A stretch of 64,000 nucleotides of DNA from the IMG/VR virus record IMGVR_UViG_3300025704_002294, positions 1 through 64,000 of that record; one strand, 5' to 3'. Positions 1 to 64,000 of the stretch are shown one piece after another; position 1 is the first letter of the stretch; each line of letters begins with the position of its first letter. Below the pieces are notes generated by a model. It was not told the origin of the DNA. It searched no databases and worked only from the letters and a program-made list of their open reading frames with translations. Both the position numbers and the translations under genes were made by a program. This DNA is from a virus.

Positions 1-297
1 AATCCTGCAACAGGAAAATATTCAAACTATGTTCCGGACTTTATGATTCAATACACAGATAAAAATGGTTCGCAACACGTTGAACTTATAGAGATCAAAC
101 CTCGTAATCAAACAACAATGGAAAGTGCTAGAACACAAGGACAAGCATTTCAAACTGCCGTAAATGCCGCTAAGTGGACTGCGGCACAAGAATGGTGCAA
201 ACGTAAAGGAATACGTTTTAAAGTAATAAACGAAGACCAAATATTCCAAAATAATAAACCTCGAAAGCCAAAAAGAATTGCTAGGAAACGTAAATGA
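1..297 (+). CDS. 4: Head completion nuclease-like protein (T4 gp4-like), 5' truncated
   Basis: The reading frame is open from the first base of the window, so the N-terminus is missing; 98 residues remain. Early in the fragment are the segments YVPDFMI and ELIEIKP, about 14 residues apart. They match the D...ExK core of restriction-like (TnsA N-terminal type) nucleases, which is the fold assigned to the T4 gp4/gp50 head completion protein. The C-terminus is strongly basic (RKPKRIARKRK). In T4 the protein acts late in head maturation, before tails join. It overlaps the next gene by 4 bases. The family call rests on motif spacing and the packaging-gene context, not on a full-length match. Confidence 0.6.
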   Translation, partial: NPATGKYSNYVPDFMIQYTDKNGSQHVELIEIKPRNQTTMESARTQGQAFQTAVNAAKWTAAQEWCKRKGIRFKVINEDQIFQNNKPRKPKRIARKRK

Positions 298-785
298 AAA
301 TAGTTGAGATAGCAAATTCAATTGACCATAGGCACATTATAAGAAAAATAATGATAGACAAAAAATGGCCTGCAGGACTTGTAAAAGAAATAGAAGATGA
401 ATGGATTATGTTGGACCCTAATGGTGGCAAAGACGCTGTAGAATATATAAACAACTTAACATTAGTTAAGCCACAACCAGTAAAGATGCCTGTAGAAACA
501 TTATTAAAGCATAAAGATAACATACATCAAATGAAAAATTTGCCCCAAGATATTTTATATAAGATAAAGCAAAATCATCCAAATTCTCAAATACCTAAAT
601 CTGTAAATAAAAACTTTGAAAAAAATCCTAAACGATATGATCAATATTCTAAAATGGACCCTTCTACAGCAAGACCTAGTGTAATGGTAGATGGCGCAAT
701 AGATTTTGGTGTAGGTAGATTTACAGCCGCATTAGTAAGAGGCGACCAGCATCTAAATGTTTGGCAATTACAAGCAAATAAATAA
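294..785 (+). CDS. Conserved phage protein of unknown function
   Basis: 163 residues, starting with an ATGA overlap on the head-completion gene, so translationally coupled to it. The first 60 residues are mixed charge and the middle is rich in Lys, Asn and Pro. The last 45 residues form a compact hydrophobic block (SVMVDGAIDFGVGRF, then an LVRGD segment). This tail looks like a small conserved domain, but I cannot name the family. No signal peptide or membrane segment is visible. Its place between head completion and terminase genes suggests a virion or assembly role, which is inference only. Confidence 0.6.
   Translation: MKIVEIANSIDHRHIIRKIMIDKKWPAGLVKEIEDEWIMLDPNGGKDAVEYINNLTLVKPQPVKMPVETLLKHKDNIHQMKNLPQDILYKIKQNHPNSQIPKSVNKNFEKNPKRYDQYSKMDPSTARPSVMVDGAIDFGVGRFTAALVRGDQHLNVWQLQANK
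778..784 (+). promoter_or_regulatory. Late promoter core, N5 spacing to start codon
   Basis: ATAAATA lies inside the end of the upstream gene. Five bases (AATGC) separate it from the ATG at 790. A T4-type late start site would fall on that ATG, so the mRNA would be leaderless. Confidence 0.55.
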
Positions 786-789
786 ATGC

Positions 790-1599
790 ATGAAGTTATT
801 AGTAGGCGGTGATAGTTTTGCACAATTTCCAGATCATTCTTTCCAATGTATTGAAACTCGAACGTATATAGATTATCCAGAATCAAACCTGGGAAAAGGG
901 TTCAGACAAAATTTACTTTTTAAACATTGGTGCCAGCATTTAGATGAAAATGCTGTGTCTGTTGGCATTGGTGGATCGGATATAAGCACAACGTCTCTTG
1001 TAACATTACAAGAACTAATGTCCGGTAACTATACACATTGTATATTTTTTGTTACAAATTTCTATAGAGATATTGTAGAGGTTAATAAAGCAGACCCAAT
1101 GGACTCTCCACGTTTTGCTGATCATACAGAATTTGATACGTTATACAAAGATAAAGATTATATTAAGCATATTCACTGGACAAGTGAAAAAGAAGACGAT
1201 GCTGACGATATGTCAGAAAAGGTTTATAGAAAAATTAGGAGTAATGTATGGTTTGATACTGATGAAATAACAGGTAAACATAAACAAGGTTTTCTCACAT
1301 ATCTTAAATATTATGCAGACTTTAAGTATATACACGATAGGTTATCAAATCTAATGTTCTTAAAAAAATATTGCGATGACAACAGCATTAACCTATGTTT
1401 TGTATATCCGTTTTATCCTAATCCTTCTTCGAGAAATACAATAAAGTATATATCGGGAGAACACTTTCACTACCCAATGCTCCAAACTAGATTAACATCA
1501 GAATTTTTTAAATGGGCAGTAACACACCATACTGAAGAAGAGCATACATTTATAGCACACCGCTTCAAAAGACAATACTCTTATTGGTTAAATAAATAG
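790..1599 (+). CDS. SGNH-hydrolase-like phage protein (paralogue 1)
   Basis: 269 residues from ATG 790. An upstream in-frame ATG at 757 lies inside the previous gene and would sit upstream of the late promoter, so 790 is preferred. The N-terminus MKLLVGGDSFAQFP has a beta strand followed by GDSF, the nucleophile block of GDSL/SGNH hydrolases. A second block GIGGSDIST could supply the Gly of the oxyanion hole. A clear C-terminal DxxH is not obvious; EEEHTF near the end is the best candidate, so catalysis is uncertain. Similar proteins are at 3941 and 23647. In phages such proteins may trim acyl groups from sugars or polymers; the substrate here is unknown. Confidence 0.5.
   Translation: MKLLVGGDSFAQFPDHSFQCIETRTYIDYPESNLGKGFRQNLLFKHWCQHLDENAVSVGIGGSDISTTSLVTLQELMSGNYTHCIFFVTNFYRDIVEVNKADPMDSPRFADHTEFDTLYKDKDYIKHIHWTSEKEDDADDMSEKVYRKIRSNVWFDTDEITGKHKQGFLTYLKYYADFKYIHDRLSNLMFLKKYCDDNSINLCFVYPFYPNPSSRNTIKYISGEHFHYPMLQTRLTSEFFKWAVTHHTEEEHTFIAHRFKRQYSYWLNK
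1591..1598 (+). promoter_or_regulatory. Late promoter, N5 spacing to start codon
   Basis: AATAAATA, then GTAGT, then the ATG at 1604. No Shine-Dalgarno sequence is possible on a transcript starting here. Confidence 0.7.
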
Positions 1600-1603
1600 T
1601 AGT

Positions 1604-2092
1604 ATGACAAAGAAATTAGAAGAAGAGTTTAATTTACCGCCTTTAGACGAGGCTCTTGCAAAAGAAAATCCGGAAGAAGTGCCTTCTATAGAAGAAACAA
1701 AACAAGAAATTGTTGCTATGGAAGATGCATTAAGTGTCAGCGAAAAAATTAATATGGCATTTAAAGATGTAAAAGGATTAGAGGAGCATGAACATGAAAT
1801 GAATGACATTGCCAAAGAAGCACTTAGCAGTTATAAACAACTTATGAGTCTAGGCATGAATGTTAGTGATATGGCGGCTGGTAAAGTATTTGCAGAGGCA
1901 AGTAATATGTTAAAGATAGCCTTAGATGCCAGTGATACTAAAACAAAGGCTAAGTTACAGCAAATAGACTTAATGATTAAAAAGGCTAGATTAGATAGTA
2001 ATACCGGAAAAGGTGGAGATATTAACGCAGACGGAAATATACTATATGACAGGAACGAACTTTTAAAAATAATTAATAAAAATGATAAATAA
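1604..2092 (+). CDS. 16: Probable terminase small subunit (gp16-like)
   Basis: 162 residues, close to T4 gp16 (164). The acidic N-terminal tail is followed by a long helical, coiled-coil-like central region (residues about 50-130) and a short C-terminal tail, the layout of T4-type small terminase subunits. These form rings that regulate the gp17 motor and select DNA for packaging. It precedes gp17 by three genes rather than lying next to it. It is expressed from a late promoter abutting its ATG. The alternative is a generic helical virion protein; the call rests on length, helix pattern and position. Confidence 0.5.
   Translation: MTKKLEEEFNLPPLDEALAKENPEEVPSIEETKQEIVAMEDALSVSEKINMAFKDVKGLEEHEHEMNDIAKEALSSYKQLMSLGMNVSDMAAGKVFAEASNMLKIALDASDTKTKAKLQQIDLMIKKARLDSNTGKGGDINADGNILYDRNELLKIINKNDK
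2084..2091 (+). promoter_or_regulatory. Late promoter with leader and SD
   Basis: GATAAATA at the stop of gp16, followed by a leader carrying AAAGGAG at about 2099-2105 and then the ATG at 2114. Confidence 0.6.
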
Positions 2093-2113
2093 GTGTGTAA
2101 AGGAGTTTATACA

Positions 2114-2818
2114 ATGGAATTCAAAGATTATTTAACAGAATCATTTAACAAAGAATACGGCTACAGAGTCAAGTTGGCCTGTAACTGCACAAGCGAACAC
2201 ATGGATATTATTGAGGCTTGCCTTGCAAAATATAATGTTGTAAGTATCTCAGACTTTAAAAGAAAACCAATAGAAGAAAATCCTATGGAATTTTTAAAAG
2301 CCAAAGGTGTTCAAATGGTTTCAGAAGTAAGTAGCACAGACATAGTGTTAAAATATCCTGTTAATGATAGAATTTTAGAAGTATGGTTAGCAGTAAACTT
2401 AGGATTAGACCATGAACGTGTATTATGTTATGGTATTAAAGATCCAAGAAGAATTGAAAGTGATATGGCCGAAGAAAGACATGAGGCTGACAAAGATAGA
2501 TTTGTTACTCATGAAGATGCAGAACTTAATAACGAAGAACAAGCACATTACGAAAACGAAAATGCTGACTTAGACTTTAATGTTGCATTATTTGGTGAAG
2601 AACATAATAAAAAATTCTTAGAAGAACTCCAAAAAATCAAAGATGAAAAAGGTGCAGATTACTTCCGTAATTATCCTTCAAAAGATGAACTTATGGGAGA
2701 TGCTCTAAGACCTACATACGACAATATTGTCGGAACACCTAATATGGGTAAAGGTGCTGAAGGCACTAAAGAGGTATCTAGAGTAACACAGAGTGCAGGT
2801 GCCAGGAGAGCAGGATAA
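2114..2818 (+). CDS. Virion-associated protein of unknown function with head-targeting-like N-terminus
   Basis: 234 residues. The ATG at 2114 is chosen because AAAGGAG lies 8-10 bases upstream; an in-frame ATG at 2093 has no SD and overlaps the promoter. The N-terminus MEFKDYLTESF resembles the T4 internal-protein targeting peptide (MK-x-x-x-(E/D)-F-I-x-E) and carries an LTE|S prohead-protease-type site at residues 7-9|10. The rest is acidic and mixed, with no recognised domain, and ends in a short flexible tail rich in Gly, Ala and Arg. It overlaps the next gene by 1 base. The head location is inference. Confidence 0.55.
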   Translation: MEFKDYLTESFNKEYGYRVKLACNCTSEHMDIIEACLAKYNVVSISDFKRKPIEENPMEFLKAKGVQMVSEVSSTDIVLKYPVNDRILEVWLAVNLGLDHERVLCYGIKDPRRIESDMAEERHEADKDRFVTHEDAELNNEEQAHYENENADLDFNVALFGEEHNKKFLEELQKIKDEKGADYFRNYPSKDELMGDALRPTYDNIVGTPNMGKGAEGTKEVSRVTQSAGARRAG

Positions 2819-3924
2819 TGTCAAATATTAAGATAAATGAAAACCCAGCAATGGGCGACTTACAGAAAGTTAAATCACAAGGTAGAGTAGCAGATGACAG
2901 CCTAGGCGGACTTAATCTTCCTATCTTAATGCAGGCATTACAAGCCGCGGCAACAGGTGAGCAACTAGCAGGTAATAAATCTCAACAGTTAGGCCTCTTT
3001 TTAAAATTGATTAATCCTATTATAGAAGCAGGAATGATCCAACAACTTATCCAACTAACAAAAAGAGCAGTAGCATCGCAAAAAGGACAATCTCAAGATA
3101 CAGGAATGTATAATCCAGTCGAGTCAGTAGATCTTACATCATTAAGAGAAGACGAAGCAATTCAAATGTTTATGACTGAGAATGCAATTAGTATGGCAAT
3201 ATTAGGCCAATACTTAGAACCAAAAGATGCAAGTTTAGTTCAACAAGCAATGCATCGTATGGATCAAGATGAAGGTATTCCTTCTAATTTAGTTCCAGCA
3301 TTAAAAAAATATATGCAAGTAGTAACTGATTTCTTAGAAATGGGCGGATCAGGCCTATCTAAATTAAAACAAACAGCAAAATCATTTTTAGGTAAAAATA
3401 TCGGCAAAGGCGAAAAGCCAGAAATGGAACCAGAAATGGAACCAGAAATGGAAAAAGAGTCAGTTGATTTAAGTGACCTCAAGAAACTAGCAGGTTTAAA
3501 AGAAGATTTAGGTTATATGGCACCAGAAGAAAAAGCAGAAGGTTCAGTTACTTTTAGACAATCAAAAAATACTGATAAAGGTTCTATAACTGTAGATGCA
3601 AGTGCAGACGATATGGAAGAACTTGCTAAGATTATGAAACTAGCAGGGTTAGAACTTCCTACTATGCAGGCATCAGCAGATGATGAAGATCCAGAGCAAG
3701 AAGAATTGTTGCTTCCACAAGAAGAAACATGTGACAGTTGCGGTTCACCAGCAGACGAATGTGAATGCTCAGGTCATGACCATGATGAAGAAGAAGTTGA
3801 CGCACCATGCGGCGATGATGAGCCACAAGGCACTCCAAAGATGATAATGATTACTCCAGACATGGATAAGAATGCAATCTTTAACAGCCTTAAAGCGAAA
3901 TTACAAGACAAACTTTCCTCGTAA
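2818..3924 (+). CDS. Acidic virion-type protein of unknown function
   Basis: 368 residues with a helical, hydrophobic first half (about 1-190). A short repeat of Glu-Met-Glu-Pro units follows (about residues 202-212; DNA repeat at 3420-3452). The segment DLSDLKKLAGLKE has a related copy, MEELAKIMKLAGLE, about 45 residues later. The C-terminal region is very acidic with clustered Cys/His (CDSCGSPADECECSGHDHD) that could bind a metal. The start overlaps the stop of the previous gene (TAATG). No family is recognised. Low complexity plus a long helical domain would suit a scaffold or core protein, but nothing proves this. Confidence 0.55.
   Translation: MSNIKINENPAMGDLQKVKSQGRVADDSLGGLNLPILMQALQAAATGEQLAGNKSQQLGLFLKLINPIIEAGMIQQLIQLTKRAVASQKGQSQDTGMYNPVESVDLTSLREDEAIQMFMTENAISMAILGQYLEPKDASLVQQAMHRMDQDEGIPSNLVPALKKYMQVVTDFLEMGGSGLSKLKQTAKSFLGKNIGKGEKPEMEPEMEPEMEKESVDLSDLKKLAGLKEDLGYMAPEEKAEGSVTFRQSKNTDKGSITVDASADDMEELAKIMKLAGLELPTMQASADDEDPEQEELLLPQEETCDSCGSPADECECSGHDHDEEEVDAPCGDDEPQGTPKMIMITPDMDKNAIFNSLKAKLQDKLSS
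3420..3452 (+). repeat. Short in-gene tandem repeat
   Basis: About 2.7 copies of a 12-base unit, GAAATGGAACCA, encode repeated EMEP. It stays in frame and looks like replication-slippage expansion. Confidence 0.8.
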
Positions 3925-3926
3925 CA

Positions 3927-3934
3927 AATAAATA
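3927..3934 (+). promoter_or_regulatory. Late promoter, N6 spacing to start codon
   Basis: AATAAATA followed by six bases (CTTTTT) and the ATG at 3941. One base longer than the common N5 spacing. Confidence 0.65.
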
Positions 3935-3940
3935 CTTTTT

Positions 3941-4810
3941 ATGTTAAATCATTTATACATAAATGGATGTAGTCACGCCAGTGGCTGGGGCAAAGGTCAC
4001 GAATTTTCAGTAACTAAAGAAAGCGGTATGAAGAGTTGGGTTGACCATTTTGCAGAAAAAACGTCAGCATCAGAACTTTGGAATCATTCCCTAATAGGCA
4101 AACCAATTGGAATGTCAACCATAGATACTTATGGGTTTTGTGAAGAATATTACCAACGATATAAAACATTTAAAGATCTATTTGTTTGTGTAGAATACAC
4201 ATTACCAGTATATAAATTGTTTAATCCTGTTGAAATAACAACTGGACAATTTAAAGGAGAGTATGTAATACCTGTATCATTTATGTCTGGCGAATGGTTT
4301 ACAAACGAAGATCCTAACGAAAAATATATAACTGTGTGGATTAGAAAGACTAAAGAATACCTCGCACCACAAGAACCTGAATTTATATTTGTAAGTAAAG
4401 ATAACATTGGCGAACAAAATTTAAATGCCCACAACAATAACTTATATGAATGGACAAAGGATAAAAATATTAATATTATGCCTTTTATAGAATACGCATA
4501 TACCGAGATAAAAAACACACAACAATACTTAGAACAAAGAAACATTAAATACCTAATGTATTGGGTAGGTGGCACTCGAGAAGAGTTTACTAGATTCGTA
4601 GACCAAAAGTATAGATCGCTATATAAAGATAATAAATTTATACCTATGACTACATATTCAGGAACAAAACATGGAACTGAATGGTCAGAAAAGCCATTTA
4701 ATAACCACCCAGATGCAATAGGGCATAAACGTATTGCAGACTTTATATTTGATTGGGTAGTAAAGAATAATCTACATAAAACATCTGATATTATACAGTT
4801 AGGCAACTAA
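3941..4810 (+). CDS. SGNH-hydrolase-like phage protein (paralogue 2)
   Basis: 289 residues. The N-terminus LNHLYINGCSHASGWG places a Gly-Cys-Ser-His block after a beta strand, at the position of the SGNH nucleophile motif. The C-terminal HPDAIGHKRIADFI supplies the D-x-x-H pair of the same fold. Both elements are stronger than in the paralogue at 790. It overlaps no neighbour and has its own late promoter. In T4-like phages proteins of this type occur near structural genes and may be tail- or glycan-related esterases; the substrate is unknown. The Cys before the Ser leaves open a different nucleophile chemistry. Confidence 0.55.
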   Translation: MLNHLYINGCSHASGWGKGHEFSVTKESGMKSWVDHFAEKTSASELWNHSLIGKPIGMSTIDTYGFCEEYYQRYKTFKDLFVCVEYTLPVYKLFNPVEITTGQFKGEYVIPVSFMSGEWFTNEDPNEKYITVWIRKTKEYLAPQEPEFIFVSKDNIGEQNLNAHNNNLYEWTKDKNINIMPFIEYAYTEIKNTQQYLEQRNIKYLMYWVGGTREEFTRFVDQKYRSLYKDNKFIPMTTYSGTKHGTEWSEKPFNNHPDAIGHKRIADFIFDWVVKNNLHKTSDIIQLGN

Positions 4811-4813
4811 ATA
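4806..4813 (+). promoter_or_regulatory. Late promoter, N5 spacing to start codon
   Basis: ACTAAATA, then CTAAT, then the ATG of gp17 at 4819. It overlaps the last codons of the upstream gene. Confidence 0.65.
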
Positions 4814-4818
4814 CTAAT

Positions 4819-6405
4819 ATGGCAAGAGGAACAGCAGATACCAGTTTAATTAAGCAAGGCTTTAAAAAAGTTCCTATGTCTGCAGAACAGTTAAAGGACT
4901 TTGAAGACTGCTGTAATGAAGAAACAGGTGCTATGCATTTTATGACACAGCACATGAAAATACAGCATCCTACTAAAGGCGGTATAAAGTTTGAACCTTT
5001 TAACTATCAAAAAGGATTAGTCCAAAATTACAACCAATATAGATACAGTATAAACATGCTGGGTAGACAGATGGGTAAAACCACTGTAGCCGCAGGTTAT
5101 TTGTTGTGGTATGCAATGTTTAAACCTGACAGCACAATATTAGTTGCGGCACACAAACAAGCAGGTGCCAGTGAAATTATGCAACGTATTAGATATGCAT
5201 ACGAAAGTGTCCCTAATCATATACGAGCCGGTGTAACAGAATACAACAAAGGCTCTCTAACAATGGATAACGGTAGTAGAATAATAAGTGCTACAACAAC
5301 TGAAAATACTGGTAGGGGTATGTCACTTTCGTTGGTATACTTAGACGAGTTTGCATTTGTGCCAAATAGAATAGCCAAAGAATTTTGGACCTCACTATCA
5401 CCAACATTAGCAACAGGTGGTAAATGTATTATTACAAGCACACCAAACAGTGATGATGATACATTTGCTATGATCTGGAATCAAGCGAACAAACTGTTTG
5501 ACGAACATGGCAATGAACAAGAAGTAGGAGTCAACGGGTTTAAACCAATGATTGCTAAATGGGACGAGCATCCAGATAGAGATCCTGGTTGGGCAACAGA
5601 AGAACGCGGTAGGATAGGAGAAGAACGTTTTAGACGTGAACACGAATGCGAATTTATTATATACGATGAAACTCTTATCGATTCTTTAAAACTTTTAGAA
5701 ATAAAAGGTGTTGAACCAAGTCTTAGAATGGGACAAACACGATGGTATAAACAACCAGATCCAAACTCAATGTTTGTTGTAGCATTAGATCCTAGTTCGG
5801 GAACGGGTGGCGATAATGCGGCTATACAAGTATTAGAACTTTCAACAATGACACAGATAGCAGAGTGGTGTCATAATAAGACACCTATAGAAGGACAAAT
5901 GAAAGCAATGCTAGATATACTAATGTATCTTAAAGAATGTAAATGCGATCAATTATATTGGTCTGTAGAGAACAATAGTATCGGCGAAGCGGCTTTAGTG
6001 GTTATTAGAGATACAGGTGAGGAAACATTTCCAGGTGATTTTTTACATGAGCCTAAACGAATACAAGGTAAGAAAGGACGCAAAGGTTTTCATACCACAC
6101 ATAAAAGCAAAATGGAAGGTTGTTTATTTCTAAAAAGATTAGTAGAACAAGATAAGATAAAACTTAAAAGTAAAATGCTTGTATCAGAACTTAAAAACTT
6201 TGTATCAAGAGCAAACAGTTTTGCCGCCAAACCAGGCGAATACGATGACTTAGTAATGTCTTTAGTTATTGCTGTTAGAATGATTCAATATATAGGCACA
6301 TTTGAAGAACAAGTTTATGATCAAATAAACAGTGGTTTAGGCCCCGGATTTAGCGAAGATGATTATGATGATGCCGATGGTCCGATGCCAGTTGGGATAA
6401 TTTAG
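4819..6405 (+). CDS. 17: Terminase large subunit gp17
   Basis: 528-residue DNA-packaging motor, somewhat shorter than T4 gp17 (610). The N-terminal ATPase has Walker A GRQMGKTT (82-89), Walker B LVYLDEF with Asp176-Glu177, and coupling motif TSTPN (206-210). The C-terminal RNase-H-like nuclease has the first catalytic Asp in VVALDPSSGTGGD (Asp324), an acidic block around WSVENN, and a last Asp in EYDDLVM. It works with the portal and small subunit to cut and pump concatemeric DNA into proheads. No intein or insertion is seen. Its late promoter sits five bases from the ATG. Confidence 0.97.
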   Translation: MARGTADTSLIKQGFKKVPMSAEQLKDFEDCCNEETGAMHFMTQHMKIQHPTKGGIKFEPFNYQKGLVQNYNQYRYSINMLGRQMGKTTVAAGYLLWYAMFKPDSTILVAAHKQAGASEIMQRIRYAYESVPNHIRAGVTEYNKGSLTMDNGSRIISATTTENTGRGMSLSLVYLDEFAFVPNRIAKEFWTSLSPTLATGGKCIITSTPNSDDDTFAMIWNQANKLFDEHGNEQEVGVNGFKPMIAKWDEHPDRDPGWATEERGRIGEERFRREHECEFIIYDETLIDSLKLLEIKGVEPSLRMGQTRWYKQPDPNSMFVVALDPSSGTGGDNAAIQVLELSTMTQIAEWCHNKTPIEGQMKAMLDILMYLKECKCDQLYWSVENNSIGEAALVVIRDTGEETFPGDFLHEPKRIQGKKGRKGFHTTHKSKMEGCLFLKRLVEQDKIKLKSKMLVSELKNFVSRANSFAAKPGEYDDLVMSLVIAVRMIQYIGTFEEQVYDQINSGLGPGFSEDDYDDADGPMPVGII

Positions 6406-6412
6406 ATAAATA
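6405..6412 (+). promoter_or_regulatory. Late promoter, N5 spacing to start codon
   Basis: GATAAATA overlaps the gp17 stop codon; GTTGT then leads straight to the ATG at 6418. Confidence 0.7.
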
Positions 6413-6417
6413 GTTGT

Positions 6418-7683
6418 ATGGCAACTAATAAAAAACAAGTTTCAGAAAAAATATTTAACCTTATGAAAGGTTTTGGCTTTGAAGTTAAAACATTTGACGT
6501 CCAAGGCAACAACGAAATCAACCCGCAAGAAAGCACAAGATTTGTTGTTGATGAACCAAATATACTAGTTAGATTGGATTTAAATAAAAATTCAGTTATT
6601 TTAAATACAAGCGAAGATCTAACAGATCATAAAATTAGACCAATGTTAAAAGAGTTAAGTAAAGATTACTTAATGAACTTTGACTATAATGTGTTTGGTA
6701 AAAGATTAAAAGCAAAAGGTGAATTACAAGATGCAGAAAAAAATTCGGAGAAAGATATGGCAGAAGTTATGGAGGCTAGTCTAGGTAAACTGTCAGGTTC
6801 AACTAAAACAAGTTATCAACCTTTAGAGAACGTAAAGATAGTATTGAAGCATAAAAAAGCAGTAGACGAAGAAGTAAGAGGCTCTCGTAGTAGGAATATA
6901 CAAAATGTATTCATACAACGTGGCGACGAAAGATTTAAACTACCTGAAAACAATTTAGCAATGGCTAGAGCAATGGCTCGCCATGTTCAACAAGGTGGCG
7001 AAGTATATGATAGCATTGGTGAATCTATAATTAACATGGCACAAGACTTAACTAAGTTGCGTGAATTTATTGTTTATGTAAGAAGATCTAATATCGTTAA
7101 CGAAGCAAATGCAGAATATGTAGATCTAGCAATAGAAAACATTAATAACATTAAAGAAACATTTAAAAAGTTACAAGGTGCAAAAACATACGCAACAGCA
7201 GTTGAAAGTATTTCATCACAAGAAAAATTTAATTTAGAAGAAGATGACTCCGAAATCCAATCTTTGTTTACTGAAACACATTTTGATAGTAAAGTTGCAA
7301 ACGTAATGGATAACTTACGAACATTAAATTTAAAAAGAAAAGCATTTGAATCACACATTATTAAAGCAATTAAAAATGAAAACTTTAATAATGCAGTTGA
7401 CATGCTTAAAGAAACAGAATTATTACAGTTTGATACACCTCATGCCAAATTAGGGCATCAGGTTAGTCAATTAGGCTTCAGTGCTAGAGACGAAAAGTTA
7501 GGTGGTTACTTACGTGACTGCGGTAAACGTCTTAGTAGTGGAGGCAGAATGAGCAACTTTGATTACACAGCAATCAAAAGTTCATTATTAAGTGCAGGCA
7601 ACGGACCTGCTGTGCAAAGCGAACCAATGACTCATATGGAATCATTTGAGAAGTATATGGACCGTTTTTCAGTAGATTTTTAA
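6418..7683 (+). CDS. Late virion-type protein of unknown function
   Basis: 421 residues and largely helical, with alternating charged and hydrophobic stretches and no Cys cluster, signal peptide or membrane segment. It looks like the large helical conserved proteins found beside structural genes of T4-like marine phages, but I cannot assign it to a T4 gene. It is transcribed from a late promoter abutting its ATG and is followed by a 179-base gap before gp32, so it ends the packaging block. A virion or assembly role is inferred from late expression and position. Confidence 0.55.
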   Translation: MATNKKQVSEKIFNLMKGFGFEVKTFDVQGNNEINPQESTRFVVDEPNILVRLDLNKNSVILNTSEDLTDHKIRPMLKELSKDYLMNFDYNVFGKRLKAKGELQDAEKNSEKDMAEVMEASLGKLSGSTKTSYQPLENVKIVLKHKKAVDEEVRGSRSRNIQNVFIQRGDERFKLPENNLAMARAMARHVQQGGEVYDSIGESIINMAQDLTKLREFIVYVRRSNIVNEANAEYVDLAIENINNIKETFKKLQGAKTYATAVESISSQEKFNLEEDDSEIQSLFTETHFDSKVANVMDNLRTLNLKRKAFESHIIKAIKNENFNNAVDMLKETELLQFDTPHAKLGHQVSQLGFSARDEKLGGYLRDCGKRLSSGGRMSNFDYTAIKSSLLSAGNGPAVQSEPMTHMESFEKYMDRFSVDF

Positions 7684-7715
7684 TAGCATTTAATAAATAA
7701 AGTTGTAATTTAAAA

Positions 7716-7731
7716 ATTGTCCTAGGACAAT
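7716..7731. promoter_or_regulatory. Perfect 16-bp palindrome upstream of gp32
   Basis: ATTGTCCTAGGACAAT is self-complementary over all 16 bases and lies 49 bases upstream of the gp32 -35 box. It has no following T-run, so it is not a classic terminator. A dimeric operator site or a structural element is possible. Confidence 0.5.
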
Positions 7732-7779
7732 CAGAGAGTTACATTATTGTAATTTTGGTAATTTATTTACAAAAATAGG

Positions 7780-7808
7780 TTGACAAGATTACATTTTGGC
7801 ATTAATAT
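7780..7808 (+). promoter_or_regulatory. Sigma70-type promoter for gp32
   Basis: TTGACA at 7780-7785, a 17-base spacer, and TAATAT at 7803-7808. It is placed to drive gp32, uvsX and uvsY early with the host polymerase. Confidence 0.7.
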
Positions 7809-7814
7809 AAGAAA

Positions 7815-7832
7815 GTAATATAAAAATATTAC
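7815..7832 (+). promoter_or_regulatory. Hairpin in gp32 leader
   Basis: GTAATAT-AAAA-ATATTAC forms a perfect 7-bp stem with a 4-base loop, just after the predicted start site and about 30 bases upstream of the gp32 ATG. T4 gp32 represses its own translation through a leader structure; this may be the counterpart. Confidence 0.5.
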
Positions 7833-7862
7833 GCACATGGCATACATTATAGGAGAAACATC

Positions 7863-8879
7863 ATGGCATCTTTAGCAGAAATCAGAGCAAAACTACAATC
7901 AATGGAATCAAAACCTGGTAGTTCACCCGCTCAAAGCGATAAAGCAATATACCCTTTTTGGAACATCGACGAAGGAACAAGCACCGTTCTTAGGTTCTTA
8001 CCTGACTCGGATCCAAACAACACGTTCTTTTGGGTAGAACGACAAATGATCAGACTTACATTCCCAGGAGTGGCTGGCGGAGAACAGAAACCTGTTACCG
8101 TTCAAGTTCCTTGCATGGAAATGTGGGGTGATACATGCCCTGTATTGACTGAGGTTCGTCCTTGGTTTAAAGACTCAAGTCTTGAAGATATGGGTAGAAA
8201 GTATTGGAAAAAACGTTCATACATTTTCCAAGGCTTTGTAAACGAAAATCCTCTCAGCGAAGATTCACCAGAGAATCCAATTAGACGTTTTGTTATTGGA
8301 CCTCAAATCTTTAACATTATTAAATCAGCATTGATGGATCCAGAAATGGAAAACCTTCCAACTGATTATGTAGCAGGAACAGATTTCCGTTTAGCAAAAA
8401 CAACCAAAGGTCAATACGCAGACTATTCTACAAGTAAGTGGGCAAGAAAAGAAAGTGCTCTTACTGAAGAACAACTTGCGGCAATTGATACACATGGACT
8501 ATTTAATCTGAATGAGTTCTTACCTGCTAAACCAACAGCAGAAGGCGTTCAAGCAATAGCAGAAATGTTCCAAGCATCAGTAGATGGGGAGTTATATGAT
8601 CCTGCTAAATGGGGTCAGTTTTACAAACCCTATGGACTTGACGTTCCTAAAGTATCTGGAACACAAACACAATCAACAGTTGCACCGGCTCAACCTGCTC
8701 CAGCAGTATCACAGCCTGCAACAGAGAGTGTGGCTCCTGTAGTTGAAACACCTGCTCCGGCAACACCAGTTGCTGAGACACCTGAACCTGCACCTACACC
8801 AGCACCTGCTAGTGAAGATGTTGGCAAAAAGTCGGCTGATGACATTCTGAATATGATCAGAAACAGACAGTCGTCTTAA
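7863..8879 (+). CDS. 32: Single-stranded DNA-binding protein gp32
   Basis: 338 residues. A short basic N-terminal arm (SLAEIRAKLQSM) for cooperative binding is followed by the OB-fold core (about 25-245). The core carries the motifs typical of marine T4-like gp32, including PFWNID and LEDMGRKYWKKRSY. An Ala/Pro/Thr-rich linker (about 262-320) leads to an acidic C-terminal tip that recruits replication partners. The zinc module of T4 gp32 appears reduced: only Cys-x7-Cys (CMEMWGDTC) is visible. It has a strong RBS (TAGGAG) and a sigma70 promoter with a leader hairpin. It is followed 11 bases later by uvsX. Confidence 0.93.
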   Translation: MASLAEIRAKLQSMESKPGSSPAQSDKAIYPFWNIDEGTSTVLRFLPDSDPNNTFFWVERQMIRLTFPGVAGGEQKPVTVQVPCMEMWGDTCPVLTEVRPWFKDSSLEDMGRKYWKKRSYIFQGFVNENPLSEDSPENPIRRFVIGPQIFNIIKSALMDPEMENLPTDYVAGTDFRLAKTTKGQYADYSTSKWARKESALTEEQLAAIDTHGLFNLNEFLPAKPTAEGVQAIAEMFQASVDGELYDPAKWGQFYKPYGLDVPKVSGTQTQSTVAPAQPAPAVSQPATESVAPVVETPAPATPVAETPEPAPTPAPASEDVGKKSADDILNMIRNRQSS

Positions 8880-8889
8880 GGAGAAAATT

Positions 8890-9999
8890 ATGCAGAAACC
8901 TTTTGACTTAACAAAGTTTAGAACTGGAATCACTAAAAGCATATCTGGTATTAGTGCTGGTTTCCATGACCCTAGGGATTGGATCAGCACTGGTAACAAA
9001 ACACTAGACTACCTAATAAGTGGGGACTTCCAAGGAGGTATCCCACTAGGTAAAGTTAGTGTGTTTGCAGGTGAATCAGGTTCTGGTAAATCGTTTATAT
9101 GTTCTGGAAACATTGTAAAAAATGCACAAGATGCCGGTTGTCAAGTAGTATTATTTGACTCTGAAAATGCACTTGACGAGCAATGGCTTCAAGCATTAGA
9201 CGTTGATACAAGTCCAGAAAAACTATTAAAAATTAGTGTTTCAATGATCGATGATGTTGCTAAAGCAATATCAGAATTTTTAAAAGACTATAAAGCAAAC
9301 TACAGCGATCTTCCTTACGAAGATATGCCTAAATTAGTGTTTGTAGTAGATAGTTTAGGAATGTTATTAACACCAACTGACGTTGCTCAATTTGAGAAAG
9401 GTGACATGAAGGGTGATATGGGTAGAAAACCAAAGGCATTAACAGCCTTAGTTAGAAACACAGTCAACCAGATTGCTCCTTTTCCAATAGCACTTGTGGC
9501 AACTAATCACACTTATGCATCGCAAGATATGTTTGACCCTGATGATAAAATATCAGGCGGTCAAGGCTTTATCTATGCAAGTAGTATTGTGGTTGCTATG
9601 AAAAAACTTAAATTAAAAGAAGATTTAGATGGCAACAAAGTTAGCACGGTGCAAGGAATTAGAGCGGCCTGTAAAGTAATGAAATCACGTTACAGCAAAC
9701 CGTTCGAAGGCGTTCAAATTAAAATACCATACGAGACTGGCATGGACCCATATAGTGGCCTATTGGAAATGCTTGAATCTAAAGGTATTGTAGATAAAGT
9801 TGGTAATAAACTCTCTTATGTTTCCCCTGTAACAGGTGAGGAAATCAAAGAGTTCAGAAAAGGCTGGACTGGAGACAAACTTCAGGTAATTATAGATGAA
9901 TGGGGTCAAAATCCTAAAGTTCAAGAAATTGAACCAGATGAAGATGTTGACCTAAATGACTTAGAACCAACTGAAGAGGAATACGCAGATGAGTCCTGA
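8890..9999 (+). CDS. uvsX: UvsX recombinase (RecA-like)
   Basis: 369 residues. Walker A is GESGSGKS (61-68) and Walker B ends at Asp154 in LVFVVDS. The DNA-binding loop region and the SGGQG motif follow, and the C-terminus is acidic as in phage UvsX. It forms filaments on gp32-coated ssDNA for recombination-dependent replication and repair, with UvsY as mediator. An AAGGAG site lies 5 bases upstream of the ATG. It overlaps the next gene by 11 bases. Confidence 0.95.
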   Translation: MQKPFDLTKFRTGITKSISGISAGFHDPRDWISTGNKTLDYLISGDFQGGIPLGKVSVFAGESGSGKSFICSGNIVKNAQDAGCQVVLFDSENALDEQWLQALDVDTSPEKLLKISVSMIDDVAKAISEFLKDYKANYSDLPYEDMPKLVFVVDSLGMLLTPTDVAQFEKGDMKGDMGRKPKALTALVRNTVNQIAPFPIALVATNHTYASQDMFDPDDKISGGQGFIYASSIVVAMKKLKLKEDLDGNKVSTVQGIRAACKVMKSRYSKPFEGVQIKIPYETGMDPYSGLLEMLESKGIVDKVGNKLSYVSPVTGEEIKEFRKGWTGDKLQVIIDEWGQNPKVQEIEPDEDVDLNDLEPTEEEYADES

Positions 10000-10222
10000 A
10001 GTAGCATTATTACTTGAAACCTGGGATAATATAAAATCATATATCCCTAAAAAAGAACGTCTTAATATTGCAGAAACATTAGTTAGAACATTTGATGATA
10101 ACGTTGATATTTCTGAAGTTGAAGACAACATCATGGAATTTGATTCAGTAATGAAGGCGGCATTAGTTAGCCACTTTGACTTACTTGAGGAAAACGATGA
10201 TGAAGATGAGGATTGGGAATAA
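9989..10222 (+). CDS. Small acidic protein between uvsX and uvsY
   Basis: 77 residues, helical, ending in a run of Asp/Glu with a final Trp-Glu. It overlaps the end of uvsX by 11 bases and abuts uvsY exactly (TAA then ATG), so the three are translationally coupled. A small acidic product in this position could modulate the recombinase or mimic the gp32 acidic tail. No family is recognised and the role is inference from position. Confidence 0.6.
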   Translation: MSPEVALLLETWDNIKSYIPKKERLNIAETLVRTFDDNVDISEVEDNIMEFDSVMKAALVSHFDLLEENDDEDEDWE

Positions 10223-10684
10223 ATGGCAACTTGGTATAACGAGGTAGTATCTGATTTAAGCAAAATGGTTGATGCCATTGCTTACTATGAGAACGAACTA
10301 GAAGACGCCAAGTATGAATGCAGAATAAAGGGAAGCCTGGAAAAAGCCAGTGCTTCTCTTCCCGGTATTACAGAGTTTCGCTTCAATCAACTACAAGAGA
10401 TTGAAGCAATTCTCGAACATTTAAATATAGAATTGCGTAAAGAAAGATCAAAAACTTTTCGTAAATTTCTAGAATCTTATAATAGGCAACTCTCTAGTAG
10501 AGACGCAGAAAAGTTCGTAGATAGTGAACAAAGTGTTATAGATTTAACACATCTTACAAATCAGTTTTCTCTTTTGCGTAATAAATACCTAGGCATTATG
10601 AAAGGATTAGATACAAAGCAATGGCAAATAGGACACATAACAAGATTGAGAACAGCGGGAATGGAAGACATAATGATAGGGTAA
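10223..10684 (+). CDS. uvsY: UvsY-like recombination mediator
   Basis: 153 residues, close to T4 UvsY (137). It is almost all helical with a Lys/Arg-rich middle (RKERSKTFRKFL, about residues 73-84). The C-terminal segment (WQIGHITRLRTAG) resembles the conserved end of UvsY proteins. UvsY loads UvsX onto gp32-coated DNA, and its position directly after uvsX fits. The last 64 bases overlap the next gene in another frame. Confidence 0.75.
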   Translation: MATWYNEVVSDLSKMVDAIAYYENELEDAKYECRIKGSLEKASASLPGITEFRFNQLQEIEAILEHLNIELRKERSKTFRKFLESYNRQLSSRDAEKFVDSEQSVIDLTHLTNQFSLLRNKYLGIMKGLDTKQWQIGHITRLRTAGMEDIMIG

Positions 10685-11841
10685 CATTCTTTTACAGACT
10701 CAATAAGTGTGAAGAACGTAGCCGTAGGAACTTTGAAAATTTTACTGAAACCCTAACCTCAGATTTACAACAATACTGCAAAGAGAATCCTCGCAGAGAT
10801 AATATACATGTATATTTTGAATACACTCAAGAAGGGACCTTATGGGTAGTAGACAATAAATGGTTTGCTGATGCAATACATAATTTTGCAAACAAGTATA
10901 ATATACCCTTATCTAATATTACATATCATGGCGGAGCCGCAACATTAGAAAAGTCATACAACACATGGCACTCTATATACAGACCAAACGAAGATAAAAT
11001 AAAACTAAGACATACTGATTTTGGACTTTGGCTATATGAAAAAAATAATGTGTATTTTGATATTTTAAAATTTCCAAAAGAAACACATACTAATTTAAGA
11101 ACAAAAAAGTTTAATTGTCTGAATGCTAATTTAAACATACAGCACAGGATAGCATTCCTGCACTATATGTGGAAGAACAACTTATTAGATACAGAAAACA
11201 ATCTTATAAGTTTCCATTATTTTCAAGGTATGCATTATCCAATAGAAGAACAATACCCTATTCCACAAGAACTAAAAGATATCCTACCTATCCAATTTGA
11301 TCTAAAAGGAAATTGGGAACAGGTATATAAAAAAATATTTGACAGCAAACACGACCCAAGTGTATTAACAGATTGGAATAAAACAGGAGATTACAGTTAC
11401 ATATATGATGATTGTTACTTTACTGTAACTACAGAAAGTGGCGAATGTGTGCACCTTTGTAACGAATTCTGTGAAGATGGATTAGATGACTACTTTAGGC
11501 GTTTTCATAATGAAATATTTATTACTGAAAAAACAACAAGGCCCATGCTTTATTTACATCCTCAAATTTTATATTCTAGCTCAGGAACATTAGAGTATTT
11601 AAAAAGTTGGGGGTTTAAAACATTTAGTAATTATTGGAATGAAGATTACGATAATGAAACAAATGGAAACAAAAAACTTCAAATGATAATGGACGTTGTA
11701 AGAGAACTTAACAATAAACCATTAGAGGAGTTACATGAGATGTATTGGGATATGATGCCAATACTTAAACACAACCAAAAGATACTGATTAACACCGACA
11801 TAGAAAAGTATGAAAATAATGTTTTTCCGCTTGACTTATAG
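10621..11841 (+). CDS. Glycosyltransferase-like phage protein (paralogue A)
   Basis: 406 residues. The only in-frame ATG overlaps uvsY by 64 bases; the true start may be a non-ATG codon nearer 10685. The C-terminal third holds IFITEKTTRPMLYLHPQIL followed by a GTLEYLKSWGFKTF segment. This resembles the donor-site region of GT10-type fucosyltransferases (F-x-TEK ... P-x-x-Y/G). The N-terminal half is poorly conserved in appearance. A related protein lies at 41796 with the same FLTEK block. Virion or host-surface glycosylation is possible; donor and acceptor are unknown. Confidence 0.5.
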   Translation: MANRTHNKIENSGNGRHNDRVTFFYRLNKCEERSRRNFENFTETLTSDLQQYCKENPRRDNIHVYFEYTQEGTLWVVDNKWFADAIHNFANKYNIPLSNITYHGGAATLEKSYNTWHSIYRPNEDKIKLRHTDFGLWLYEKNNVYFDILKFPKETHTNLRTKKFNCLNANLNIQHRIAFLHYMWKNNLLDTENNLISFHYFQGMHYPIEEQYPIPQELKDILPIQFDLKGNWEQVYKKIFDSKHDPSVLTDWNKTGDYSYIYDDCYFTVTTESGECVHLCNEFCEDGLDDYFRRFHNEIFITEKTTRPMLYLHPQILYSSSGTLEYLKSWGFKTFSNYWNEDYDNETNGNKKLQMIMDVVRELNNKPLEELHEMYWDMMPILKHNQKILINTDIEKYENNVFPLDL

Positions 11842-11858
11842 TGAAAAGAATGTATAAT
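11831..11858 (+). promoter_or_regulatory. Sigma70-type promoter for the TonB receptor gene
   Basis: TTGACT at 11831-11836, a 16-base spacer, and TATAAT at 11853-11858. It overlaps the end of the upstream gene and lies 22 bases before the ATG, with a TGGAG ribosome site between. Confidence 0.7.
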
Positions 11859-11880
11859 ATTATTTTAAATTGGAGATAAA

Positions 11881-13881
11881 ATGAATTTTGAAGAATTTTT
11901 TTACAAACACATATTAAAGATTGCAATTATATTATCTTTACCGCTTTTTACTGCATGGGCATTTGCAGATGATATAGAAGAAATTGTTGTGACAGCACAA
12001 CAAGAAAAAACAATTAAAGCAAACCCAATTACAAGCAGTAGAATTATAAGTGCAATACTTCCAGGATTTACTTATAATGCAGGTGGTTATGGAGGATTTA
12101 TTGGATTTGCAGAACGTGGAGCACAAACAAACCATACATCTGTATTCGTAAATGGAATACCAGCAAATGACCCAGGAGCAGGATGGTATGACTTTGGTCA
12201 TGATATGGCTAACGGACAAACAGTAAAAGTTATTACTGGTTCTAATAGTGTGCTATATGGTTCAGGCAGTATGGCAGGAACAGTATTAATACAAGATACT
12301 ATTGAACATGGTATTACAGTTAGAACTGAAGATGCTGACCCTACATATATAAGAATTGCTCCAACAGATTTTATAGAATTTTCTACATTTGATGACAGTA
12401 TGGGTAGTGTAAGAAACGATAACGAAGAAATAGATAATTATAAAAACAGGACAGCAAGATTAAATGTTGACGTAGGCGACTTTACTATTGTAGGTAAGTT
12501 TACTGAATACGAATACGACTATGATAATTGTTATGATTATGATTTTGGGCAAAGCAATGACTGTTTACAAGACGGCGAAAGATACAACATAGCAATTAGG
12601 AATGACTTTATGACTATAGGTCGTAACTATAATAATGCAGACTATTTCACGGTTGAAGACCCAACCTATTCAAATGAGAGTTTTAGAGACTTTGCAAGAT
12701 TTGGTAGCAATTTAGATCTTAGTAATAAAATAAATGTTGCATTTGGTGTTGATATGGAGAAGATCTATTACAACACTATCAGTTGGCAAAATATTGAAGG
12801 ATCTACAGTTGTAGAAACAGAAAACACAGAACCAGGCATATGGTATGCTGAAGACGATACAAACAAAAGTAGACCAATGTGGACAGGTATCTATATAGGC
12901 ACAGGCGAATTTACTAGTGAAACAGTAGGCAACGGTGTGTATACTCTTACTGAAATAGAAGAAAAATACACAGACGAAAATGCTGGACTATACTTTTCTG
13001 CTAATGCTAAATTTATATTAGATTATAACTTTGGTATAAGAGTAGGAAACGATGATCAAAATGCTCTTAGACTTGGTATAAGTAAAGGCGAATGGTTTGT
13101 AAATATCGGCAATAGTTTTAGAAGGCCAAACTTATATGAACTTAATGGTGACGGTTATGTTGAAGGAAATGCTGAATTAATGCCAGAAGAAGCAGTTGGC
13201 ATAGAAATAGGCTATGGTGCTATTAGTGTTTATAGATACGATTTCCAAGAAGCAATAGAATATATTCCTGGATATAACACAGATATTAATACTACATCTA
13301 CTGTATTAGATAGTGACAAAACCTTAAATTTAATAGGAGCAAATCCTGAAGCACCAGATCCAACTTATGTATCTTGTGTGTTAAATCCGAATTGGAACGA
13401 TAACGACGAAGCAACATTTGATCTTCCTGGATGTATATATAAAAATGTAACTACTACAACATCAATATGGAATTCACCAACATACATCAACACAGGAGCC
13501 TATGTAACACAAGGTTTAAGGTATAGTAATAACTTTGGTCCAATGTTTGTAAGTTTAAAATACACAGACACAGAACAAACAAGAATACCTAAATATATTG
13601 GAGTATTACAATTTACTCATGCATTTAATAATGGCGTAAATGTAAGGTTAAAGTATGCAGTCCAGTTAGATAGAGCACCCGGACAATATGATGTATTAAT
13701 GGAAGGTCAAGAATTTTTAGAAGACCTGCAAAAAGTAGACTTATATATAACTAAAGTATTTGAAAATGGTATAACATTGTCATTCAAAGGAGAAAACCTC
13801 ACAGACGAAGTTGTTGAAGTTGTTCCAATGTATAATACACAAGGAACAGAATATTACTTGACACTTGGGTATAAATGGTAG
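11881..13881 (+). CDS. TonB-dependent outer-membrane receptor
   Basis: 666 residues, the size of bacterial TonB-dependent transporters. A Sec signal peptide (about 1-29; hydrophobic core then AWAFA|DD) precedes a TonB-box-like DDIEEIVVTAQ. A plug domain follows, with RGAQTNHTSVFVNGIP and VKVITGSNSVLYGSG, the classic plug segments. The rest is a long beta-barrel of alternating hydrophobic strands, with the late motif FKGENLTDE and an aromatic C-terminus (YKW). Such receptors import iron complexes, cobalamin or sugars. It lies between uvsY and uvsW genes with its own strong early-type promoter and SD, so it is a stable phage gene. It may change uptake or block the host's own phage receptor; the ligand is unknown. 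Confidence 0.9.
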   Translation: MNFEEFFYKHILKIAIILSLPLFTAWAFADDIEEIVVTAQQEKTIKANPITSSRIISAILPGFTYNAGGYGGFIGFAERGAQTNHTSVFVNGIPANDPGAGWYDFGHDMANGQTVKVITGSNSVLYGSGSMAGTVLIQDTIEHGITVRTEDADPTYIRIAPTDFIEFSTFDDSMGSVRNDNEEIDNYKNRTARLNVDVGDFTIVGKFTEYEYDYDNCYDYDFGQSNDCLQDGERYNIAIRNDFMTIGRNYNNADYFTVEDPTYSNESFRDFARFGSNLDLSNKINVAFGVDMEKIYYNTISWQNIEGSTVVETENTEPGIWYAEDDTNKSRPMWTGIYIGTGEFTSETVGNGVYTLTEIEEKYTDENAGLYFSANAKFILDYNFGIRVGNDDQNALRLGISKGEWFVNIGNSFRRPNLYELNGDGYVEGNAELMPEEAVGIEIGYGAISVYRYDFQEAIEYIPGYNTDINTTSTVLDSDKTLNLIGANPEAPDPTYVSCVLNPNWNDNDEATFDLPGCIYKNVTTTTSIWNSPTYINTGAYVTQGLRYSNNFGPMFVSLKYTDTEQTRIPKYIGVLQFTHAFNNGVNVRLKYAVQLDRAPGQYDVLMEGQEFLEDLQKVDLYITKVFENGITLSFKGENLTDEVVEVVPMYNTQGTEYYLTLGYKW

Positions 13882-13887
13882 TATAAT
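13858..13887 (+). promoter_or_regulatory. Sigma70-type promoter near uvsW
   Basis: TTGACA at 13858-13863, an 18-base spacer, and TATAAT at 13882-13887, directly against the ATG at 13888. A normal start site would lie inside that small ORF, so the promoter probably serves uvsW. Confidence 0.55.
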
Positions 13888-14076
13888 ATGAAAATGGATT
13901 GGCTACAATGTTGTTTATGTGATGAAGTTATGGAAGACTTTATGATATCACACAACCCTCAACCACTTTCAGACAACCCAGCAGATAGATGTTGTGCAAA
14001 ATGTAACATGGACAAAGTTATTCCTGCTAGACTGGCACCCGATAACAATATTCAGAGAACCCAACCGCATGAATAA
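13888..14076 (+). CDS. Small zinc-ribbon-like protein
   Basis: 62 residues with CCLC near the N-terminus and CCAKC about 25 residues later. This paired Cys arrangement could bind one zinc. It is typical of small phage zinc-ribbon proteins of unknown role. It overlaps uvsW by 8 bases. A sigma70-type TATAAT box directly abuts its ATG, so expression must come from upstream readthrough or a downstream in-frame start. Confidence 0.6.
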   Translation: MKMDWLQCCLCDEVMEDFMISHNPQPLSDNPADRCCAKCNMDKVIPARLAPDNNIQRTQPHE

Positions 14077-15526
14077 ATGTGTATTAGAAATTAGAGACGA
14101 AGTTAATGTTAGGTTTGTTGGACTTGATGTTAAAACTAGGCGTAAAATTTCAGATGAAGTAAAATACTTTTTGCCGTATGCATATCATATGCCTGCTTAT
14201 AAATTAGGAAGATGGGACGGTTGTATTAGATTTTGTGACATTGGCGGTAGAACATATTTTCATTTACTAGAAAGACTTTTACCTATAGTTGCAAATGATG
14301 GATATGATATAGAAGTAAAAGATTTGCGTAAATCTTGGAATTTTAATTTTAACAAAGTAGAACAGACCGATTATGAGCATATTGCTTGGCCTCCAAGACA
14401 TCCTGTTGCAGGAACTCCAATTATTTTAAGAGACTATCAAGTAGATGTTATTAATAAATTTTTAGAAAATCCTCAATGCCTACAAGAAGTGGCCACAGGT
14501 GCTGGTAAAACATTAGTAACAGCAGTTTTAAGTCATAAATGTGAACCATATGGTAGAACTATTGTAATTGTTCCTAACAAAGATTTAGTAGTGCAAACAG
14601 AAAAAGATTATAAAAACTTAGGTTTAGATGTAGGTGTATTTTTTGGAGATAGAAAAGAATATAACAAAACACACACTATTTGCACATGGCAAAGTCTAAG
14701 TATATTAGAGAAGAAAACAAAAGCACACGAAGCCGAATTTCCAATAGAAGAATTCTTAGATGGTGTAGTATGTATTATGGTCGACGAAGTGCATAAAGCA
14801 AAAGCAGATGTATTAAGAAATTTATTAGGTGGTGTGTTTGCTAGTGTTCCAATTCGTTGGGGTTTAACAGGAACTATTCCCAAAGACGATCACGAAGCAG
14901 TTAGCACATTCTGTAGTTTAGGACCTGTAGTTGGAAATCTTAGCAGTAAAGAATTACAAGATATAGGTGTATTAGCAGATTTAGATGTAAATATTTTTCA
15001 ATTGCAAGATGGCGTATTAGGATTTAATAGTTATGCACAAGAATTAAAATGGCTCCTTACTGATAATAAACGCATTGATCACATCAGTGAGATTATAAAA
15101 GGTTTAGCAACAAGTGGTAATACACTTGTATTGATAGACAGAATTAAAACAGGCGAGATGCTAATAGAAAGAAACGACGATTGGGTATTTGTAAGTGGTA
15201 AAATGAAAACCACAGATAGACAAGACGAATATGCAGAAATTAGTGAGATGGACAATAAAGTTATTGTTGCAACATATGGTGTTGCCGCTGTTGGTATTAA
15301 CATACCTAGGATATTTAACCTTGTTATGTTAGAGCCAGGAAAGAGTTTTGTTCGTGTAATACAAAGTATCGGAAGAGGTATTCGTAAAGCAGAGGACAAA
15401 GATTATGTGCAAGTGGTTGACATCACGAGCAATTTAAAGTATAGTAAAAGACACCTTACAAAAAGAAAGCAGTTCTATAAAGAACAGAACTTTAGACATA
15501 AGGTAACAAAGGTTGAATATAAATGA
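14069..15526 (+). CDS. uvsW: UvsW helicase (SF2)
   Basis: 485 residues from ATG 14069. An earlier in-frame ATG at 13994 would add 25 residues inside the zinc-ribbon gene and is less likely. SF2 motifs are in order: ATGAGKT (motif I), VDEVHKAK (DEVH box, motif II), LTGTIPK (III) and QSIGRGIRK (VI). The N-terminal about 100 residues hold the small DNA-binding domain of UvsW, containing LGRWDG. UvsW unwinds R-loops and branched DNA and moves phages from origin- to recombination-dependent replication. It overlaps the next gene by 4 bases. Confidence 0.93.
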   Translation: MNKCVLEIRDEVNVRFVGLDVKTRRKISDEVKYFLPYAYHMPAYKLGRWDGCIRFCDIGGRTYFHLLERLLPIVANDGYDIEVKDLRKSWNFNFNKVEQTDYEHIAWPPRHPVAGTPIILRDYQVDVINKFLENPQCLQEVATGAGKTLVTAVLSHKCEPYGRTIVIVPNKDLVVQTEKDYKNLGLDVGVFFGDRKEYNKTHTICTWQSLSILEKKTKAHEAEFPIEEFLDGVVCIMVDEVHKAKADVLRNLLGGVFASVPIRWGLTGTIPKDDHEAVSTFCSLGPVVGNLSSKELQDIGVLADLDVNIFQLQDGVLGFNSYAQELKWLLTDNKRIDHISEIIKGLATSGNTLVLIDRIKTGEMLIERNDDWVFVSGKMKTTDRQDEYAEISEMDNKVIVATYGVAAVGINIPRIFNLVMLEPGKSFVRVIQSIGRGIRKAEDKDYVQVVDITSNLKYSKRHLTKRKQFYKEQNFRHKVTKVEYK

Positions 15527-16020
15527 AAATATTAACATTAGAGAATTATAGTTACGATATAGATAGTGTTCCAGATGAGATAGATGATATAAGATACTGC
15601 ATTTTTGATGCAGGTGATCCAGAGTATATGGATTACTTCTTTTTACCATTAATCTTTTTGGAAAGTTTTTATGCACCAGCAATATGCTTAGACATAGGCG
15701 GATTTAAAATCCAAATGCCTATGGACTGGAGTATACTTACAAGTGATGAAGATTTTGATGGTATAGAAGTTATGCCACTATCAAGTTTAAACAATAGAGG
15801 TTTTGTAGCACCAGTTTTAAATCCATTAAAAACTTGGATGCCACGAGCGGAGGAAATACAAATTACTAACGTCTATCAAGATGTAAAATGGTATTTTCCA
15901 AAATTAAAGAATGGGCATTTACTAGTAGTTCCATTAGAAGATGGGCATGAACCTAAATGCGTCATGTTTGTAAAAGAAGCAAATAAAATTAAAGATATTG
16001 ATTTTGCTGATATGCTATAG
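15523..16020 (+). CDS. Hypothetical protein downstream of uvsW
   Basis: 165 residues, ATGA-coupled to uvsW. It is acidic and compact, with a hydrophobic mid-segment (YFFLPLIFLESFYAP, about 40-54) that is not long enough for a membrane span. A later IQMPMDW and TWMPRAEEI suggest a beta-rich fold. No family is recognised. Coupling with uvsW suggests a role in replication or late gene control, but there is no direct evidence. Confidence 0.6.
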   Translation: MKILTLENYSYDIDSVPDEIDDIRYCIFDAGDPEYMDYFFLPLIFLESFYAPAICLDIGGFKIQMPMDWSILTSDEDFDGIEVMPLSSLNNRGFVAPVLNPLKTWMPRAEEIQITNVYQDVKWYFPKLKNGHLLVVPLEDGHEPKCVMFVKEANKIKDIDFADML

Positions 16021-16029
16021 GAGGTTATT

Positions 16030-16809
16030 ATGGCAAAAAGAAAATTTAGAATAGAAGGCGGCAGATACGGAGGAGAACTTGTTTTAGGAGAAGTAAATCC
16101 AGCATTTGTCAGTTATTACGCAGAACTAGATGACACCAGTGCGTTAGTTGATGCTGTATTAGAATCCGATCAAGGCGGTTGGGAAGAAGAGGACGAACCT
16201 GCAGATGCATTATTAGATCCTAATACTCCTCCAGGTCCTGCTACAGATGAAGACGATTACTTCAATATGTGGGAAAATGATGGGTTTGAACACATTAATA
16301 GTGCCTACGCAGATGGAGGCTTTACAGTATATGAAGTTCCAGCAGATGGTTCAGATGATTGGTCCTATGATAAAGAAGTATATGAAGGGGAAGCCATTCA
16401 TGTATATGGTAGAGAAGGTGGATACTTTAGCACAGACGATGAGCCAGAAGTAATAAACGAAGAAGATGAAGACGGCAACAAATATGTGCCTGTTTTAATG
16501 TTTCACAGTTGTGAGAAGGGTTCTTTTGGTGCTTGGTTTGTAGACTCAGATGAAGATTTTGATGAGTTTAAACTTGGAATGGGTGTTGTGGAAACAAATT
16601 TAGGTGAATTTGTTGATGCTGTATTTTACGATAAACTAGAATTAGATTGTGATTACGATTATAATGACACAACCGGTAAAAGTTATGATGCTCAGGTTGG
16701 CTGGTTAAATACTAAGTGGCATGACAGTCAAGATCTTATGCATGAAAACTTAGATGAATATCTTGCAGAGTTTGAAGAAAATGCAGAATGGGAAAGAGAA
16801 AATAGATGA
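16030..16809 (+). CDS. Very acidic hypothetical protein
   Basis: 259 residues with dense Asp/Glu clusters (EEEDEPAD, about 59-66; NEEDEDGN, about 143-150) and many Tyr/Trp residues. It has an AGGAGG site just upstream of the ATG. The basic N-terminus (MAKRKFR) contrasts with the rest. Such charge could mimic DNA or bind cations, but no known mimic family is recognised. It overlaps the next gene by 4 bases. Confidence 0.6.
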   Translation: MAKRKFRIEGGRYGGELVLGEVNPAFVSYYAELDDTSALVDAVLESDQGGWEEEDEPADALLDPNTPPGPATDEDDYFNMWENDGFEHINSAYADGGFTVYEVPADGSDDWSYDKEVYEGEAIHVYGREGGYFSTDDEPEVINEEDEDGNKYVPVLMFHSCEKGSFGAWFVDSDEDFDEFKLGMGVVETNLGEFVDAVFYDKLELDCDYDYNDTTGKSYDAQVGWLNTKWHDSQDLMHENLDEYLAEFEENAEWERENR

Positions 16810-17609
16810 AGCGAATTTTAATTTTTGGCCTACCAGGCTCAGGTAAATCTACTTTAGCAAAAAGACTAGTTGAAATATTAGGTAATGCTGATTGGCACAA
16901 CGCAGACAAAATACGTGAAACATTTAATGATTGGGACTTTTCGCCTGAGGGTAGAGAACGCCAATCATTACGAATGAGAGATTATGTCCGCAAAAGTGTT
17001 GCTAAAGGAAATTATGGTGTAGCAGACTTTGTTTGCCCAACAAATGAACTTCGTGAAAAAAATGTCCCTGAATATGTAATTTGGATGGATACAATTGAAG
17101 AAGGTAGATTTGAAGACACTAATAAAATGTTTGAAAAACCTACAATAGATAGTGTTACAATTAATGCTGTAATTAAAGCAGAAGAGTGGTGGACAGAAGA
17201 AAAATGCGAGGAATGGGCAAGGCTACTTGCAGTTGATATTAAAGATCATGAGTTTCAGCCAAAGCAACCAACTACACAAATGTTAGGGAGATTTCAGCCT
17301 TGGCATGAAGGACATCAAAAGTTGTTTGAAAGAGCATTAGCGAAACATGGACAAGTAGCATTACTTGTTAGAGATATGCCATTAACAGATGACAATCCCT
17401 GGCAAGTAGATAAGATATGTGAAAACATTGAAATAGCATTGGCCGAACATGCTGGTAAATTTAGATGTTATCCTGTGCCTAATATTATGAATATTACTTA
17501 TGGCAGAGGTGTAGGTTATAAGATTGAAGAGGAAGTTCTTGATGAGGAAACGCAAAAAATTAGTGCAACTAAAATCAGAGAACAGATGAGAAAGGATGGA
17601 GAACTATAA
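16806..17609 (+). CDS. Fused P-loop kinase and nucleotidyltransferase (APS-kinase-like + NMNAT-like)
   Basis: 267 residues. The N-terminal domain (1-about 125) has P-loop GLPGSGKST (8-16). Its next block, with NADKIR and SPEGRERQSLRM, parallels the D-x-x-x-R and F-S-x-x-x-R motifs of adenylylsulfate kinases. The C-terminal domain (about 157-267) has GRFQPWHEGH with the HxGH signature (167-170) and ISATKIR (252-258), the ISTTxIR-type motif of adenylyl/cytidylyl transferases such as NMN adenylyltransferase. NadR has the reverse order. Possible roles are NAD salvage, sulfate activation, or modification of a nucleotide or tail sugar; the substrate cannot be read from sequence. It overlaps both neighbours. 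Confidence 0.75.
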   Translation: MKRILIFGLPGSGKSTLAKRLVEILGNADWHNADKIRETFNDWDFSPEGRERQSLRMRDYVRKSVAKGNYGVADFVCPTNELREKNVPEYVIWMDTIEEGRFEDTNKMFEKPTIDSVTINAVIKAEEWWTEEKCEEWARLLAVDIKDHEFQPKQPTTQMLGRFQPWHEGHQKLFERALAKHGQVALLVRDMPLTDDNPWQVDKICENIEIALAEHAGKFRCYPVPNIMNITYGRGVGYKIEEEVLDEETQKISATKIREQMRKDGEL

Positions 17610-17850
17610 TCATCCTGCTTATACAAGGTATCCACATTTGAAGGACAAGACAACGCCTCATTATAGCGAATGGAAAAAAATATTTGCTTGGAAGCCATGT
17701 AAGACTATAGGCGGTAAAAAAGTATGGCTTAGAAACATTTATTTAAGAACAATAACAATAGAATGGACTCCACCAATGTTTCCTGCAGGTGCATATCATA
17801 ACAAACAATATGCTACATGGGACGAAATTTTAAATATAAAAATGAGGTAA
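17596..17850 (+). CDS. Small hypothetical protein
   Basis: 84 residues, overlapping the kinase fusion by 14 bases. It is basic and rich in Tyr and Trp (WKKIFAWKPCKTIGG, TIEWTPPMFPAG), compact, with one Cys and no signal or membrane segment. The motif style suggests a small beta protein. No family is recognised. It abuts metK by 4 bases, so it shares that operon. Confidence 0.55.
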   Translation: MENYNHPAYTRYPHLKDKTTPHYSEWKKIFAWKPCKTIGGKKVWLRNIYLRTITIEWTPPMFPAGAYHNKQYATWDEILNIKMR

Positions 17851-17854
17851 GATA

Positions 17855-18952
17855 ATGTATCAATTTACAAGCGAAAGTGTTTCGCAGGGTCACCCGGATA
17901 AAGTTGCAGATTTAATTTCCGATACTGTAGCAACGTATCTAATTAACGGAAACAAGCAACACAGAGCGGCAGTGGAAACACTAGTCACAACCAATAAAGT
18001 CGTGTTAGCCGGCGAATACAAAAGCGACAGAGGCCTTAATAAAGATAGGATTGCTAACCTTATTAGAGATACTATAAAAAAAATTGGATATGAGCAAGAA
18101 GGCTTTCATTGGGAAACAGTAGAAATACAAAATAATTTGCACGGCCAATCACCTGATATAGCATTAGGCACAGATGAGTTTGGTGCAGGTGATCAGGGCA
18201 TTATGTTTGGATATGCTTGTGAAGAAGCAGGTAATAAATTACCTTATCCACTTTATTACAGTCATGAAATATTAAAAACATTGGAGAGATTAAGAAAAAT
18301 TGATTCCAACTATGATTGGTTAGAACCAGATAGCAAAGCACAATTTACATTTAATTATGGCAGTGATGGAAAGCCAATTAATATTGCTAAAATTGTATGT
18401 AGCACACAACATAAAGAAAAAGTTGATATTGAATTTGTTAGAGACGAAGTTAAAAAAATTATAAAAGATGTTGCAGGAGAATACATAACAACAGATACAG
18501 AATTTTTAATTAATCCAACTGGTAGATTTGTAATTGGTGGTCCAGATGGTGACACAGGGTTAACTGGTCGTAAGATTATTGTAGATACATATGGTGGAGC
18601 ATCTCCACATGGTGGCGGTGCTTTTTCAGGTAAGGATTGCACTAAAGTAGATAGAAGTGCGGCATATATGGCAAGATCTATTGCAAAACAAGTATTACAA
18701 GAAAATCCATATCAAGAAGTATTAGTTCAATTAAGTTATGCAATAGGAATACATGAGCCTACATCAGTAACCATATGGACAGATAAAAAAATAAATTATG
18801 TTGTTGCAGAACATATAAAACAACATGTTGATTTAACACCATTAGGAATAATTAACAAGTTTGATTTATTTAATTTAGATTTAACAAAAACAACAAACTA
18901 TGGACACTTTGGTAAAAAAGGTTTACCATGGGAGGATCATCCATGGATTTAA
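17855..18952 (+). CDS. metK: S-adenosylmethionine synthetase
   Basis: 365 residues, about 20 shorter than E. coli MetK (384). N-terminal FTSESVSQGHPDK carries the ATP-binding His. GAGDQGIMFGYA is the canonical second signature, and GGGAFSGKDCTKVDRS holds the Lys and Asp of the P-loop-like third motif. It makes SAM from Met and ATP in the cytoplasm. With apt next door it could support heavy methylation and recycle adenine. The end overlaps apt by 10 bases. Confidence 0.95.
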   Translation: MYQFTSESVSQGHPDKVADLISDTVATYLINGNKQHRAAVETLVTTNKVVLAGEYKSDRGLNKDRIANLIRDTIKKIGYEQEGFHWETVEIQNNLHGQSPDIALGTDEFGAGDQGIMFGYACEEAGNKLPYPLYYSHEILKTLERLRKIDSNYDWLEPDSKAQFTFNYGSDGKPINIAKIVCSTQHKEKVDIEFVRDEVKKIIKDVAGEYITTDTEFLINPTGRFVIGGPDGDTGLTGRKIIVDTYGGASPHGGGAFSGKDCTKVDRSAAYMARSIAKQVLQENPYQEVLVQLSYAIGIHEPTSVTIWTDKKINYVVAEHIKQHVDLTPLGIINKFDLFNLDLTKTTNYGHFGKKGLPWEDHPWI

Positions 18953-19476
18953 AAAAACATATTAGAACTGTTTTAGATCATCCTATTCCAGGAATAGAAT
19001 TTAGAGATATTACATCACTAGTTGAGACACCAGAAGCATTTAATCATACCCTTATACAACTTACAGCAAACTGTATGGATTTTAAAGCAGATGCTATTAT
19101 AGGTGTAGAAAGCAGAGGATTTGTATTTGGTTCTCCTATAGCAAGAGATTTAGAAATTCCTTTTGTAATGGCAAGGAAACCAGGTAAGTTGCCTAATAAA
19201 ACATACAGTAAAGAATTCAAACTAGAATATGGAGAAACAGAATTACACATACAAACAATATCACCTATAAAGGGCAAAGTAGTAGTAATAGATGATTTAA
19301 TTGCAACAGGTGGCACAGCACTTGCCTGTGCAGATTTGATACATGAAAACTTTGGCATACCTAAAGAAGATTTATTGATTTTGGCAGTAATAGACTTGCC
19401 CGATTTAGAAGGAAGTGCTATAATAGAGGATAACGGATATAATGTCCGCACACTAATTGAGTTCGAAGGAGAGTAA
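18943..19476 (+). CDS. apt: Adenine phosphoribosyltransferase
   Basis: 177 residues from ATG 18943, chosen because GGGAGG lies 7 bases upstream; an in-frame ATG at 18928 precedes that SD. Family motifs are present: GIEFRDIT near the N-terminus, ESRGFVFG, RKPGKLP, and the PRPP-binding VVVIDDLIATGG (about 112-123). It makes AMP from adenine and PRPP. Adenine is also released when SAM by-products are broken down, which links it to metK. It overlaps the next gene by 1 base. Confidence 0.92.
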   Translation: MDLKKHIRTVLDHPIPGIEFRDITSLVETPEAFNHTLIQLTANCMDFKADAIIGVESRGFVFGSPIARDLEIPFVMARKPGKLPNKTYSKEFKLEYGETELHIQTISPIKGKVVVIDDLIATGGTALACADLIHENFGIPKEDLLILAVIDLPDLEGSAIIEDNGYNVRTLIEFEGE

Positions 19477-19946
19477 TGGCTAAAAAGGCACCAGCAATAC
19501 CATTGAAAGATATAATGGCGGCTGTCGATAAGAAAGACAGAGGTTTCTACAATCGTCTTACTGCTGAACAAAAAAAGGCATTTAGTGCCTGGATGATGAT
19601 GAGGTATTGTAGTAGTGTGCAAGGCAGAGATGCCGCAAACTACATATATCTTACAAATGAATTAGTAAACTTTCAGTTTATGGAAGTTAGCAAACATCCT
19701 GAACTACAGTGGTTGTTACTTAGTGCATGTGGGGTTGGTAAAATACAATTCCATCCTTACTTAAAACCGCCTAATGCTAAAAAGAAGAAAAATAAAATAT
19801 CAGAATTCTTATATGGTTTATATCCGCATAGCAAACCAGAAGATATAGAATTAATGATTAAGTTAAACAGTAATAATGATTTAAAGGCATTGGCATATGA
19901 CTACGGATACGATGACAAAACAATCAAAGAAATCTTTGGAAAGTAA
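19476..19946 (+). CDS. Phage replication protein, possible clamp-loader small subunit (gp62-like)
   Basis: 156 residues. The middle (KHPELQWLLLSACGVG) and the following basic stretch then KISEFLYGLYP and DIELMIKLN give a helical pattern reminiscent of phage clamp-loader A subunits. gp44 and gp45 are not in this window, so context cannot confirm it. The N-terminus is basic (MAKKAPAIPLKD). It overlaps apt by 1 base and the next gene by 50. A conserved helical replication accessory protein is the safe reading; the gp62 call is tentative. Confidence 0.4.
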   Translation: MAKKAPAIPLKDIMAAVDKKDRGFYNRLTAEQKKAFSAWMMMRYCSSVQGRDAANYIYLTNELVNFQFMEVSKHPELQWLLLSACGVGKIQFHPYLKPPNAKKKKNKISEFLYGLYPHSKPEDIELMIKLNSNNDLKALAYDYGYDDKTIKEIFGK

Positions 19947-20613
19947 TACCTGTAAATGGTGTAACAAAAACTTTATGAGTGAAAGAACTCTGAGTGCTCA
20001 TATGTGTGTAAAGAAAAGAAGATATGCAGACAAAGATTTAACACATACTAGATTGGGTTATAGAGTGTTCCAAATGTTTTATGAAATGAATACTACTGTT
20101 AGTAAACCTAAAACACAAGAAGACTTTATAAAGAGTCAATACTACGAAGGCTTTACAAAATTTGGAAGAAGTTGTATTCGAAATGAATATTTACAACCAG
20201 AGCAGTTTGCAGAATGGTTAATTAAAAATGGCAAGAAATTAGCAGACTGGAGCAAAGATAAAATGTATGACGAGTTTCTTCTATTATATGTTAAGAAAGA
20301 ACCGGGTTTGAAAGCATTAGAACGAACTATAATTTATTTGTCTGAATGGGCAAAAGATAACAATAAGGATTATAGTGAATATTTTAAAGAAGTATCTACA
20401 CCCAGAGCAGTTCACGATATAAGAAGTGCAAAAGTTTCGCCGTGGGTTATGTATTTAAGTAACTCAGGCAATGATCTACTAAGGCGTTTTACTTCTGAGC
20501 AAGTAGAAATGATAAAAGAAATAATAGATTCTAAATTTTGGATGAAAGTATTTTTGGCCAATAAAGAAGAAGTAGCAGAAATTAAAAAAACATGTCAGAT
20601 AGCAGGGATATAA
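19897..20613 (+). CDS. Zinc-finger-containing hypothetical protein
   Basis: 238 residues from ATG 19897, with AAAGG 9 bases upstream. An N-terminal C2H2-like finger has CKWC (about 19-22) followed by TLSAHM, giving Cys-x2-Cys...His, and a further Cys two residues on. The remainder is helical and basic to mixed (several Trp-Ala-Lys patches). A nucleic-acid-binding role is likely from the finger; the rest matches no family I know. It sits among replication genes. It overlaps the preceding gene by 50 bases, which is long but normal here. Confidence 0.55.
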   Translation: MTTDTMTKQSKKSLESNTCKWCNKNFMSERTLSAHMCVKKRRYADKDLTHTRLGYRVFQMFYEMNTTVSKPKTQEDFIKSQYYEGFTKFGRSCIRNEYLQPEQFAEWLIKNGKKLADWSKDKMYDEFLLLYVKKEPGLKALERTIIYLSEWAKDNNKDYSEYFKEVSTPRAVHDIRSAKVSPWVMYLSNSGNDLLRRFTSEQVEMIKEIIDSKFWMKVFLANKEEVAEIKKTCQIAGI

Positions 20614-20614
20614 T

Positions 20615-20866
20615 ATGAAAAAACAAGAGGAACTGTTAGTTATTACAATGGAAGAGTGTGCTGAACTTACTCAGGCATGTAGTAAACTAATCCGCTTTAA
20701 CGAATCATGTGATATAAAACAATTACAAGACGAAATTGGTGATGTTATGTGTATGATTGAAATTCTAAAAGATGGCGGTCTTGTTACTGATGAACAAATA
20801 CAAAGACGTATAGCAGTTAAAAAAGAAAAGTTAATGAAGTGGAGTTTATTGTTCCGTGAAGATTAA
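20615..20866 (+). CDS. mazG: MazG-like nucleotide pyrophosphohydrolase
   Basis: 83 residues. TMEECAELTQACSK contains the E-E-x-x-E-x-x-Q/K metal-binding helix, and DEIGDVMCMIE the matching E-x-x-D helix, the four-helix core of the MazG/MazG-like family. These enzymes hydrolyse (d)NTPs or (p)ppGpp to monophosphates and pyrophosphate. In marine phages MazG is thought to adjust the host nucleotide pool. It is short, one domain only. It overlaps the next gene by 11 bases. Confidence 0.85.
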   Translation: MKKQEELLVITMEECAELTQACSKLIRFNESCDIKQLQDEIGDVMCMIEILKDGGLVTDEQIQRRIAVKKEKLMKWSLLFRED

Positions 20867-21434
20867 TTTTGATGTAGACATCGATATGGCTAACCGAGAT
20901 GACTTTCTTGCATTAGTCAAGCATACACCTGCAAGTATTGAAAAGGATGGTAAGTTTACTAAACACAATACTGGTGTCTACTTTCAAAACATTCCTAAGT
21001 TTCCATTAGAAGGTTACAGCACAATAGATCACAAACAAGCAGAAGAAGAAGGTTGGTTTAAAGTTGACTTTCTCAACAATCACATATACAAAGATATTGT
21101 CGATGAAGAGCATTTAGAGAGACTTATAGAAACAGAGCCGATGTGGGAATTGTTTAGCCATAAAGAAATAGTAGAGCAACTGTTTCATATTGCAAAACAT
21201 TTTGAAATAGTAAAACAGCATCAACCTAAAAACATAGAACAATTAGCAATGATACTTGCAATGATACGACCAGGTAAAAGATATTTGGTTGGAAAGGATT
21301 GGAAGGATATTGAAAAAGAAGTTTGGGTAAAAACAGACGATTATTTTTTTAAGCAAAGCCATGCAATGGGTTATGCTTTAGCAATTATTGTTCAATTAAA
21401 TTTAATTGTAGAAAGCCTTAATCAGACTTCCTAA
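20856..21434 (+). CDS. Hypothetical protein after mazG
   Basis: 192 residues, alpha-rich in the second half. Segments such as MILAMIRPGKRYL and HAMGYALAIIVQLNLI point to a folded helical domain. No catalytic signature is recognised. It overlaps mazG by 11 bases and converges tail-to-tail with a minus-strand gene, overlapping its end by 17 bases, so it closes this early operon. Confidence 0.6.
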   Translation: MKINFDVDIDMANRDDFLALVKHTPASIEKDGKFTKHNTGVYFQNIPKFPLEGYSTIDHKQAEEEGWFKVDFLNNHIYKDIVDEEHLERLIETEPMWELFSHKEIVEQLFHIAKHFEIVKQHQPKNIEQLAMILAMIRPGKRYLVGKDWKDIEKEVWVKTDDYFFKQSHAMGYALAIIVQLNLIVESLNQTS

Positions 21435-21783
21435 CTAACTGTATTCCTCGTCTTTTAATTCTTTTCTTAAGAAGATTTTGTAAGGTAGTCATTGGCCCAA
21501 ACATGTGAGTAACATCTTTCATAATAAATGTTGTTAAGTAAGGGCGGAATAATTTCATTTCGTGATGCAGAAACACATCAATAGGCATCATTCTATTTGA
21601 TTCCCACCACCATGTGTCTCCTAGTTCTAATAGTATCCTGGTCTCGTCTAGGTTGCTTATTTTTTGTAAATCGTAAAATGTGATTATAGAGTTATCATAA
21701 TTTACAACAATGCCAAAATACTCTACTTCCCCATACTTCAGACCTGTTATAAAGGGAAATTTTTCTTGATACTTTTCTTGCAT
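21418..21783 (-). CDS. Minus-strand hypothetical protein (late promoter abutting the start)
   Basis: 121 residues on the minus strand. ATG 21783 is preferred over an in-frame ATG at 21798 because GCTAAATA ends exactly five bases upstream of it, matching the spacing used at other late genes. The protein has a beta-rich first half (YGEVEYFGIVVNY, ITFYDLQKI) and a basic C-terminus (LKKRIKRRG). There is no plus-strand gene between 21434 and 21837, which supports this one. Function unknown. Confidence 0.6.
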   Translation of the reverse strand: MQEKYQEKFPFITGLKYGEVEYFGIVVNYDNSIITFYDLQKISNLDETRILLELGDTWWWESNRMMPIDVFLHHEMKLFRPYLTTFIMKDVTHMFGPMTTLQNLLKKRIKRRGIQLVRKSD

Positions 21784-21788
21784 AGTGA

Positions 21789-21796
21789 TATTTAGC
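21789..21796 (-). promoter_or_regulatory. Late promoter on minus strand, N5 spacing
   Basis: Reading the minus strand: GCTAAATA, then TCACT, then ATG at 21783. Confidence 0.5.
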
Positions 21797-21805
21797 ATCT
21801 AGAAA

Positions 21806-21813
21806 GATAAATA
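21806..21813 (+). promoter_or_regulatory. Late promoter with leader and SD
   Basis: GATAAATA, then a 23-base leader with AAAGG, then the ATG at 21837. Confidence 0.65.
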
Positions 21814-21836
21814 CTAATACATAAAGGTTATAAAAC

Positions 21837-22637
21837 ATGAGCAACAGTAATCACAAATTATATATTTACGACGACCCAATTGATTTAGTGGTAACTGATG
21901 ACGCACTTTATTTGGACAACAGACCTATGAACAATAGAAAATTAAAAGCATATAAAGGATTTAGTAACGAACTTACTTTTAATATACGCGATAGAGATAG
22001 AAAACTACAAAACGTTTTTAGTGATACTCTGTGGGCACACATTTACAACCCGCAAACTAAAAAAAGGCTACTTTCAAGACGATGCGAAGATACAAGTAGT
22101 ATCGGAATTACTAAGTTATATTTAAATGAAGGTGACTTGACTAATATAAGCGAAGGTTTATATAAAATATATATTACTAAAGATTCTGCAGAAACTAAAA
22201 ACATGCCTATATATACAAGCCAAGATTATGATGTATCAATGGATATAGAAATACTTGCAGATGGAGTAATAGAGCCAATTGCTACACAAGAAGCCAATGT
22301 ATTTACGCAAGTCGCAAATACAATGTTAGGCGATAGTGCAAATATCTTTACAACTAGTTCTATGTATGGTAATCATGATAGAAATTTCTCAGATGCAAGA
22401 CATTCTGTAGCAATTTATCCTGCAACTTTTACAGGTAATGTATTAATACAAGGAAGCATTTTAGAAAATACACCAAGCAATGACGATGCTAGTAAAGATT
22501 GGTTTAATATTTCTAATGTTGCATTTACATCTACAAGTAACTTAAATCATCAAACATTTACAGTTAATGCTAATTGGATTAGATGCTTAACATACCCAAC
22601 TTCCGGTTCAATTACTAAGATTCTTGTAAGAAATTAA
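21837..22637 (+). CDS. Late structural protein, probably tail or fibre related
   Basis: 266 residues, rich in Asn, Thr and Ser with short beta strands and little charge in the second half. That composition is typical of fibres, baseplate attachments or decoration domains. The N-terminal half (LYIYDDPIDLVVTDDALYL, then a NELTFNIRDRDRK block) looks like a beta-sandwich. The late promoter and isolation between a minus-strand gene and the gp61 promoter show independent late expression. No specific T4 homologue is recognised. Confidence 0.55.
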   Translation: MSNSNHKLYIYDDPIDLVVTDDALYLDNRPMNNRKLKAYKGFSNELTFNIRDRDRKLQNVFSDTLWAHIYNPQTKKRLLSRRCEDTSSIGITKLYLNEGDLTNISEGLYKIYITKDSAETKNMPIYTSQDYDVSMDIEILADGVIEPIATQEANVFTQVANTMLGDSANIFTTSSMYGNHDRNFSDARHSVAIYPATFTGNVLIQGSILENTPSNDDASKDWFNISNVAFTSTSNLNHQTFTVNANWIRCLTYPTSGSITKILVRN

Positions 22638-22638
22638 C

Positions 22639-22666
22639 TTGACATATTAAATATATCCTGTATAAT
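22639..22666 (+). promoter_or_regulatory. Sigma70-type promoter for gp61-gp41
   Basis: TTGACA at 22639-22644, a 16-base spacer, TATAAT at 22661-22666, and the primase ATG 6 bases later at 22673. The start site lies essentially at the ATG, so this transcript too may be leaderless. Confidence 0.75.
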
Positions 22667-22672
22667 AAACTT

Positions 22673-23650
22673 ATGGATATAGACTCTCTAGTAGAACAAG
22701 TGCATAAACTTGTCTTCGATCATTTACCTGTTAATACAAGTAGAACTCCTAGTGGTTGGACTACATTAAACTGTCCTATGTGTAGCGACAATAGAAAAAG
22801 AGGCGGCATCATAACTAGCGGTCCTAAAATATCTTTTAACTGTTTTAACTGTGGCTATAAAACAGGTTGGGCACCGAATCCACATCTAGGTGGAAAATTT
22901 AAAGAATTAGTAACAACACTCGGAGTAGATCAATCAGAACTACATAAGTTACAGGTAGAACTTCTAAAAAATCAAGAATTATTAGAAGAACAAGATACAA
23001 CAGAATATGTTTACTCATTATCAAAATTTAAAAAAGTAGATTTACCTGAGAATGTAATAGCAGTCGAAGACTTACCAAATGATCATGCTGTAAAGAAATA
23101 CGCAATCCAAAGGGAACTATACGGTCTATATCCATTGCTGTATTTTAATGACACATTATATAAGCAAAGATTAGTAGTTCCTTTTTCGTATAATGGTGAA
23201 CTTGTTGGCTGGACTGCAAGACATGTAAACCCTCCGTCAAAGCAAACTGCAAAATACTTACACAACATGCAACCTGGTTTTGTATTTAATGTAGATAGAT
23301 TTGCTGACAGCAAAAGAGAAGTTGTAATTGTTACAGAAGGAACATTCGACGCAATACTTATAGACGGAGTATCTATACAAGGTAATAGTGTTGGCCCAGA
23401 GCAGGCACAACTAATAGAAAAGTTAGGGCAAAGAATTATATTATGCCCAGACAGAGATGATGCTGGTAAAGATCTTATAGAACAAGCATTGGCATTAGAT
23501 TGGGAAGTAAGTTTTCCTCCGTGGCATGCAGAAATAAAAGACGCCGCAGATGCCGTTTTAAAATATGGAAGGCTGGCCACAGTATCAAGTATCATTAAAC
23601 ATGCAACTAGCAACAAGATAAAGGCACGAGTAAAGGGTAAAATGCTATGA
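22673..23650 (+). CDS. 61: DNA primase (gp61-like)
   Basis: 325 residues, near T4 gp61 (342). An N-terminal zinc-binding domain has CPMC (34-37) and CFNC (57-60). The TOPRIM catalytic core has Glu222 in VIVTEGTFDA and the acidic cluster DRDD (260-263). It makes RNA primers on the lagging strand as part of the primosome with gp41, which lies two genes downstream. A consensus host-type promoter sits directly in front. It overlaps the next gene by 4 bases. Confidence 0.93.
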   Translation: MDIDSLVEQVHKLVFDHLPVNTSRTPSGWTTLNCPMCSDNRKRGGIITSGPKISFNCFNCGYKTGWAPNPHLGGKFKELVTTLGVDQSELHKLQVELLKNQELLEEQDTTEYVYSLSKFKKVDLPENVIAVEDLPNDHAVKKYAIQRELYGLYPLLYFNDTLYKQRLVVPFSYNGELVGWTARHVNPPSKQTAKYLHNMQPGFVFNVDRFADSKREVVIVTEGTFDAILIDGVSIQGNSVGPEQAQLIEKLGQRIILCPDRDDAGKDLIEQALALDWEVSFPPWHAEIKDAADAVLKYGRLATVSSIIKHATSNKIKARVKGKML

Positions 23651-24363
23651 TCGTATATGTAAACGGATGTAGTTTCTCTCATGGACATAATGCCCTCATA
23701 GAACGTGGCGGGATTTCTTGGCCATGGCATCTGAGTAACGATGGATATCGTGTTGAAAATGAGTCTTTATCAGGAGGAAGTTCACACAGATCATTGCGTA
23801 TGTGTATGAATAGAGCAATGCGTCATGGACAGAAAAATCAAGAAGTAGATATTATAATCTGTCAGTTGTCTAATCCGCATAGAGGAGAATTTTTTCATCA
23901 AGATCTAGGCATGTATATAAACTATGTCCCTAATAGGTTTATTTTAGGTGAAGAAGAAATAAAAGTTTTCAAACAGCAAGGGTTTACAACAAGAAAAGAC
24001 CAAACATTTTTTAATGATAAGGGAGAATCTATAGAAGATGTATATTTTCATAAAAATATTGTATGGCATAATACAGTAATTGTGCCTGAGTGGCAAAGAC
24101 AAATTGAAATATTAGCATTATGTAATAACTTAGAAAAGTTATGCAAAATAAAAGGTATAAAACTTTTGTTTACAGCAATGAGTTCAATTTGTGTTCCGTC
24201 TCATCATGGTGATATGACGTTAATGCCCTACATTACAAAACCTATGAGCCATATTGTAGGTAGAACAGGGCCACTAGTTGAAAGTGCAGAAGACAACCAT
24301 CCAAACGAAGATGGGCATTATGAAATTTATAGATATATATTAAGTGAGTTGAAGAAATTATGA
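23647..24363 (+). CDS. SGNH-hydrolase-like phage protein (paralogue 3)
   Basis: 238 residues. MIVYVNGCSFSHGHN has the strand plus Gly-Cys-Ser-Phe at the SGNH nucleophile position, as in the paralogue at 3941. HPNEDGHYEIYRY near the C-terminus gives the D-x-H acid/base pair. A middle PSHHGDM could be a further active-site loop. It is wedged between primase and helicase genes with ATGA-type overlaps on both sides, so it is co-translated with the replisome although its motifs suggest an esterase. The substrate is unknown. Confidence 0.55.
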   Translation: MIVYVNGCSFSHGHNALIERGGISWPWHLSNDGYRVENESLSGGSSHRSLRMCMNRAMRHGQKNQEVDIIICQLSNPHRGEFFHQDLGMYINYVPNRFILGEEEIKVFKQQGFTTRKDQTFFNDKGESIEDVYFHKNIVWHNTVIVPEWQRQIEILALCNNLEKLCKIKGIKLLFTAMSSICVPSHHGDMTLMPYITKPMSHIVGRTGPLVESAEDNHPNEDGHYEIYRYILSELKKL

Positions 24364-25742
24364 GCGATATAAAAAATTACAACGAAGAAACACAAGAACT
24401 GTTTTTAAGATTCTTATTAAGTGATGCAGACTTGTTTGCAAGGTGCCAAAGCATCGTGCAACCTGAGTATTTTAATTTAAAATACAGGTCAGCAGTAGAT
24501 CTTTTTAAGAGCCATAGCGAAAAACATAATTCAATTCCAACTCCAGAACAAGTAAGTGCTGTAGCAGGCATACAACTAGAGCCTATTCCCAATGTTACGG
24601 TCGATCATCACAATTGGTTTATGAATGAATTTGAAACTTTTTGTAGACATAAAGCATTAGAAAAAGCAATTATTGAAAGCACAGATTTATTAGAGAATCA
24701 AGACTATGGAACTGTAGAAAATAAAATTAAAGAAGCAAGCCAAGTAGGCCTAGTTAAAGATTTAGGATTAGAGTATTTTGAAGATCCAAAGGCAAGACTA
24801 CAATGGATCAAGGAACAAGCAGGTGCAATAAGCACAGGCTGGAAAGGAATAGATCACAAACTGTATGGCGGACTTAATCGAGGAGAGATCACTATCTTTG
24901 CAGGTGGTTCAGGTGCAGGTAAAAGTTTATTCTTACAGAATTTTGCAGTAAATTGGGCACTTGCAGGAATGAATGTTGCTTATATTAGTTTAGAACTTAG
25001 TGAACAGTTAATAAGTATGCGTCTAGATGCAATGGTCAGTGGATATAGCACAAAAGATGTTATGCGTAATATGGATGATGTGGACTTAAAAGTGCGTATG
25101 AAAGCCAAAGGTGCTGGTAGGCTTAGAGTAAAACAAATGTCCAATGGTGTTAATTGTAATGATCTAAGAGTATTTTTACGAGAATATGAAATTGCTAGTG
25201 GAGAAAAGATCGATTGCTTACTTGTTGACTATTTAGATCTTATGATGCCTATTAGTAATAAAGTAAGTGGCAGTGATTTGTTTATTAAAGACAAATATGT
25301 ATCTGAAGAGTTGCGTAACTTAGCAATGGAAAGAGATTTGCTAATGGTAACAGCATCGCAGTTAAACAGAGGTGCAGTAGAAGAAATAGAATTTGATCAC
25401 CATCATATTGCAGGTGGTATTAGTAAAATACAAACAGCAGATAATGTTGTAGGTATTTTCACAAGTAATGCTATGAGAGAACGTGGTAGATATCAAATAC
25501 AGTTTATGAAAACAAGAAGTAGTAGTGGTGTAGGCAGTAAAGTAGACTTAAAGTTTTGTCCAGATACATTGCGTATTGAAGATCTAGAAGAAGGCGATGA
25601 AGATGCAATGACAATGACTACAACAGGATTGGTAGATCAATTAAAACGCAGTAACTCTATTAAAGCAGATGAAGAAGAACCTAAGAGCACAATTGACCAA
25701 GCACTTAACATGCACGAATTCTTAAAAAAGAACGACTTCTAA
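24360..25742 (+). CDS. 41: Replicative DNA helicase gp41 (DnaB-like)
   Basis: 460 residues, close to T4 gp41 (475). The N-terminal helical domain (1-about 130) is followed by the RecA-like motor with Walker A GGSGAGKS (182-189), a YISLEL motif, Walker B LLVDYLDLM and a DNA-facing TASQLNR. The last 60 residues are acidic and flexible. It forms hexamers that unwind 5'-3' ahead of the leading-strand polymerase and stimulate primase. It overlaps the upstream SGNH-like gene by 4 bases. Confidence 0.95.
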   Translation: MSDIKNYNEETQELFLRFLLSDADLFARCQSIVQPEYFNLKYRSAVDLFKSHSEKHNSIPTPEQVSAVAGIQLEPIPNVTVDHHNWFMNEFETFCRHKALEKAIIESTDLLENQDYGTVENKIKEASQVGLVKDLGLEYFEDPKARLQWIKEQAGAISTGWKGIDHKLYGGLNRGEITIFAGGSGAGKSLFLQNFAVNWALAGMNVAYISLELSEQLISMRLDAMVSGYSTKDVMRNMDDVDLKVRMKAKGAGRLRVKQMSNGVNCNDLRVFLREYEIASGEKIDCLLVDYLDLMMPISNKVSGSDLFIKDKYVSEELRNLAMERDLLMVTASQLNRGAVEEIEFDHHHIAGGISKIQTADNVVGIFTSNAMRERGRYQIQFMKTRSSSGVGSKVDLKFCPDTLRIEDLEEGDEDAMTMTTTGLVDQLKRSNSIKADEEEPKSTIDQALNMHEFLKKNDF

Positions 25743-25743
25743 T

Positions 25744-25751
25744 GATAAATA
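25744..25751 (+). promoter_or_regulatory. Late promoter with leader and SD
   Basis: GATAAATA overlaps the region just after the gp41 stop. GGAGAT follows, ahead of a GTG start at 25782. Confidence 0.6.
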
Positions 25752-25781
25752 GTAGTAAAGTATAACACCACTGGAGATATT

Positions 25782-26051
25782 GTGGCCAAGCATAGAAGCA
25801 TATTAGAAGAATTGAATAAAATTTCAGTCGACAAAAGCAAAGATTACGTTGTTGAAAACCGTGCAGAGCATGTTATAGCAAGTGCTATCAACTTGTTAGA
25901 GCAAATCGACAGAAACTATACATTAGAAGAATCAAAGAACTTAACTAATAGGCTTATAAACAGCATAAAGCACCGTGACCCTTCAAAGTTTTCCAGAGGT
26001 ATTAAAAAGATTATCAAGGAAAATTTGAAGGAGCAATCGAGTGAAGATTGA
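25782..26051 (+). CDS. Small conserved late protein (start of internal-protein block)
   Basis: 89 residues with a GTG start preceded by GGAGAT. The N-terminus KHRSILEELNKI and the motif ENRAEHVIASAINLLEQI give a compact helical protein of a type common in T4-like marine phages. The C-terminus is basic then acidic. It overlaps the next gene by 11 bases. It heads a late block of proteins with probable head-targeting peptides, so a virion location is plausible. No activity can be assigned. Confidence 0.6.
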   Translation: MAKHRSILEELNKISVDKSKDYVVENRAEHVIASAINLLEQIDRNYTLEESKNLTNRLINSIKHRDPSKFSRGIKKIIKENLKEQSSED

Positions 26052-27801
26052 TCACTTAGTATTAAAAGAAGACAAAAGAGGCCAACAGTATAAAGTTGAG
26101 TTTAAAACCAATCCTACCACTGGTAAAAAGGGTTATAGGTATTTTTATATAGATCAAGAGACTCAAGATTGGACTCCAATACCTGATAATCATCCTTTTT
26201 ATCAAATAAAAAGAGGAACAAGAGAACAACTTATAAAGCGGAAGCCTAACGAAAAAAATAATCCATGGATTGGAAATGCAGAGATCCGAAATATAAATGG
26301 AACAAATAAAAGTGACGGGACTGCAGAATACGATTTAAAAACTAATGGTTGGAACATTAAGGATTATCCTGCAGGACAAGGAGATATGGAAGGGAAGCCA
26401 CTTACAGGATTAACACTACAAAGTGTTTGGAATCAACTAGGTGTGGGCATTGGTGGAACTACTAAAACTTTAGATATCAAAAAAAACAAACTTACCGGAA
26501 AGCATGGCAAAATTAATAGTTATTTTACTGGAGCGTCAGGTGGTTATGCACAGACAACTAGAAAAGATGCATCTAAATCAGCATTAAATAAATTATTTGT
26601 TGCAGGAGGAGTTGCGGCAATGGATAAATTAGGTATGTATGGTAACCCTAATATTCAAAGACAAATAGCACTTGAACCTGAACTTAAAAACATATTAGAT
26701 AAACAAGTTAAACTTGGCTTAGGCCCATTATTGCTACAATACTTAAAGAAAGTAGATGTAATTTTACGAAACTCAAAGGTAAAAATGCAACAAGTTGCTC
26801 AAGAATCTATTTCTGAAGCACCTAAACAAGATTTCTTACCATCAGATGAAGAGTATGACGATGATTTTATACCTATGCCGGATGAAGAGACTGAAGAACC
26901 AGAGCAATCACAAATAGAAAAAGAACAAAACGAAATTGCGGCTCAGGCTCTAAAACAAATAAATGATGAACTAGATGCTATTGCTAGAAGCGGATGGAAA
27001 GATGCGACTGGAACCCCAATTGGTGTTAATAGTCAAGACACAATTGTGCTGTGGAAATCAATAGTTGATAAAGGACAATATGTGCCTGCAGTTAGATATC
27101 TTTCTAAAGTAGTTCCACAGTATAACCAAAAAGCAATGGATTTAGCGGCACTTAGTAAAGCAGACTATTTTGCAGATAAAGAAATTAGAGACGAATTTCT
27201 ACAAAAACTTAGTCCGGAAGAATTTGACGATTATAAAAAATTAACAAAATCACAAGCAGATAAAAAATATGGCGAAAAGTTAGGTGATATTAAAAGTTTC
27301 CAGAAATGGAAAGCAGAAAAAATTGGCGACAATACATTACCAAGAGATCGACAATATAAGTTTTATAATCCAAAATATGATGATAAGGAGCCTGGTGATA
27401 GAGCATTCCGACCAAATAAAGATCAAAAACAACAACAGCAACAAACTGATGATGCCTTTAAGGCGAACTTTCAAAATAAACTAGATTATGCTAAAGCAAA
27501 AAAATTCGACCAAGAACAATTTCTCCCAAGCGATGGAGATCAAATGGATCAAGCACCTTTTCCATCATTTAATGATTGGATAAAGTTAGCATCAGTTAAT
27601 TTGAATCCAGGTTCAACAGTTAATTTTATATCTAAGCATGAAACATCAAAAGGTAAAAGAATTACAGCAATAGTTCAGCCTAAACCAACAAACTGGAATT
27701 ATGGTATTGGTTTTGAATATGTAAAATCTATAAAAACTAAAGACAATCCTAATCCTGGCCCTAATCCTTATCCTATTGCAAAACATAGGTTTATCAAATG
27801 A
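26041..27801 (+). CDS. Large late protein of unknown function with prohead-protease-type sites
   Basis: 586 residues with a GTG start. The N-terminus reads MKIDHLVLKED, with an LKE site at 8-10, and there is a strong ISE|A site at 257-259|260 followed by an acidic stretch. The first 250 residues look folded (YFYIDQETQDWTPIP, GGVAAMDKLGMYG). The middle is acidic and flexible, and KQQQQQ follows near 465. Cleavage at ISE|A would release two products. No catalytic family is recognised. ATGA coupling joins it to the KWDG ligase-like gene. Head location is inferred from the motifs. Confidence 0.55.
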   Translation: MKIDHLVLKEDKRGQQYKVEFKTNPTTGKKGYRYFYIDQETQDWTPIPDNHPFYQIKRGTREQLIKRKPNEKNNPWIGNAEIRNINGTNKSDGTAEYDLKTNGWNIKDYPAGQGDMEGKPLTGLTLQSVWNQLGVGIGGTTKTLDIKKNKLTGKHGKINSYFTGASGGYAQTTRKDASKSALNKLFVAGGVAAMDKLGMYGNPNIQRQIALEPELKNILDKQVKLGLGPLLLQYLKKVDVILRNSKVKMQQVAQESISEAPKQDFLPSDEEYDDDFIPMPDEETEEPEQSQIEKEQNEIAAQALKQINDELDAIARSGWKDATGTPIGVNSQDTIVLWKSIVDKGQYVPAVRYLSKVVPQYNQKAMDLAALSKADYFADKEIRDEFLQKLSPEEFDDYKKLTKSQADKKYGEKLGDIKSFQKWKAEKIGDNTLPRDRQYKFYNPKYDDKEPGDRAFRPNKDQKQQQQQTDDAFKANFQNKLDYAKAKKFDQEQFLPSDGDQMDQAPFPSFNDWIKLASVNLNPGSTVNFISKHETSKGKRITAIVQPKPTNWNYGIGFEYVKSIKTKDNPNPGPNPYPIAKHRFIK

Positions 27802-29054
27802 GAATCAATGAAGTATTAAAATTTTCAATACAGAAAATTATCTGCGAAGCAGATGGTAAAAATACTCATTTAGAACATCTAGAAGATCATATTTTTAATC
27901 AGGGATACAAAGGAGCCAAAGAAGCAGTAAATTATCTATACAGTTTATATGAAATGCTGGAAGGAAATGCAGATGCACCAGTATCAATGACAACTAAATG
28001 GGATGGTGCTCCGGCAATTATTGCAGGTAGAGATCCAGCAACTGGTAAATTTTTTGTGGGCACCAAAGGTGTGTTTGCAAAAAATCCTAAAATGAATTTT
28101 ACAGATCAAGATATAGAAGAAAATCATCCTGCAGAAGGATTACAACAAAAACTTAAAGTTGCACTAAAATACTTAAAAGGACTTAATTGGAATACAGTTG
28201 CACAAGGCGACATGTTGTTTACTAAAGAAGATATACAGGAAACAACTATAGACGGCGAGCAAGTTTTAGTATTTAAGCCTAACACTATTGTATATGCAAC
28301 ACCAACAGATTCAGAACTGGCAAGTAAGATTAAAAGTGCTGAAATAGGAATTGTGTGGCATACCGAGTATATAGGTGGTCCAACACTTGCAGATGTTAGA
28401 GCAAAATTTGGTTTTGATAGTAGTGTTTTAGGAAATACTTCCAAGGTCTGGCACAGAGATGCAATTATACAAGATCTAAGTGGCACAGTTACATTTACAA
28501 AAGAAGAAAGTAACAATGTAATGAGTGCTATTAGTGATGCAGATTCTTATCTAAAGAAGATAGATGCTAATACATTTAAGTGGTTAGATCAAGGCAATGA
28601 TTTAATAGGCAAAGACTTCTTACAACAATTAAAAGCACATGTAAACAATAACATCAGAGCAGGTGCATTTGATGAACCTACAAAATTTGCACAAAATTTT
28701 GTGCAAAAATACACAGACTTTATGCAAAAGAAAATAGATGGTTACAAAACAGCAAAGAAACAAGACGAAGCAACAGAACTTTTAGTAAAAGGTGTTAGAT
28801 TTATTAAAGAAAATGCAATTCAAGTTGTTGCTGTATATGATTTATATTTGAAACTAATAGAAGCAAAAGTAAGAATTATTAAAAAGTTGGAACAAATTAG
28901 CCAAATTCCAACATTCAAAGAAACAGAAAGTGGATACGAAGTAACCGGGGAAGAAGGTTTTGTTGCTGTAGATAGAAACGGTAACGCAGTTAAATTAGTA
29001 GACAGGCTGGAGTTTAGTAGACTAAACTTTGGCACAGGAGCACCTGGGGCATGA
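27798..29054 (+). CDS. Ligase-like nucleotidyltransferase family protein with cleavable N-terminus
   Basis: 418 residues. The N-terminus MRINEVLKF resembles a head-targeting peptide, followed by an ICE|A site (15-17|18). TTKWDGAPAIIAG (65-77) matches motif I (KxDG) of ATP-dependent ligases and capping enzymes, with Lys67 the candidate nucleophile. Plausible later motifs are FVGTKGVF (86-93), GDMLF (137-141) and GIVWHTEY (184-191). The C-terminal 200 residues are helical. Many T4-like phages carry a similar uncharacterised protein. If real, it would join or adenylylate a nucleic acid end or another substrate, perhaps after ejection. Motifs III-V are imperfect, so the enzyme class is tentative. 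Confidence 0.55.
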   Translation: MRINEVLKFSIQKIICEADGKNTHLEHLEDHIFNQGYKGAKEAVNYLYSLYEMLEGNADAPVSMTTKWDGAPAIIAGRDPATGKFFVGTKGVFAKNPKMNFTDQDIEENHPAEGLQQKLKVALKYLKGLNWNTVAQGDMLFTKEDIQETTIDGEQVLVFKPNTIVYATPTDSELASKIKSAEIGIVWHTEYIGGPTLADVRAKFGFDSSVLGNTSKVWHRDAIIQDLSGTVTFTKEESNNVMSAISDADSYLKKIDANTFKWLDQGNDLIGKDFLQQLKAHVNNNIRAGAFDEPTKFAQNFVQKYTDFMQKKIDGYKTAKKQDEATELLVKGVRFIKENAIQVVAVYDLYLKLIEAKVRIIKKLEQISQIPTFKETESGYEVTGEEGFVAVDRNGNAVKLVDRLEFSRLNFGTGAPGA

Positions 29055-30187
29055 TGAATACTATGACATTAGATCAGATGATATCAAAGTTAAAAAAAGA
29101 TATGGATAAAACTGGAACTGGTAATAATTTTCATCCAGATTGGCTTGGCTGGGTAAGTCAAAATAAAGTTTTTAAATTAAAAAATATTAATATAGACTCT
29201 GTATCTCCTGCAGATGGTTGGCAAGGAAATAAAGATAACATAGATAACATGTTTACGAGTAATTTAAGTGATGCTCCTATCATTGTAGTTCATAAAAATG
29301 GCGGCATTATTGATGGCAATCATAGACATCAAGCATTAAAGAAACAAGGTGCTAAAACAATACAAGCCTATGTGGGCGAAGGTAAAATGGATTTAACATT
29401 AGTAAATCAAGAAATATCAGAAGCAAGGTTGTATAGAACAACCAATGGCTTTAAAAATCTAACAGGTCGCGACATAGCAAACCTTTTATATCTACATACA
29501 TTATCTTTATACATGATGTTACAAGACGACAGCAGTGAAAAATATGCAGTTGCATACGCAAAGCAAACATCACAGTATGGGTATTTTTCTTTGATGCGAA
29601 CACATGGCACTGACATTTACATGTTAGCATACGCAACTAAGAATCCAGATAACAGATATATTTCGTTTAAGAATAATAGACAAAGCAGAGAGTTCTTAGA
29701 CAAATTAAGATTTAACGAAAGACAGTTTCATGCCTTTATATCAAAAATGGGCAGACGTGCAGATAAAAGAAATGAAGCACTATCTTTCTTTATGCGATTA
29801 GAAAATCAATTGAAAATTACAGATTCTAGATATAAAAGTTATAGACGAATGGTGCTAAGTTGGGGCAAATTAAGATATAGTTCAAAACAACTAGTATTAA
29901 CAAAACTTACCCAAGAAATTAGACGTTTAGGAAGAGGAAGCGAACTAATGACTCCTATGAGTAATATGGTTAAAGATCGTGGATTAAAAGTTTCTTCAGA
30001 CTATAAAGAACCTAGAACTAGTTTAACTAGAAGAGTTGCAACAGCGGCCGCAGGTGCAGTAGCAGGAAGATATCTAGGAAAGAAAATTGCACAGAAGACA
30101 GGAGCCAATGTTGATAAATATAAGAAAGCAGGAACAGGAATCGGTGCAATAGCAGGTTACTGGGCAGGTGGACGTAATAAGCAATGA
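29051..30187 (+). CDS. ParB/sulfiredoxin-like domain protein
   Basis: 378 residues. The N-terminal domain (about 35-115) contains APIIVVHKNGGIIDGNHRHQ, the ParB/Srx-like core with D-G-N-H-R. A central ISE|A site (122-124|125) separates it from a helical domain (ARLYRTTNG onward), so proteolysis would split the two. The C-terminus (about 325-378) is basic and Gly/Ala-rich with a short hydrophobic stretch (AVAGRYLGKKIAQKTG, AIAGYWAGG), possibly membrane-active. Starts at 29051 and 29054 are equally possible. ParB-like folds can be nucleases or NTPases; the activity is unknown. It overlaps both neighbours. Confidence 0.6.
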   Translation: MMNTMTLDQMISKLKKDMDKTGTGNNFHPDWLGWVSQNKVFKLKNINIDSVSPADGWQGNKDNIDNMFTSNLSDAPIIVVHKNGGIIDGNHRHQALKKQGAKTIQAYVGEGKMDLTLVNQEISEARLYRTTNGFKNLTGRDIANLLYLHTLSLYMMLQDDSSEKYAVAYAKQTSQYGYFSLMRTHGTDIYMLAYATKNPDNRYISFKNNRQSREFLDKLRFNERQFHAFISKMGRRADKRNEALSFFMRLENQLKITDSRYKSYRRMVLSWGKLRYSSKQLVLTKLTQEIRRLGRGSELMTPMSNMVKDRGLKVSSDYKEPRTSLTRRVATAAAGAVAGRYLGKKIAQKTGANVDKYKKAGTGIGAIAGYWAGGRNKQ

Positions 30188-30819
30188 AAATAAAAGATTT
30201 TATAACAGAAAATACACCAGACTCAGTAAAGTCTGACTCAAATAAAGTTGCAGACTTAGTTAGATCTGGGCAAGATATCAATTTGGCCGTAGATACATAT
30301 AGAAATATTCATAGTGGACAATTAGATTATGACGCGGCTTTTTCTAAAGCATCTCAATCTAGATCAGGCTCTAACGAGCCTACTTCAGTAGGCAATACCG
30401 CCGCTATGAATAAGAAAGAAATAGATGCCCTAGTTAGTAAGCAAGTTCAAGATAAATTAAATAAAAACGCCACTGCTAAAAAAGGATTAGGCGGTGAAAT
30501 ACAAAAAGTAAAAGTTGAACCTTCGAGAAGTGAAGAGATGCCAGGTCAATATGTTACAGATCCAAAAACAGGTGCTTTAGTTCCTTCTAAACGTGCTTTT
30601 AGAGGCAATCAATACACAGGAGGAATACCAGGTCCTACTAAAGCAATTCAGAAAGCAAAAGACATTATAGATGATCCTTTATCTTTTATTACTAATCCTT
30701 TAGGTGCAACTGATACAGACGATGCTATAACTAAAGGCTCAGACCTTGGCAGAAGACTATTTACACCCAGAACGGGAATTAAGAAGAGCTCTAAATTATC
30801 TATCCGGTCTCCGCAGTAA
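30184..30819 (+). CDS. Probable internal head protein with capsid-targeting-like peptide
   Basis: 211 residues. MKIKDFITENTP is the closest match in the window to the T4 internal-protein targeting peptide (MK-x-x-x-F-I-x-E), with ITE at residues 7-9. The rest is hydrophilic and low in structure, rich in Lys, Ser, Gly and Asp, with a basic C-terminus (RTGIKKSSKLS). That is the composition of DNA-associated internal proteins. It is ATGA-coupled to the ParB-like gene. No enzyme signature. Packaging inside the head is a prediction. Confidence 0.55.
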   Translation: MKIKDFITENTPDSVKSDSNKVADLVRSGQDINLAVDTYRNIHSGQLDYDAAFSKASQSRSGSNEPTSVGNTAAMNKKEIDALVSKQVQDKLNKNATAKKGLGGEIQKVKVEPSRSEEMPGQYVTDPKTGALVPSKRAFRGNQYTGGIPGPTKAIQKAKDIIDDPLSFITNPLGATDTDDAITKGSDLGRRLFTPRTGIKKSSKLSIRSPQ

Positions 30820-30854
30820 ACTCCAAAATTTAAGACTATTATTTTATTATTTTT

Positions 30855-30862
30855 GATAAATA
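30855..30862 (+). promoter_or_regulatory. Late promoter with leader and SD
   Basis: GATAAATA, then a leader of about 35 bases with AAAGGAGA before the ATG at 30906. Confidence 0.7.
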
Positions 30863-30905
30863 AATGTAATAGAGTGTTTTAACGAACACAAAAAAGGAGA
30901 TTAAA

Positions 30906-31250
30906 ATGGCACAATCAAAAGGAAATGGAGCCGGTGTTGCCCAGTTTGTAACTGGAACATTAGTTTCAAATCATAATTTACAATCAGTCCTAATTGACAC
31001 AGGTGCAAACCTGCAAACAGAAGATGATGCAACAAGAGAAGCAGTAGAAAGAGCATTAGGTTTTATACAACCACTTATGTATGTTATACCATCAGCAAGT
31101 AATGGTGAAATACATGCTATAGTTGATGCAAGTCAATTTGACGCGGCGTCTTTACAGAAACAAATCAGAGCAATTGGCACTGACGATGTAAACAGTTATA
31201 ACTTTGCAACTGCAACTGTAACAGCAGGAACAGGAATGGTTATTAGTTAA
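30906..31250 (+). CDS. Small abundant-type virion protein 1
   Basis: 114 residues, neutral, rich in Ala, Thr, Val and Asn, beginning MAQSKGNGAG. It is a stand-alone late unit with a late promoter, an excellent AAAGGAG ribosome site and a strong intrinsic terminator right after the stop. That arrangement fits a protein made in large amounts, such as a head decoration, tail tube or fibre-cap subunit. The compact alpha/beta look (LGFIQPLMYVIPSASNGEI) does not match a family I can name. Confidence 0.6.
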   Translation: MAQSKGNGAGVAQFVTGTLVSNHNLQSVLIDTGANLQTEDDATREAVERALGFIQPLMYVIPSASNGEIHAIVDASQFDAASLQKQIRAIGTDDVNSYNFATATVTAGTGMVIS

Positions 31251-31272
31251 TTTTAAATTAATTTAAGAAAAA

Positions 31273-31299
31273 ATGGCGGTTTTAACTGCCATTTTTTTT
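31273..31299 (+). terminator. Intrinsic terminator
   Basis: A stem ATGGCGGTT/AACTGCCAT (one G-T pair) with a tight T-rich loop, followed by a run of eight T. It ends the unit at 30906-31250. Confidence 0.85.
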
Positions 31300-31308
31300 G
31301 GGTTTTTT

Positions 31309-31316
31309 GATAAATA
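31309..31316 (+). promoter_or_regulatory. Late promoter with structured leader
   Basis: GATAAATA. The leader contains CACTTCGGTG (UUCG tetraloop) flanked by CATTA/TAATG, then AAAGGAG before the ATG at 31380. Confidence 0.65.
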
Positions 31317-31379
31317 TTATTAACAACGCATCATTAGACACTTCGGTGAAGAATTTAATGATCAAAAAGGAGATTAAAA

Positions 31380-31649
31380 ATGGCACAAACGGATAGAAGA
31401 GCGGCGGCAAGCGGCGAGTTTATTGGTAAGGACGTATTCCTTAAAAGTTTCCAACAACAATCAGGAAACATTTCAGCAACTCAACTTACTTCATTAGTAA
31501 GCACAGTTCAAAGTTTAAACCTTTCAATTTTAAAAATAGGTAGTTTTACAGCAGGAACTTCAGACACAGTTAAAATGATTGTTGAAGGTGCAGACAACTT
31601 AGCAAACGGTGACATAGCGGCACACGTTATTGCTGACGTATCGTTCTAA
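31380..31649 (+). CDS. Small abundant-type virion protein 2
   Basis: 89 residues, starting MAQTDRRAAASGEFIGKD. It is Ser/Thr/Ala/Val-rich with a likely beta C-terminus (AAHVIADVSF). Like its neighbour it has a private late promoter, a strong AAAGGAG site and a UUCG-loop terminator. The two may be a pair of decoration or tail proteins, but they share no clear sequence similarity beyond the MAQ start. Function unknown. Confidence 0.6.
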   Translation: MAQTDRRAAASGEFIGKDVFLKSFQQQSGNISATQLTSLVSTVQSLNLSILKIGSFTAGTSDTVKMIVEGADNLANGDIAAHVIADVSF

Positions 31650-31667
31650 GTTTTTATAACTTAATTT

Positions 31668-31695
31668 AAAAGCACTCTTCGGAGTGCTTTTTTTT
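31668..31695 (+). terminator. Intrinsic terminator with UUCG loop
   Basis: AGCACTC-TTCG-GAGTGCT with flanking A's and a following T-run: a textbook rho-independent terminator. Confidence 0.95.
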
Positions 31696-31717
31696 GGCCC
31701 CATGGTCGACAACTTCT

Positions 31718-31725
31718 GATAAATA
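31718..31725 (+). promoter_or_regulatory. Late promoter with leader and SD
   Basis: GATAAATA, a short leader with AGGAGA, then the ATG at 31748. Confidence 0.7.
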
Positions 31726-31747
31726 GTGTAATATACAGGAGACACAC

Positions 31748-32152
31748 ATGAGTTTAACAAGAAGTGGCGCAATGGGTAGTTCTGAAGTTGTTTCAGGCAA
31801 CATAGAATTTTTTACATTGTTTACAATGTTAGACATTACACAAACAGGCGATTACAATGACAACAGCCAAAAAGATTTCGAAAGTGTTGTCCAAGTAATA
31901 GGATTAAGAGCAATGCCTGTAGTGATGAATGAACCCGTAGAACTTAGCGGTTCTGGGGCATTTGTTTTAGAAAATTATGGAGCACCAACATTAACAGGAG
32001 CAGGTTGGATATTTAAATTTGCTTTTGAAAGAGAAGGAGTGCATACTATAACTACTTTGACAGATGAATTAAACGGAATAGTATTGAATAGTGGAACAAT
32101 TGATACTAAAATTTCAGTAAATATGGAATTTACTAAACAAGATTTATTATAA
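31748..32152 (+). CDS. Late structural-type protein
   Basis: 134 residues, beta-rich with alternating hydrophobics (VVQVIGLRAMPVVMNEPVEL, then WIFKFAFE) and Thr-rich ends. This resembles tail or head-tail connector beta-sandwich proteins. It opens a late operon with its own promoter, followed 10 bases later by a holin-like gene. No T4 gene is recognised. Confidence 0.55.
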   Translation: MSLTRSGAMGSSEVVSGNIEFFTLFTMLDITQTGDYNDNSQKDFESVVQVIGLRAMPVVMNEPVELSGSGAFVLENYGAPTLTGAGWIFKFAFEREGVHTITTLTDELNGIVLNSGTIDTKISVNMEFTKQDLL

Positions 32153-32162
32153 GAGATAAACG

Positions 32163-32402
32163 ATGCCAAGAAAATCAGAACCAGATAAAAACATAAAACC
32201 TTATGTTGAGTCAGGTAATATAGAAGCACATATTATTGCTGACATGCTAAGAATAGAAAGCATTACAGCAGAGTTACGAGAGTTTAAAGAAACAACAAAA
32301 AGCAGATTAGACAAATTAGAAAGTTGGATAATTGCTATCGTTGGATTAACATTTACTTCGTTGGTTAGTATTATAATAGGAATAGTAATTAATTTAATAT
32401 GA
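32163..32402 (+). CDS. Small coiled-coil membrane protein (XhlA/holin-like)
   Basis: 79 residues. A hydrophilic N-terminus is followed by a coiled coil (about 30-52, ELREFKETTKSRLDKLE) and one C-terminal membrane span (about 55-79, with IAIVGLTFTSLVSIIIG). This is the plan of XhlA/hemolysin-type phage membrane proteins that help holins act. A membrane anchor for a virion or lysis function is the alternative. It overlaps the next gene by 4 bases. Confidence 0.6.
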   Translation: MPRKSEPDKNIKPYVESGNIEAHIIADMLRIESITAELREFKETTKSRLDKLESWIIAIVGLTFTSLVSIIIGIVINLI

Positions 32403-32680
32403 TTTTAGAAGAAATAACAAAAGATATAATAGTCGAAAACAGAATGGTCTGGCGTAAGATGGGCAACAAAGTTGTCCGTGCTGTTCGATGCACATCTGGC
32501 AGACGTAAAGGTCGTGTTGTTTCTAAATCGCAACAATGTAGTGCGCCTATTAATATGAAAAAGCGAATGACTATTAAAAAGACAAGAGCAAAAATGGGCG
32601 GAAGAATTGCCAGAAAAGCACAAAGAACTAAACGTATGAATCCTGCTAGTCGAAGAGTAAGATCATTGAATAAGAGATGA
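32399..32680 (+). CDS. Small highly basic internal-protein candidate
   Basis: 93 residues, about one third Lys/Arg, with three Met-Lys/Arg-rich patches (KKRMTIKKTRAKMGG, RKAQRTKRM). The N-terminus ILEEITKDIIVEN carries an IVE site at 11-13, like a short targeting peptide. A CTSGRRKGRVV block with a second Cys about 15 residues later could form a small zinc knuckle. Charge and size suit DNA condensation inside the head. The same style of basic block recurs in the SOD fusion. It lies 3 bases before the giant gene. Confidence 0.6.
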   Translation: MILEEITKDIIVENRMVWRKMGNKVVRAVRCTSGRRKGRVVSKSQQCSAPINMKKRMTIKKTRAKMGGRIARKAQRTKRMNPASRRVRSLNKR

Positions 32681-32683
32681 TAA

Positions 32684-35600
32684 ATGAAGTTTACTGAAGT
32701 AAAAACATTAGAACATTTATTGAAAGAATACGGAATGTCTAGTTCTGGTTCGCCAACACCTTCCGGGCAACAGCAGTCTGGTAATTTTATAAAAAAAGTT
32801 GCAGGAGATATAGCCAAAAAAGTTGGAGCAAAAGCAAGTTCGGTTGGGCAATCAATGACACAGGCAATAAAAGGAACAGACAGCAAAACAACTCAAAGGA
32901 TAAAAAGTATAGTTCCTCAAAGAGGAGGCAAGATATCTGCAAGTCCTACAATAGGAGGTCAGAAAAACACTCCAGATTCTGTGATTAAAACAAAAGCAGG
33001 AGAAGTAGAAGCAGGTGCAGACATATATGATCAGTATGGTAATTATACAGGCAAAATTGATTCTCCATTAGGAGATAATAAAGCCGGTGGCCCTGAAAAA
33101 ATAGCAATATTAAACAAACAAAACGATTATGAAATCATAGATCCTAATGATGACTTATTTGTATCAAATCCACAAGCAAACGAAGGGAAACTATCTAAAT
33201 TAGCCAAACGCAAAAGCAAACATTCAAGAATAAAAACACTTAGAGGTAAAATTAAAAAATTATCTAAAAAAAGATTAAAAGAAGCAGATCCTAAGTTATT
33301 TGAAATAAATTTTAACAGACAAAATTTAGCAAGACAAAGTTTAGACGCACCTGTGAAATGCGGCTTTGAAGCAGAAACATTTTTCTATAATGTAGATAGT
33401 AGAGGTTCTTCTGACCATATAGACAACATGAGCATCAGTGAAATTGAATACCAATATGGTGATATGCCAGACCAAGTATGGGAAGACTTTGAAGATTGGT
33501 TGTATACTAAAGGACAAGACGAATACCTAGATGACATTATATCTGATAAAGTAGAAGAAGTCAGAGAAGATGAAGACTATCTAAATGACTTTATAGATAG
33601 TGGGGCAGGACCAAGTTCAGAAGCAATCGAAATATACAAAAAAGATTTTGAAGAAAACGATCCAAAAGAATACGAAAACCGTGAGGAAGATGGTTGGGAC
33701 TATATGAACTGGGTCAGAGAATATGTAGAAGAAGAATACGAAGATGAGTATTTGGCTTGGTTAAAAAAAGACGTTGCAGACGGTGATCTAGACGATGAGG
33801 CCAGAGAAGCCGCAAGAGATGATTATAGTGTAGAAGATTGGATATACGACAACTACAGTTACATGAGCAGTTTCCTTGATGATTATGGTTATGAGTATAA
33901 TAGTAGCAGTGAAGGCAATGTTGAAGGTGTTGCAGATGAGTTATACAACTGGATAAAAGATAATAGTAAATTTACAGACTATCCGGAAATAGGTGAGTAT
34001 GACTCCACTAATACCACAACTGCTTGGTCAGTAGAAACTGATAGCAGTATAGAAGCCGATGAAGGAGCAGGTGCAGAATTAATTTCGCCAGTATTTGATT
34101 CACCTAGAAAAATGCTTACAGAAATGAAAAGTTTATTTGACTGGAGTGAAAAAAACTTTGGCACAAACAACTCTACAGGACTACATGTTACTATGAGTTG
34201 GCAAGGTGAAAAAAGAGATTTAGTAAAAACAGACGATGATGAATTTTGGGGAGATGAGGCATCAGAACCAAACAAATTAAAGATGGCATTGCTATTAGGT
34301 GATGAATACTTACTTGCAGAGTTTGGTAGATTGCGTAACAGTTACACAAAAAGTCAATATCAAAATGTATTAAAATATGCAGAAGGCATGAAACGTGGTG
34401 ATGCAAAAAGTTTTGAAGCATTTGAGAAAGAACTTGCTAAAGGCATAGACCCTGGTAAGTTTAACAGTATAAATTTTAAAGGCGAGACTGATAAAGACTC
34501 AGGAAATAACCTTATAGAGTTTAGAATTGCCGGCGGTGTAGACTATAACACAATGTATGATAAAGTTGTTAAAGCATGTGTGAGATATGCTACTGTAATG
34601 AAAGCAGGATATAGTAAAGATGCTTTTAGACCAGAATATGTTAAAGCAGTATTTAGATTATTGCGTAAGTCACAGGAAATAGATCCTAAAAAATTAAAAA
34701 ATTTAGAAGTAGTTAATCACGAAGTAATAGATGCCGCCAAGAGCATTGTAGGCAAAAAAGATTACTTTGATGTAATTAAATTTCTAAGTGCCAGTGTTGA
34801 GTATTTACAAAACTATGAAAAATTAAGTAGTCCAGATGCAGATAAAATATGGAAGCAGGAAATAAAAGATTTCGAAAAAGGTACTGGTACTAAAGTAGAA
34901 ATAGAAGAAGAAACAATCAAAGGATATGTACAGCCTAACAGTATGTCACCAAGCAAGAGAGCGGCAGGCGAATTAGACAAAGCACAAGATAGATTTGGAT
35001 CAGCAGTAACATTATTAGCAAAAGACATAGCAGACGGTAATAACAGAGCACCTGTTACTGCTAAAAACATTGCGTCGTTTAGAAAGTTTGCCAAAGAATT
35101 ACAACTAAACAGTGATAGCATGGAAACACTGGTTTTTTCAAGTATGGAGAATCATAACATTGAAGGTTCTGACAAAGACAAAGTATTAATATTACAAAAA
35201 GGAATAAACACTTTATTCAAGCAAGACATAATTAAAAACCCAGAATATTTATCTCCGCAAGATGTAGACCGCATTGCCAGTAAAATGTGGCAGTTCTATC
35301 AATCAGACGATAGCAAAGATAATGTCAAATTAGATAAACTTGCAGACTTACTGGTTGTTTTAACCCCTGCAAACAAAAAAATAGATGTCGAAAACACATT
35401 AAGAGAATTATCTCATGAAAGACAAGAAAATAGTTTTGTTGCTAAACTGAAAGGCCGTGGATGGAATGTAAGAAACGAGTTATTAAAAAGCAATAGAATT
35501 ACCACAAAAGATTCAGCACAAGAATTATTAAAATTCTTAGAACCATATCAAGGTTACAAACATCCAACAAGCAGAGATCATCATGTTAATATTAAAAGTG

Positions 35601-38600
35601 ATGACAAATATTCAGACGTATTCCAGATGAGGCTCACACAGAGATTAAGAGACAGGTTAGATCATTTGAAAGATCTAGAAAGGGAAGACAAAGAAAAATT
35701 TGTAACTATTGCTAAACAAGTAAGCAAATTAGGATTAGAATTATTGGAAGGCTTAAAACCTAGACCAGATCTTTGGGCCGAAGATGAAAATGGATACACA
35801 CAAATCAACCGTGGCTCCGATGGAGAATCAAACTTGGCTTCGCATAGTAGTTTAGAACGTTGGAACGATGTAATGGACAGGCTTGTAAAAGCAGACAGTG
35901 AAATAGAGGCAGATGAACAAACATTTAATTTGCCTGCTCTTATAGATGATTATGTAGTAGGATCTATGCATATGGATAGATATTTTGCTTGGAAAGAAAA
36001 CAACGGGCCTGAGCAAGGTGCTGTTCTAAGACAATTACATAAAGAAAGATTTGCGGCAATAAAAAAATTCTTATCAGGATTTGATAAAATATTCCAGAAA
36101 GAAGGATTTGTAAATCTTAAACAAGAAATACAAGCAAAAAATACATTAGATAGAAGAAATAGAGACTTTGAAAAGAATGTCAGAGACAACGCAAAAGCAA
36201 AACTTAATATACCAAGTCACAGTTGGGTGTATATAGACCGAGACTTTTTTGATACTATCACAGATGAAGACTATGACGACAGAGAAGCATATTTAGATAG
36301 CAATTTAGATCATTTTAACGACAAAGTAAACCAGAGTAAAGTTTATGTTATACCTTCCAGTCACTGGAGTGATGCCGAAGATGCCACAAACGGTTTAGAA
36401 CTTATAGACACTTTTGAAAAAAATAAAAACTATTATCACACTTGGCGTAAAAAGGGTTATAAAAAAATAGTAAATAGATTCAACAACAAATATGGTTATA
36501 GTTGGAAGGACTTAAATGTCAAAGAAGCATTCATTCAAGGCGATGGTGATGTATACCACAAATTAAAAAATATCGGTATTGAAGTCACTCACAAAGGCGA
36601 CAGCAGAAAAGGTGCACCTGGACAAGACGATTTATTCCCAGATGAAGAAACACAAAATCCCAAAAGCGGTGAACCACTAAACAGAAGCAGTGGTATAAGT
36701 TGGGAAAATATGGATGATGAGGCAGAGCAAAAACGTTTTGATGCATTTGATTGGGAACAGTACCCAGCAAAAATGAAAGATGTAGTTGCTAAAGAAATGG
36801 CCAACAAACAAAGCAGTGGTGGTAGTTTTAAGGTAGCATTAGATAATATACTTAAAAAAGTACTTGACGGCGATGTAGGTATAGACAAAGACGATCTAGG
36901 CAAACCCTTAGACAAGATGGCTATAGCGGCTGGTATTGAACCCGACAATGGTGGTTCCTCAAATGGCATAGCAGGTGAAACAGATTGGGGCAATTTAGCA
37001 GACCATTTAGGAATAGAACGTGGCGTAAATGACCAGGGTGTAAACTTATTGAGAAAAGTATATCAACAGTTTGATGGCGACCACAACTGGAGACCTGCTG
37101 AAACCGACGAGAACGGCAAAAATGTAATTGGATTAGCAAGATGGGGTGCCGCAGTAAGAGATGCAGAAAAATATATCAGAGACAACTACAATGTGAGTGG
37201 TGGTAACTATTTTAGAAAAGATGCAGACGGTAATGATGACGATGATGTAAGCGGAGTATACGGAAGTTCAGATTGGACAAATACAGATTACGATAAAGCC
37301 AGGAAACACAGATTGTTTAATATTATGATGCAACAGGGAATGCAGAATTACTTACCAAAAGGCGAAGTAAATAAATTGGTAGCATTTTTAAACAATCCTC
37401 AGCAAGACACCAACTTTAAGAAAGAGGTTTTAGCAATACTTAGACTTAATGGACCTTTTGATACGTTTATGGGTGCCGTAAATGCGGCAAAAGAAATTTC
37501 ACAAGAAAGTATCTTTACCAAGTTTGATAAACTGCCTTTACAAGAACAGTTGCGTATATTACACGAATCAAATGTATTAGAAAAATTTACAAGAAATGAA
37601 AATACAATAAATACTAATATGAAAAAGTTTAACGAAGGCGAAGAAAGAAGTATTATTGCTAACAGTTGTGTTGAAAAATTAGTAGATGAGTTTAGTGGAA
37701 GAGAAAATCAATTTGCAAACAAAGATGATTTAGAATATGCAATATACCAAGCACTAGAAGACCTAGATGTAGAAGATTGTGTAGACCCAGAGATGGAAGT
37801 AGGCGGACAACCAATTGGGCACTTTGCTAGTGGCAGAGTAATTGATTGTTGCAGTAGCAGTGACATTATATATGATGTTATGGCTCATATGGACGAAACA
37901 CAAATAGGTGAAGCAAAAAAACCAAAAATGCCAAAGCAGAATAATCCAGTAGCAAAGAACAGCAAAAACATGCCAGGTGCTGGCGCACACAAATCACCAA
38001 AAGATTACGATAGAAAAAAAATTAAAGCAGATATCCGCAAAGAATTAGATGACAGTACCTATGTAAATAATATTATGCCTAGTGTTTTTGAAAGATTTGA
38101 AAAATTACCAATACAAAAACAATTAGAATTATTGAACACACCTATTGTTGAGGGTTATTTTAAAAATTTAGATACTATAGACAAAGAACAGAAAAGACTA
38201 GGAGTAGGAAAATATAATAAAGTAAGTAAAAGTGTTAAAAAGCCTGCCGGATCATATAATAAAGAACAGCATATAAAAAATACTTACAACAAGTTTAAAA
38301 CACAACATGGCGAAGTAAAGGCACAGGCTATGTTAAATAAAATGATCGACCGTGGATACTTTGACAAATCAAAAACAGAAAGTTTGTTAGGCATAGATGT
38401 ATTATTAAGAACTAAAAGACTAACAGAAAACATGCCTAACAATAACAAACTTGCTATACTAAAAAAATTATTATCAAAACATTTTCCAGTTGGTAATTTA
38501 GATATGCAATTCCAGGCATATTTAGCATTACCAATACCAAGGATGATGACAGCATTTAGCCAATTAAAAAGCATAGAAGGGCCAGAAGCATGTGGTAGAG

Positions 38601-39748
38601 ACATCCTAATGCATTTTGCAAAAAATAGATTACCAGATGCAGAAGTAAAACAACTTAATCTCAATGAAAGTTATATCAAAGAGGATGCAACAGAAGACAG
38701 ATTAAACAGCATAATGACTGCATTAGAAAAAAATCCAAATTTTGCTAGACGAGTTTACAAAATGTTAAAACTTGATAAAGAGTCTGCAGACCATTTGGAT
38801 ATTGAAGATAGACTTAAAAATAATGACACTGGTAAGGAAAACGATCATAGAATTAATAAGAATATTATGAGACAATTAGTTTTATCACTTGAACAACTAG
38901 ATCATGATTTTGACGAAATAGATGCATTTGTTGAAACTTACGGACATGCAGATTATGTAAACACAGAATTATTAAACAAGTCTGGTGTATTTAAAATTTC
39001 AGACATGTTTGTCGGAACTGATGCAGTATCTAAAGAATTTATAGATGATCTTTATGAAAAATTATTTGACTTTAGAATTAATATATCTGGATCAAACAGA
39101 GGGCCAGGTGAACTTGGATTGTGTTTACTGTCACCTAATGTAGAACTTGCTTCGGTAGGTGATATCAAAGTTAATGGCGAAGAAATAGAAGTTAAAGGTG
39201 AGGTATCGTCAGGTGGCGGTAGAATGGTTAACGGTATTGACGACTTTAAGTTTAGTGGATTAGCACAGGTCAAATCACAACTAGTACCATTTTATGAAAA
39301 GCATGATATTCCAGAAGAATTAAGAATTTACAATTTAAAAGGTGCAGTTGGCGGAGGCCGTAATCAGGGTCAGGCTCATATACTAGATCAAGCACAACAA
39401 TTAGAACAAGTAAAACAAGGTGTAGGTGCTGAATTTTTAAAATTAATTGTTAGCACATATCAATTTGTTATTGACTCAGAAGAAGAAGCAGAATTAACAA
39501 GTTCATTTATGAATATGGATAAGACAAGGTTCTTAACACTTGTAGGATTAATGTCATTTAAAAATTATGCATACATGTTAAACAAAAAAGGATTCAATAG
39601 ATTAATATTTTTAAATTGGAGATATGATAAAGTAGTAAATTGTACAACAGAAGAATTTCCAAAATACAGTGAGCATTTAGCATTTACAAGTTTAGATATG
39701 GCAGACAGTCAAAATGGTCCAGCAGTACAGGTATCAGTGTTAAAATGA
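32684..39748 (+). CDS. Giant 2354-residue protein: amidoligase-like N-terminal region and nuclease-like C-terminus
   Basis: The largest gene in the window. MKFTEVKTLEHLLKEYG looks like a head-targeting peptide. A flexible basic region leads to a perfect LKE|A site at 198-200|201. Residues about 222-640 carry KCGFEAE (225-231), AELISPVF (464-471), STGLHVTMS (497-505) and IEFRIAGG (611-618). These are in the order and style of amidoligases (COOH-NH2 ligases: GxExE, SP, GLHVH, EFR). The middle is helical. It holds a duplicated motif, FTKFDKLPLQEQL and FERFEKLPIQKQL, about 190 residues apart. Near the C-terminus GPGE...GDI...IEVKGE resembles a PD-(D/E)XK nuclease core. Further IGE|A and IVE|G sites occur. 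It is probably an internal, ejected virion protein; both domain calls are by motif only. Confidence 0.6.
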   Translation: MKFTEVKTLEHLLKEYGMSSSGSPTPSGQQQSGNFIKKVAGDIAKKVGAKASSVGQSMTQAIKGTDSKTTQRIKSIVPQRGGKISASPTIGGQKNTPDSVIKTKAGEVEAGADIYDQYGNYTGKIDSPLGDNKAGGPEKIAILNKQNDYEIIDPNDDLFVSNPQANEGKLSKLAKRKSKHSRIKTLRGKIKKLSKKRLKEADPKLFEINFNRQNLARQSLDAPVKCGFEAETFFYNVDSRGSSDHIDNMSISEIEYQYGDMPDQVWEDFEDWLYTKGQDEYLDDIISDKVEEVREDEDYLNDFIDSGAGPSSEAIEIYKKDFEENDPKEYENREEDGWDYMNWVREYVEEEYEDEYLAWLKKDVADGDLDDEAREAARDDYSVEDWIYDNYSYMSSFLDDYGYEYNSSSEGNVEGVADELYNWIKDNSKFTDYPEIGEYDSTNTTTAWSVETDSSIEADEGAGAELISPVFDSPRKMLTEMKSLFDWSEKNFGTNNSTGLHVTMSWQGEKRDLVKTDDDEFWGDEASEPNKLKMALLLGDEYLLAEFGRLRNSYTKSQYQNVLKYAEGMKRGDAKSFEAFEKELAKGIDPGKFNSINFKGETDKDSGNNLIEFRIAGGVDYNTMYDKVVKACVRYATVMKAGYSKDAFRPEYVKAVFRLLRKSQEIDPKKLKNLEVVNHEVIDAAKSIVGKKDYFDVIKFLSASVEYLQNYEKLSSPDADKIWKQEIKDFEKGTGTKVEIEEETIKGYVQPNSMSPSKRAAGELDKAQDRFGSAVTLLAKDIADGNNRAPVTAKNIASFRKFAKELQLNSDSMETLVFSSMENHNIEGSDKDKVLILQKGINTLFKQDIIKNPEYLSPQDVDRIASKMWQFYQSDDSKDNVKLDKLADLLVVLTPANKKIDVENTLRELSHERQENSFVAKLKGRGWNVRNELLKSNRITTKDSAQELLKFLEPYQGYKHPTSRDHHVNIKSDDKYSDVFQMRLTQRLRDRLDHLKDLEREDKEKFVTIAKQVSKLGLELLEGLKPRPDLWAEDENGYTQINRGSDGESNLASHSSLERWNDVMDRLVKADSEIEADEQTFNLPALIDDYVVGSMHMDRYFAWKENNGPEQGAVLRQLHKERFAAIKKFLSGFDKIFQKEGFVNLKQEIQAKNTLDRRNRDFEKNVRDNAKAKLNIPSHSWVYIDRDFFDTITDEDYDDREAYLDSNLDHFNDKVNQSKVYVIPSSHWSDAEDATNGLELIDTFEKNKNYYHTWRKKGYKKIVNRFNNKYGYSWKDLNVKEAFIQGDGDVYHKLKNIGIEVTHKGDSRKGAPGQDDLFPDEETQNPKSGEPLNRSSGISWENMDDEAEQKRFDAFDWEQYPAKMKDVVAKEMANKQSSGGSFKVALDNILKKVLDGDVGIDKDDLGKPLDKMAIAAGIEPDNGGSSNGIAGETDWGNLADHLGIERGVNDQGVNLLRKVYQQFDGDHNWRPAETDENGKNVIGLARWGAAVRDAEKYIRDNYNVSGGNYFRKDADGNDDDDVSGVYGSSDWTNTDYDKARKHRLFNIMMQQGMQNYLPKGEVNKLVAFLNNPQQDTNFKKEVLAILRLNGPFDTFMGAVNAAKEISQESIFTKFDKLPLQEQLRILHESNVLEKFTRNENTINTNMKKFNEGEERSIIANSCVEKLVDEFSGRENQFANKDDLEYAIYQALEDLDVEDCVDPEMEVGGQPIGHFASGRVIDCCSSSDIIYDVMAHMDETQIGEAKKPKMPKQNNPVAKNSKNMPGAGAHKSPKDYDRKKIKADIRKELDDSTYVNNIMPSVFERFEKLPIQKQLELLNTPIVEGYFKNLDTIDKEQKRLGVGKYNKVSKSVKKPAGSYNKEQHIKNTYNKFKTQHGEVKAQAMLNKMIDRGYFDKSKTESLLGIDVLLRTKRLTENMPNNNKLAILKKLLSKHFPVGNLDMQFQAYLALPIPRMMTAFSQLKSIEGPEACGRDILMHFAKNRLPDAEVKQLNLNESYIKEDATEDRLNSIMTALEKNPNFARRVYKMLKLDKESADHLDIEDRLKNNDTGKENDHRINKNIMRQLVLSLEQLDHDFDEIDAFVETYGHADYVNTELLNKSGVFKISDMFVGTDAVSKEFIDDLYEKLFDFRINISGSNRGPGELGLCLLSPNVELASVGDIKVNGEEIEVKGEVSSGGGRMVNGIDDFKFSGLAQVKSQLVPFYEKHDIPEELRIYNLKGAVGGGRNQGQAHILDQAQQLEQVKQGVGAEFLKLIVSTYQFVIDSEEEAELTSSFMNMDKTRFLTLVGLMSFKNYAYMLNKKGFNRLIFLNWRYDKVVNCTTEEFPKYSEHLAFTSLDMADSQNGPAVQVSVLK

Positions 39749-41775
39749 GATTATACGAAGTAACTAAACCTGGACAATGCCCAAGAACAAAAGCAACCGA
39801 ATGCAGTTGCGAAAGGCTAAGGCAATTATCAGAAGCAGAAAAGCCTATAAAAGCAGTTGCAGTACTAGAACACGGCGATGCTAAAGGCATAATTAATTTT
39901 GTACAAAAGCCAGGTAAAGCAACAATTATAAGCGGTACTATAAGCGGCTTAACAGAAGGCTTACATGGATTTCACATACACGAATTTGGCGATCTCAGTG
40001 ATGGATGCGATAGTGCAGGCGGTCATTATAATCCGCATGGTGTCGATCATGGCGATGTAGATAATGGTCATATCGGCGACTTAGGAAATATAGAAGCCAA
40101 CAGCAAAGGTGTAGCAGAATTTAAAATAAAATCCAAAACAATTCAATTACAAGGTGCCACAAGCATAGTTGGTAGAGCAGTTGTTGTACACCAAGACGAA
40201 GACGACTTAGGCAAAGGCGGCGATGAGGAAAGTTTAAAAACAGGCAACGCAGGTGATAGAGCAGGATGCGGTGTAATAAAATTATCTGAATTAACACAAT
40301 CAGCAATAGCAGATTTAGATAAAAACATTAGCGACAAGCATTTTAGTAGAAATGAAATGCCGCAAGTCAAAGAACCAGATTTAATAGATAATGATATACC
40401 TTATAAAAAAGGCAAAATAAGTGTAACAAATATTAAACCAGTTCAAACAGATAGAGTACCAGGATTAGCACAAAAAGTTGCAGAAGACTTTCACGGTAAA
40501 GACAAGCCTTTTATACTAGATAAAAACAATTACTTGGTTAATGGTCATCATAGATATGATGCGGCTAGATTATTAGGCATAGAAAAAGTAGATGCAATAA
40601 AAGTAAATGTGCCTATTGAATTATTAATGAAACAATTTAGCCATACCACTAGTGATACAATGGTCGAACATCTAAGCGACGAGGCATCAACGCCAGAAAT
40701 ACACAACAAAGCATTGCAAATGGCCAAGGATGCATATAGAAAGTCTAATAAACAAGTGTCATTTACTGCATTATATGATAAGGCACTAAATAAATTACAA
40801 CCCGGAAACCCACCAACAAAACTAAGTCCTGGTTTCAAGTTAGGTAAACTTCCACATGAAGAAGTAGAGTCAGTTATTCATCAATGGGTCAATCAAGAAG
40901 ATCACATAGAATTAAGTAATGGCATGCATGTACTCAGTGGTGAGAATCACGGTTATGATGATAATGTAGCACTAATAGTTGATGCTGATTATAAAATATT
41001 GGACCATGATGATGACATTGTTGAACTAATGCAACAATTCACAGCACAAGAAATAAACCCAAGCATTGTAGAAAACTTTGACGATGGTAAAAAGAAAGGC
41101 AAAAGCAGACCAGGTAGAGTAAAACGTAGTGGAGCAAGTTGCAATGGTAGTGTTACAGCATTACGCAAACGTGCAAAAAACAGCAGTGGTGAAAAAGCAA
41201 AAATGTATCATTGGTGTGCTAATATGAAGTCTGGCAAAAAGAAAACAAATGAAGATATGGAGAATTTATCTCCTAGTGCAAAACTGGCAGGCGAATATAT
41301 TGACAGTGACGTTAAGAGTGGCAAAATTAAAAACCTAGATGACCTCAAAAGATATATAGTAGAATTACGACTTTCAAGGATAATAGATCATGCCGAAGAT
41401 GCCAGAGCACTTTGGATACATCACTTGACCGTCAATCCACACAATTTACCAGATGCAGTCAACGAATCAGCATTTGAAAATTTAAAATTACCAACTTGGA
41501 TGTCACATACCAGTTTAGAAAAATTATTTGCACAAGAGTACGGTCCTAGATACGGTGACTATGTTGCACATATGGACCTAGACAGTGACGACGATTTGGC
41601 AATGAATGCCAGTGGCATGGGTGATATGGCTTTTGAAATGGTTAAAGCAAATGATATCAAAGTTATGCAAAAATTCTTAGCACAAATGCCTGTGCAGTTT
41701 ACAGTAGATGACCTTAGATTAGACGACGGTATTCAAGTTTGGCATCTAGTTCAACAAAACAAAACTGTACACTAA
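39745..41775 (+). CDS. Cu/Zn superoxide dismutase fused to ParB-like and basic domains
   Basis: 676 residues. A targeting-like N-terminus, MRLYEVTK, is followed by LSE|A (28-30|31), exactly where the SOD domain begins. The SOD domain (about 31-180) has all ligands: His77, His79 (FHIHEFGD), His94, His102, His109, Asp112 and His149, plus the disulfide pair Cys88/Cys175. A ParB-like domain follows with YLVNGHHRYDAARLLG (263-278). A basic module (about 450-500, KKGKSRPGRVKRSGASC, then MYHWCANMK) looks like a small Cys-containing nucleic-acid-binding block. A helical C-terminal region ends the protein. It dismutates superoxide if folded; packaging would place it in the host at entry. Overlap of 4 bases with the giant gene. 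Confidence 0.85.
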   Translation: MRLYEVTKPGQCPRTKATECSCERLRQLSEAEKPIKAVAVLEHGDAKGIINFVQKPGKATIISGTISGLTEGLHGFHIHEFGDLSDGCDSAGGHYNPHGVDHGDVDNGHIGDLGNIEANSKGVAEFKIKSKTIQLQGATSIVGRAVVVHQDEDDLGKGGDEESLKTGNAGDRAGCGVIKLSELTQSAIADLDKNISDKHFSRNEMPQVKEPDLIDNDIPYKKGKISVTNIKPVQTDRVPGLAQKVAEDFHGKDKPFILDKNNYLVNGHHRYDAARLLGIEKVDAIKVNVPIELLMKQFSHTTSDTMVEHLSDEASTPEIHNKALQMAKDAYRKSNKQVSFTALYDKALNKLQPGNPPTKLSPGFKLGKLPHEEVESVIHQWVNQEDHIELSNGMHVLSGENHGYDDNVALIVDADYKILDHDDDIVELMQQFTAQEINPSIVENFDDGKKKGKSRPGRVKRSGASCNGSVTALRKRAKNSSGEKAKMYHWCANMKSGKKKTNEDMENLSPSAKLAGEYIDSDVKSGKIKNLDDLKRYIVELRLSRIIDHAEDARALWIHHLTVNPHNLPDAVNESAFENLKLPTWMSHTSLEKLFAQEYGPRYGDYVAHMDLDSDDDLAMNASGMGDMAFEMVKANDIKVMQKFLAQMPVQFTVDDLRLDDGIQVWHLVQQNKTVH

Positions 41776-41781
41776 ACATTC

Positions 41782-41789
41782 AATAAATA
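41782..41789 (+). promoter_or_regulatory. Late promoter, N6 spacing to start codon
   Basis: AATAAATA followed by TGTACT and the ATG at 41796. Confidence 0.6.
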
Positions 41790-41795
41790 TGTACT

Positions 41796-43253
41796 ATGCA
41801 AATAGTACATCATCCTAATTGGTATAGAGATTTTTTAGAAGACATGGCCCGCAGAGGCCCAACACATCTTAGAGATGCCAGTCGACATTGTCCTATTGAC
41901 AATACCATTAATAGTTTTACACACTTCCTGGGAGATAAAAGTTTTATCAAACCTAGAGATCAGATTGATGAATCAAAAAGTTTCTTTTACATGATTAGTA
42001 TTGATTGCTGTGACGATGACAGTATTGCAGAACTAATTTACTATGGCAGAGAACTTGTAAATCAAAAATTAGTAAGACCTTACATTACACAAGAAGCAAT
42101 AGATGATTTAAATAACTTTCACAACTGCGGATTAATAATAGAAAATGCGGCTGAAGGGCATGCCAGTGATAAACTGTTTGACGCATTGCATATATTAGTT
42201 AGCCAAGTAGGTATACCATTTGAAAAAACTTATTACACAAATAGCACTCAAAATTTAAGAGAAATGTATGACAAATATTTACTTAATAAACCTTATGCTA
42301 CAATAGACAAAATTAAAATGTTTAATTGCGGCGGGTGGAATGAATTGGTATGTCAACAAATGCTCGATGACAATTATCAGATTGAAAAAGAGGAAGACAT
42401 GTGCGAGTTTAGAGCAGAAAATCTTATTGATTCTGATGAAATGTGGAGTTTATCTGTGGAATGCTCTAAGCCATTAGAACATATTAGAGAGGATGTTAAT
42501 AAACCGCATTTATTCTTGTATAAACATATGAATGCAAAACGTGGGTTTAGAACATTGTTTTTAGCATTACTTCACAAAGAACATTTACTTGACAATAATT
42601 TATACAGCACACCTGAAGAATGGAGAGGTACGCAAAGTAGTGCTGTAAAATATATTAATTCTATAACATGGGACAGAAATTGGGCAGAAGGTTTCGAAGA
42701 ATTGTACCCTACATTATTAAATGTTAGAGGCAAAATACCAACATACATTGATAGAGAACACAACCATTTAGACTTTGATCCTAACACAAATTTTAGTAGC
42801 GATAATTATATGTACTACAATGCTAGAAGAAACTGTGATATTGAAATTGTAGGCGAAAGTGAATTTGAAGGTTCTATATTTTTAACAGAAAAGTTTCTCA
42901 AAGCAATTATATTTAAACAACCTTTTATAATACTAGGCTCTACTGGCAGTTGGGAAAAGATTAAACAAATGGGTTATATATCATACGAGCCATATATTAA
43001 AGAATCTTATGATAAAAACGATGACGAACTACACCGTATGAATGAAATAATTCAAGAAATCAAACGATTAACAGACTTAAAACGCGATAAACAAGCATGG
43101 AAGGATTGGCTACAAGGTGTGAATAGAATTGCTGTACAAAATTATAATATCTATTTGAACAACCTAATACGTCGTGTAAGAATGAAAACACTAGATGATT
43201 ATGTAGCAGGCACAGGTGAATTAGGAATTCCTATACAAGAGTTAGGCGATTAA
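41796..43253 (+). CDS. Glycosyltransferase-like phage protein (paralogue B)
   Basis: 485 residues. The C-terminal part has SIFLTEKFLKAIIFKQPFI followed by a GSTGSWEKIKQMGY block, the counterpart of the FITEKTTRP region in the protein at 10621. It resembles the nucleotide-sugar site of fucosyltransferase-like enzymes. The N-terminal half (HHPNWYRDFLEDMARRG) differs completely, so the two proteins share only the distal domain. It has a late promoter almost abutting the ATG, so it acts late, perhaps on virion proteins. Substrate unknown. Confidence 0.5.
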   Translation: MQIVHHPNWYRDFLEDMARRGPTHLRDASRHCPIDNTINSFTHFLGDKSFIKPRDQIDESKSFFYMISIDCCDDDSIAELIYYGRELVNQKLVRPYITQEAIDDLNNFHNCGLIIENAAEGHASDKLFDALHILVSQVGIPFEKTYYTNSTQNLREMYDKYLLNKPYATIDKIKMFNCGGWNELVCQQMLDDNYQIEKEEDMCEFRAENLIDSDEMWSLSVECSKPLEHIREDVNKPHLFLYKHMNAKRGFRTLFLALLHKEHLLDNNLYSTPEEWRGTQSSAVKYINSITWDRNWAEGFEELYPTLLNVRGKIPTYIDREHNHLDFDPNTNFSSDNYMYYNARRNCDIEIVGESEFEGSIFLTEKFLKAIIFKQPFIILGSTGSWEKIKQMGYISYEPYIKESYDKNDDELHRMNEIIQEIKRLTDLKRDKQAWKDWLQGVNRIAVQNYNIYLNNLIRRVRMKTLDDYVAGTGELGIPIQELGD

Positions 43254-43254
43254 A

Positions 43255-43262
43255 GATAAATA
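43255..43262 (+). promoter_or_regulatory. Late promoter, N5 spacing to start codon
   Basis: GATAAATA, then CATAT, then the ATG of the 51-residue gene at 43268. Confidence 0.65.
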
Positions 43263-43267
43263 CATAT

Positions 43268-43423
43268 ATGCGTATAAAAGAGGTTGACATAAACATAGAT
43301 TCGTTCTATAATAGTATCAATGAAACAGTAGCAGGTGCTATTGGTGGCGTGGCAATGCCTCTATTCAAAGAACCAATAAAACGCAAGCCTACTAAGAAAA
43401 AGAAGAAAAAGAAAAATGCGTAG
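43268..43423 (+). CDS. 51-residue basic protein with targeting-like N-terminus
   Basis: A short gene, supported by a late promoter at the standard N5 distance. The N-terminus MRIKEVDINI resembles those of the SOD fusion and the ligase-like protein, and INE occurs at 17-19. The C-terminal third is a Lys-rich tail (KRKPTKKKKKKKNA). It may be a small internal DNA-binding protein. A consensus sigma70 promoter lies inside the gene at 43284-43312. It overlaps the next gene by 8 bases. Confidence 0.55.
   Translation: MRIKEVDINIDSFYNSINETVAGAIGGVAMPLFKEPIKRKPTKKKKKKKNA
43284..43312 (+). promoter_or_regulatory. Consensus sigma70 promoter inside a small gene
   Basis: TTGACA at 43284-43289, exactly 17 bases, then TATAAT at 43307-43312: a perfect match in sequence and spacing. 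It would transcribe the genes at 43416 and 43591 independently of the late promoter. Confidence 0.65.
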
Positions 43424-43637
43424 CATAGACAGTAAATACGGATTAACATACATAATGGGCGAAGAAATCTCATTTTGTGAAACATTAAAAGAGTTTGGAA
43501 CATATTACAAAGGCAAAATGAGCGAAAGGCAAATTCAGATTGCTGAAGATTTAAGAAAAAGAGAGATAATTAAACTAGTAAAACTCAAAGATGGACAAGA
43601 CGGATATAGACTATATGCAACAAGTAAACGAATCTGA
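43416..43637 (+). CDS. Small hypothetical protein
   Basis: 73 residues, mixed charge. It has a helical middle (EISFCETLKEFGTYYKGKMSE) and a short beta-like C-terminus (VKLKDGQDGYRLYA) suggestive of a small winged-helix or regulatory fold. It starts inside the end of the 51-residue gene and overlaps the next gene by 47 bases. An internal consensus sigma70 promoter about 100 bases upstream could give early expression. Confidence 0.5.
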   Translation: MRSIDSKYGLTYIMGEEISFCETLKEFGTYYKGKMSERQIQIAEDLRKREIIKLVKLKDGQDGYRLYATSKRI

Positions 43638-44034
43638 TTTAAAATCACAACTTCAAGAAGTACTAAGTGGTATTATTGCTACTTTAGATATATATGAAGT
43701 CGTTGACAATGGCGATACTTACGATATAGTAAATCTTAAAAACAATGAAATAGTATGCGAAGAAATACATTTAAACATTGTTGCAAATATTGTTGCCGCG
43801 GCAATGAATACTGGCGAAGATCTAAATACGTCTACTATAGATAAGATATTAAAAACAGAAAAATATGCTGTATCTAAAATGGTAGAAGTCAAAATATACG
43901 AAGAGTTGACGGAAAATTCTACAAATTTTGACAGAATGGCAATTTATGAAACCAAACTTACAGAGGCAGAACACAAATCTAGTAATGCAATTAACAATTT
44001 GCTGTCACAATGTCAACTGTTAATCTCCTTATAA
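43591..44034 (+). CDS. Hypothetical protein, acidic and helical
   Basis: 147 residues from ATG 43591; ATG 43615 (MQQVNESDLK) is an equally possible start. It is mostly helical with an NIVANIVAAAMNTGEDL core and an acidic, Asn-rich remainder. No catalytic motif, signal peptide or membrane span. It precedes a leadered late promoter at 44047, so it closes its transcription unit. Function unknown. Confidence 0.5.
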   Translation: MDKTDIDYMQQVNESDLKSQLQEVLSGIIATLDIYEVVDNGDTYDIVNLKNNEIVCEEIHLNIVANIVAAAMNTGEDLNTSTIDKILKTEKYAVSKMVEVKIYEELTENSTNFDRMAIYETKLTEAEHKSSNAINNLLSQCQLLISL

Positions 44035-44046
44035 AAGTACTTCTTT

Positions 44047-44054
44047 GATAAATA
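44047..44054 (+). promoter_or_regulatory. Late promoter with leader and SD
   Basis: GATAAATA, then a leader of about 20 bases containing AGAAGGGA before the ATG at 44076. Confidence 0.65.
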
Positions 44055-44075
44055 TAACTATTAGAAGGGACTACT

Positions 44076-45275
44076 ATGGAAGTAAAACATTTAAATTCAG
44101 ATAACTTAACTAGATTAGGTAAACTTCAGAATTACCTAACAGAAAATTATGACATCAACGTCAACAAAGTTTTACCTAAGCAGAAGTTAGAACAAGCATA
44201 TCAAAATGTTGAAAAAAGACTTGTAAATTTAAGAAATAAAAGTAACAAGTTTCAACAAGATCCTAACTATGGTATGAATATTATGGTTAGAGATGCATTA
44301 GGCATCATGATAAACGAAGGTCTATACTACGAAGGTGAAACATATCGCAGACTAATGGACGAACTGCATGAATACAGTTGCTCATTAGCAGAAAGTGGCG
44401 ACGACTACGATACTATAATGGACAGTTGCAGTAAAAAATATGAGGCCATGCCTGCTAGATATCCAAAAGATATGATACTAGCCGCTATTGCAGAAAAAAT
44501 AATGCCTATGTTCGATGGCAGTATGCAAGAAGACATAGAAGACGAAATAATGGACGTTATTGACGAACCAGAAGTAAAAATTAATGTAGATAATTCAGAA
44601 GATATCCCTTCAAACTTCGAAAATGCTACGGAAGAAATGTTAGCAGAACTAATTGGTGATTATCTAGGAAAAGATAATTGGAAAGAATTTGCATTAGGCG
44701 AACTATTTTCAGAATTAGAAAGTGTTGATATAGAAAAAGCAAATAAGGTAGATAATATGGCAAAAAAATATGGAATAACAGACTTAAAAGAAATGAAGCA
44801 ATTTGAAACATTCTTAGATGATCTAGTAAGCGAGATGGTTGGAGATGACACAATTACTGAAGAAATTTCAGGTACTAGTGTTGAAGAAGCAGAAGTTGTT
44901 ATGGCGGCAAGAGCCTTAAGTAACGACATTCAAGACCACATTGAAAGAATCGGTAGAATGGCAAACGAAGATATACCTTCAATTGCTGATTCAATGGCAC
45001 ATGAATTTGGTGCACAAAAAGCCGCAGAATTCAAAAATCAAATGGAAGGATTACTAAGTTCTTTACTTGATGCTAACAAAAGTTCAAAAGAAGGTGTCGA
45101 CGCTCTTATTGGTACAATGACTGGAGAAGAATCAGCCGCACCAATGCCATCAGAAGATCCACTAGGTGGTGACATGATGGAACCAGCACTAGATGAACCA
45201 GTAGATGATTTTGCTGGTGCAGACGCAGAAGCAGGACCTGAAGAAGAACCTCTAGGTAGAGCAGAAAAGATTTAA
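44076..45275 (+). CDS. Acidic late virion-type protein
   Basis: 399 residues. The N-terminal 25 contain QNYLTENYD with LTE at 21-23, a possible prohead-protease site. The body is helical and strongly acidic, with a C-terminal low-complexity tail of Asp/Glu/Pro/Ala (about 345-399). Acidic helical proteins like this serve as scaffold or core components, or as long-lived structural proteins, but no T4 gene is recognised. A strong leadered late promoter suggests high expression. The next gene starts 3 bases after its stop. Confidence 0.55.
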   Translation: MEVKHLNSDNLTRLGKLQNYLTENYDINVNKVLPKQKLEQAYQNVEKRLVNLRNKSNKFQQDPNYGMNIMVRDALGIMINEGLYYEGETYRRLMDELHEYSCSLAESGDDYDTIMDSCSKKYEAMPARYPKDMILAAIAEKIMPMFDGSMQEDIEDEIMDVIDEPEVKINVDNSEDIPSNFENATEEMLAELIGDYLGKDNWKEFALGELFSELESVDIEKANKVDNMAKKYGITDLKEMKQFETFLDDLVSEMVGDDTITEEISGTSVEEAEVVMAARALSNDIQDHIERIGRMANEDIPSIADSMAHEFGAQKAAEFKNQMEGLLSSLLDANKSSKEGVDALIGTMTGEESAAPMPSEDPLGGDMMEPALDEPVDDFAGADAEAGPEEEPLGRAEKI

Positions 45276-45277
45276 TC

Positions 45278-45634
45278 ATGAGGTTTACGGACTTTGCACT
45301 CACAGAATCTGACATGAATGATGTTACATCAGACGTTAAGGAACTTGTTATTAACAAAATAGACGGTGGTGTGCAGTCTGCAAGTCTTGATGCATTTGTA
45401 GAAGAAGTAAACAATTTAGGTATTCCAATTTCAAAAGCAATGCTTAGATTAATTTTAGAGTCACCAGAGTTTGAAAACTTAATTGCAAACGTAGACAATT
45501 CAGAAATAGAATTTAATACACCTGGAAATGTGCCAGACGAAATGGTACCAGAACCAGAAGACATGGAAAATAATGTTTCTAACTTGGCAACATCGGCCGC
45601 TAACCAAGGCATAGGAGATGAACTAAATGTCTGA
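45278..45634 (+). CDS. Small internal-protein candidate
   Basis: 118 residues. The N-terminus MRFTDFALTESDMN combines a targeting-like start with LTE|S at 8-10|11. The remainder is acidic and helical (VKELVINKIDGGV, then a VEEVNNLGI helix) with an acidic C-terminus. It is tightly coupled to the preceding acidic protein and overlaps the following gene by 8 bases, so the three are made together late. Role unknown; a head core component is plausible. Confidence 0.55.
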   Translation: MRFTDFALTESDMNDVTSDVKELVINKIDGGVQSASLDAFVEEVNNLGIPISKAMLRLILESPEFENLIANVDNSEIEFNTPGNVPDEMVPEPEDMENNVSNLATSAANQGIGDELNV

Positions 45635-45950
45635 TAGTATTTTTATAAACGCAACAGAGGCTCGTAGAAGAAGCCGAGATAGTGTTGTAATTCTTAATGA
45701 AGTCAGAGCACTCGAAGCCAATGTCTTATCAAACATAAGTGCAGGTTCATTGCAACTAATACAATCAACAGGAACAACAATGACTGGTAATACTTCTTAT
45801 TACCAAGCCTACAATGGCATAACAACTAACACTACTATAACTGATCAAATCAGTACAGTCAAAAAACATTTCACTGACAAAGGGTATTCGGTAAATATTA
45901 CTACAAATTCATCAACCGGAAATACAATTCAGTGGACAATCAAGTGGTAG
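45627..45950 (+). CDS. Small Thr/Ser/Asn-rich structural-type protein
   Basis: 107 residues. The N-terminal half has an Arg-rich helix (TEARRRSRDSVVILNEVRA). The second half is Thr/Asn/Ser-rich and beta-like, ending WTIKW. The composition is typical of tail or fibre accessory domains. It overlaps the nuclease gene downstream by 19 bases. No family is recognised. Confidence 0.5.
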   Translation: MSDSIFINATEARRRSRDSVVILNEVRALEANVLSNISAGSLQLIQSTGTTMTGNTSYYQAYNGITTNTTITDQISTVKKHFTDKGYSVNITTNSSTGNTIQWTIKW

Positions 45951-46648
45951 CAGAAAGCCTTTTAGAAAACAAATACAATTACCCCCAATTAAAAAGAGTT
46001 ACAGCAAAGTCAGGACAACGCCAATACACTGGTGATGACAACAAGCCTGTACCTAGTGTCACAACCATCCTATCAGATACAGGAGACAAGTCGGCATTGA
46101 TTGCCTGGCGTAAACGTGTAGGAGATGCAGAAGCAACTCGCATAAGCACAGAAGCCGCAGGCCTTGGTACCAAAGTCCATAATGCATTAGAAAAGTATAT
46201 ACTTGGCGAGGAATGGAACACTTTTGGTAATAATCATGTTAGTGTGTTAGCAGAATCAATGACGTCAGAAATGATCGACAATGGATTAACTAAAATAGAT
46301 GAACTATGGGGTGTTGAAGTAGCCTTAATTGCCAAAGGATTATATGCAGGTACGTCAGATGCTATCGGTATATACGAAGGCGAACATGCTATTATCGATT
46401 TTAAAACTGCTAAAAAAATTAAAAAACGCGAATGGATCGAAGACTACTTTATGCAAGGATGTGCATACGCATTAGCACATAATGAAATGTTCGAAACAAA
46501 GATACGAAAAGTAGTCATACTCATGGTAGACAGAGAATCCAAATTTAAAGAATTCATTATTGAAGGTGAAGAATTTGACAAGTACTGTGGTAAGTGGGCC
46601 GAAAGATTGGCTGATTACTATGGAAAAGTTGATGCACAAAAAGTCTAG
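45932..46648 (+). CDS. PD-(D/E)XK superfamily nuclease (RecB-like)
   Basis: 238 residues with a GTG start (a second in-frame GTG at 45944 is possible). Motifs are in order: GTKVHNALEKYI (conserved His helix), GTSDAIGIY (first metal-binding Asp), IIDFKTAKK (D-x-K of the core) and DYFMQGCAYALAH (QxxxY-type helix). This is the RecB-nuclease-like arrangement. In phages such enzymes process recombination ends or degrade host DNA. It precedes a late structural gene and ends its own unit. Confidence 0.8.
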   Translation: MDNQVVAESLLENKYNYPQLKRVTAKSGQRQYTGDDNKPVPSVTTILSDTGDKSALIAWRKRVGDAEATRISTEAAGLGTKVHNALEKYILGEEWNTFGNNHVSVLAESMTSEMIDNGLTKIDELWGVEVALIAKGLYAGTSDAIGIYEGEHAIIDFKTAKKIKKREWIEDYFMQGCAYALAHNEMFETKIRKVVILMVDRESKFKEFIIEGEEFDKYCGKWAERLADYYGKVDAQKV

Positions 46649-46678
46649 CATACGTTTATCTGCAAAGTAAACAAAAAA

Positions 46679-46686
46679 GATAAATA
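46679..46686 (+). promoter_or_regulatory. Late promoter, N5 spacing to start codon
   Basis: GATAAATA, then GTTGT, then the ATG at 46692; the same 13-base module precedes 6418. Confidence 0.7.
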
Positions 46687-46691
46687 GTTGT

Positions 46692-48440
46692 ATGGCAGAA
46701 AAAGAAATAATTATATCACGAATGCAACAACGCAGAGGTAATCGTATAGATTTACCTCAACCCTTACGAGCGGGGGAGATAGCATTAGCATCAGACAGCA
46801 AAGAAGTATTCATAGGCTTAGATCCTGAGATAGGAGTCACGGCTCAAAATGCAAATGTTGTTTCAGTTAATAATATAGCAGAAGGCTTTAATTATGCTAA
46901 TTCATATCTAAATAATAATTTTGTAAGACTTATCATGCCTAGTAAAAGATTCCCTACAGGAACTTTTAACGGTACTACAAATAACACAACTTTTATAGTC
47001 AGTAGCAGTAGCGGTCAAGCACACGGACAACCTGTATTTAATGCAAGTATAACAACAGGAAATATTAAAAACGTGTTTGATTCCAGTGCATTTGAATCAA
47101 CAGATTTTACAGGTGCTAAAAATGGAGTTGCATTAAGTACAAATGCCACAAGAACTGCGGCTAACTTGCTTAATAACGAATTTTTTGTATCTTCGCCAAC
47201 AAGTACAGGTCAAAACACTACCATAACATTCGGCAATAATCCAACTGGTACAGATGATATCACAATAAACTACTATAGTAATGTCGATATTATTAATGCT
47301 ATGTTTGACACAGGTGTTATAGGAACTACATCAACAACAGGATTTTATGAAGCAAAAAGTGTTGCTAGTTATAGACAATTTAATAATGCGTATATTAGAG
47401 CAGATTACGAAGTAGGCACAGCATTTATTGGTTTAGAAAATAAACACACAGAAGTTTTTGCAGAGTCAACAGTAGTTACTGCTAGTTTAAGCACTCTTAC
47501 AGATATAAAAATTACACCTGCAGGCCTTACTGAAAGAACAGTTTCTTTTCCATCAAATATTTCTAGTATTGCTAATGTTATTAATACGATCAACACAACT
47601 GCAAACGTAAATGCGTATGTTAAGGCTTACGATGTATCTGTTGGTGATAATGTATATTGGTATATATCATCAGATGACGAATTTGCAATTGATCATACAG
47701 TAGGGAGCGATGGAACTGCATTAGGTATAGCAAATATTTCATATACCAAAGCAAACAATTCTATTAAAGGCCAATTAGAAAACTGGATTCATGGCTCATT
47801 AAATGACCCTGCGTTTAACATGTTTGTAGCGGCGCAGGTTGGCAATAAATTTAATTCAGGTGCAACTAGAATTAGTAAGTATACACCATCGACTAGCAGT
47901 GAAAATTTGACATTAACTTTTACAGGTAATCAAGAAGCAGAAAACTTTTCAACAATAACAAATAAAATTTTTGGTGCCAGTGCAAATTCTGATATTACTG
48001 GACTAACAAATGTAAAAACAAACCAAAGACTATTAACACAAGACGACTATGCTGTTCTATTAACAGGTTCCGCTAATTCATTATTCGAAGCAATACCAAA
48101 AACATGTCTAAAAGGTGCAACAACCGATATTGCATCGTTCCAAATTTCAGATGTCGATAGTGCCATTATAGAATATTCAGTAAGAGCATCCGGTGGTTCT
48201 GGTAATGCGTATACTAGAACTGGAACAGTACACATGACAGGCAGTAGTGTACTTGCAGACGCAACACTTAATGACACTGGTGCTGTGATGCAAAACGGTT
48301 TTGGCTCAACTACATTTGATTTAAGTGCAGTATGGGACGGCTTATCAAATACAATGATATTAAGAGCAACAAATAATTTATCAGATGGAACAACAAGACC
48401 AGCCACATTTAAATATCTAGTTAGAAAATGGTTGGGATAA
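46692..48440 (+). CDS. Tail-fibre or tail-appendage protein
   Basis: 582 residues. The N-terminal segment has RMQQRRGNRIDLPQPLRAGE and then EIALASDSKEVFIG. This is the short attachment motif found at the start of many phage fibres and tropism determinants. The rest is Asn/Thr/Ser-rich with repeated short beta strands and few charges, as in fibre shafts and adhesion domains, and ends LVRKWLG. It is a likely receptor-binding or whisker-type protein. Its late promoter abuts the ATG. A specific T4 gene number cannot be given. Confidence 0.75.
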   Translation: MAEKEIIISRMQQRRGNRIDLPQPLRAGEIALASDSKEVFIGLDPEIGVTAQNANVVSVNNIAEGFNYANSYLNNNFVRLIMPSKRFPTGTFNGTTNNTTFIVSSSSGQAHGQPVFNASITTGNIKNVFDSSAFESTDFTGAKNGVALSTNATRTAANLLNNEFFVSSPTSTGQNTTITFGNNPTGTDDITINYYSNVDIINAMFDTGVIGTTSTTGFYEAKSVASYRQFNNAYIRADYEVGTAFIGLENKHTEVFAESTVVTASLSTLTDIKITPAGLTERTVSFPSNISSIANVINTINTTANVNAYVKAYDVSVGDNVYWYISSDDEFAIDHTVGSDGTALGIANISYTKANNSIKGQLENWIHGSLNDPAFNMFVAAQVGNKFNSGATRISKYTPSTSSENLTLTFTGNQEAENFSTITNKIFGASANSDITGLTNVKTNQRLLTQDDYAVLLTGSANSLFEAIPKTCLKGATTDIASFQISDVDSAIIEYSVRASGGSGNAYTRTGTVHMTGSSVLADATLNDTGAVMQNGFGSTTFDLSAVWDGLSNTMILRATNNLSDGTTRPATFKYLVRKWLG

Positions 48441-48893
48441 TTGCTTGACCAAATAACAAATCCCCAGCAACGATTATCTATATGGCGAGACTATAAAAAC
48501 GGTCGCCCAACACTGGAAAATGTGTTACAATACATCAATTGTATAAAACCAATAAGTAGAACTTTTGATTACTATACTCCTAGTCATTGGCCCACACCAT
48601 GGGAAATATTAGACCAAGGCTTGTTTTGTGTAAGTGGTAAAGCAATTTTATTATACCATACACTAGCACAATTAGAATATATAGATACAAAAAATGTTAG
48701 GTGGATTGTAGCAGAAAATAAAGAAATTTTTGAAGAAGGACTTGTGTTTTTTGACGGAGTATGTTATTATAACGTTTTACCGGATACAAGTGTAAATATT
48801 GAAAATTTTGATAATTACATAACAGTTAGAGAAATTATTAGACAGGAAAAACTCACAAAGATTTATGAAAGTTACAAAGAGAGACGGCACTAA
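48441..48893 (+). CDS. Conserved phage hypothetical protein
   Basis: 150 residues with a TTG start right after the fibre gene's stop. DYYTPSHWPTPWEILDQGLFC and AILLYHTLAQLEY are well-patterned Trp/Tyr-rich motifs, suggesting a conserved enzyme-like or fibre-assembly fold. It overlaps nrdA by 29 bases. No family is named; lying after a fibre gene, it could be an assembly or chaperone factor, which is inference. Confidence 0.55.
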   Translation: MLDQITNPQQRLSIWRDYKNGRPTLENVLQYINCIKPISRTFDYYTPSHWPTPWEILDQGLFCVSGKAILLYHTLAQLEYIDTKNVRWIVAENKEIFEEGLVFFDGVCYYNVLPDTSVNIENFDNYITVREIIRQEKLTKIYESYKERRH

Positions 48894-51153
48894 AGAAGAC
48901 CTAAACATTGACAAATTACACAAGGTTGTGATGTATGCAGTAGAAAACCTCACTGGAGTAAGTGCATCACAAGTAGAAATCAACAGCCGGATACAATTCT
49001 ATGACGGCATTAATTCAACTGATATACAAGAAACTTTGATTAAAAGTACAGCAGATCTTATATCAGAAGAAACACCAAACTATCAATATGTTGCTGGTAG
49101 ATTAATCAATTACCATTTGCGTAAGCAAGTATACAACACATTTGAACCACCATGTCTTTGTGATATTGTACAAAAAAATATTGATGCTGGTTTTTATGAT
49201 CCAGAATTTGTAGAACTATACACAAAAGAAGAAATCAATGTATTGCAATCTTATATTAAGCATGACAGAGATGAAGATTTAACCTATGCGGCTATGGAAC
49301 AATTTCGTGGCAAGTACCTAGTACAAAATAGAAGTACAGGTGAGATATACGAAACACCACAAGTAGCATATATGATGATTGCGGCAACATTGTTTAGCAA
49401 GTACCCTGCTAAGAAAAGAATGGCGTATGTGAAAGCATACTACGATGCTATTAGTACATTTAGAATTAGTTTACCTACACCAGTAATGGCAGGTGTGCGT
49501 ACACCACAAAGACAATTTAGCAGTTGCGTACTCATTGAAACTGATGATAGTTTGGATAGCATTAACGCAACGTCTAGTGCTGTAGTTAAGTATGTAAGTC
49601 AAAAGGCAGGCATTGGTATAGGTGCAGGTAGTATTAGAGCAATTGGTTCTAAGATTAGGAGTGGAGACGCAACTCACACAGGAGTTATTCCCTTCTACAA
49701 ACTATTCCAATCAGCAGTTAAGTCTTGCTCACAAGGTGGAGTAAGAGGTGGAGCGGCTACACTATACTATCCTATTTGGCATTTAGAAGTTGAAGACTTG
49801 CTAGTATTAAAGAACAACAAAGGTACAGAAGATAATCGTGTACGTCATATGGACTATGGTGTACAGTTTAACAAATTAATGTACGAAAGACTTATTAGTG
49901 GAGGCAATATCACATTGTTCTCGCCTAAAGATGTTCCTGGTTTATATGATTCATTCTTTACCAACCAAGATAAATTTAAAGAATTATATGAAGCGGCAGA
50001 ACGTAAAACAAGTATTAGGAAAAAGTCTATTCCTGCCATTGAATTGTTTAGTTCGTTTGTTCAAGAACGTAAAGATACAGGAAGAATTTATTTAATGAAT
50101 GTTGACCATGCTAATACCCATGGAGCATTTATAGAAGACTTAGCACCAATTAGACAAAGTAATTTATGTTGTGAAATTAATTTACCGACTAAACCGCTTT
50201 CACATATTAATGATAAGGAAGGTGAAATCAGTTTGTGTACATTAAGTGCAGTAAATTGGGGTGTTATCAAAGACTTTGAGGAAATGAACAAAGTATGTAA
50301 GTTAGCAGTTAGAGGGTTAGATGAGTTATTAGACTATCAACAGTATCCTGTGTTAGCGGCTGAACTCAGCACAATGAATAGACGTCCATTAGGTATTGGT
50401 ATTATTAACTTTGCTTATTGGATGGTTAAACACGACATGACATATCAAGAGCCTAACTTAGAATTAATTGATGAGTGGGCAGAAGCATGGAGTTACAGTT
50501 TAATCAAAGCCAGTAATAAACTAGCAATGGAAAAAGGTGCTTGTCCTAAGTCAATGGAAACAAAATACGGACACGGTATTACTCCTAACCAAACATACAA
50601 AAAAGATTTAGATGAACTAGTTAAACACAAAGAAAGACAGAATTGGAAAGAACTAAGAAAGAATCTAGTAGAACATGGTATAAGAAACAGTACGTTAATG
50701 GCACTTATGCCTGCTGAAACATCCGCACAGATTAGTAATAGCACAAATGGTATTGAACCACCACGTGGATATATCAGTATTAAGCAAAGTAAACACGGCG
50801 TATTAAAACAAGTAGTACCAGGCTTTCCTTACTACAAAAACAAATACGACTTGTTATGGGACCAAAAGTCTCCGCAAGGCTATTTAAAAATAATGGCGGT
50901 GTTACAAAAGTACATAGACCAAGGTATTTCGGTAAATACATCGTATAATCCAGAACACTATGAAGACGAAAAAGTACCAATGAGCGTACTGATTCAGGAC
51001 CTCCTAATGTTTTATAAGTATGGCGGCAAACAGTTATACTACAATAACACATACGATGGCCAAGGTGAAATTGATATTAACAAAGATGACAAATTAGAAG
51101 ATTTGCCAATGGGGGAAATCGATGACGAAGACTGCGAATCGTGTAAAATTTAA
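48865..51153 (+). CDS. nrdA: Ribonucleotide reductase class I alpha subunit
   Basis: 762 residues, the usual NrdA size. An ATP-cone begins at the N-terminus (MKVTKRDGTKEDLNIDKL). Catalytic-site segments are FSSCVLIETDDSLDSI (reactive Cys), SNLCCEINLPT (radical-site Cys with Glu) and MPAETSAQISNSTNGIEPP. The C-terminus has the redox pair CESC (DCESCKI). It reduces NDPs to dNDPs with NrdB, feeding phage DNA synthesis. The NrdB gene starts at its stop codon (TAATG). Confidence 0.97.
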   Translation: MKVTKRDGTKEDLNIDKLHKVVMYAVENLTGVSASQVEINSRIQFYDGINSTDIQETLIKSTADLISEETPNYQYVAGRLINYHLRKQVYNTFEPPCLCDIVQKNIDAGFYDPEFVELYTKEEINVLQSYIKHDRDEDLTYAAMEQFRGKYLVQNRSTGEIYETPQVAYMMIAATLFSKYPAKKRMAYVKAYYDAISTFRISLPTPVMAGVRTPQRQFSSCVLIETDDSLDSINATSSAVVKYVSQKAGIGIGAGSIRAIGSKIRSGDATHTGVIPFYKLFQSAVKSCSQGGVRGGAATLYYPIWHLEVEDLLVLKNNKGTEDNRVRHMDYGVQFNKLMYERLISGGNITLFSPKDVPGLYDSFFTNQDKFKELYEAAERKTSIRKKSIPAIELFSSFVQERKDTGRIYLMNVDHANTHGAFIEDLAPIRQSNLCCEINLPTKPLSHINDKEGEISLCTLSAVNWGVIKDFEEMNKVCKLAVRGLDELLDYQQYPVLAAELSTMNRRPLGIGIINFAYWMVKHDMTYQEPNLELIDEWAEAWSYSLIKASNKLAMEKGACPKSMETKYGHGITPNQTYKKDLDELVKHKERQNWKELRKNLVEHGIRNSTLMALMPAETSAQISNSTNGIEPPRGYISIKQSKHGVLKQVVPGFPYYKNKYDLLWDQKSPQGYLKIMAVLQKYIDQGISVNTSYNPEHYEDEKVPMSVLIQDLLMFYKYGGKQLYYNNTYDGQGEIDINKDDKLEDLPMGEIDDEDCESCKI

Positions 51154-52241
51154 TGAGCGTACTTAATACTAAATCAAAATATACTGACAAAAGTAAAATG
51201 TTTTTATCAGAAGACATGGGCATTCAGCGATTTGATGTTTTAAAATATAGACAGTTTGATAAACTCACAGAAAAACAGTTAGGGTTCTTTTGGCGTCCAG
51301 AAGAAGTTGACATTACCAAAGACAGCAAGGATTTTAAAGACTTAACAGACTTTGAACAACACATCTTTACTAGTAATTTAAAAAGACAAATACTGTTAGA
51401 TAGTGTACAAGGACGATCACCTAACTTGGCGTTACTGCCAATTGTCAGTCTACCAGAATTAGAAACTTGGATTGAAACTTGGGCATTCAGTGAAACAATC
51501 CACAGTAAAAGTTATACACATATTATTAGAAATGTGTACCCAGATCCTAGTAAAGTGTTTGATGAGATGATGAGCATTAAAGAAATCATTGATTGTTCAG
51601 ACAGTATAACACAATACTACGATTCATTAATTGAGTATAACAGACTTAGAGAAAACGGCAGTTCTAAATACAGCGAGTATGAACACAAGAGACGTATTTG
51701 GATGTGTTTAATGAGTGTAAACATTTTAGAAGGTGTACGTTTTTATGTATCTTTTGCTTGTAGTTGGGCATTTGCTGAACTTAAGAAAATGGAAGGTAAT
51801 GCTAAGATTATAAAACTTATTGCTAGAGATGAAAATGTTCACCTGGCAAGTACACAACAAATGCTAAAACTTTTACCGCGTGAAGATAAGGACTTTGAAA
51901 AAATATCCAAAGAAACCTATGATGACTGTACACAATTATTTTTAGATGCAGTTGAGCAAGAAAAGAAATGGGCGGACTATTTGTTTAAAGATGGTAGTAT
52001 TATTGGATTAAATGCAGAACTATTAAAACAATATGTAGAATACATTGCAGGTAAAAGAATGCATGCCGTAGGGCAAGAAAAAATTTTTAACACTGGAACT
52101 AATCCGTTACCTTGGACACAAGCATGGATTACAGGTGGCGAAGTTCAAGTAGCACCACAAGAAACTGAAATAAGTAGTTATGTAATTGGTGGTACAAAAC
52201 AAGATGTCGACAAAGAATCCTTTAGCGGCTTTTCATTATAA
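51153..52241 (+). CDS. nrdB: Ribonucleotide reductase class I beta subunit
   Basis: 362 residues. FWRPEEVDITKD opens the ferritin-like fold. Iron ligands are seen in LTDFEQHIF, ETWAFSETIHSKSY (E...ExxH) and ARDENVHLAS (ExxH). The C-terminal region binds NrdA. It supplies the radical for NrdA. It has a 1-base overlap with nrdA. No glutaredoxin or thioredoxin gene lies nearby, so reduction of the CxxC pair probably uses a partner elsewhere. Confidence 0.96.
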   Translation: MSVLNTKSKYTDKSKMFLSEDMGIQRFDVLKYRQFDKLTEKQLGFFWRPEEVDITKDSKDFKDLTDFEQHIFTSNLKRQILLDSVQGRSPNLALLPIVSLPELETWIETWAFSETIHSKSYTHIIRNVYPDPSKVFDEMMSIKEIIDCSDSITQYYDSLIEYNRLRENGSSKYSEYEHKRRIWMCLMSVNILEGVRFYVSFACSWAFAELKKMEGNAKIIKLIARDENVHLASTQQMLKLLPREDKDFEKISKETYDDCTQLFLDAVEQEKKWADYLFKDGSIIGLNAELLKQYVEYIAGKRMHAVGQEKIFNTGTNPLPWTQAWITGGEVQVAPQETEISSYVIGGTKQDVDKESFSGFSL

Positions 52242-52249
52242 TATAAATA
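52242..52249 (+). promoter_or_regulatory. Late promoter (perfect octamer) with SD
   Basis: TATAAATA straddling the region just after the nrdB stop, then GAGGA about 5 bases before the ATG at 52269. Confidence 0.7.
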
Positions 52250-52268
52250 TTCACACACAGAGGAACAC

Positions 52269-52565
52269 ATGTTAGTAAATAAATCTCATACAAAAGGTGA
52301 CGTTGTCACAATCAAATTAACCAGCGATACAGAAATCATTACACGTTTTATCAGGCAAGATGAAAATGGTATCACAATAGAAAAGCCTATGGCAGTACAA
52401 ATTACTCAACAAGGATTAGGATTAATGCCGTGGTTGTTTAGTGCTGATGCTTCTAAAGAAATTACTATTTCAAATGAAAAAGTGTTTTGCACTATGGATA
52501 CACTAAAGGATCTTGCTGATCAGTATCTTGAAGGCACTACTGGAATAAGTTTAGCAAAGGCTTAA
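52269..52565 (+). CDS. Small LSm-like phage protein
   Basis: 98 residues. The first half (GDVVTIKLTSDTEIITRFI, ITIEKPMAVQI) has the strand pattern of the Sm/LSm fold seen in a family of small phage proteins. It is followed by LGLMPWLFSADASKEI and an acidic helical end. Such proteins can bind RNA or be structural; which applies here is unknown. It converges with the minus-strand gene, sharing the last 4 bases. Confidence 0.55.
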   Translation: MLVNKSHTKGDVVTIKLTSDTEIITRFIRQDENGITIEKPMAVQITQQGLGLMPWLFSADASKEITISNEKVFCTMDTLKDLADQYLEGTTGISLAKA

Positions 52566-53143
52566 ATAGTAGACAAATCCAAACGGTGTTCAGCAATCAA
52601 AGATTGTTTTTCATCTTCACTTAGTTCTGTTCTACCGGGATTGTTTGGAAATACACAACAAGGTTGCACATTGTAAAAACTGTTATTTTCTTCGCACCAT
52701 TCTCTTCTATAGAACTTGTCAGTACCGTATTTGTCCCATTCGATATGAAGTTTTTTAGCAGGGTCTTGTATTACTGTTATCATATCTTTACCAACTTGCA
52801 CATTAGTATCTCTCTGTAAGCGATCTAAATATCTACCTTCAAATAAACCATAGGCAGGAAATGCCTCAGTATATTCAGGGTGGTCATTATGCCATTGTTC
52901 CATTTCCTGTGGACCAGCCGTTAAAGGCTGATATACACTGAATCTATCTGAATAATTATCACTAATCCATTTCTTTTCATTTTCCCATGGGTCTCCTACA
53001 TCATATTTGCCCATATTAGCAACTTCGTTGCCGTCGGTAATCTTAAGTATGTTGTCGCCGCCGTTATATGACTTGTACATAATATTGTCTATTTTGCAAT
53101 AAACAAAACCTTCTGCTTGATTGTGGGTCCATTCTAGTTTCAT
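52562..53143 (-). CDS. Minus-strand hypothetical protein with own late promoter
   Basis: 193 residues, ATG at 53143 on the minus strand. A longer upstream extension crosses the PAAR gene antisense and is rejected. AATAAATA lies exactly five bases before the ATG. The protein has many Trp/Tyr and paired Cys (QPCCVF, EWCEENN), beginning MKLEWTHNQAEGFVYCKIDN. It has no signal peptide. It may be a 2-domain beta protein; no family is recognised. It shares its promoter region back-to-back with the PAAR gene. Confidence 0.6.
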   Translation of the reverse strand: MKLEWTHNQAEGFVYCKIDNIMYKSYNGGDNILKITDGNEVANMGKYDVGDPWENEKKWISDNYSDRFSVYQPLTAGPQEMEQWHNDHPEYTEAFPAYGLFEGRYLDRLQRDTNVQVGKDMITVIQDPAKKLHIEWDKYGTDKFYRREWCEENNSFYNVQPCCVFPNNPGRTELSEDEKQSLIAEHRLDLSTI

Positions 53144-53148
53144 ACATG

Positions 53149-53156
53149 TATTTATT
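53149..53156 (-). promoter_or_regulatory. Late promoter on minus strand, N5 spacing
   Basis: Minus strand: AATAAATA, then CATGT, then ATG at 53143. Confidence 0.6.
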
Positions 53157-53158
53157 AT

Positions 53159-53166
53159 GATAAATA
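53159..53166 (+). promoter_or_regulatory. Late promoter of PAAR gene (divergent pair)
   Basis: GATAAATA followed by eight bases and the ATG at 53175. It lies two bases from the minus-strand late promoter, forming a compact bidirectional unit. Confidence 0.6.
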
Positions 53167-53174
53167 ATATTACT

Positions 53175-53438
53175 ATGTCAAAAGCCGCACTTAATGGAAT
53201 ATCAGTTGCAGGAGGTCCTGCAGTTGCATCAGCAACAAAAACAACTATTGAATCTTTACAGCCTGTAAGAATAGACGATTCAGTTACAGGGCACGGTGAT
53301 TCACCGCATGGCAATCCCACAGTTGCAGAAGCCTCATCTAAAGTTAGAATTGAAGGTAAATTTGCTTCAAGAGTAGGAGATGCCGCTTCATGTGGCCATG
53401 CATTAGAAAGTGGTGCTAGTAGAACAAACATTGGATAA
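53175..53438 (+). CDS. 5.4: PAAR-motif spike tip protein
   Basis: 87 residues from ATG 53175, fixed by the late promoter 8 bases upstream; an in-frame ATG at 53121 lies on the other side of that promoter. Repeated Gly/Pro/His motifs (VTGHGDSPHGNPTV, RVGDAASCGHALESG) are those of PAAR repeat proteins. These sit as a sharp metal-bound cone on the tip of the gp5-type spike, like T4 gp5.4. It overlaps the following PP-loop gene by 29 bases. Confidence 0.88.
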   Translation: MSKAALNGISVAGGPAVASATKTTIESLQPVRIDDSVTGHGDSPHGNPTVAEASSKVRIEGKFASRVGDAASCGHALESGASRTNIG

Positions 53439-54471
53439 ACTATTTAATAACAAATGTGAACTAGACGAACGCAAATATTTCAAAGTTTTGCGTGACGACA
53501 TAGATAAGACCGAACTTAGAGAATACAAAAAAGACATTCTATATCTTGGTGGCGAAATTGAGCGACAAAAAGCATTAACTACTCGTGCAAATACAAACAA
53601 AACTTTATCGGAGTTTGACGACAGTTACGAGTACATTGTCTCCACTGTAAAAAAAGATCTTAATTATAAAAACTTTGATGACCTATTCGAAAAGGTATAT
53701 AGAGAAAAGTTAGAGTCAATACCTCATAATGTTTTCATAAGTGGTGGTATTGATAGCACCACATTATATAACGTGCTTAAACGCAAGGACATTGCGTTTA
53801 AACCGTATTGTATACGATACAAATCGCAGGGCACAGTATTCAACGATTATGAAATAAAAAATATTGCTGACGATGTTGTAACAATAGATTTTGATATTTT
53901 AAAGTTTTTTGATAGTGGCGATTTTTTAGAAACAGCACAAAAATATCATTGCGTTACTCCACAGTTTTTACCATTATTAAAAGCATTTGAATCAATAGAC
54001 GGGCCTATAATAGAAACATCAAGTGCACCAAATGGCAGTATAAATAACAATGTATCAGTTGATAGATTAAGTACAAAGTACTTGTCTTATAGATATGCTC
54101 TAGATTTAAGAAACGACAATAGTATATTTAATTTTTATAGAAGTCATCATTTTATAGATCAATTATCTACAAATGTGTATAAAAAGTTAAATAGCAAATA
54201 TAAAAGAGATGTATCGCGAGGAGCAGGCGTAGATGCATGGGATCAGGAATACAACATCAAAATACAATTATATAAAAATATTTTTGATACAGTTGGCCAT
54301 AAGGCTGTCAAATTCACTGGTTTTGAGGCACTGAAAACTTGGTATGCAGATAAATATATAGGTAACGATCCTTATCTGCAAGTGTTCGATAAACATTTTA
54401 GACAACCATTGCTAAAACGCAACATTGACAAGTTTAAGGATTTATTAATTATAAACATATTAAAGGGATAA
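53410..54471 (+). CDS. PP-loop ATP pyrophosphatase, asparagine-synthase-like
   Basis: 353 residues with a GTG start inside the PAAR gene (GTG 53413 or TTG 53431 are alternatives). FISGGIDSTTLYNVLKRK holds the SGGxDS PP-loop (111-116) that binds the ATP pyrophosphate. The next block (KPYCIRYKSQGTVFNDYE) matches the asparagine-synthase/NAD-synthase type. There is no N-terminal glutaminase domain, so it may use ammonia or adenylate another substrate. Placement between the PAAR tip and a subtilase hints at modification of a tail or ejected protein, which is speculation. Confidence 0.75.
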   Translation: MVLVEQTLDKLFNNKCELDERKYFKVLRDDIDKTELREYKKDILYLGGEIERQKALTTRANTNKTLSEFDDSYEYIVSTVKKDLNYKNFDDLFEKVYREKLESIPHNVFISGGIDSTTLYNVLKRKDIAFKPYCIRYKSQGTVFNDYEIKNIADDVVTIDFDILKFFDSGDFLETAQKYHCVTPQFLPLLKAFESIDGPIIETSSAPNGSINNNVSVDRLSTKYLSYRYALDLRNDNSIFNFYRSHHFIDQLSTNVYKKLNSKYKRDVSRGAGVDAWDQEYNIKIQLYKNIFDTVGHKAVKFTGFEALKTWYADKYIGNDPYLQVFDKHFRQPLLKRNIDKFKDLLIINILKG

Positions 54472-54475
54472 TAAA

Positions 54476-56179
54476 ATGGCTGTTAAATCATATATCGTAT
54501 CGTTTGAACACGAACACATAGATGGTGATTCTGTTACTTTTAACCAGTCTGGGACAGAATCTGCACTAACGGGTGCAGGTGCAACAATAGATAGTAGTTT
54601 TGATCATGCTAAGTCTGGTATGTACAAGATAGATATTGACGAGACTAACATAAGTAGCATTTCATCACTTTCAGGTTACGTTGCATCAGAAAATGTAACA
54701 GACCAAGCAGATGCCACACTATTAATAAGTGAAGCAACAAGCGAATGGCACAAACAAAGAATAGTAACTAGAAACTTACCACTAAGGACAACATTTGATC
54801 CTGTATATACAGGCTCTGGCTCAATGGTGTATTTAATGGACAGTGGTGTTGACCAAGGTCACCCAGAGTTCTCAGGAAAAAGTTTTGAACCTATATATTC
54901 AGTATTAGAATCACCCGGTGGATTTGCTGAATTTATAGAAGACGGCAACGCCGGTACAGATTTTGATACATCAGACAAACACGGTCATGGAACAGCAATG
55001 GCTAGTTTAATCAATGGTGCTACATACGGTGTAGCCGGAGATGCCACAATAGGAATTGTAAAAATTTCCGATCCCTCAGTAGATGGCGGTGCTATCAAAT
55101 TAGAAAATGTACTAAATGCATTCAAGGCAATGAGATTAGCAGACATTAATTTCCTTGATTCCAGTCTTGAATCCTCTTATACTAATACACCAACTGTATG
55201 CATGGCTTGGAGTTTTCCAAAATCACAAGTACTAGACAGATATGTTTCCTTAATGCAAAATCGCGAAGGCTTCTTAATGGTTGCCGCGGCAGGTAATAAT
55301 GGTGCTGATGTTGATAATTATTCACCAAGCGGTATCAATGAAATTTTAACAGTAGGCGCAAGTGACAGTTCAGATAACGTACCTTCATTCTCAAATGATG
55401 CAGGTGCTATCGTAGAACAAGGTACTGGACTACAAACAAACGGTGGTGAAGAAGTTGATGTATTTGCTCCAGGTGTTGCAGTAAACTATGCAGACATCAG
55501 CAATAGATTAAATGACAGCAATTATACAGGCGTTACAGGCGATGACTTAAAAACTACAGGTAGTGGAACAAGTATATCTTGTGCCATAGTTGCAGGTATG
55601 GGTGCTATGTCTTCACAAAGATTTGGAAGTGCTAGGGCAACAGCAAATGCACTCAAAGAACTAATTATCGAGCAATCATTAACTGGACTACTTTTCCAAG
55701 ATCCAGCATTATACAGTAGTACACCAAATAACATCGTGTTTGCAGAAAACGAATATTATGCAACTGTTTGGAATACAGCCGCTGGTAATTTAGGTGACTT
55801 CCTATTAACAGGAGCAGGCGATATTAATATTAGTTTAGATGTAGCAAATACTGTAACAGATATTTCTGGTTCAGAGTTTGCCGCTATGCCTCCAGCATTA
55901 ACTTTAAGTGGTAATGCATCAGCAGGTTGGAATATTACAGCAGATACTAGTGTAACAGGTACTATGAGCAACACAACCATTTATAACTTTATCCTTACAG
56001 CAACCAAAAACGATAATACCAAATACAACAGACATTTTTCAGTAAGTTTGTTTGGTGGTAGTGAAATTACAGAAGATGAAAGAACTGCAGGTAATGAAAC
56101 ATACTTTGTAAACGATGGCGGCACATTAAGTGAAGTTGTTTATGGTTCAGGTCAATATGCAGGTAGACAGTTAAAATAA
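54476..56179 (+). CDS. Subtilisin-family (S8) serine protease
   Basis: 567 residues. An N-terminal inhibitor-like propeptide (about 1-95) precedes the catalytic domain with Asp122 (VYLMDSGVD), His171 (HGHGTAMA), oxyanion Asn274 (AAAGNNG) and Ser366 (GTSISCA): all triad residues are present. After about residue 400 comes a beta-rich Ser/Thr/Asn domain that may anchor it on the virion. There is no signal peptide. It could mature tail proteins or cut host surface proteins during entry. The start lies 4 bases after the PP-loop gene and a terminator follows, so it is the last gene of that unit. Confidence 0.9.
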   Translation: MAVKSYIVSFEHEHIDGDSVTFNQSGTESALTGAGATIDSSFDHAKSGMYKIDIDETNISSISSLSGYVASENVTDQADATLLISEATSEWHKQRIVTRNLPLRTTFDPVYTGSGSMVYLMDSGVDQGHPEFSGKSFEPIYSVLESPGGFAEFIEDGNAGTDFDTSDKHGHGTAMASLINGATYGVAGDATIGIVKISDPSVDGGAIKLENVLNAFKAMRLADINFLDSSLESSYTNTPTVCMAWSFPKSQVLDRYVSLMQNREGFLMVAAAGNNGADVDNYSPSGINEILTVGASDSSDNVPSFSNDAGAIVEQGTGLQTNGGEEVDVFAPGVAVNYADISNRLNDSNYTGVTGDDLKTTGSGTSISCAIVAGMGAMSSQRFGSARATANALKELIIEQSLTGLLFQDPALYSSTPNNIVFAENEYYATVWNTAAGNLGDFLLTGAGDINISLDVANTVTDISGSEFAAMPPALTLSGNASAGWNITADTSVTGTMSNTTIYNFILTATKNDNTKYNRHFSVSLFGGSEITEDERTAGNETYFVNDGGTLSEVVYGSGQYAGRQLK

Positions 56180-56199
56180 AATTAATTTATAATAAAAAG

Positions 56200-56224
56200 T
56201 AGGCTGGGAACAGCCTATTTTTTT
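56200..56224 (+). terminator. Intrinsic terminator
   Basis: TAGGCTG-GGAA-CAGCCTA followed by a run of T: 7-bp stem, GNRA-like loop. It ends the subtilase unit. Confidence 0.93.
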
Positions 56225-56234
56225 GACTGTACAA

Positions 56235-56242
56235 AATAAATA
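56235..56242 (+). promoter_or_regulatory. Late promoter, N5 spacing to GTG start
   Basis: AATAAATA, then CTACT, then a GTG start at 56248. The spacing holds even with a non-ATG start. Confidence 0.65.
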
Positions 56243-56247
56243 CTACT

Positions 56248-56724
56248 GTGGAAACAACCAATATATCATTTGAAACTATTTGTCACGTATGGCAGAAACA
56301 TTTATGGCAAAATAGAGTAAGTCCAATTGAAACCCATAGTGCTATGACTTGGCCATATGATGGAAATCCACTAGAATTTGACATGGATATTTTTGACTAT
56401 GAGCCTTCATTTTTTGGTGTAATTACAAATGGTAGAGTTGTTGGTGTAAACAGCGGCCACAGAACAAAAGACAATATTTATAGAAGCAGGGGAATTTGGG
56501 TTGACCATGATGTTAGAAAAAAAGGTGTTGCTCAATTACTATTTAATGCTACAGAAAAACAAGCAATCAAAGAAGGTTGTAATATGATATGGAGCATACC
56601 TCGTAAAAGTGCCTTACCGGCATATACTAAATTTGGCTTTGAAACTATAGGTAACTTTTTTGATGAAGGCATGGAGTTTGGGCCTAACATTTATGTGACT
56701 AAGGTGTTAAATGTATCCAACTAA
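56248..56724 (+). CDS. GNAT-family acetyltransferase
   Basis: 158 residues with a GTG start. IWVDHDVRKKGVAQLLFNATEK is the acetyl-CoA motif A pattern (V-x-x-x-x-R-x-x-G-x-A), with KKG and the following helix. YTKFGFETIG is the motif B end of the fold. Members acetylate amines on small molecules, sugars or protein N-termini. It overlaps the radical SAM gene by 14 bases, so the pair is probably made together. The substrate cannot be read. Confidence 0.85.
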   Translation: METTNISFETICHVWQKHLWQNRVSPIETHSAMTWPYDGNPLEFDMDIFDYEPSFFGVITNGRVVGVNSGHRTKDNIYRSRGIWVDHDVRKKGVAQLLFNATEKQAIKEGCNMIWSIPRKSALPAYTKFGFETIGNFFDEGMEFGPNIYVTKVLNVSN

Positions 56725-57730
56725 AGTACACGGACCACGTCCGGAGCACCTGCCTAAAGACATTACTATACAATGGAGCATGGGAAACAGTTGTAACTTT
56801 GAATGTGAATACTGCCCTACCCAATTACACGATGGCAGTTTAGGTTGGCACGACACAAACAAGTATATTGATATAATAGAAAAAATATGTAAACACTATC
56901 AAGAACAAGACAAAGTAGTAAACTTTGAATTTATTGGCGGTGAAGTCACAGTTATACCTGGCTTTATTGATATACTAGAAAAAGTAAAAGAGTACAACGG
57001 ACACAATATAATTTTTACAAATGGTAGCAGAACAGTTAATTGGTGGAGCAAAGCAAAGCATTTAATTGATGACTTAGTTATCAGTTACCACCCACAATCA
57101 ATGGATGAAGACTCGCTTATAGAAATTGCAGAAGAAATAAAAGACTCAGTATATACAAGTTATCAATTAGCAGGTGTAAAAGATTACTTACCTAGATTAG
57201 AACTGTTAGCAGAGAGGCTTAGAACAGTATATAAGCATAGTACAGTACAAGACTACTGGGGTGTTAATATTGCAATAAAAACCATGTACAAAAAACTATT
57301 AGGTCCAGGTGCTAAACAAGATACATTTTATGACTATAGTGGCAATGATTGGCGTATTTTAAATTTACCTACATGGAAAGAAAATCCAGACACGCCCCCA
57401 CCACCACCAGATCCAAATGCACCGCCTCCACCAGAGCCGCACCCAGGTAGATTTTTATTTACATACCAGACACCTGAAGAAACAAACTACTACAATGCAG
57501 ATCAAATTATGGATCAAGGACTAAACAAATTTCAGGGAATGATGTGCCACATAGGTGAGCGAGGTTTTAATATCGACATGCGTGGCAACATTGTTAGCAG
57601 TTGGTGTGGTGCAAAAACTTACGGAAATGTATTTGAAAAAGATTTTGAATTACCTACACCTGATGGTGTAGTGTGTCCACATGAACATTGTAATAATCCA
57701 AAAGATATCCAGATTCTCAAAACTGCCTAA
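56711..57730 (+). CDS. Radical SAM enzyme with proline-rich insertion
   Basis: 339 residues. NSCNFECEYC gives C-x3-C-x2-C (28, 32, 35), the ligands of the SAM-binding [4Fe-4S] cluster. FEFIGGEVTVIP has the GGE motif. The C-terminal part carries a second Cys set (MMCHIGERGF, SSWCGAK, VVCPHEHC) that could bind an auxiliary cluster, as in SPASM-type maturases. A long proline-rich loop (about 222-240) interrupts the fold. Such enzymes modify peptides or install unusual bonds. With the GNAT gene it may make a modified peptide or tail product, which is inference. Confidence 0.85.
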   Translation: MYPTKVHGPRPEHLPKDITIQWSMGNSCNFECEYCPTQLHDGSLGWHDTNKYIDIIEKICKHYQEQDKVVNFEFIGGEVTVIPGFIDILEKVKEYNGHNIIFTNGSRTVNWWSKAKHLIDDLVISYHPQSMDEDSLIEIAEEIKDSVYTSYQLAGVKDYLPRLELLAERLRTVYKHSTVQDYWGVNIAIKTMYKKLLGPGAKQDTFYDYSGNDWRILNLPTWKENPDTPPPPPDPNAPPPPEPHPGRFLFTYQTPEETNYYNADQIMDQGLNKFQGMMCHIGERGFNIDMRGNIVSSWCGAKTYGNVFEKDFELPTPDGVVCPHEHCNNPKDIQILKTA

Positions 57731-57755
57731 AACCCCTATAAAATCAATAACATAA

Positions 57756-57763
57756 TATAAATA
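57756..57763 (+). promoter_or_regulatory. Perfect late promoter octamer
   Basis: TATAAATA at 57756-57763. It is well placed to drive the leader hairpins and tiny-gene cluster downstream. No coding start lies within 100 bases. Confidence 0.65.
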
Positions 57764-57768
57764 GACTG

Positions 57769-57869
57769 TATAAAAGGATATAACTTACTTTTATATTATT
57801 TTTGCCCACATTCAAGATAAAAATTAATAACATGCTAGGTTGTGTGTTGTGTTATTCTATTTTTGGGCA
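57769..57869 (+). ncRNA. Possible structured leader RNA
   Basis: Three inverted repeats just downstream of a perfect late promoter. TATAAAAG (57769-57776) pairs CTTTTATA (57788-57795). TGCCCA (57803-57808) pairs TGGGCA (57864-57869). Nested inside, AATAACA (57826-57832) pairs TGTTATT (57850-57856), extendable by two G-U pairs. A T-rich tail follows the first hairpin, so part of this may be a weak terminator. It does not match an RNA family I know. Confidence 0.3.
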
Positions 57870-57886
57870 TATACAACAGACAACAA

Positions 57887-57973
57887 ATGGAAAAACTTAG
57901 AGACAAAGCAGAGTTATTTACACTAATATCAATATTTTTATTCAGTGTTATCGCACTAACACCTGTAACATGA
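57887..57973 (+). CDS. 28-residue membrane peptide
   Basis: MEKLRDKAELF followed by a hydrophobic span LISIFLFSVIALTPV and the stop. It overlaps the next ORF by ATGA. It is short, so coding is not certain, but it belongs to a chain of overlapping tiny ORFs with membrane spans. Confidence 0.4.
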   Translation: MEKLRDKAELFTLISIFLFSVIALTPVT

Positions 57974-58098
57974 AATATGCTTTATGTTACATGATGCTAC
58001 TATTTGCCGCACAGACTGATAACATAGCAGGCATTTTACGTGGCTTACGAGATGTAAATCATACACCTTATTATTTGGAACCTAAAAATGAACATTAA
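57970..58098 (+). CDS. 42-residue small protein
   Basis: It starts with the ATGA overlap. A hydrophobic N-terminus (YALCYMMLLFAA) is followed by a hydrophilic, His/Tyr-containing tail (HTPYYLEPKNEH). The overlaps on both sides suggest translational coupling. No homologue is recognised. Confidence 0.4.
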   Translation: MKYALCYMMLLFAAQTDNIAGILRGLRDVNHTPYYLEPKNEH

Positions 58099-58156
58099 TC
58101 GACTTTTAAAAACAATTTACAAATACTGGATAGCACCATGGCACCCGATCAAGTAA
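58088..58156 (+). CDS. 22-residue basic peptide ORF
   Basis: MNINRLLKTIYKYWIAPWHPIK, basic and aromatic. It overlaps the ORF before it by 11 bases and the one after by 19. It is very short, so it may simply relay ribosomes to the next start. Confidence 0.25.
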   Translation: MNINRLLKTIYKYWIAPWHPIK

Positions 58157-58320
58157 GAGACGCAACACCTGAAGAACAAGCAGAGTGGTTTGAAACAGAC
58201 TTCTTTATGAAAGGTGACTTTGATGTACTACAAATGTTTGTGGTTATACCAGCAGTAATCCAAGTAGTAGTATTTGGCTTAATGTTAGCAGTAATGTATT
58301 TAAATACATTCTTCTTTTGA
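58138..58320 (+). CDS. 60-residue membrane protein
   Basis: An acidic N-terminus (about 30 residues, DATPEEQAEWFETD) precedes one hydrophobic span near residues 33-60 (FVVIPAVIQVVVFGLMLAV). Single-span small proteins like this act as holins, antiholins or inner-membrane modulators in phages. It overlaps the ORFs on both sides. Confidence 0.55.
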   Translation: MAPDQVRDATPEEQAEWFETDFFMKGDFDVLQMFVVIPAVIQVVVFGLMLAVMYLNTFFF

Positions 58321-58478
58321 TCAAAGAAGCAATACAGGCCGTTGTTGGTGTAGGCAAAGACAACAGCCAAATAAAAATCACACCCTTGCGAGTTCTTCTA
58401 TTTGCATTTTTAGTAGCAGGAATATTTTTAGGCACAATTACATTGTTGCTTTTGTTTGCTTCTTTTGTAACAAATTAA
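58317..58478 (+). CDS. 53-residue basic membrane protein (TTG start)
   Basis: The TTG start overlaps the TGA stop of the 60-residue protein. A short N-terminal part (about 24 residues) with several Lys is followed by a long hydrophobic span (LFAFLVAGIFLGTITLLLL). It may pair with the acidic membrane protein upstream as a two-component holin-like or membrane-remodelling system. No homologue is recognised. Confidence 0.45.
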   Translation: MIKEAIQAVVGVGKDNSQIKITPLRVLLFAFLVAGIFLGTITLLLLFASFVTN

Positions 58479-58546
58479 GGATTTAATAAACCAATTTATC
58501 TGGCAAATAAGGTAAATACATGTAACAATTTATTAAAGTAAAAAAT

Positions 58547-58708
58547 ATGTCAAATAAAACACCATATGAAATCCGTCTAGAACTTATCCAAGAGGCTAGG
58601 CTTATTCTTCAAGCAAAAGCAAACAAGCCTGAGTACATGCCAACGGCAGAAGAAGTTATTGAAGAAGCAGAAAAACTTAATAAGTTTGTATCCAAAAGAC
58701 CCGAATAA
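58547..58708 (+). CDS. Small helical phage protein
   Basis: 53 residues, starting MSNKTPYEIRLELIQEARLI. It is a small, highly helical and charged protein of a type common in T4-like marine phages, with an acidic middle (TAEEVIEEAEKLN) and a basic end. There is no membrane span, unlike its upstream neighbours. It lies just before the tRNA gene. Function unknown. Confidence 0.6.
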   Translation: MSNKTPYEIRLELIQEARLILQAKANKPEYMPTAEEVIEEAEKLNKFVSKRPE

Positions 58709-58742
58709 TCACTCTCCTATCAAGTAAATAATATCTAGTAAC

Positions 58743-58818
58743 GCCACCGTAACTCAGTTGGTAGAGTAACTGATTTGTAATCAGTAGGTCGTCAGTTCGA
58801 GTCTGACCGGTGGCTCCA
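58743..58818 (+). tRNA. tRNA-Thr (UGU anticodon)
   Basis: 76 bases including encoded CCA. Acceptor stem GCCACCG/CGGTGGC. The anticodon stem ACTGA/TCAGT holds loop TTTGTAA, giving anticodon TGT at 34-36, which reads ACA (and ACG). The T-arm carries TTCGA. ACA is a very common Thr codon in this AT-rich genome, so it probably supplements the host pool. Confidence 0.95.
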
Positions 58819-58822
58819 TTTA

Positions 58823-58830
58823 TATAAATA
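58823..58830 (+). promoter_or_regulatory. Late promoter with leader and SD
   Basis: TATAAATA five bases after the tRNA CCA end, then CAGGA before the ATG at 58860. Confidence 0.65.
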
Positions 58831-58859
58831 AATGCGACTCACAAATAACAGGAACACAA

Positions 58860-59939
58860 ATGGCACGGAATAAAAAGTCCAGAAATAAAAAATACGATCC
58901 AGAAAAATCACAGAATACAATTAAAGGTTCTCAAGACGTTAAATCAGGTATATCTGAGGATCTTACACCTCAACAAATAGCAGAGCAAGAAACACTTTTT
59001 AATCTATTAGAAAGAAAGATTGAAATTCCTGTACAAAGTTTTGAAAATAAACATCTGTTTATTGCAACACCGTGTTACGGTGGTCAAGTAACAGAACCGT
59101 ATCTTAGAAGTATGGTTAGACTTATTTTGCTTATGAATAGATTCAATGTTAAATTTACAATGAGCACACTAGCAAATGAAAGTTTAATTACAAGAGGTAG
59201 AAATACCCTTGTTAGTTTCTTTATGGAAAATAAAGATGCAACACATCTAATGTTTATTGATGCTGATATTGAATTTAATCCTGAAGATGCACTTAGAATG
59301 TTAGCATACGATAAACCAATTATTGTTGGTGCATATCCTAAGAAAGCATTAAACTGGGATAGTATCTTACAAGCGGCTAGAACACCTGGATTAAATGAGA
59401 CCCCACAGACTATTGAAGGACATAGTTCTAATTATGTTACAAATTTTGCATTTGCAGAGGATGAAAACGGCAATAAAATACCTTCAGTACAAATTAAAGA
59501 TAACTTAATTAAACTCTTAGATGGCGGTACAGGATTTATGACAATTAAGAAAGAAGTTATACAAACTATGTTTGACAAGTATCCTGAAACAAAGTATAAC
59601 AATGATTTAAACATTGATCAAAAGTTTGAGCCATTTATGTATGCATTGTTTGATTGTATTATTGATCCAGAAAGCAGACGTTACTTGTCAGAAGATTATA
59701 CATTCTGCAGACGTTGGCAACAAATCGACGGAGATATTTGGCTAGATCCTAGAGTAAGCCTTAATCATGTTGGTCACTATACATTTAATGGTAATGTTAG
59801 AAAAATGCTTACAGGTGAAGCAAGAGTGCAACAACAATATGTATCACCTGACGATAGACCATTTGTTATTGGTGCATCAGATAAAGTTACAGAACAACCA
59901 CAACCACAAAAATCCATACAAATAAGTAAAAAGAAATGA
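58860..59939 (+). CDS. Glycosyltransferase (GT-A-like)
   Basis: 359 residues. A basic N-terminal tail (MARNKKSRNKKYD) precedes the fold. Motifs are LFIATPCYGGQV (first strand), ITRGRNTLV, MFIDADIEF with the metal-binding DxD, and YLSEDYTFCRRW near the acceptor site. This type is common in T4-like cyanophages and related phages and is thought to glycosylate virion proteins or hydroxymethylated bases. It is ATGA-coupled to a second glycosyltransferase. The Lys-rich C-terminus hints at nucleic-acid or membrane contact. Confidence 0.85.
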   Translation: MARNKKSRNKKYDPEKSQNTIKGSQDVKSGISEDLTPQQIAEQETLFNLLERKIEIPVQSFENKHLFIATPCYGGQVTEPYLRSMVRLILLMNRFNVKFTMSTLANESLITRGRNTLVSFFMENKDATHLMFIDADIEFNPEDALRMLAYDKPIIVGAYPKKALNWDSILQAARTPGLNETPQTIEGHSSNYVTNFAFAEDENGNKIPSVQIKDNLIKLLDGGTGFMTIKKEVIQTMFDKYPETKYNNDLNIDQKFEPFMYALFDCIIDPESRRYLSEDYTFCRRWQQIDGDIWLDPRVSLNHVGHYTFNGNVRKMLTGEARVQQQYVSPDDRPFVIGASDKVTEQPQPQKSIQISKKK

Positions 59940-60754
59940 AAAAAATAAGTGTACTATTAGCAACAAGACAAAGAACAGAAATGCTTGATAAAAGCATTGA
60001 CAGTTTATTAAAAAATGTAAGCAATACAGATAATGTTGAAATTATGTTAGGTATTGACAATGATGATCACGAAACATTAGATTTTGTACAGTCAGATGAC
60101 TTTCAAAATAAAATGCAAGATGAATATAACGTTGATGTACAAGCAGTAGTATTTGATAGACTAGGTTATAAAAATTTACATCAATATATGAATCAACTTT
60201 GGGGTAAAGCAAATGGCGAATGGCTAATGCTGTGGAACGATGATGCTATTATGGAAAGCAAAGATTGGGATTTAGAAATAGGCAAATTTGATGAAGAATT
60301 TGCATTACTTAAATTTAATCAAACAAATCATGACCACCCATACGCATTGTTTCCTGTAATACCCACAGACTGGTGCAGACTTATTGGTACCTTTAGTATG
60401 AATTCACAAAACGATGCTTGGCTTAATTTAATTGCTAAACCATTAGGTATTATTAAAGATATTCCTGTAGATGTATTACATGATAGATTTGATCTTACTG
60501 GTAATAATGACGATGAAATATTTAGAAGCAGAGAATATGCTGAAGGAAATCCGCAAGATCCAAATGATTTAATGAGCGAAAATAATATCAGAATGAGAGA
60601 TGCAATTATACACAAGATTGCATGGTATTGTAACCGTATAGGGCAAACAGAAACTAGCGATTACTTCGATAAAGTAAAAGCAGGGGATTTAGATCCTTTT
60701 GAAGATTGGAAAAAAGTTAGGGAAAGTGCAGTAGGATTAGGCTCTGGTTTATAA
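59936..60754 (+). CDS. Glycosyltransferase family 2-like protein
   Basis: 272 residues. ISVLLATRQRTEMLDKSIDSLL is the N-terminal Rossmann strand-helix of GT2 enzymes. EWLMLWNDDAIM has the DxD-equivalent NDDA. KDWDLEIGKF follows. It works downstream of the GT-A-like gene with a 4-base overlap, so the pair may build one glycan. The acceptor is unknown. Confidence 0.75.
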   Translation: MKKISVLLATRQRTEMLDKSIDSLLKNVSNTDNVEIMLGIDNDDHETLDFVQSDDFQNKMQDEYNVDVQAVVFDRLGYKNLHQYMNQLWGKANGEWLMLWNDDAIMESKDWDLEIGKFDEEFALLKFNQTNHDHPYALFPVIPTDWCRLIGTFSMNSQNDAWLNLIAKPLGIIKDIPVDVLHDRFDLTGNNDDEIFRSREYAEGNPQDPNDLMSENNIRMRDAIIHKIAWYCNRIGQTETSDYFDKVKAGDLDPFEDWKKVRESAVGLGSGL

Positions 60755-60757
60755 ATA
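60750..60757 (+). promoter_or_regulatory. Late promoter (perfect octamer), N5 spacing
   Basis: TATAAATA covering the stop of the previous gene, then GTAGC, then the ATG of the bL33-like gene at 60763. Confidence 0.7.
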
Positions 60758-60762
60758 GTAGC

Positions 60763-60966
60763 ATGGCAAAGAAAGATAAAAGACGAACAATAGTATACCT
60801 AATACCGGAAGGCGAAACAAGGGATCACCACACATATCATTATACCGCAGTGAAAACAAAAGCACTGGTAATTGAAAATAGAAAATTAAAACTTAAAAAA
60901 TTTAATCCTGTTAAGCAAAAACACGAGTATTTTGTAGAAGCAAAACTACCACCACATAGCAAATAA
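60763..60966 (+). CDS. rpmG: Ribosomal protein bL33-like
   Basis: 67 residues (bacterial L33 is about 50-55). The C-terminal half KLKLKKFNPVKQKHEYFVEA follows the bL33 pattern, in which E. coli has KLELKKFDPVVRQH then YKEAK. The N-terminal half is basic (MAKKDKRRTIVYL) like the family start, with an insertion of about 10 residues (EGETRDHHT). bL33 sits near the ribosomal E site. It is transcribed from a late promoter with the start site on its ATG. Phage-borne ribosomal proteins are known, and incorporation into host ribosomes is plausible. A chance basic protein is the alternative, but the motif match is strong. Confidence 0.75.
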   Translation: MAKKDKRRTIVYLIPEGETRDHHTYHYTAVKTKALVIENRKLKLKKFNPVKQKHEYFVEAKLPPHSK

Positions 60967-60970
60967 ATAG

Positions 60971-60999
60971 TTGACATATACTATAAATAGTAGTATAAT
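60971..60999 (+). promoter_or_regulatory. Perfect sigma70 promoter with overlapping late promoter
   Basis: TTGACA at 60971-60976, exactly 17 bases, then TATAAT at 60994-60999. A late octamer TATAAATA lies within the spacer (60982-60989). Both would start just before the ATG at 61009, so the operon could be read early and late. Confidence 0.8.
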
Positions 61000-61008
61000 A
61001 AGGGCACT

Positions 61009-61431
61009 ATGGAAGAAACAATAAAAATATTTGTATACGGCACACTGAAATCAGGCAATTCTACACGAGGATTAGATAGTCCTCAATTTGCAGACATTGA
61101 TAAAACAAAGTTAGGTATTGCTAAAACTACTGGAAGTAAATTCAACATGGTTGACTTAGGTGCATTCCCAGGAGTAATTGTAAACGGCGAGCATGATATA
61201 GTTGGCGAAGTTTGGGAAGGTGGCAAAGACTTCTTAGAACTATGCGATAGCATTGAAGGACACGAGGGCGATAAACTAAACAATTTCTATCACAGAGATT
61301 TAGTTGGTACCACAGAAGGCCCAGCATACATATATCATTTAGACCCTTGGTATTGGAGTGATTACGGAGACGATTACGAAAATGTTCCTAGTATCACATT
61401 GTCTAATAACACACTAACTTGGAACAGATAA
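61009..61431 (+). CDS. Gamma-glutamylcyclotransferase-like protein
   Basis: 140 residues. IKIFVYGTLKSG is the hallmark YGTL-x-x-G strand. PGVIVNGEHDIVGEVWE and the later LCDSIEGHEG give the conserved V-x-G-E-V-x and E (catalytic Glu) blocks of the GGCT-like (AIG2/ButF) fold. These enzymes release 5-oxoproline from gamma-glutamyl peptides or amines. It heads an operon with peptide deformylase, sharing TAATG. A dual sigma70/late promoter sits in front. Confidence 0.85.
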   Translation: MEETIKIFVYGTLKSGNSTRGLDSPQFADIDKTKLGIAKTTGSKFNMVDLGAFPGVIVNGEHDIVGEVWEGGKDFLELCDSIEGHEGDKLNNFYHRDLVGTTEGPAYIYHLDPWYWSDYGDDYENVPSITLSNNTLTWNR

Positions 61432-61976
61432 TGGAATACGCATCACAATGGAATACTACTCTAGTAGATCCTAAACACCCAGTATTAAGAAATGAATGCA
61501 CAATAGACCCGTTGACTACTGACATAGTGTGGCAAACAGTTGAGCAAGAAATGTTTAAACTCATGCATGAAAGACTAGGCCTAGGCCTTGCCGCACCGCA
61601 ACTTGGTAATCCTGTAAAAATGTTTGTAATGAGACACAGCACAGAAGGTGACATTGCTGTTTACAATCCTAAAATTATAAATGTGTCTGAAGAAAAAGTT
61701 ACATTAGAAGAAGGATGCTTAACATTTCCAGGATTGTTTTTTCATATAACTAGACCCGAAGGCGTACAAGTTACTTTTCAAAACAGAAAAGGCGAAGAGC
61801 AAAGCATGGAACTAATTGGAATGGATTCACGTTGCTTTCAGCATGAAACCGATCATTTACATGGTATACTTAATCTAACGTATGTGAGTGATCTCAAATT
61901 ACAACGTGCAATAAACAAAAGAGATAAACTCATTAAAAAATATTCCAAGATGAAAAGATCAGTTAGTCGTGTATGA
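61431..61976 (+). CDS. def: Peptide deformylase
   Basis: 181 residues from ATG 61431 (an in-frame TTG at 61419 is less likely). The three signatures are complete: GLGLAAPQLG (motif 1), EEGCLTFPG (motif 2 with the metal Cys) and FQHETDHLHG (motif 3, HExxH). It removes formyl from nascent proteins in the cytoplasm. Phages of photosynthetic and marine hosts often carry it. A bL33-like protein lies two genes upstream, both acting at the ribosome exit or E site. Overlaps both neighbours. Confidence 0.95.
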   Translation: MEYASQWNTTLVDPKHPVLRNECTIDPLTTDIVWQTVEQEMFKLMHERLGLGLAAPQLGNPVKMFVMRHSTEGDIAVYNPKIINVSEEKVTLEEGCLTFPGLFFHITRPEGVQVTFQNRKGEEQSMELIGMDSRCFQHETDHLHGILNLTYVSDLKLQRAINKRDKLIKKYSKMKRSVSRV

Positions 61977-62554
61977 TTCCGAAATACATATATGACATTC
62001 CTAGTTTTATGTCTAAATCAGACTTAGAATCTATTTACGACTTAGCATATACATTACCAAGCAATAGCAATATATTAGAAATTGGCTGTTTTTTAGGCAG
62101 TACTACTTGTACATTAAAAGAAGCAAGACAAGATTCTAATTTATATTGCGTAGACAAATGGACAAATGAAGAACATAATGATTATTTAATAGGATATGAT
62201 AGGAAGACAATATATGAAAACATAGAGTCTGATAAAAATACATGGAGGCAAAATACAAAGCATTTAAAAAATGTTTTTATGTATCATGAAAAGTCGCTAG
62301 ATGTTGAATTTGATAAAGACTTAAAATTTGATTTGATATTTTTAGACGGTGACCACACATATGGTAATGTAATGGGGGAATTGATAAAATTTTCTAGTCT
62401 ATTAAAACCAAACGGTATATTAGCAGGTCATGATTACGGATGTGCACCATGCACAAACGCAATTACAAAATTTGCCACAGATAATAATTTAGCAGTATGG
62501 ACATTATTAGATAGTGTATGGTACTATAAACCTTATAGGACTAGGCAGAAATGA
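61973..62554 (+). CDS. Class I SAM methyltransferase-like protein
   Basis: 193 residues. NILEIGCFLGSTT is motif I of the Rossmann fold (E-x-G-x-x-x-G). FDLIFLDGDHTYGNVMGEL has motif IV and matches the Methyltransf_24 pattern. GILAGHDYG follows. It may methylate a small sugar, peptide or glycan. It lies between deformylase and a GH6-type glycosidase with 4-base overlaps on both sides, so it could share a substrate with the sugar enzymes. Substrate unknown. Confidence 0.75.
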   Translation: MIPKYIYDIPSFMSKSDLESIYDLAYTLPSNSNILEIGCFLGSTTCTLKEARQDSNLYCVDKWTNEEHNDYLIGYDRKTIYENIESDKNTWRQNTKHLKNVFMYHEKSLDVEFDKDLKFDLIFLDGDHTYGNVMGELIKFSSLLKPNGILAGHDYGCAPCTNAITKFATDNNLAVWTLLDSVWYYKPYRTRQK

Positions 62555-63396
62555 ATTATCCTTTTTGGGTCTTTGATTGGAATCGTGTAAGAGACTATCA
62601 AGAACAATACCCACTTTCAAAAGAAATATTTAAACACCCATTAAGTTTATGGTATGGTAATCGTAGTGCAAAACCTATTAAAGGTTTAGATAAAAGTTTA
62701 CGCAGATTATTTAAACGTAGTGGTGATAAAATGCCTATACTTGTAGTGTACAACATGCCTAACAGAGACATTGGGCAATACAGTAAAGGTGGTGCCCAAA
62801 CCCATGCTGAGTATCTAGAATTTATACAAGACTTTTCTAATGGCATAGGCAACAACAAACCAATTGTTGTATTTGAACCAGATGCTATTCCACATTTAAC
62901 ACACTTAGATAAAAGCGAAGCAGATAGTAGAATACAATTGATTAAAGAAGCATTAGAAATCTTAACACAAACAGGTGCATTTGTTTATATAGATGTTGGG
63001 CACAGTAACTGGTTAAGTCCCGAAGAAGTAAATCTTTATTTAAATAAAGTTTCCAATACTAAAGTAAGAGGCTTTAGTGTTAATGTAAGTAACTATAGAA
63101 CAACATTAGAGTCGGCAAAGTGGGCAAACAAAATATGCGAACTAAGACCGCATGATTATTATGTTATAGATACTAGCCGTAACGGCAATGGTCCACATGG
63201 TAACGATTGGTGTAATCCACCAGGTAGAGCATTAGGAGAGTCGCCTACATGCGATACAGGATTAGAAAAATGCGATGCTTATCTGTGGATTAAAATACCC
63301 GGTGAAAGCGACGGTAAATGCAATGGCGGACCAAGAGCAGGAAGAATGTGGGGCGAAATGGCCGAGGAACTAGTAAGGAATACAACATGGATTTAA
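62551..63396 (+). CDS. GH6-family glycoside hydrolase (cellulase-type)
   Basis: 281 residues with no signal peptide, no linker and no CBM. GH6 motifs are in order: VVYNMPNRDIGQYSKGG with Asp73 (the family's pKa-tuning Asp), VFEPDAIP with Asp111 (the catalytic acid position), YVIDTSRNG (206-212 region), GRALG, and WIKIPGESDG with Asp254 (candidate base). GH6 enzymes are inverting beta-1,4-glucanases or cellobiohydrolases. It overlaps the methyltransferase by 4 bases and the next gene by 10. Without a secretion signal it would act in the cytoplasm, at lysis, or as a virion enzyme. Confidence 0.9.
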   Translation: MNYPFWVFDWNRVRDYQEQYPLSKEIFKHPLSLWYGNRSAKPIKGLDKSLRRLFKRSGDKMPILVVYNMPNRDIGQYSKGGAQTHAEYLEFIQDFSNGIGNNKPIVVFEPDAIPHLTHLDKSEADSRIQLIKEALEILTQTGAFVYIDVGHSNWLSPEEVNLYLNKVSNTKVRGFSVNVSNYRTTLESAKWANKICELRPHDYYVIDTSRNGNGPHGNDWCNPPGRALGESPTCDTGLEKCDAYLWIKIPGESDGKCNGGPRAGRMWGEMAEELVRNTTWI

Positions 63397-63965
63397 ACTT
63401 TTTTATAATGGATAACTTTTATACTAACCCTGACCAAGTTCGAGAATTTGCACTTAGTAGAGAATTTATTACAGAAGGCAATTACCCTGGATACAGGACT
63501 GGCCCAGAAGAAACACAACAACATAACTATTTAAAAACATTTTTTGAAGAAAGTATAATTAAAAAACCAATTTCGTATTGGCCGGAAGAATATAATACTG
63601 CATATCAAATTACCACACAAGAATCTAAAACATGGATTCACCACGACGAAACTACATGGGCGGCAGTATTATACTTAACACCAGACGCACCTGCAGAATC
63701 AGGTACTGGTATTTATAGACACAAACCAACAGGCATATACGAATGGGACGGTGTTAAAGATTCTGCATCTGATTTTAATAATTCTGATTTTCTAGGTGAG
63801 GAACATATGGACCAATGGGAACAGATTGCATTTGTTGGTAATGTGTATAATAGGCTAGTATGTTACAAAGGAAGCCTATACCATAGAAGTGTATTACCTG
63901 GATTTGGAACAGATAAATATTCAGGTAGATTGTTTCAAACATTCTTTTTTAGTACACAGGAATAG
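63387..63965 (+). CDS. 2-oxoglutarate/Fe(II) oxygenase-like protein
   Basis: 192 residues from ATG 63387, with AAGGA upstream; an in-frame ATG at 63318 lies deep inside the GH6 gene and lacks an SD. NFYTNPDQVREFAL starts the domain. TWIHHDETTWAAVLYL carries an H-x-D-type metal pair, LYHRSVLP a distal His, and KYSGRLFQTFFF an Arg for oxoglutarate. It is similar to SM-20/P4H-like phage oxygenases. It could hydroxylate a nucleotide, protein or sugar. Function not proven. Confidence 0.65.
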   Translation: MDLNFFIMDNFYTNPDQVREFALSREFITEGNYPGYRTGPEETQQHNYLKTFFEESIIKKPISYWPEEYNTAYQITTQESKTWIHHDETTWAAVLYLTPDAPAESGTGIYRHKPTGIYEWDGVKDSASDFNNSDFLGEEHMDQWEQIAFVGNVYNRLVCYKGSLYHRSVLPGFGTDKYSGRLFQTFFFSTQE

Positions 63966-63966
63966 T

Positions 63967-64000
63967 ATGGATAGTTATTGGCAATGGAATAAAGAAAACT
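63967..64000 (+). CDS. Truncated gene at window end
   Basis: An ATG preceded by AGGA 5 bases upstream opens an unbroken frame (MDSYWQWNKEN) to the last base. Only about 11 codons are visible, so the product cannot be identified. Confidence 0.45.
   Translation, partial: MDSYWQWNKEN

Follow-up and report, generated by a model that had tools for sequence, protein, structure and literature searches.

The vitamin B12 transporter BtuB of E. coli (PDB 1nqe, 2gsk) has a signal peptide, a TonB box, a plug and a barrel, and the same parts are found in the TonB-dependent receptor (TBDR) of the phage lineage described here, for which BtuB is the best match among solved TBDRs by sequence profile together with TM-score, the latter among the matches listed. 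The phage receptor differs from BtuB in being phage-borne, in having two extra long loops and a conserved cysteine pair (217/228), and in having no riboswitch recognized at the loci scanned; identity in the profile alignment is about 25%, and the protein falls below the BtuB equivalog cut-off. Among phages, a SusC-like TBDR has been reported in the marine megaphage Mar_Mega_1 (PMC9723777), likewise a large marine phage that encodes a TBDR, although the passage of that report devoted to it gives neither locus conservation nor exchange. The only viral structure match to our receptor at E < 0.001 was BFVD A0A8D9FQQ5 (TonB-dependent receptor SusC, uncultured marine phage), which is of the SusC type, 805 aa long and remote at 9% identity. 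A protein of Pelagibacter phage Skadi-1 (OP131302) has been named TonB-dependent receptor (PMC10504331) and has only the name in common with ours (L121 28891-29337, 148 aa, no Pfam match); we set it aside as a precedent, as it is too short for a TBDR and the name is probably a misnomer. PHROG 5687 shares a plug segment with the receptor, but only about 60-80 residues of 760 are matched and its function is undescribed in PHROGs. A different kind of relation between phages and TBDRs is the blocking of FhuA by the phage protein Cor (PMC11436027); like Cor, a phage TBDR would influence how phages are received at a TBDR, whereas blockers of the Cor type inhibit a host receptor and are not whole transporters. 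The open-licence papers searched gave no account of a near-core phage gene that encodes a BtuB-like TBDR and whose alleles are exchanged. New here are the singling out of BtuB by a 46-member profile, the cassette exchange of receptor alleles and the signal-peptide swap.

The receptor gene and its locus

The window, i.e., the whole 64,000-nt stretch of viral DNA that was analyzed, is taken from a 94.2-kb IMG/VR record with terL, gp32, uvsX, uvsY and uvsW of the T4-superfamily type. A preliminary description of this DNA had claimed a complete TBDR gene, with its own promoter and Shine-Dalgarno sequence, between uvsY and uvsW. The region contains the following features.

10223-10684 (+): uvsY, conserved left neighbour, from annotation and comparison with relatives
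10621-11841 (+): 406-aa ORF in the uvsY-receptor interval, without Pfam or PHROG match, variable in relatives
11831-11858 (+): sigma70-type promoter TTGACT-16-TATAAT, upstream of the receptor
11872-11875 (+): Shine-Dalgarno sequence GGAG, read from the sequence
11881-13881 (+): complete TonB-dependent receptor, from the ORF list, Pfam, AF2 model and PDB structure matches
11881-11967 (+): signal peptide, residues 1-29, cleavage between AFA and D, read by eye; exchangeable 87-nt module
11977-11997 (+): TonB box EEIVVTA, residues 33-39, read from the sequence
11989-12282 (+): plug domain, Pfam match to residues 37-134 (PF07715), motifs ERGAQTxHT and YGSGSMAG
12307-13878 (+): beta-barrel region, about 22 predicted strands, motifs SFRxPNLYE and GNxxLxPExxxGxE, C-terminal YKW
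12775-12954 (+): long loop, residues 299-358, missing from the short allele class
13267-13473 (+): long loop, residues 463-531, with cysteine pair 499/518, missing from the short allele class
13858-13887 (+): another promoter, a perfect TTGACA-18-TATAAT, which overlaps the stop codon of the receptor and faces uvsW
13888-14076: 62-aa ORF in the receptor-uvsW interval
14072-15526 (+): uvsW helicase, conserved right neighbour (start about 14072)

The receptor ORF encodes 666 aa and opens with an ATG after TTGGAGATAAA, and the GGAG ahead of the ATG bears out the claimed Shine-Dalgarno sequence. By eye, the N-terminus reads as MNFEEFFYKHILKIAIILSLPLFTAWAFA followed by DDIEEIVVTAQ, a signal peptide whose cleavage site is AFA, with the TonB box right after it, of which E33, E34 and V37 are invariant in an alignment of 46 non-redundant phage relatives. 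The plug is matched by PF07715 with an E-value of 6.5e-12, better than the curated Pfam cut-off. The Pfam barrel model PF00593 had no match in the window TBDR, whose barrel is too divergent for that model; barrel motifs were found by eye (SFRRPNLYE, GNAELMPEEAVGIE and the final YKW), and the protein ends in an aromatic residue, W666, with a C-terminal W or Y in 38 of the 46 relatives. The preliminary description had proposed fold prediction of plug and barrel as a check. An AF2 model built on the 46 phage relatives (pLDDT 82, pTM 0.76; an earlier 17-sequence model was poor, with a pLDDT of 58) predicts a plug-in-barrel fold of about 22 strands, and when it was searched against the PDB all 50 of the 50 matches listed were TBDRs, with E-values down to 5.7e-20 and with PirA, PfeA and BtuB first. 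Given the Pfam plug, the barrel motifs and a model that matches TBDRs, the identification as a complete TBDR was right, from signal peptide to C-terminal tryptophan.

The position between uvsY and uvsW also stands, although the receptor is adjacent to neither gene: the 406-aa ORF lies on its left and the 62-aa ORF on its right. The called start of the 406-aa ORF overlaps uvsY, and other genes take its place in relatives. In most relatives (e.g., L060 5806-6849) an AAA ATPase gene (phrog_1250) precedes either the receptor or uvsW; it was not found in the window. The S-adenosylmethionine synthase gene metK is near the receptor in several relatives, though not in all. Next to metK and apt in the window (16806-17609) is a gene that fuses a P-loop kinase-like half to a nucleotidyltransferase half with weak NadR/NMN adenylyltransferase matches, so that a NAD/SAM/adenine salvage cluster is possible there. 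Further along, the product of 56711-57730 is a radical SAM protein; viperin is its top NCBIfam hit, at 6.4e-13, which does not reach the cut-off.

Transcription signals

Sites of the TTGACT-16-TATAAT type, such as the promoter at 11831-11858, number just five in the 64 kb, where 0.28 would be expected; the same early-type consensus also occurs at 22639-22666, 43284-43312 and 60971-60999. Of 58 distinct TBDR starts, 45 have the element TTGAC-(16)-TATAAT kept upstream while the spacer sequence diverges, against about 0.04 occurrences expected per upstream region from the overall density of the element, and a GC-rich stem with a T run was seen by eye ahead of the promoter in many relatives. The claim of the gene's own sigma70 promoter is thus upheld by its conservation in relatives. 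No T4-type late motif TATAAATA was found in the 200 bases upstream of the receptor. The conserved sigma70-type promoter and the absence of this late motif argue that the receptor gene is an early-type transcription unit of its own, as far as can be judged from the DNA. The second promoter, at 13858-13887, probably drives the 62-aa ORF and uvsW.

Distribution among phages

By terL, the nearest cultured phages are the PA5oct-like Pseudomonas jumbo phages (Arenbergviridae; 57%); by uvsW they are the PA5oct-like phages (about 53%) and Sinorhizobium phage Phosso (54%). The PA5oct-like phages share the recombination-gene block with the window lineage but are distant from it. The preliminary description had named three findings that would speak against a phage gene, namely a contig that is chimeric, a frameshift in other isolates and absence of the locus in related phages. 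The first is excluded by an independent 33.7-kb contig (L007), in which the TBDR and its flanks are 100% identical to the window, by a further contig (L001) at 94%, and by a 250-kb virus record (G014, IMGVR_UViG_3300020360_000085), which has a single TBDR in the same order of uvsX, uvsY, TBDR and uvsW. As to the second, a single-sequence search of IMG/VR gave 34 loci with TBDR relatives, and in all 101 distinct TBDR loci were collected, 82 of them full length, 19 ended by contig ends and none broken.

For the third, distribution was mapped by anchoring on uvsW and then reading the gene before it. Nearly all contigs spanning the interval had a TBDR directly ahead of uvsW. Counting only distinct uvsW loci whose state is known, 57 of 63 in this uncultured lineage of jumbo phages have the TBDR. 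The uvsW tree, with 69 distinct rows, comprised 57 TBDR-positive, eight negative and four undetermined rows. Among the negatives, six IMG/VR contigs group with one undetermined row in a nested clade, as if the gene had been lost once; the remaining two rows belong to cultured phages, vB_Pa-PAC2 and Phosso. In the negative contigs the AAA ATPase phrog_1250 is directly before uvsW, and in the PA5oct-like vB_Pa-PAC2 uvsY abuts uvsW, i.e., the site is empty. The TBDR is therefore a near-universal, near-core gene of an uncultured marine jumbo-phage lineage.

In another set of contigs (L003, L005, L012-L018, L021) the TBDR is found elsewhere, among baseplate genes that lie on the other strand, and in L005 (9444-9995; also L013 and L017) an MTA/SAH-nucleosidase-like gene is directly before it. 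Since a virion protein of this set was not found in the records of the uvsY-uvsW type, these contigs probably belong to a different phage lineage.

Selection and allele exchange

Against eight relatives, the dN/dS of the window TBDR was 0.18-0.30, compared with 0.04-0.14 for uvsX; the receptor is constrained by purifying selection, yet evolves faster than the replication genes. Intact copies, purifying selection and the same locus in dozens of contigs agree with the earlier view that the gene is neither host contamination nor a remnant.

Receptor and background have different histories in several pairs of contigs. In L051 and L056 the genes uvsX, uvsY, gp32, uvsW, g165, apt and metK are 96-100% identical and the TBDRs 63%, and the nucleotide profile falls in identity about 1 kb ahead of the gene and recovers at its stop. 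The reverse is seen in L044/L103 (TBDR 95%, uvsW 79%) and L009/L010 (TBDR 97%, uvsW 80%), where identity shifts near the ends of the gene for the former pair and at the stop codon for the latter. Because TBDRs of 95-97% identity are found across backgrounds whose uvsW genes are 79-80% identical, fast vertical change alone was ruled out as the source of TBDR divergence for these two pairs. By these identities and nucleotide profiles, whole TBDR alleles are swapped between phages as a cassette. The alleles form two length classes of 523-581 and 653-678 aa, which differ by the loops at 299-358 and 463-531.

A smaller module seems to move as well. The window and L001 differ sharply in the signal-peptide region only, while the window and L028 are identical over the 87-nt signal-peptide stretch, although their identity is 47% ahead of that stretch and 71% beyond it. 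In a scan of the collection an exact 91-nt stretch was found in three contigs, those of L007, L028 and L034 (window 11881-11971; L028 3534-3624; L206 533-623, - strand), so that the signal-peptide module of the window is letter for letter the same in L028 and L034, in different backgrounds. This is the pattern that an exchange of signal peptides by themselves would leave among phages. A tentative proposal, which we hold with less than even confidence, is that the fixed slot is a receptor-swapping cassette of promoter, signal peptide and BtuB-like allele, with which each phage would set the uptake and recognition phenotype of the infected cell.

Ligand class

Searched against the PDB as a single sequence, the TBDR gave no match. 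The 46-member phage profile found E. coli BtuB at E 1.3e-13, the next family being the heme receptor ShuA at 0.053, and no siderophore receptor at E < 0.1. By hhalign, the alignment to E. coli BtuB covers 507 columns from the signal peptide to the C-terminus (probability 98.7, E 4.4e-16), its loops being aligned too loosely for ligand contacts to be placed, and the best TM-scores among the matches listed were those of BtuB (2gsk, 0.64/0.71). BtuB is thus the nearest characterized and solved TBDR by profile, and our best guess from profile and model is a corrinoid-like ligand, of the BtuB class rather than a siderophore.

The receptor's scores of 26.5 and 21.2 bits lie far below the NCBIfam BtuB equivalog cut-offs of 599.7 and 836 bits (TIGR01779, NF007926). 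No cobalamin riboswitch turned up when Rfam was run over the window plus five loci; such a riboswitch is common upstream but not obligatory. The phage ribonucleotide reductase is of class Ia and has no need of B12, and none of the six phage records that were searched gave a BtuF-type binding protein (Peripla_BP_2). The 250-kb record has an open frame of 695 aa that contains a sub-threshold B12-binding domain (L200, G014 244832-245182, - strand). A link of the receptor to metK via B12-dependent methionine synthesis is speculation based on proximity. Peptide-pattern scans of genome contigs gave no cellular relative that could be the donor, and plasmids had solely plug matches to the receptor, at 25-36% identity.

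Discussion

We put at about even the chances that the receptor is a TonB-coupled importer of the BtuB type, which would be made early and would bring a scarce, probably corrinoid-like ligand to the metabolism of infection. Host RNA polymerase would transcribe the gene early from its host-type promoter; the protein would be exported by the host Sec system, inserted into the outer membrane by Bam and energized by host TonB-ExbBD, the host being the presumed energy source because no TonB_C domain is encoded in the 94-kb record of the window. The ligand, most likely a corrinoid or a similar small molecule, would be carried into the periplasm and support jumbo-phage infection metabolism, while the outer loops would be diversified and alleles, or even the signal peptide alone, traded between phages by recombination. 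The invariance of the TonB box and plug favours coupled import over a passive decoy. Against such an importer count the low BtuB scores, the lack of a detected riboswitch, the class Ia reductase and the absence of TonB_C and BtuF-type proteins from the records searched. The allele exchange with gain and loss of loops counts against it too, as a receptor conflict would fit it as well; loop diversity is predicted by both an importer and a device of superinfection control.

BtuB, FhuA and other TBDRs often serve phages as receptors, and the phage TBDR might flood the outer membrane and displace or out-compete the receptor used by rival phages or bacteriocins. The diversity of alleles would then be the signature of an arms race, and the receptors of 63% identity between flanks of 96-100% in L051/L056, the two length classes set apart by long loops, and the early-type promoter are all in keeping with this. 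However, known exclusion proteins of such a kind are small inhibitors rather than whole energized transporters, a coupled function is indicated by the plug motifs and the TonB box, which are invariant, and a new surface receptor could draw phages in instead; we regard superinfection control as the leading alternative, though rather unlikely.

An importer of iron-siderophore or heme, in place of a corrinoid, would agree with Foldseek E-values to PirA and PfeA that are as good as those to BtuB and with a match of TIGR01786 (hemoglobin/transferrin receptors) to the plug, but it is improbable given that in the profile search BtuB (1e-13) stood apart from the receptors for heme (0.05) and that no siderophore receptor came up at E < 0.1. 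A role as a virion component or adhesion protein, outside the infected-cell membrane, could be read from the place of the receptor among baseplate genes in the second lineage (L005) and from the link to reception that the Skadi authors proposed for their protein named TBDR (PMC10504331); it is very unlikely, for the protein has a Sec signal peptide, its gene has a sigma70-type promoter upstream and no TATAAATA late promoter, and in L005 it lies on the strand opposite to the baseplate genes. Marine bacteria are rich in TBDRs, so that host contamination, passive cargo or an assembly chimera might be suspected, but with the same locus in dozens of independent contigs and in the 250-kb phage record, the identical flanks in L007, no broken copies and purifying selection these are scarcely credible, and contamination and chimera were rejected.

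Most auxiliary genes of phages have their effect within the cell, whereas here a complete energized outer-membrane transporter, with exchanged alleles under purifying selection, is close to being a core gene of a widespread phage lineage. If it is a corrinoid importer, infected cells would be in competition for a vitamin that is limiting to many microbes in the sea; if it serves superinfection control, it would be a new kind of exclusion device. On either reading, phage remodelling of the host's set of outer-membrane transporters becomes a testable question that turns on one gene. The receptor swapping within this virus family suggests that these viruses re-equip the surface of the cells they infect.
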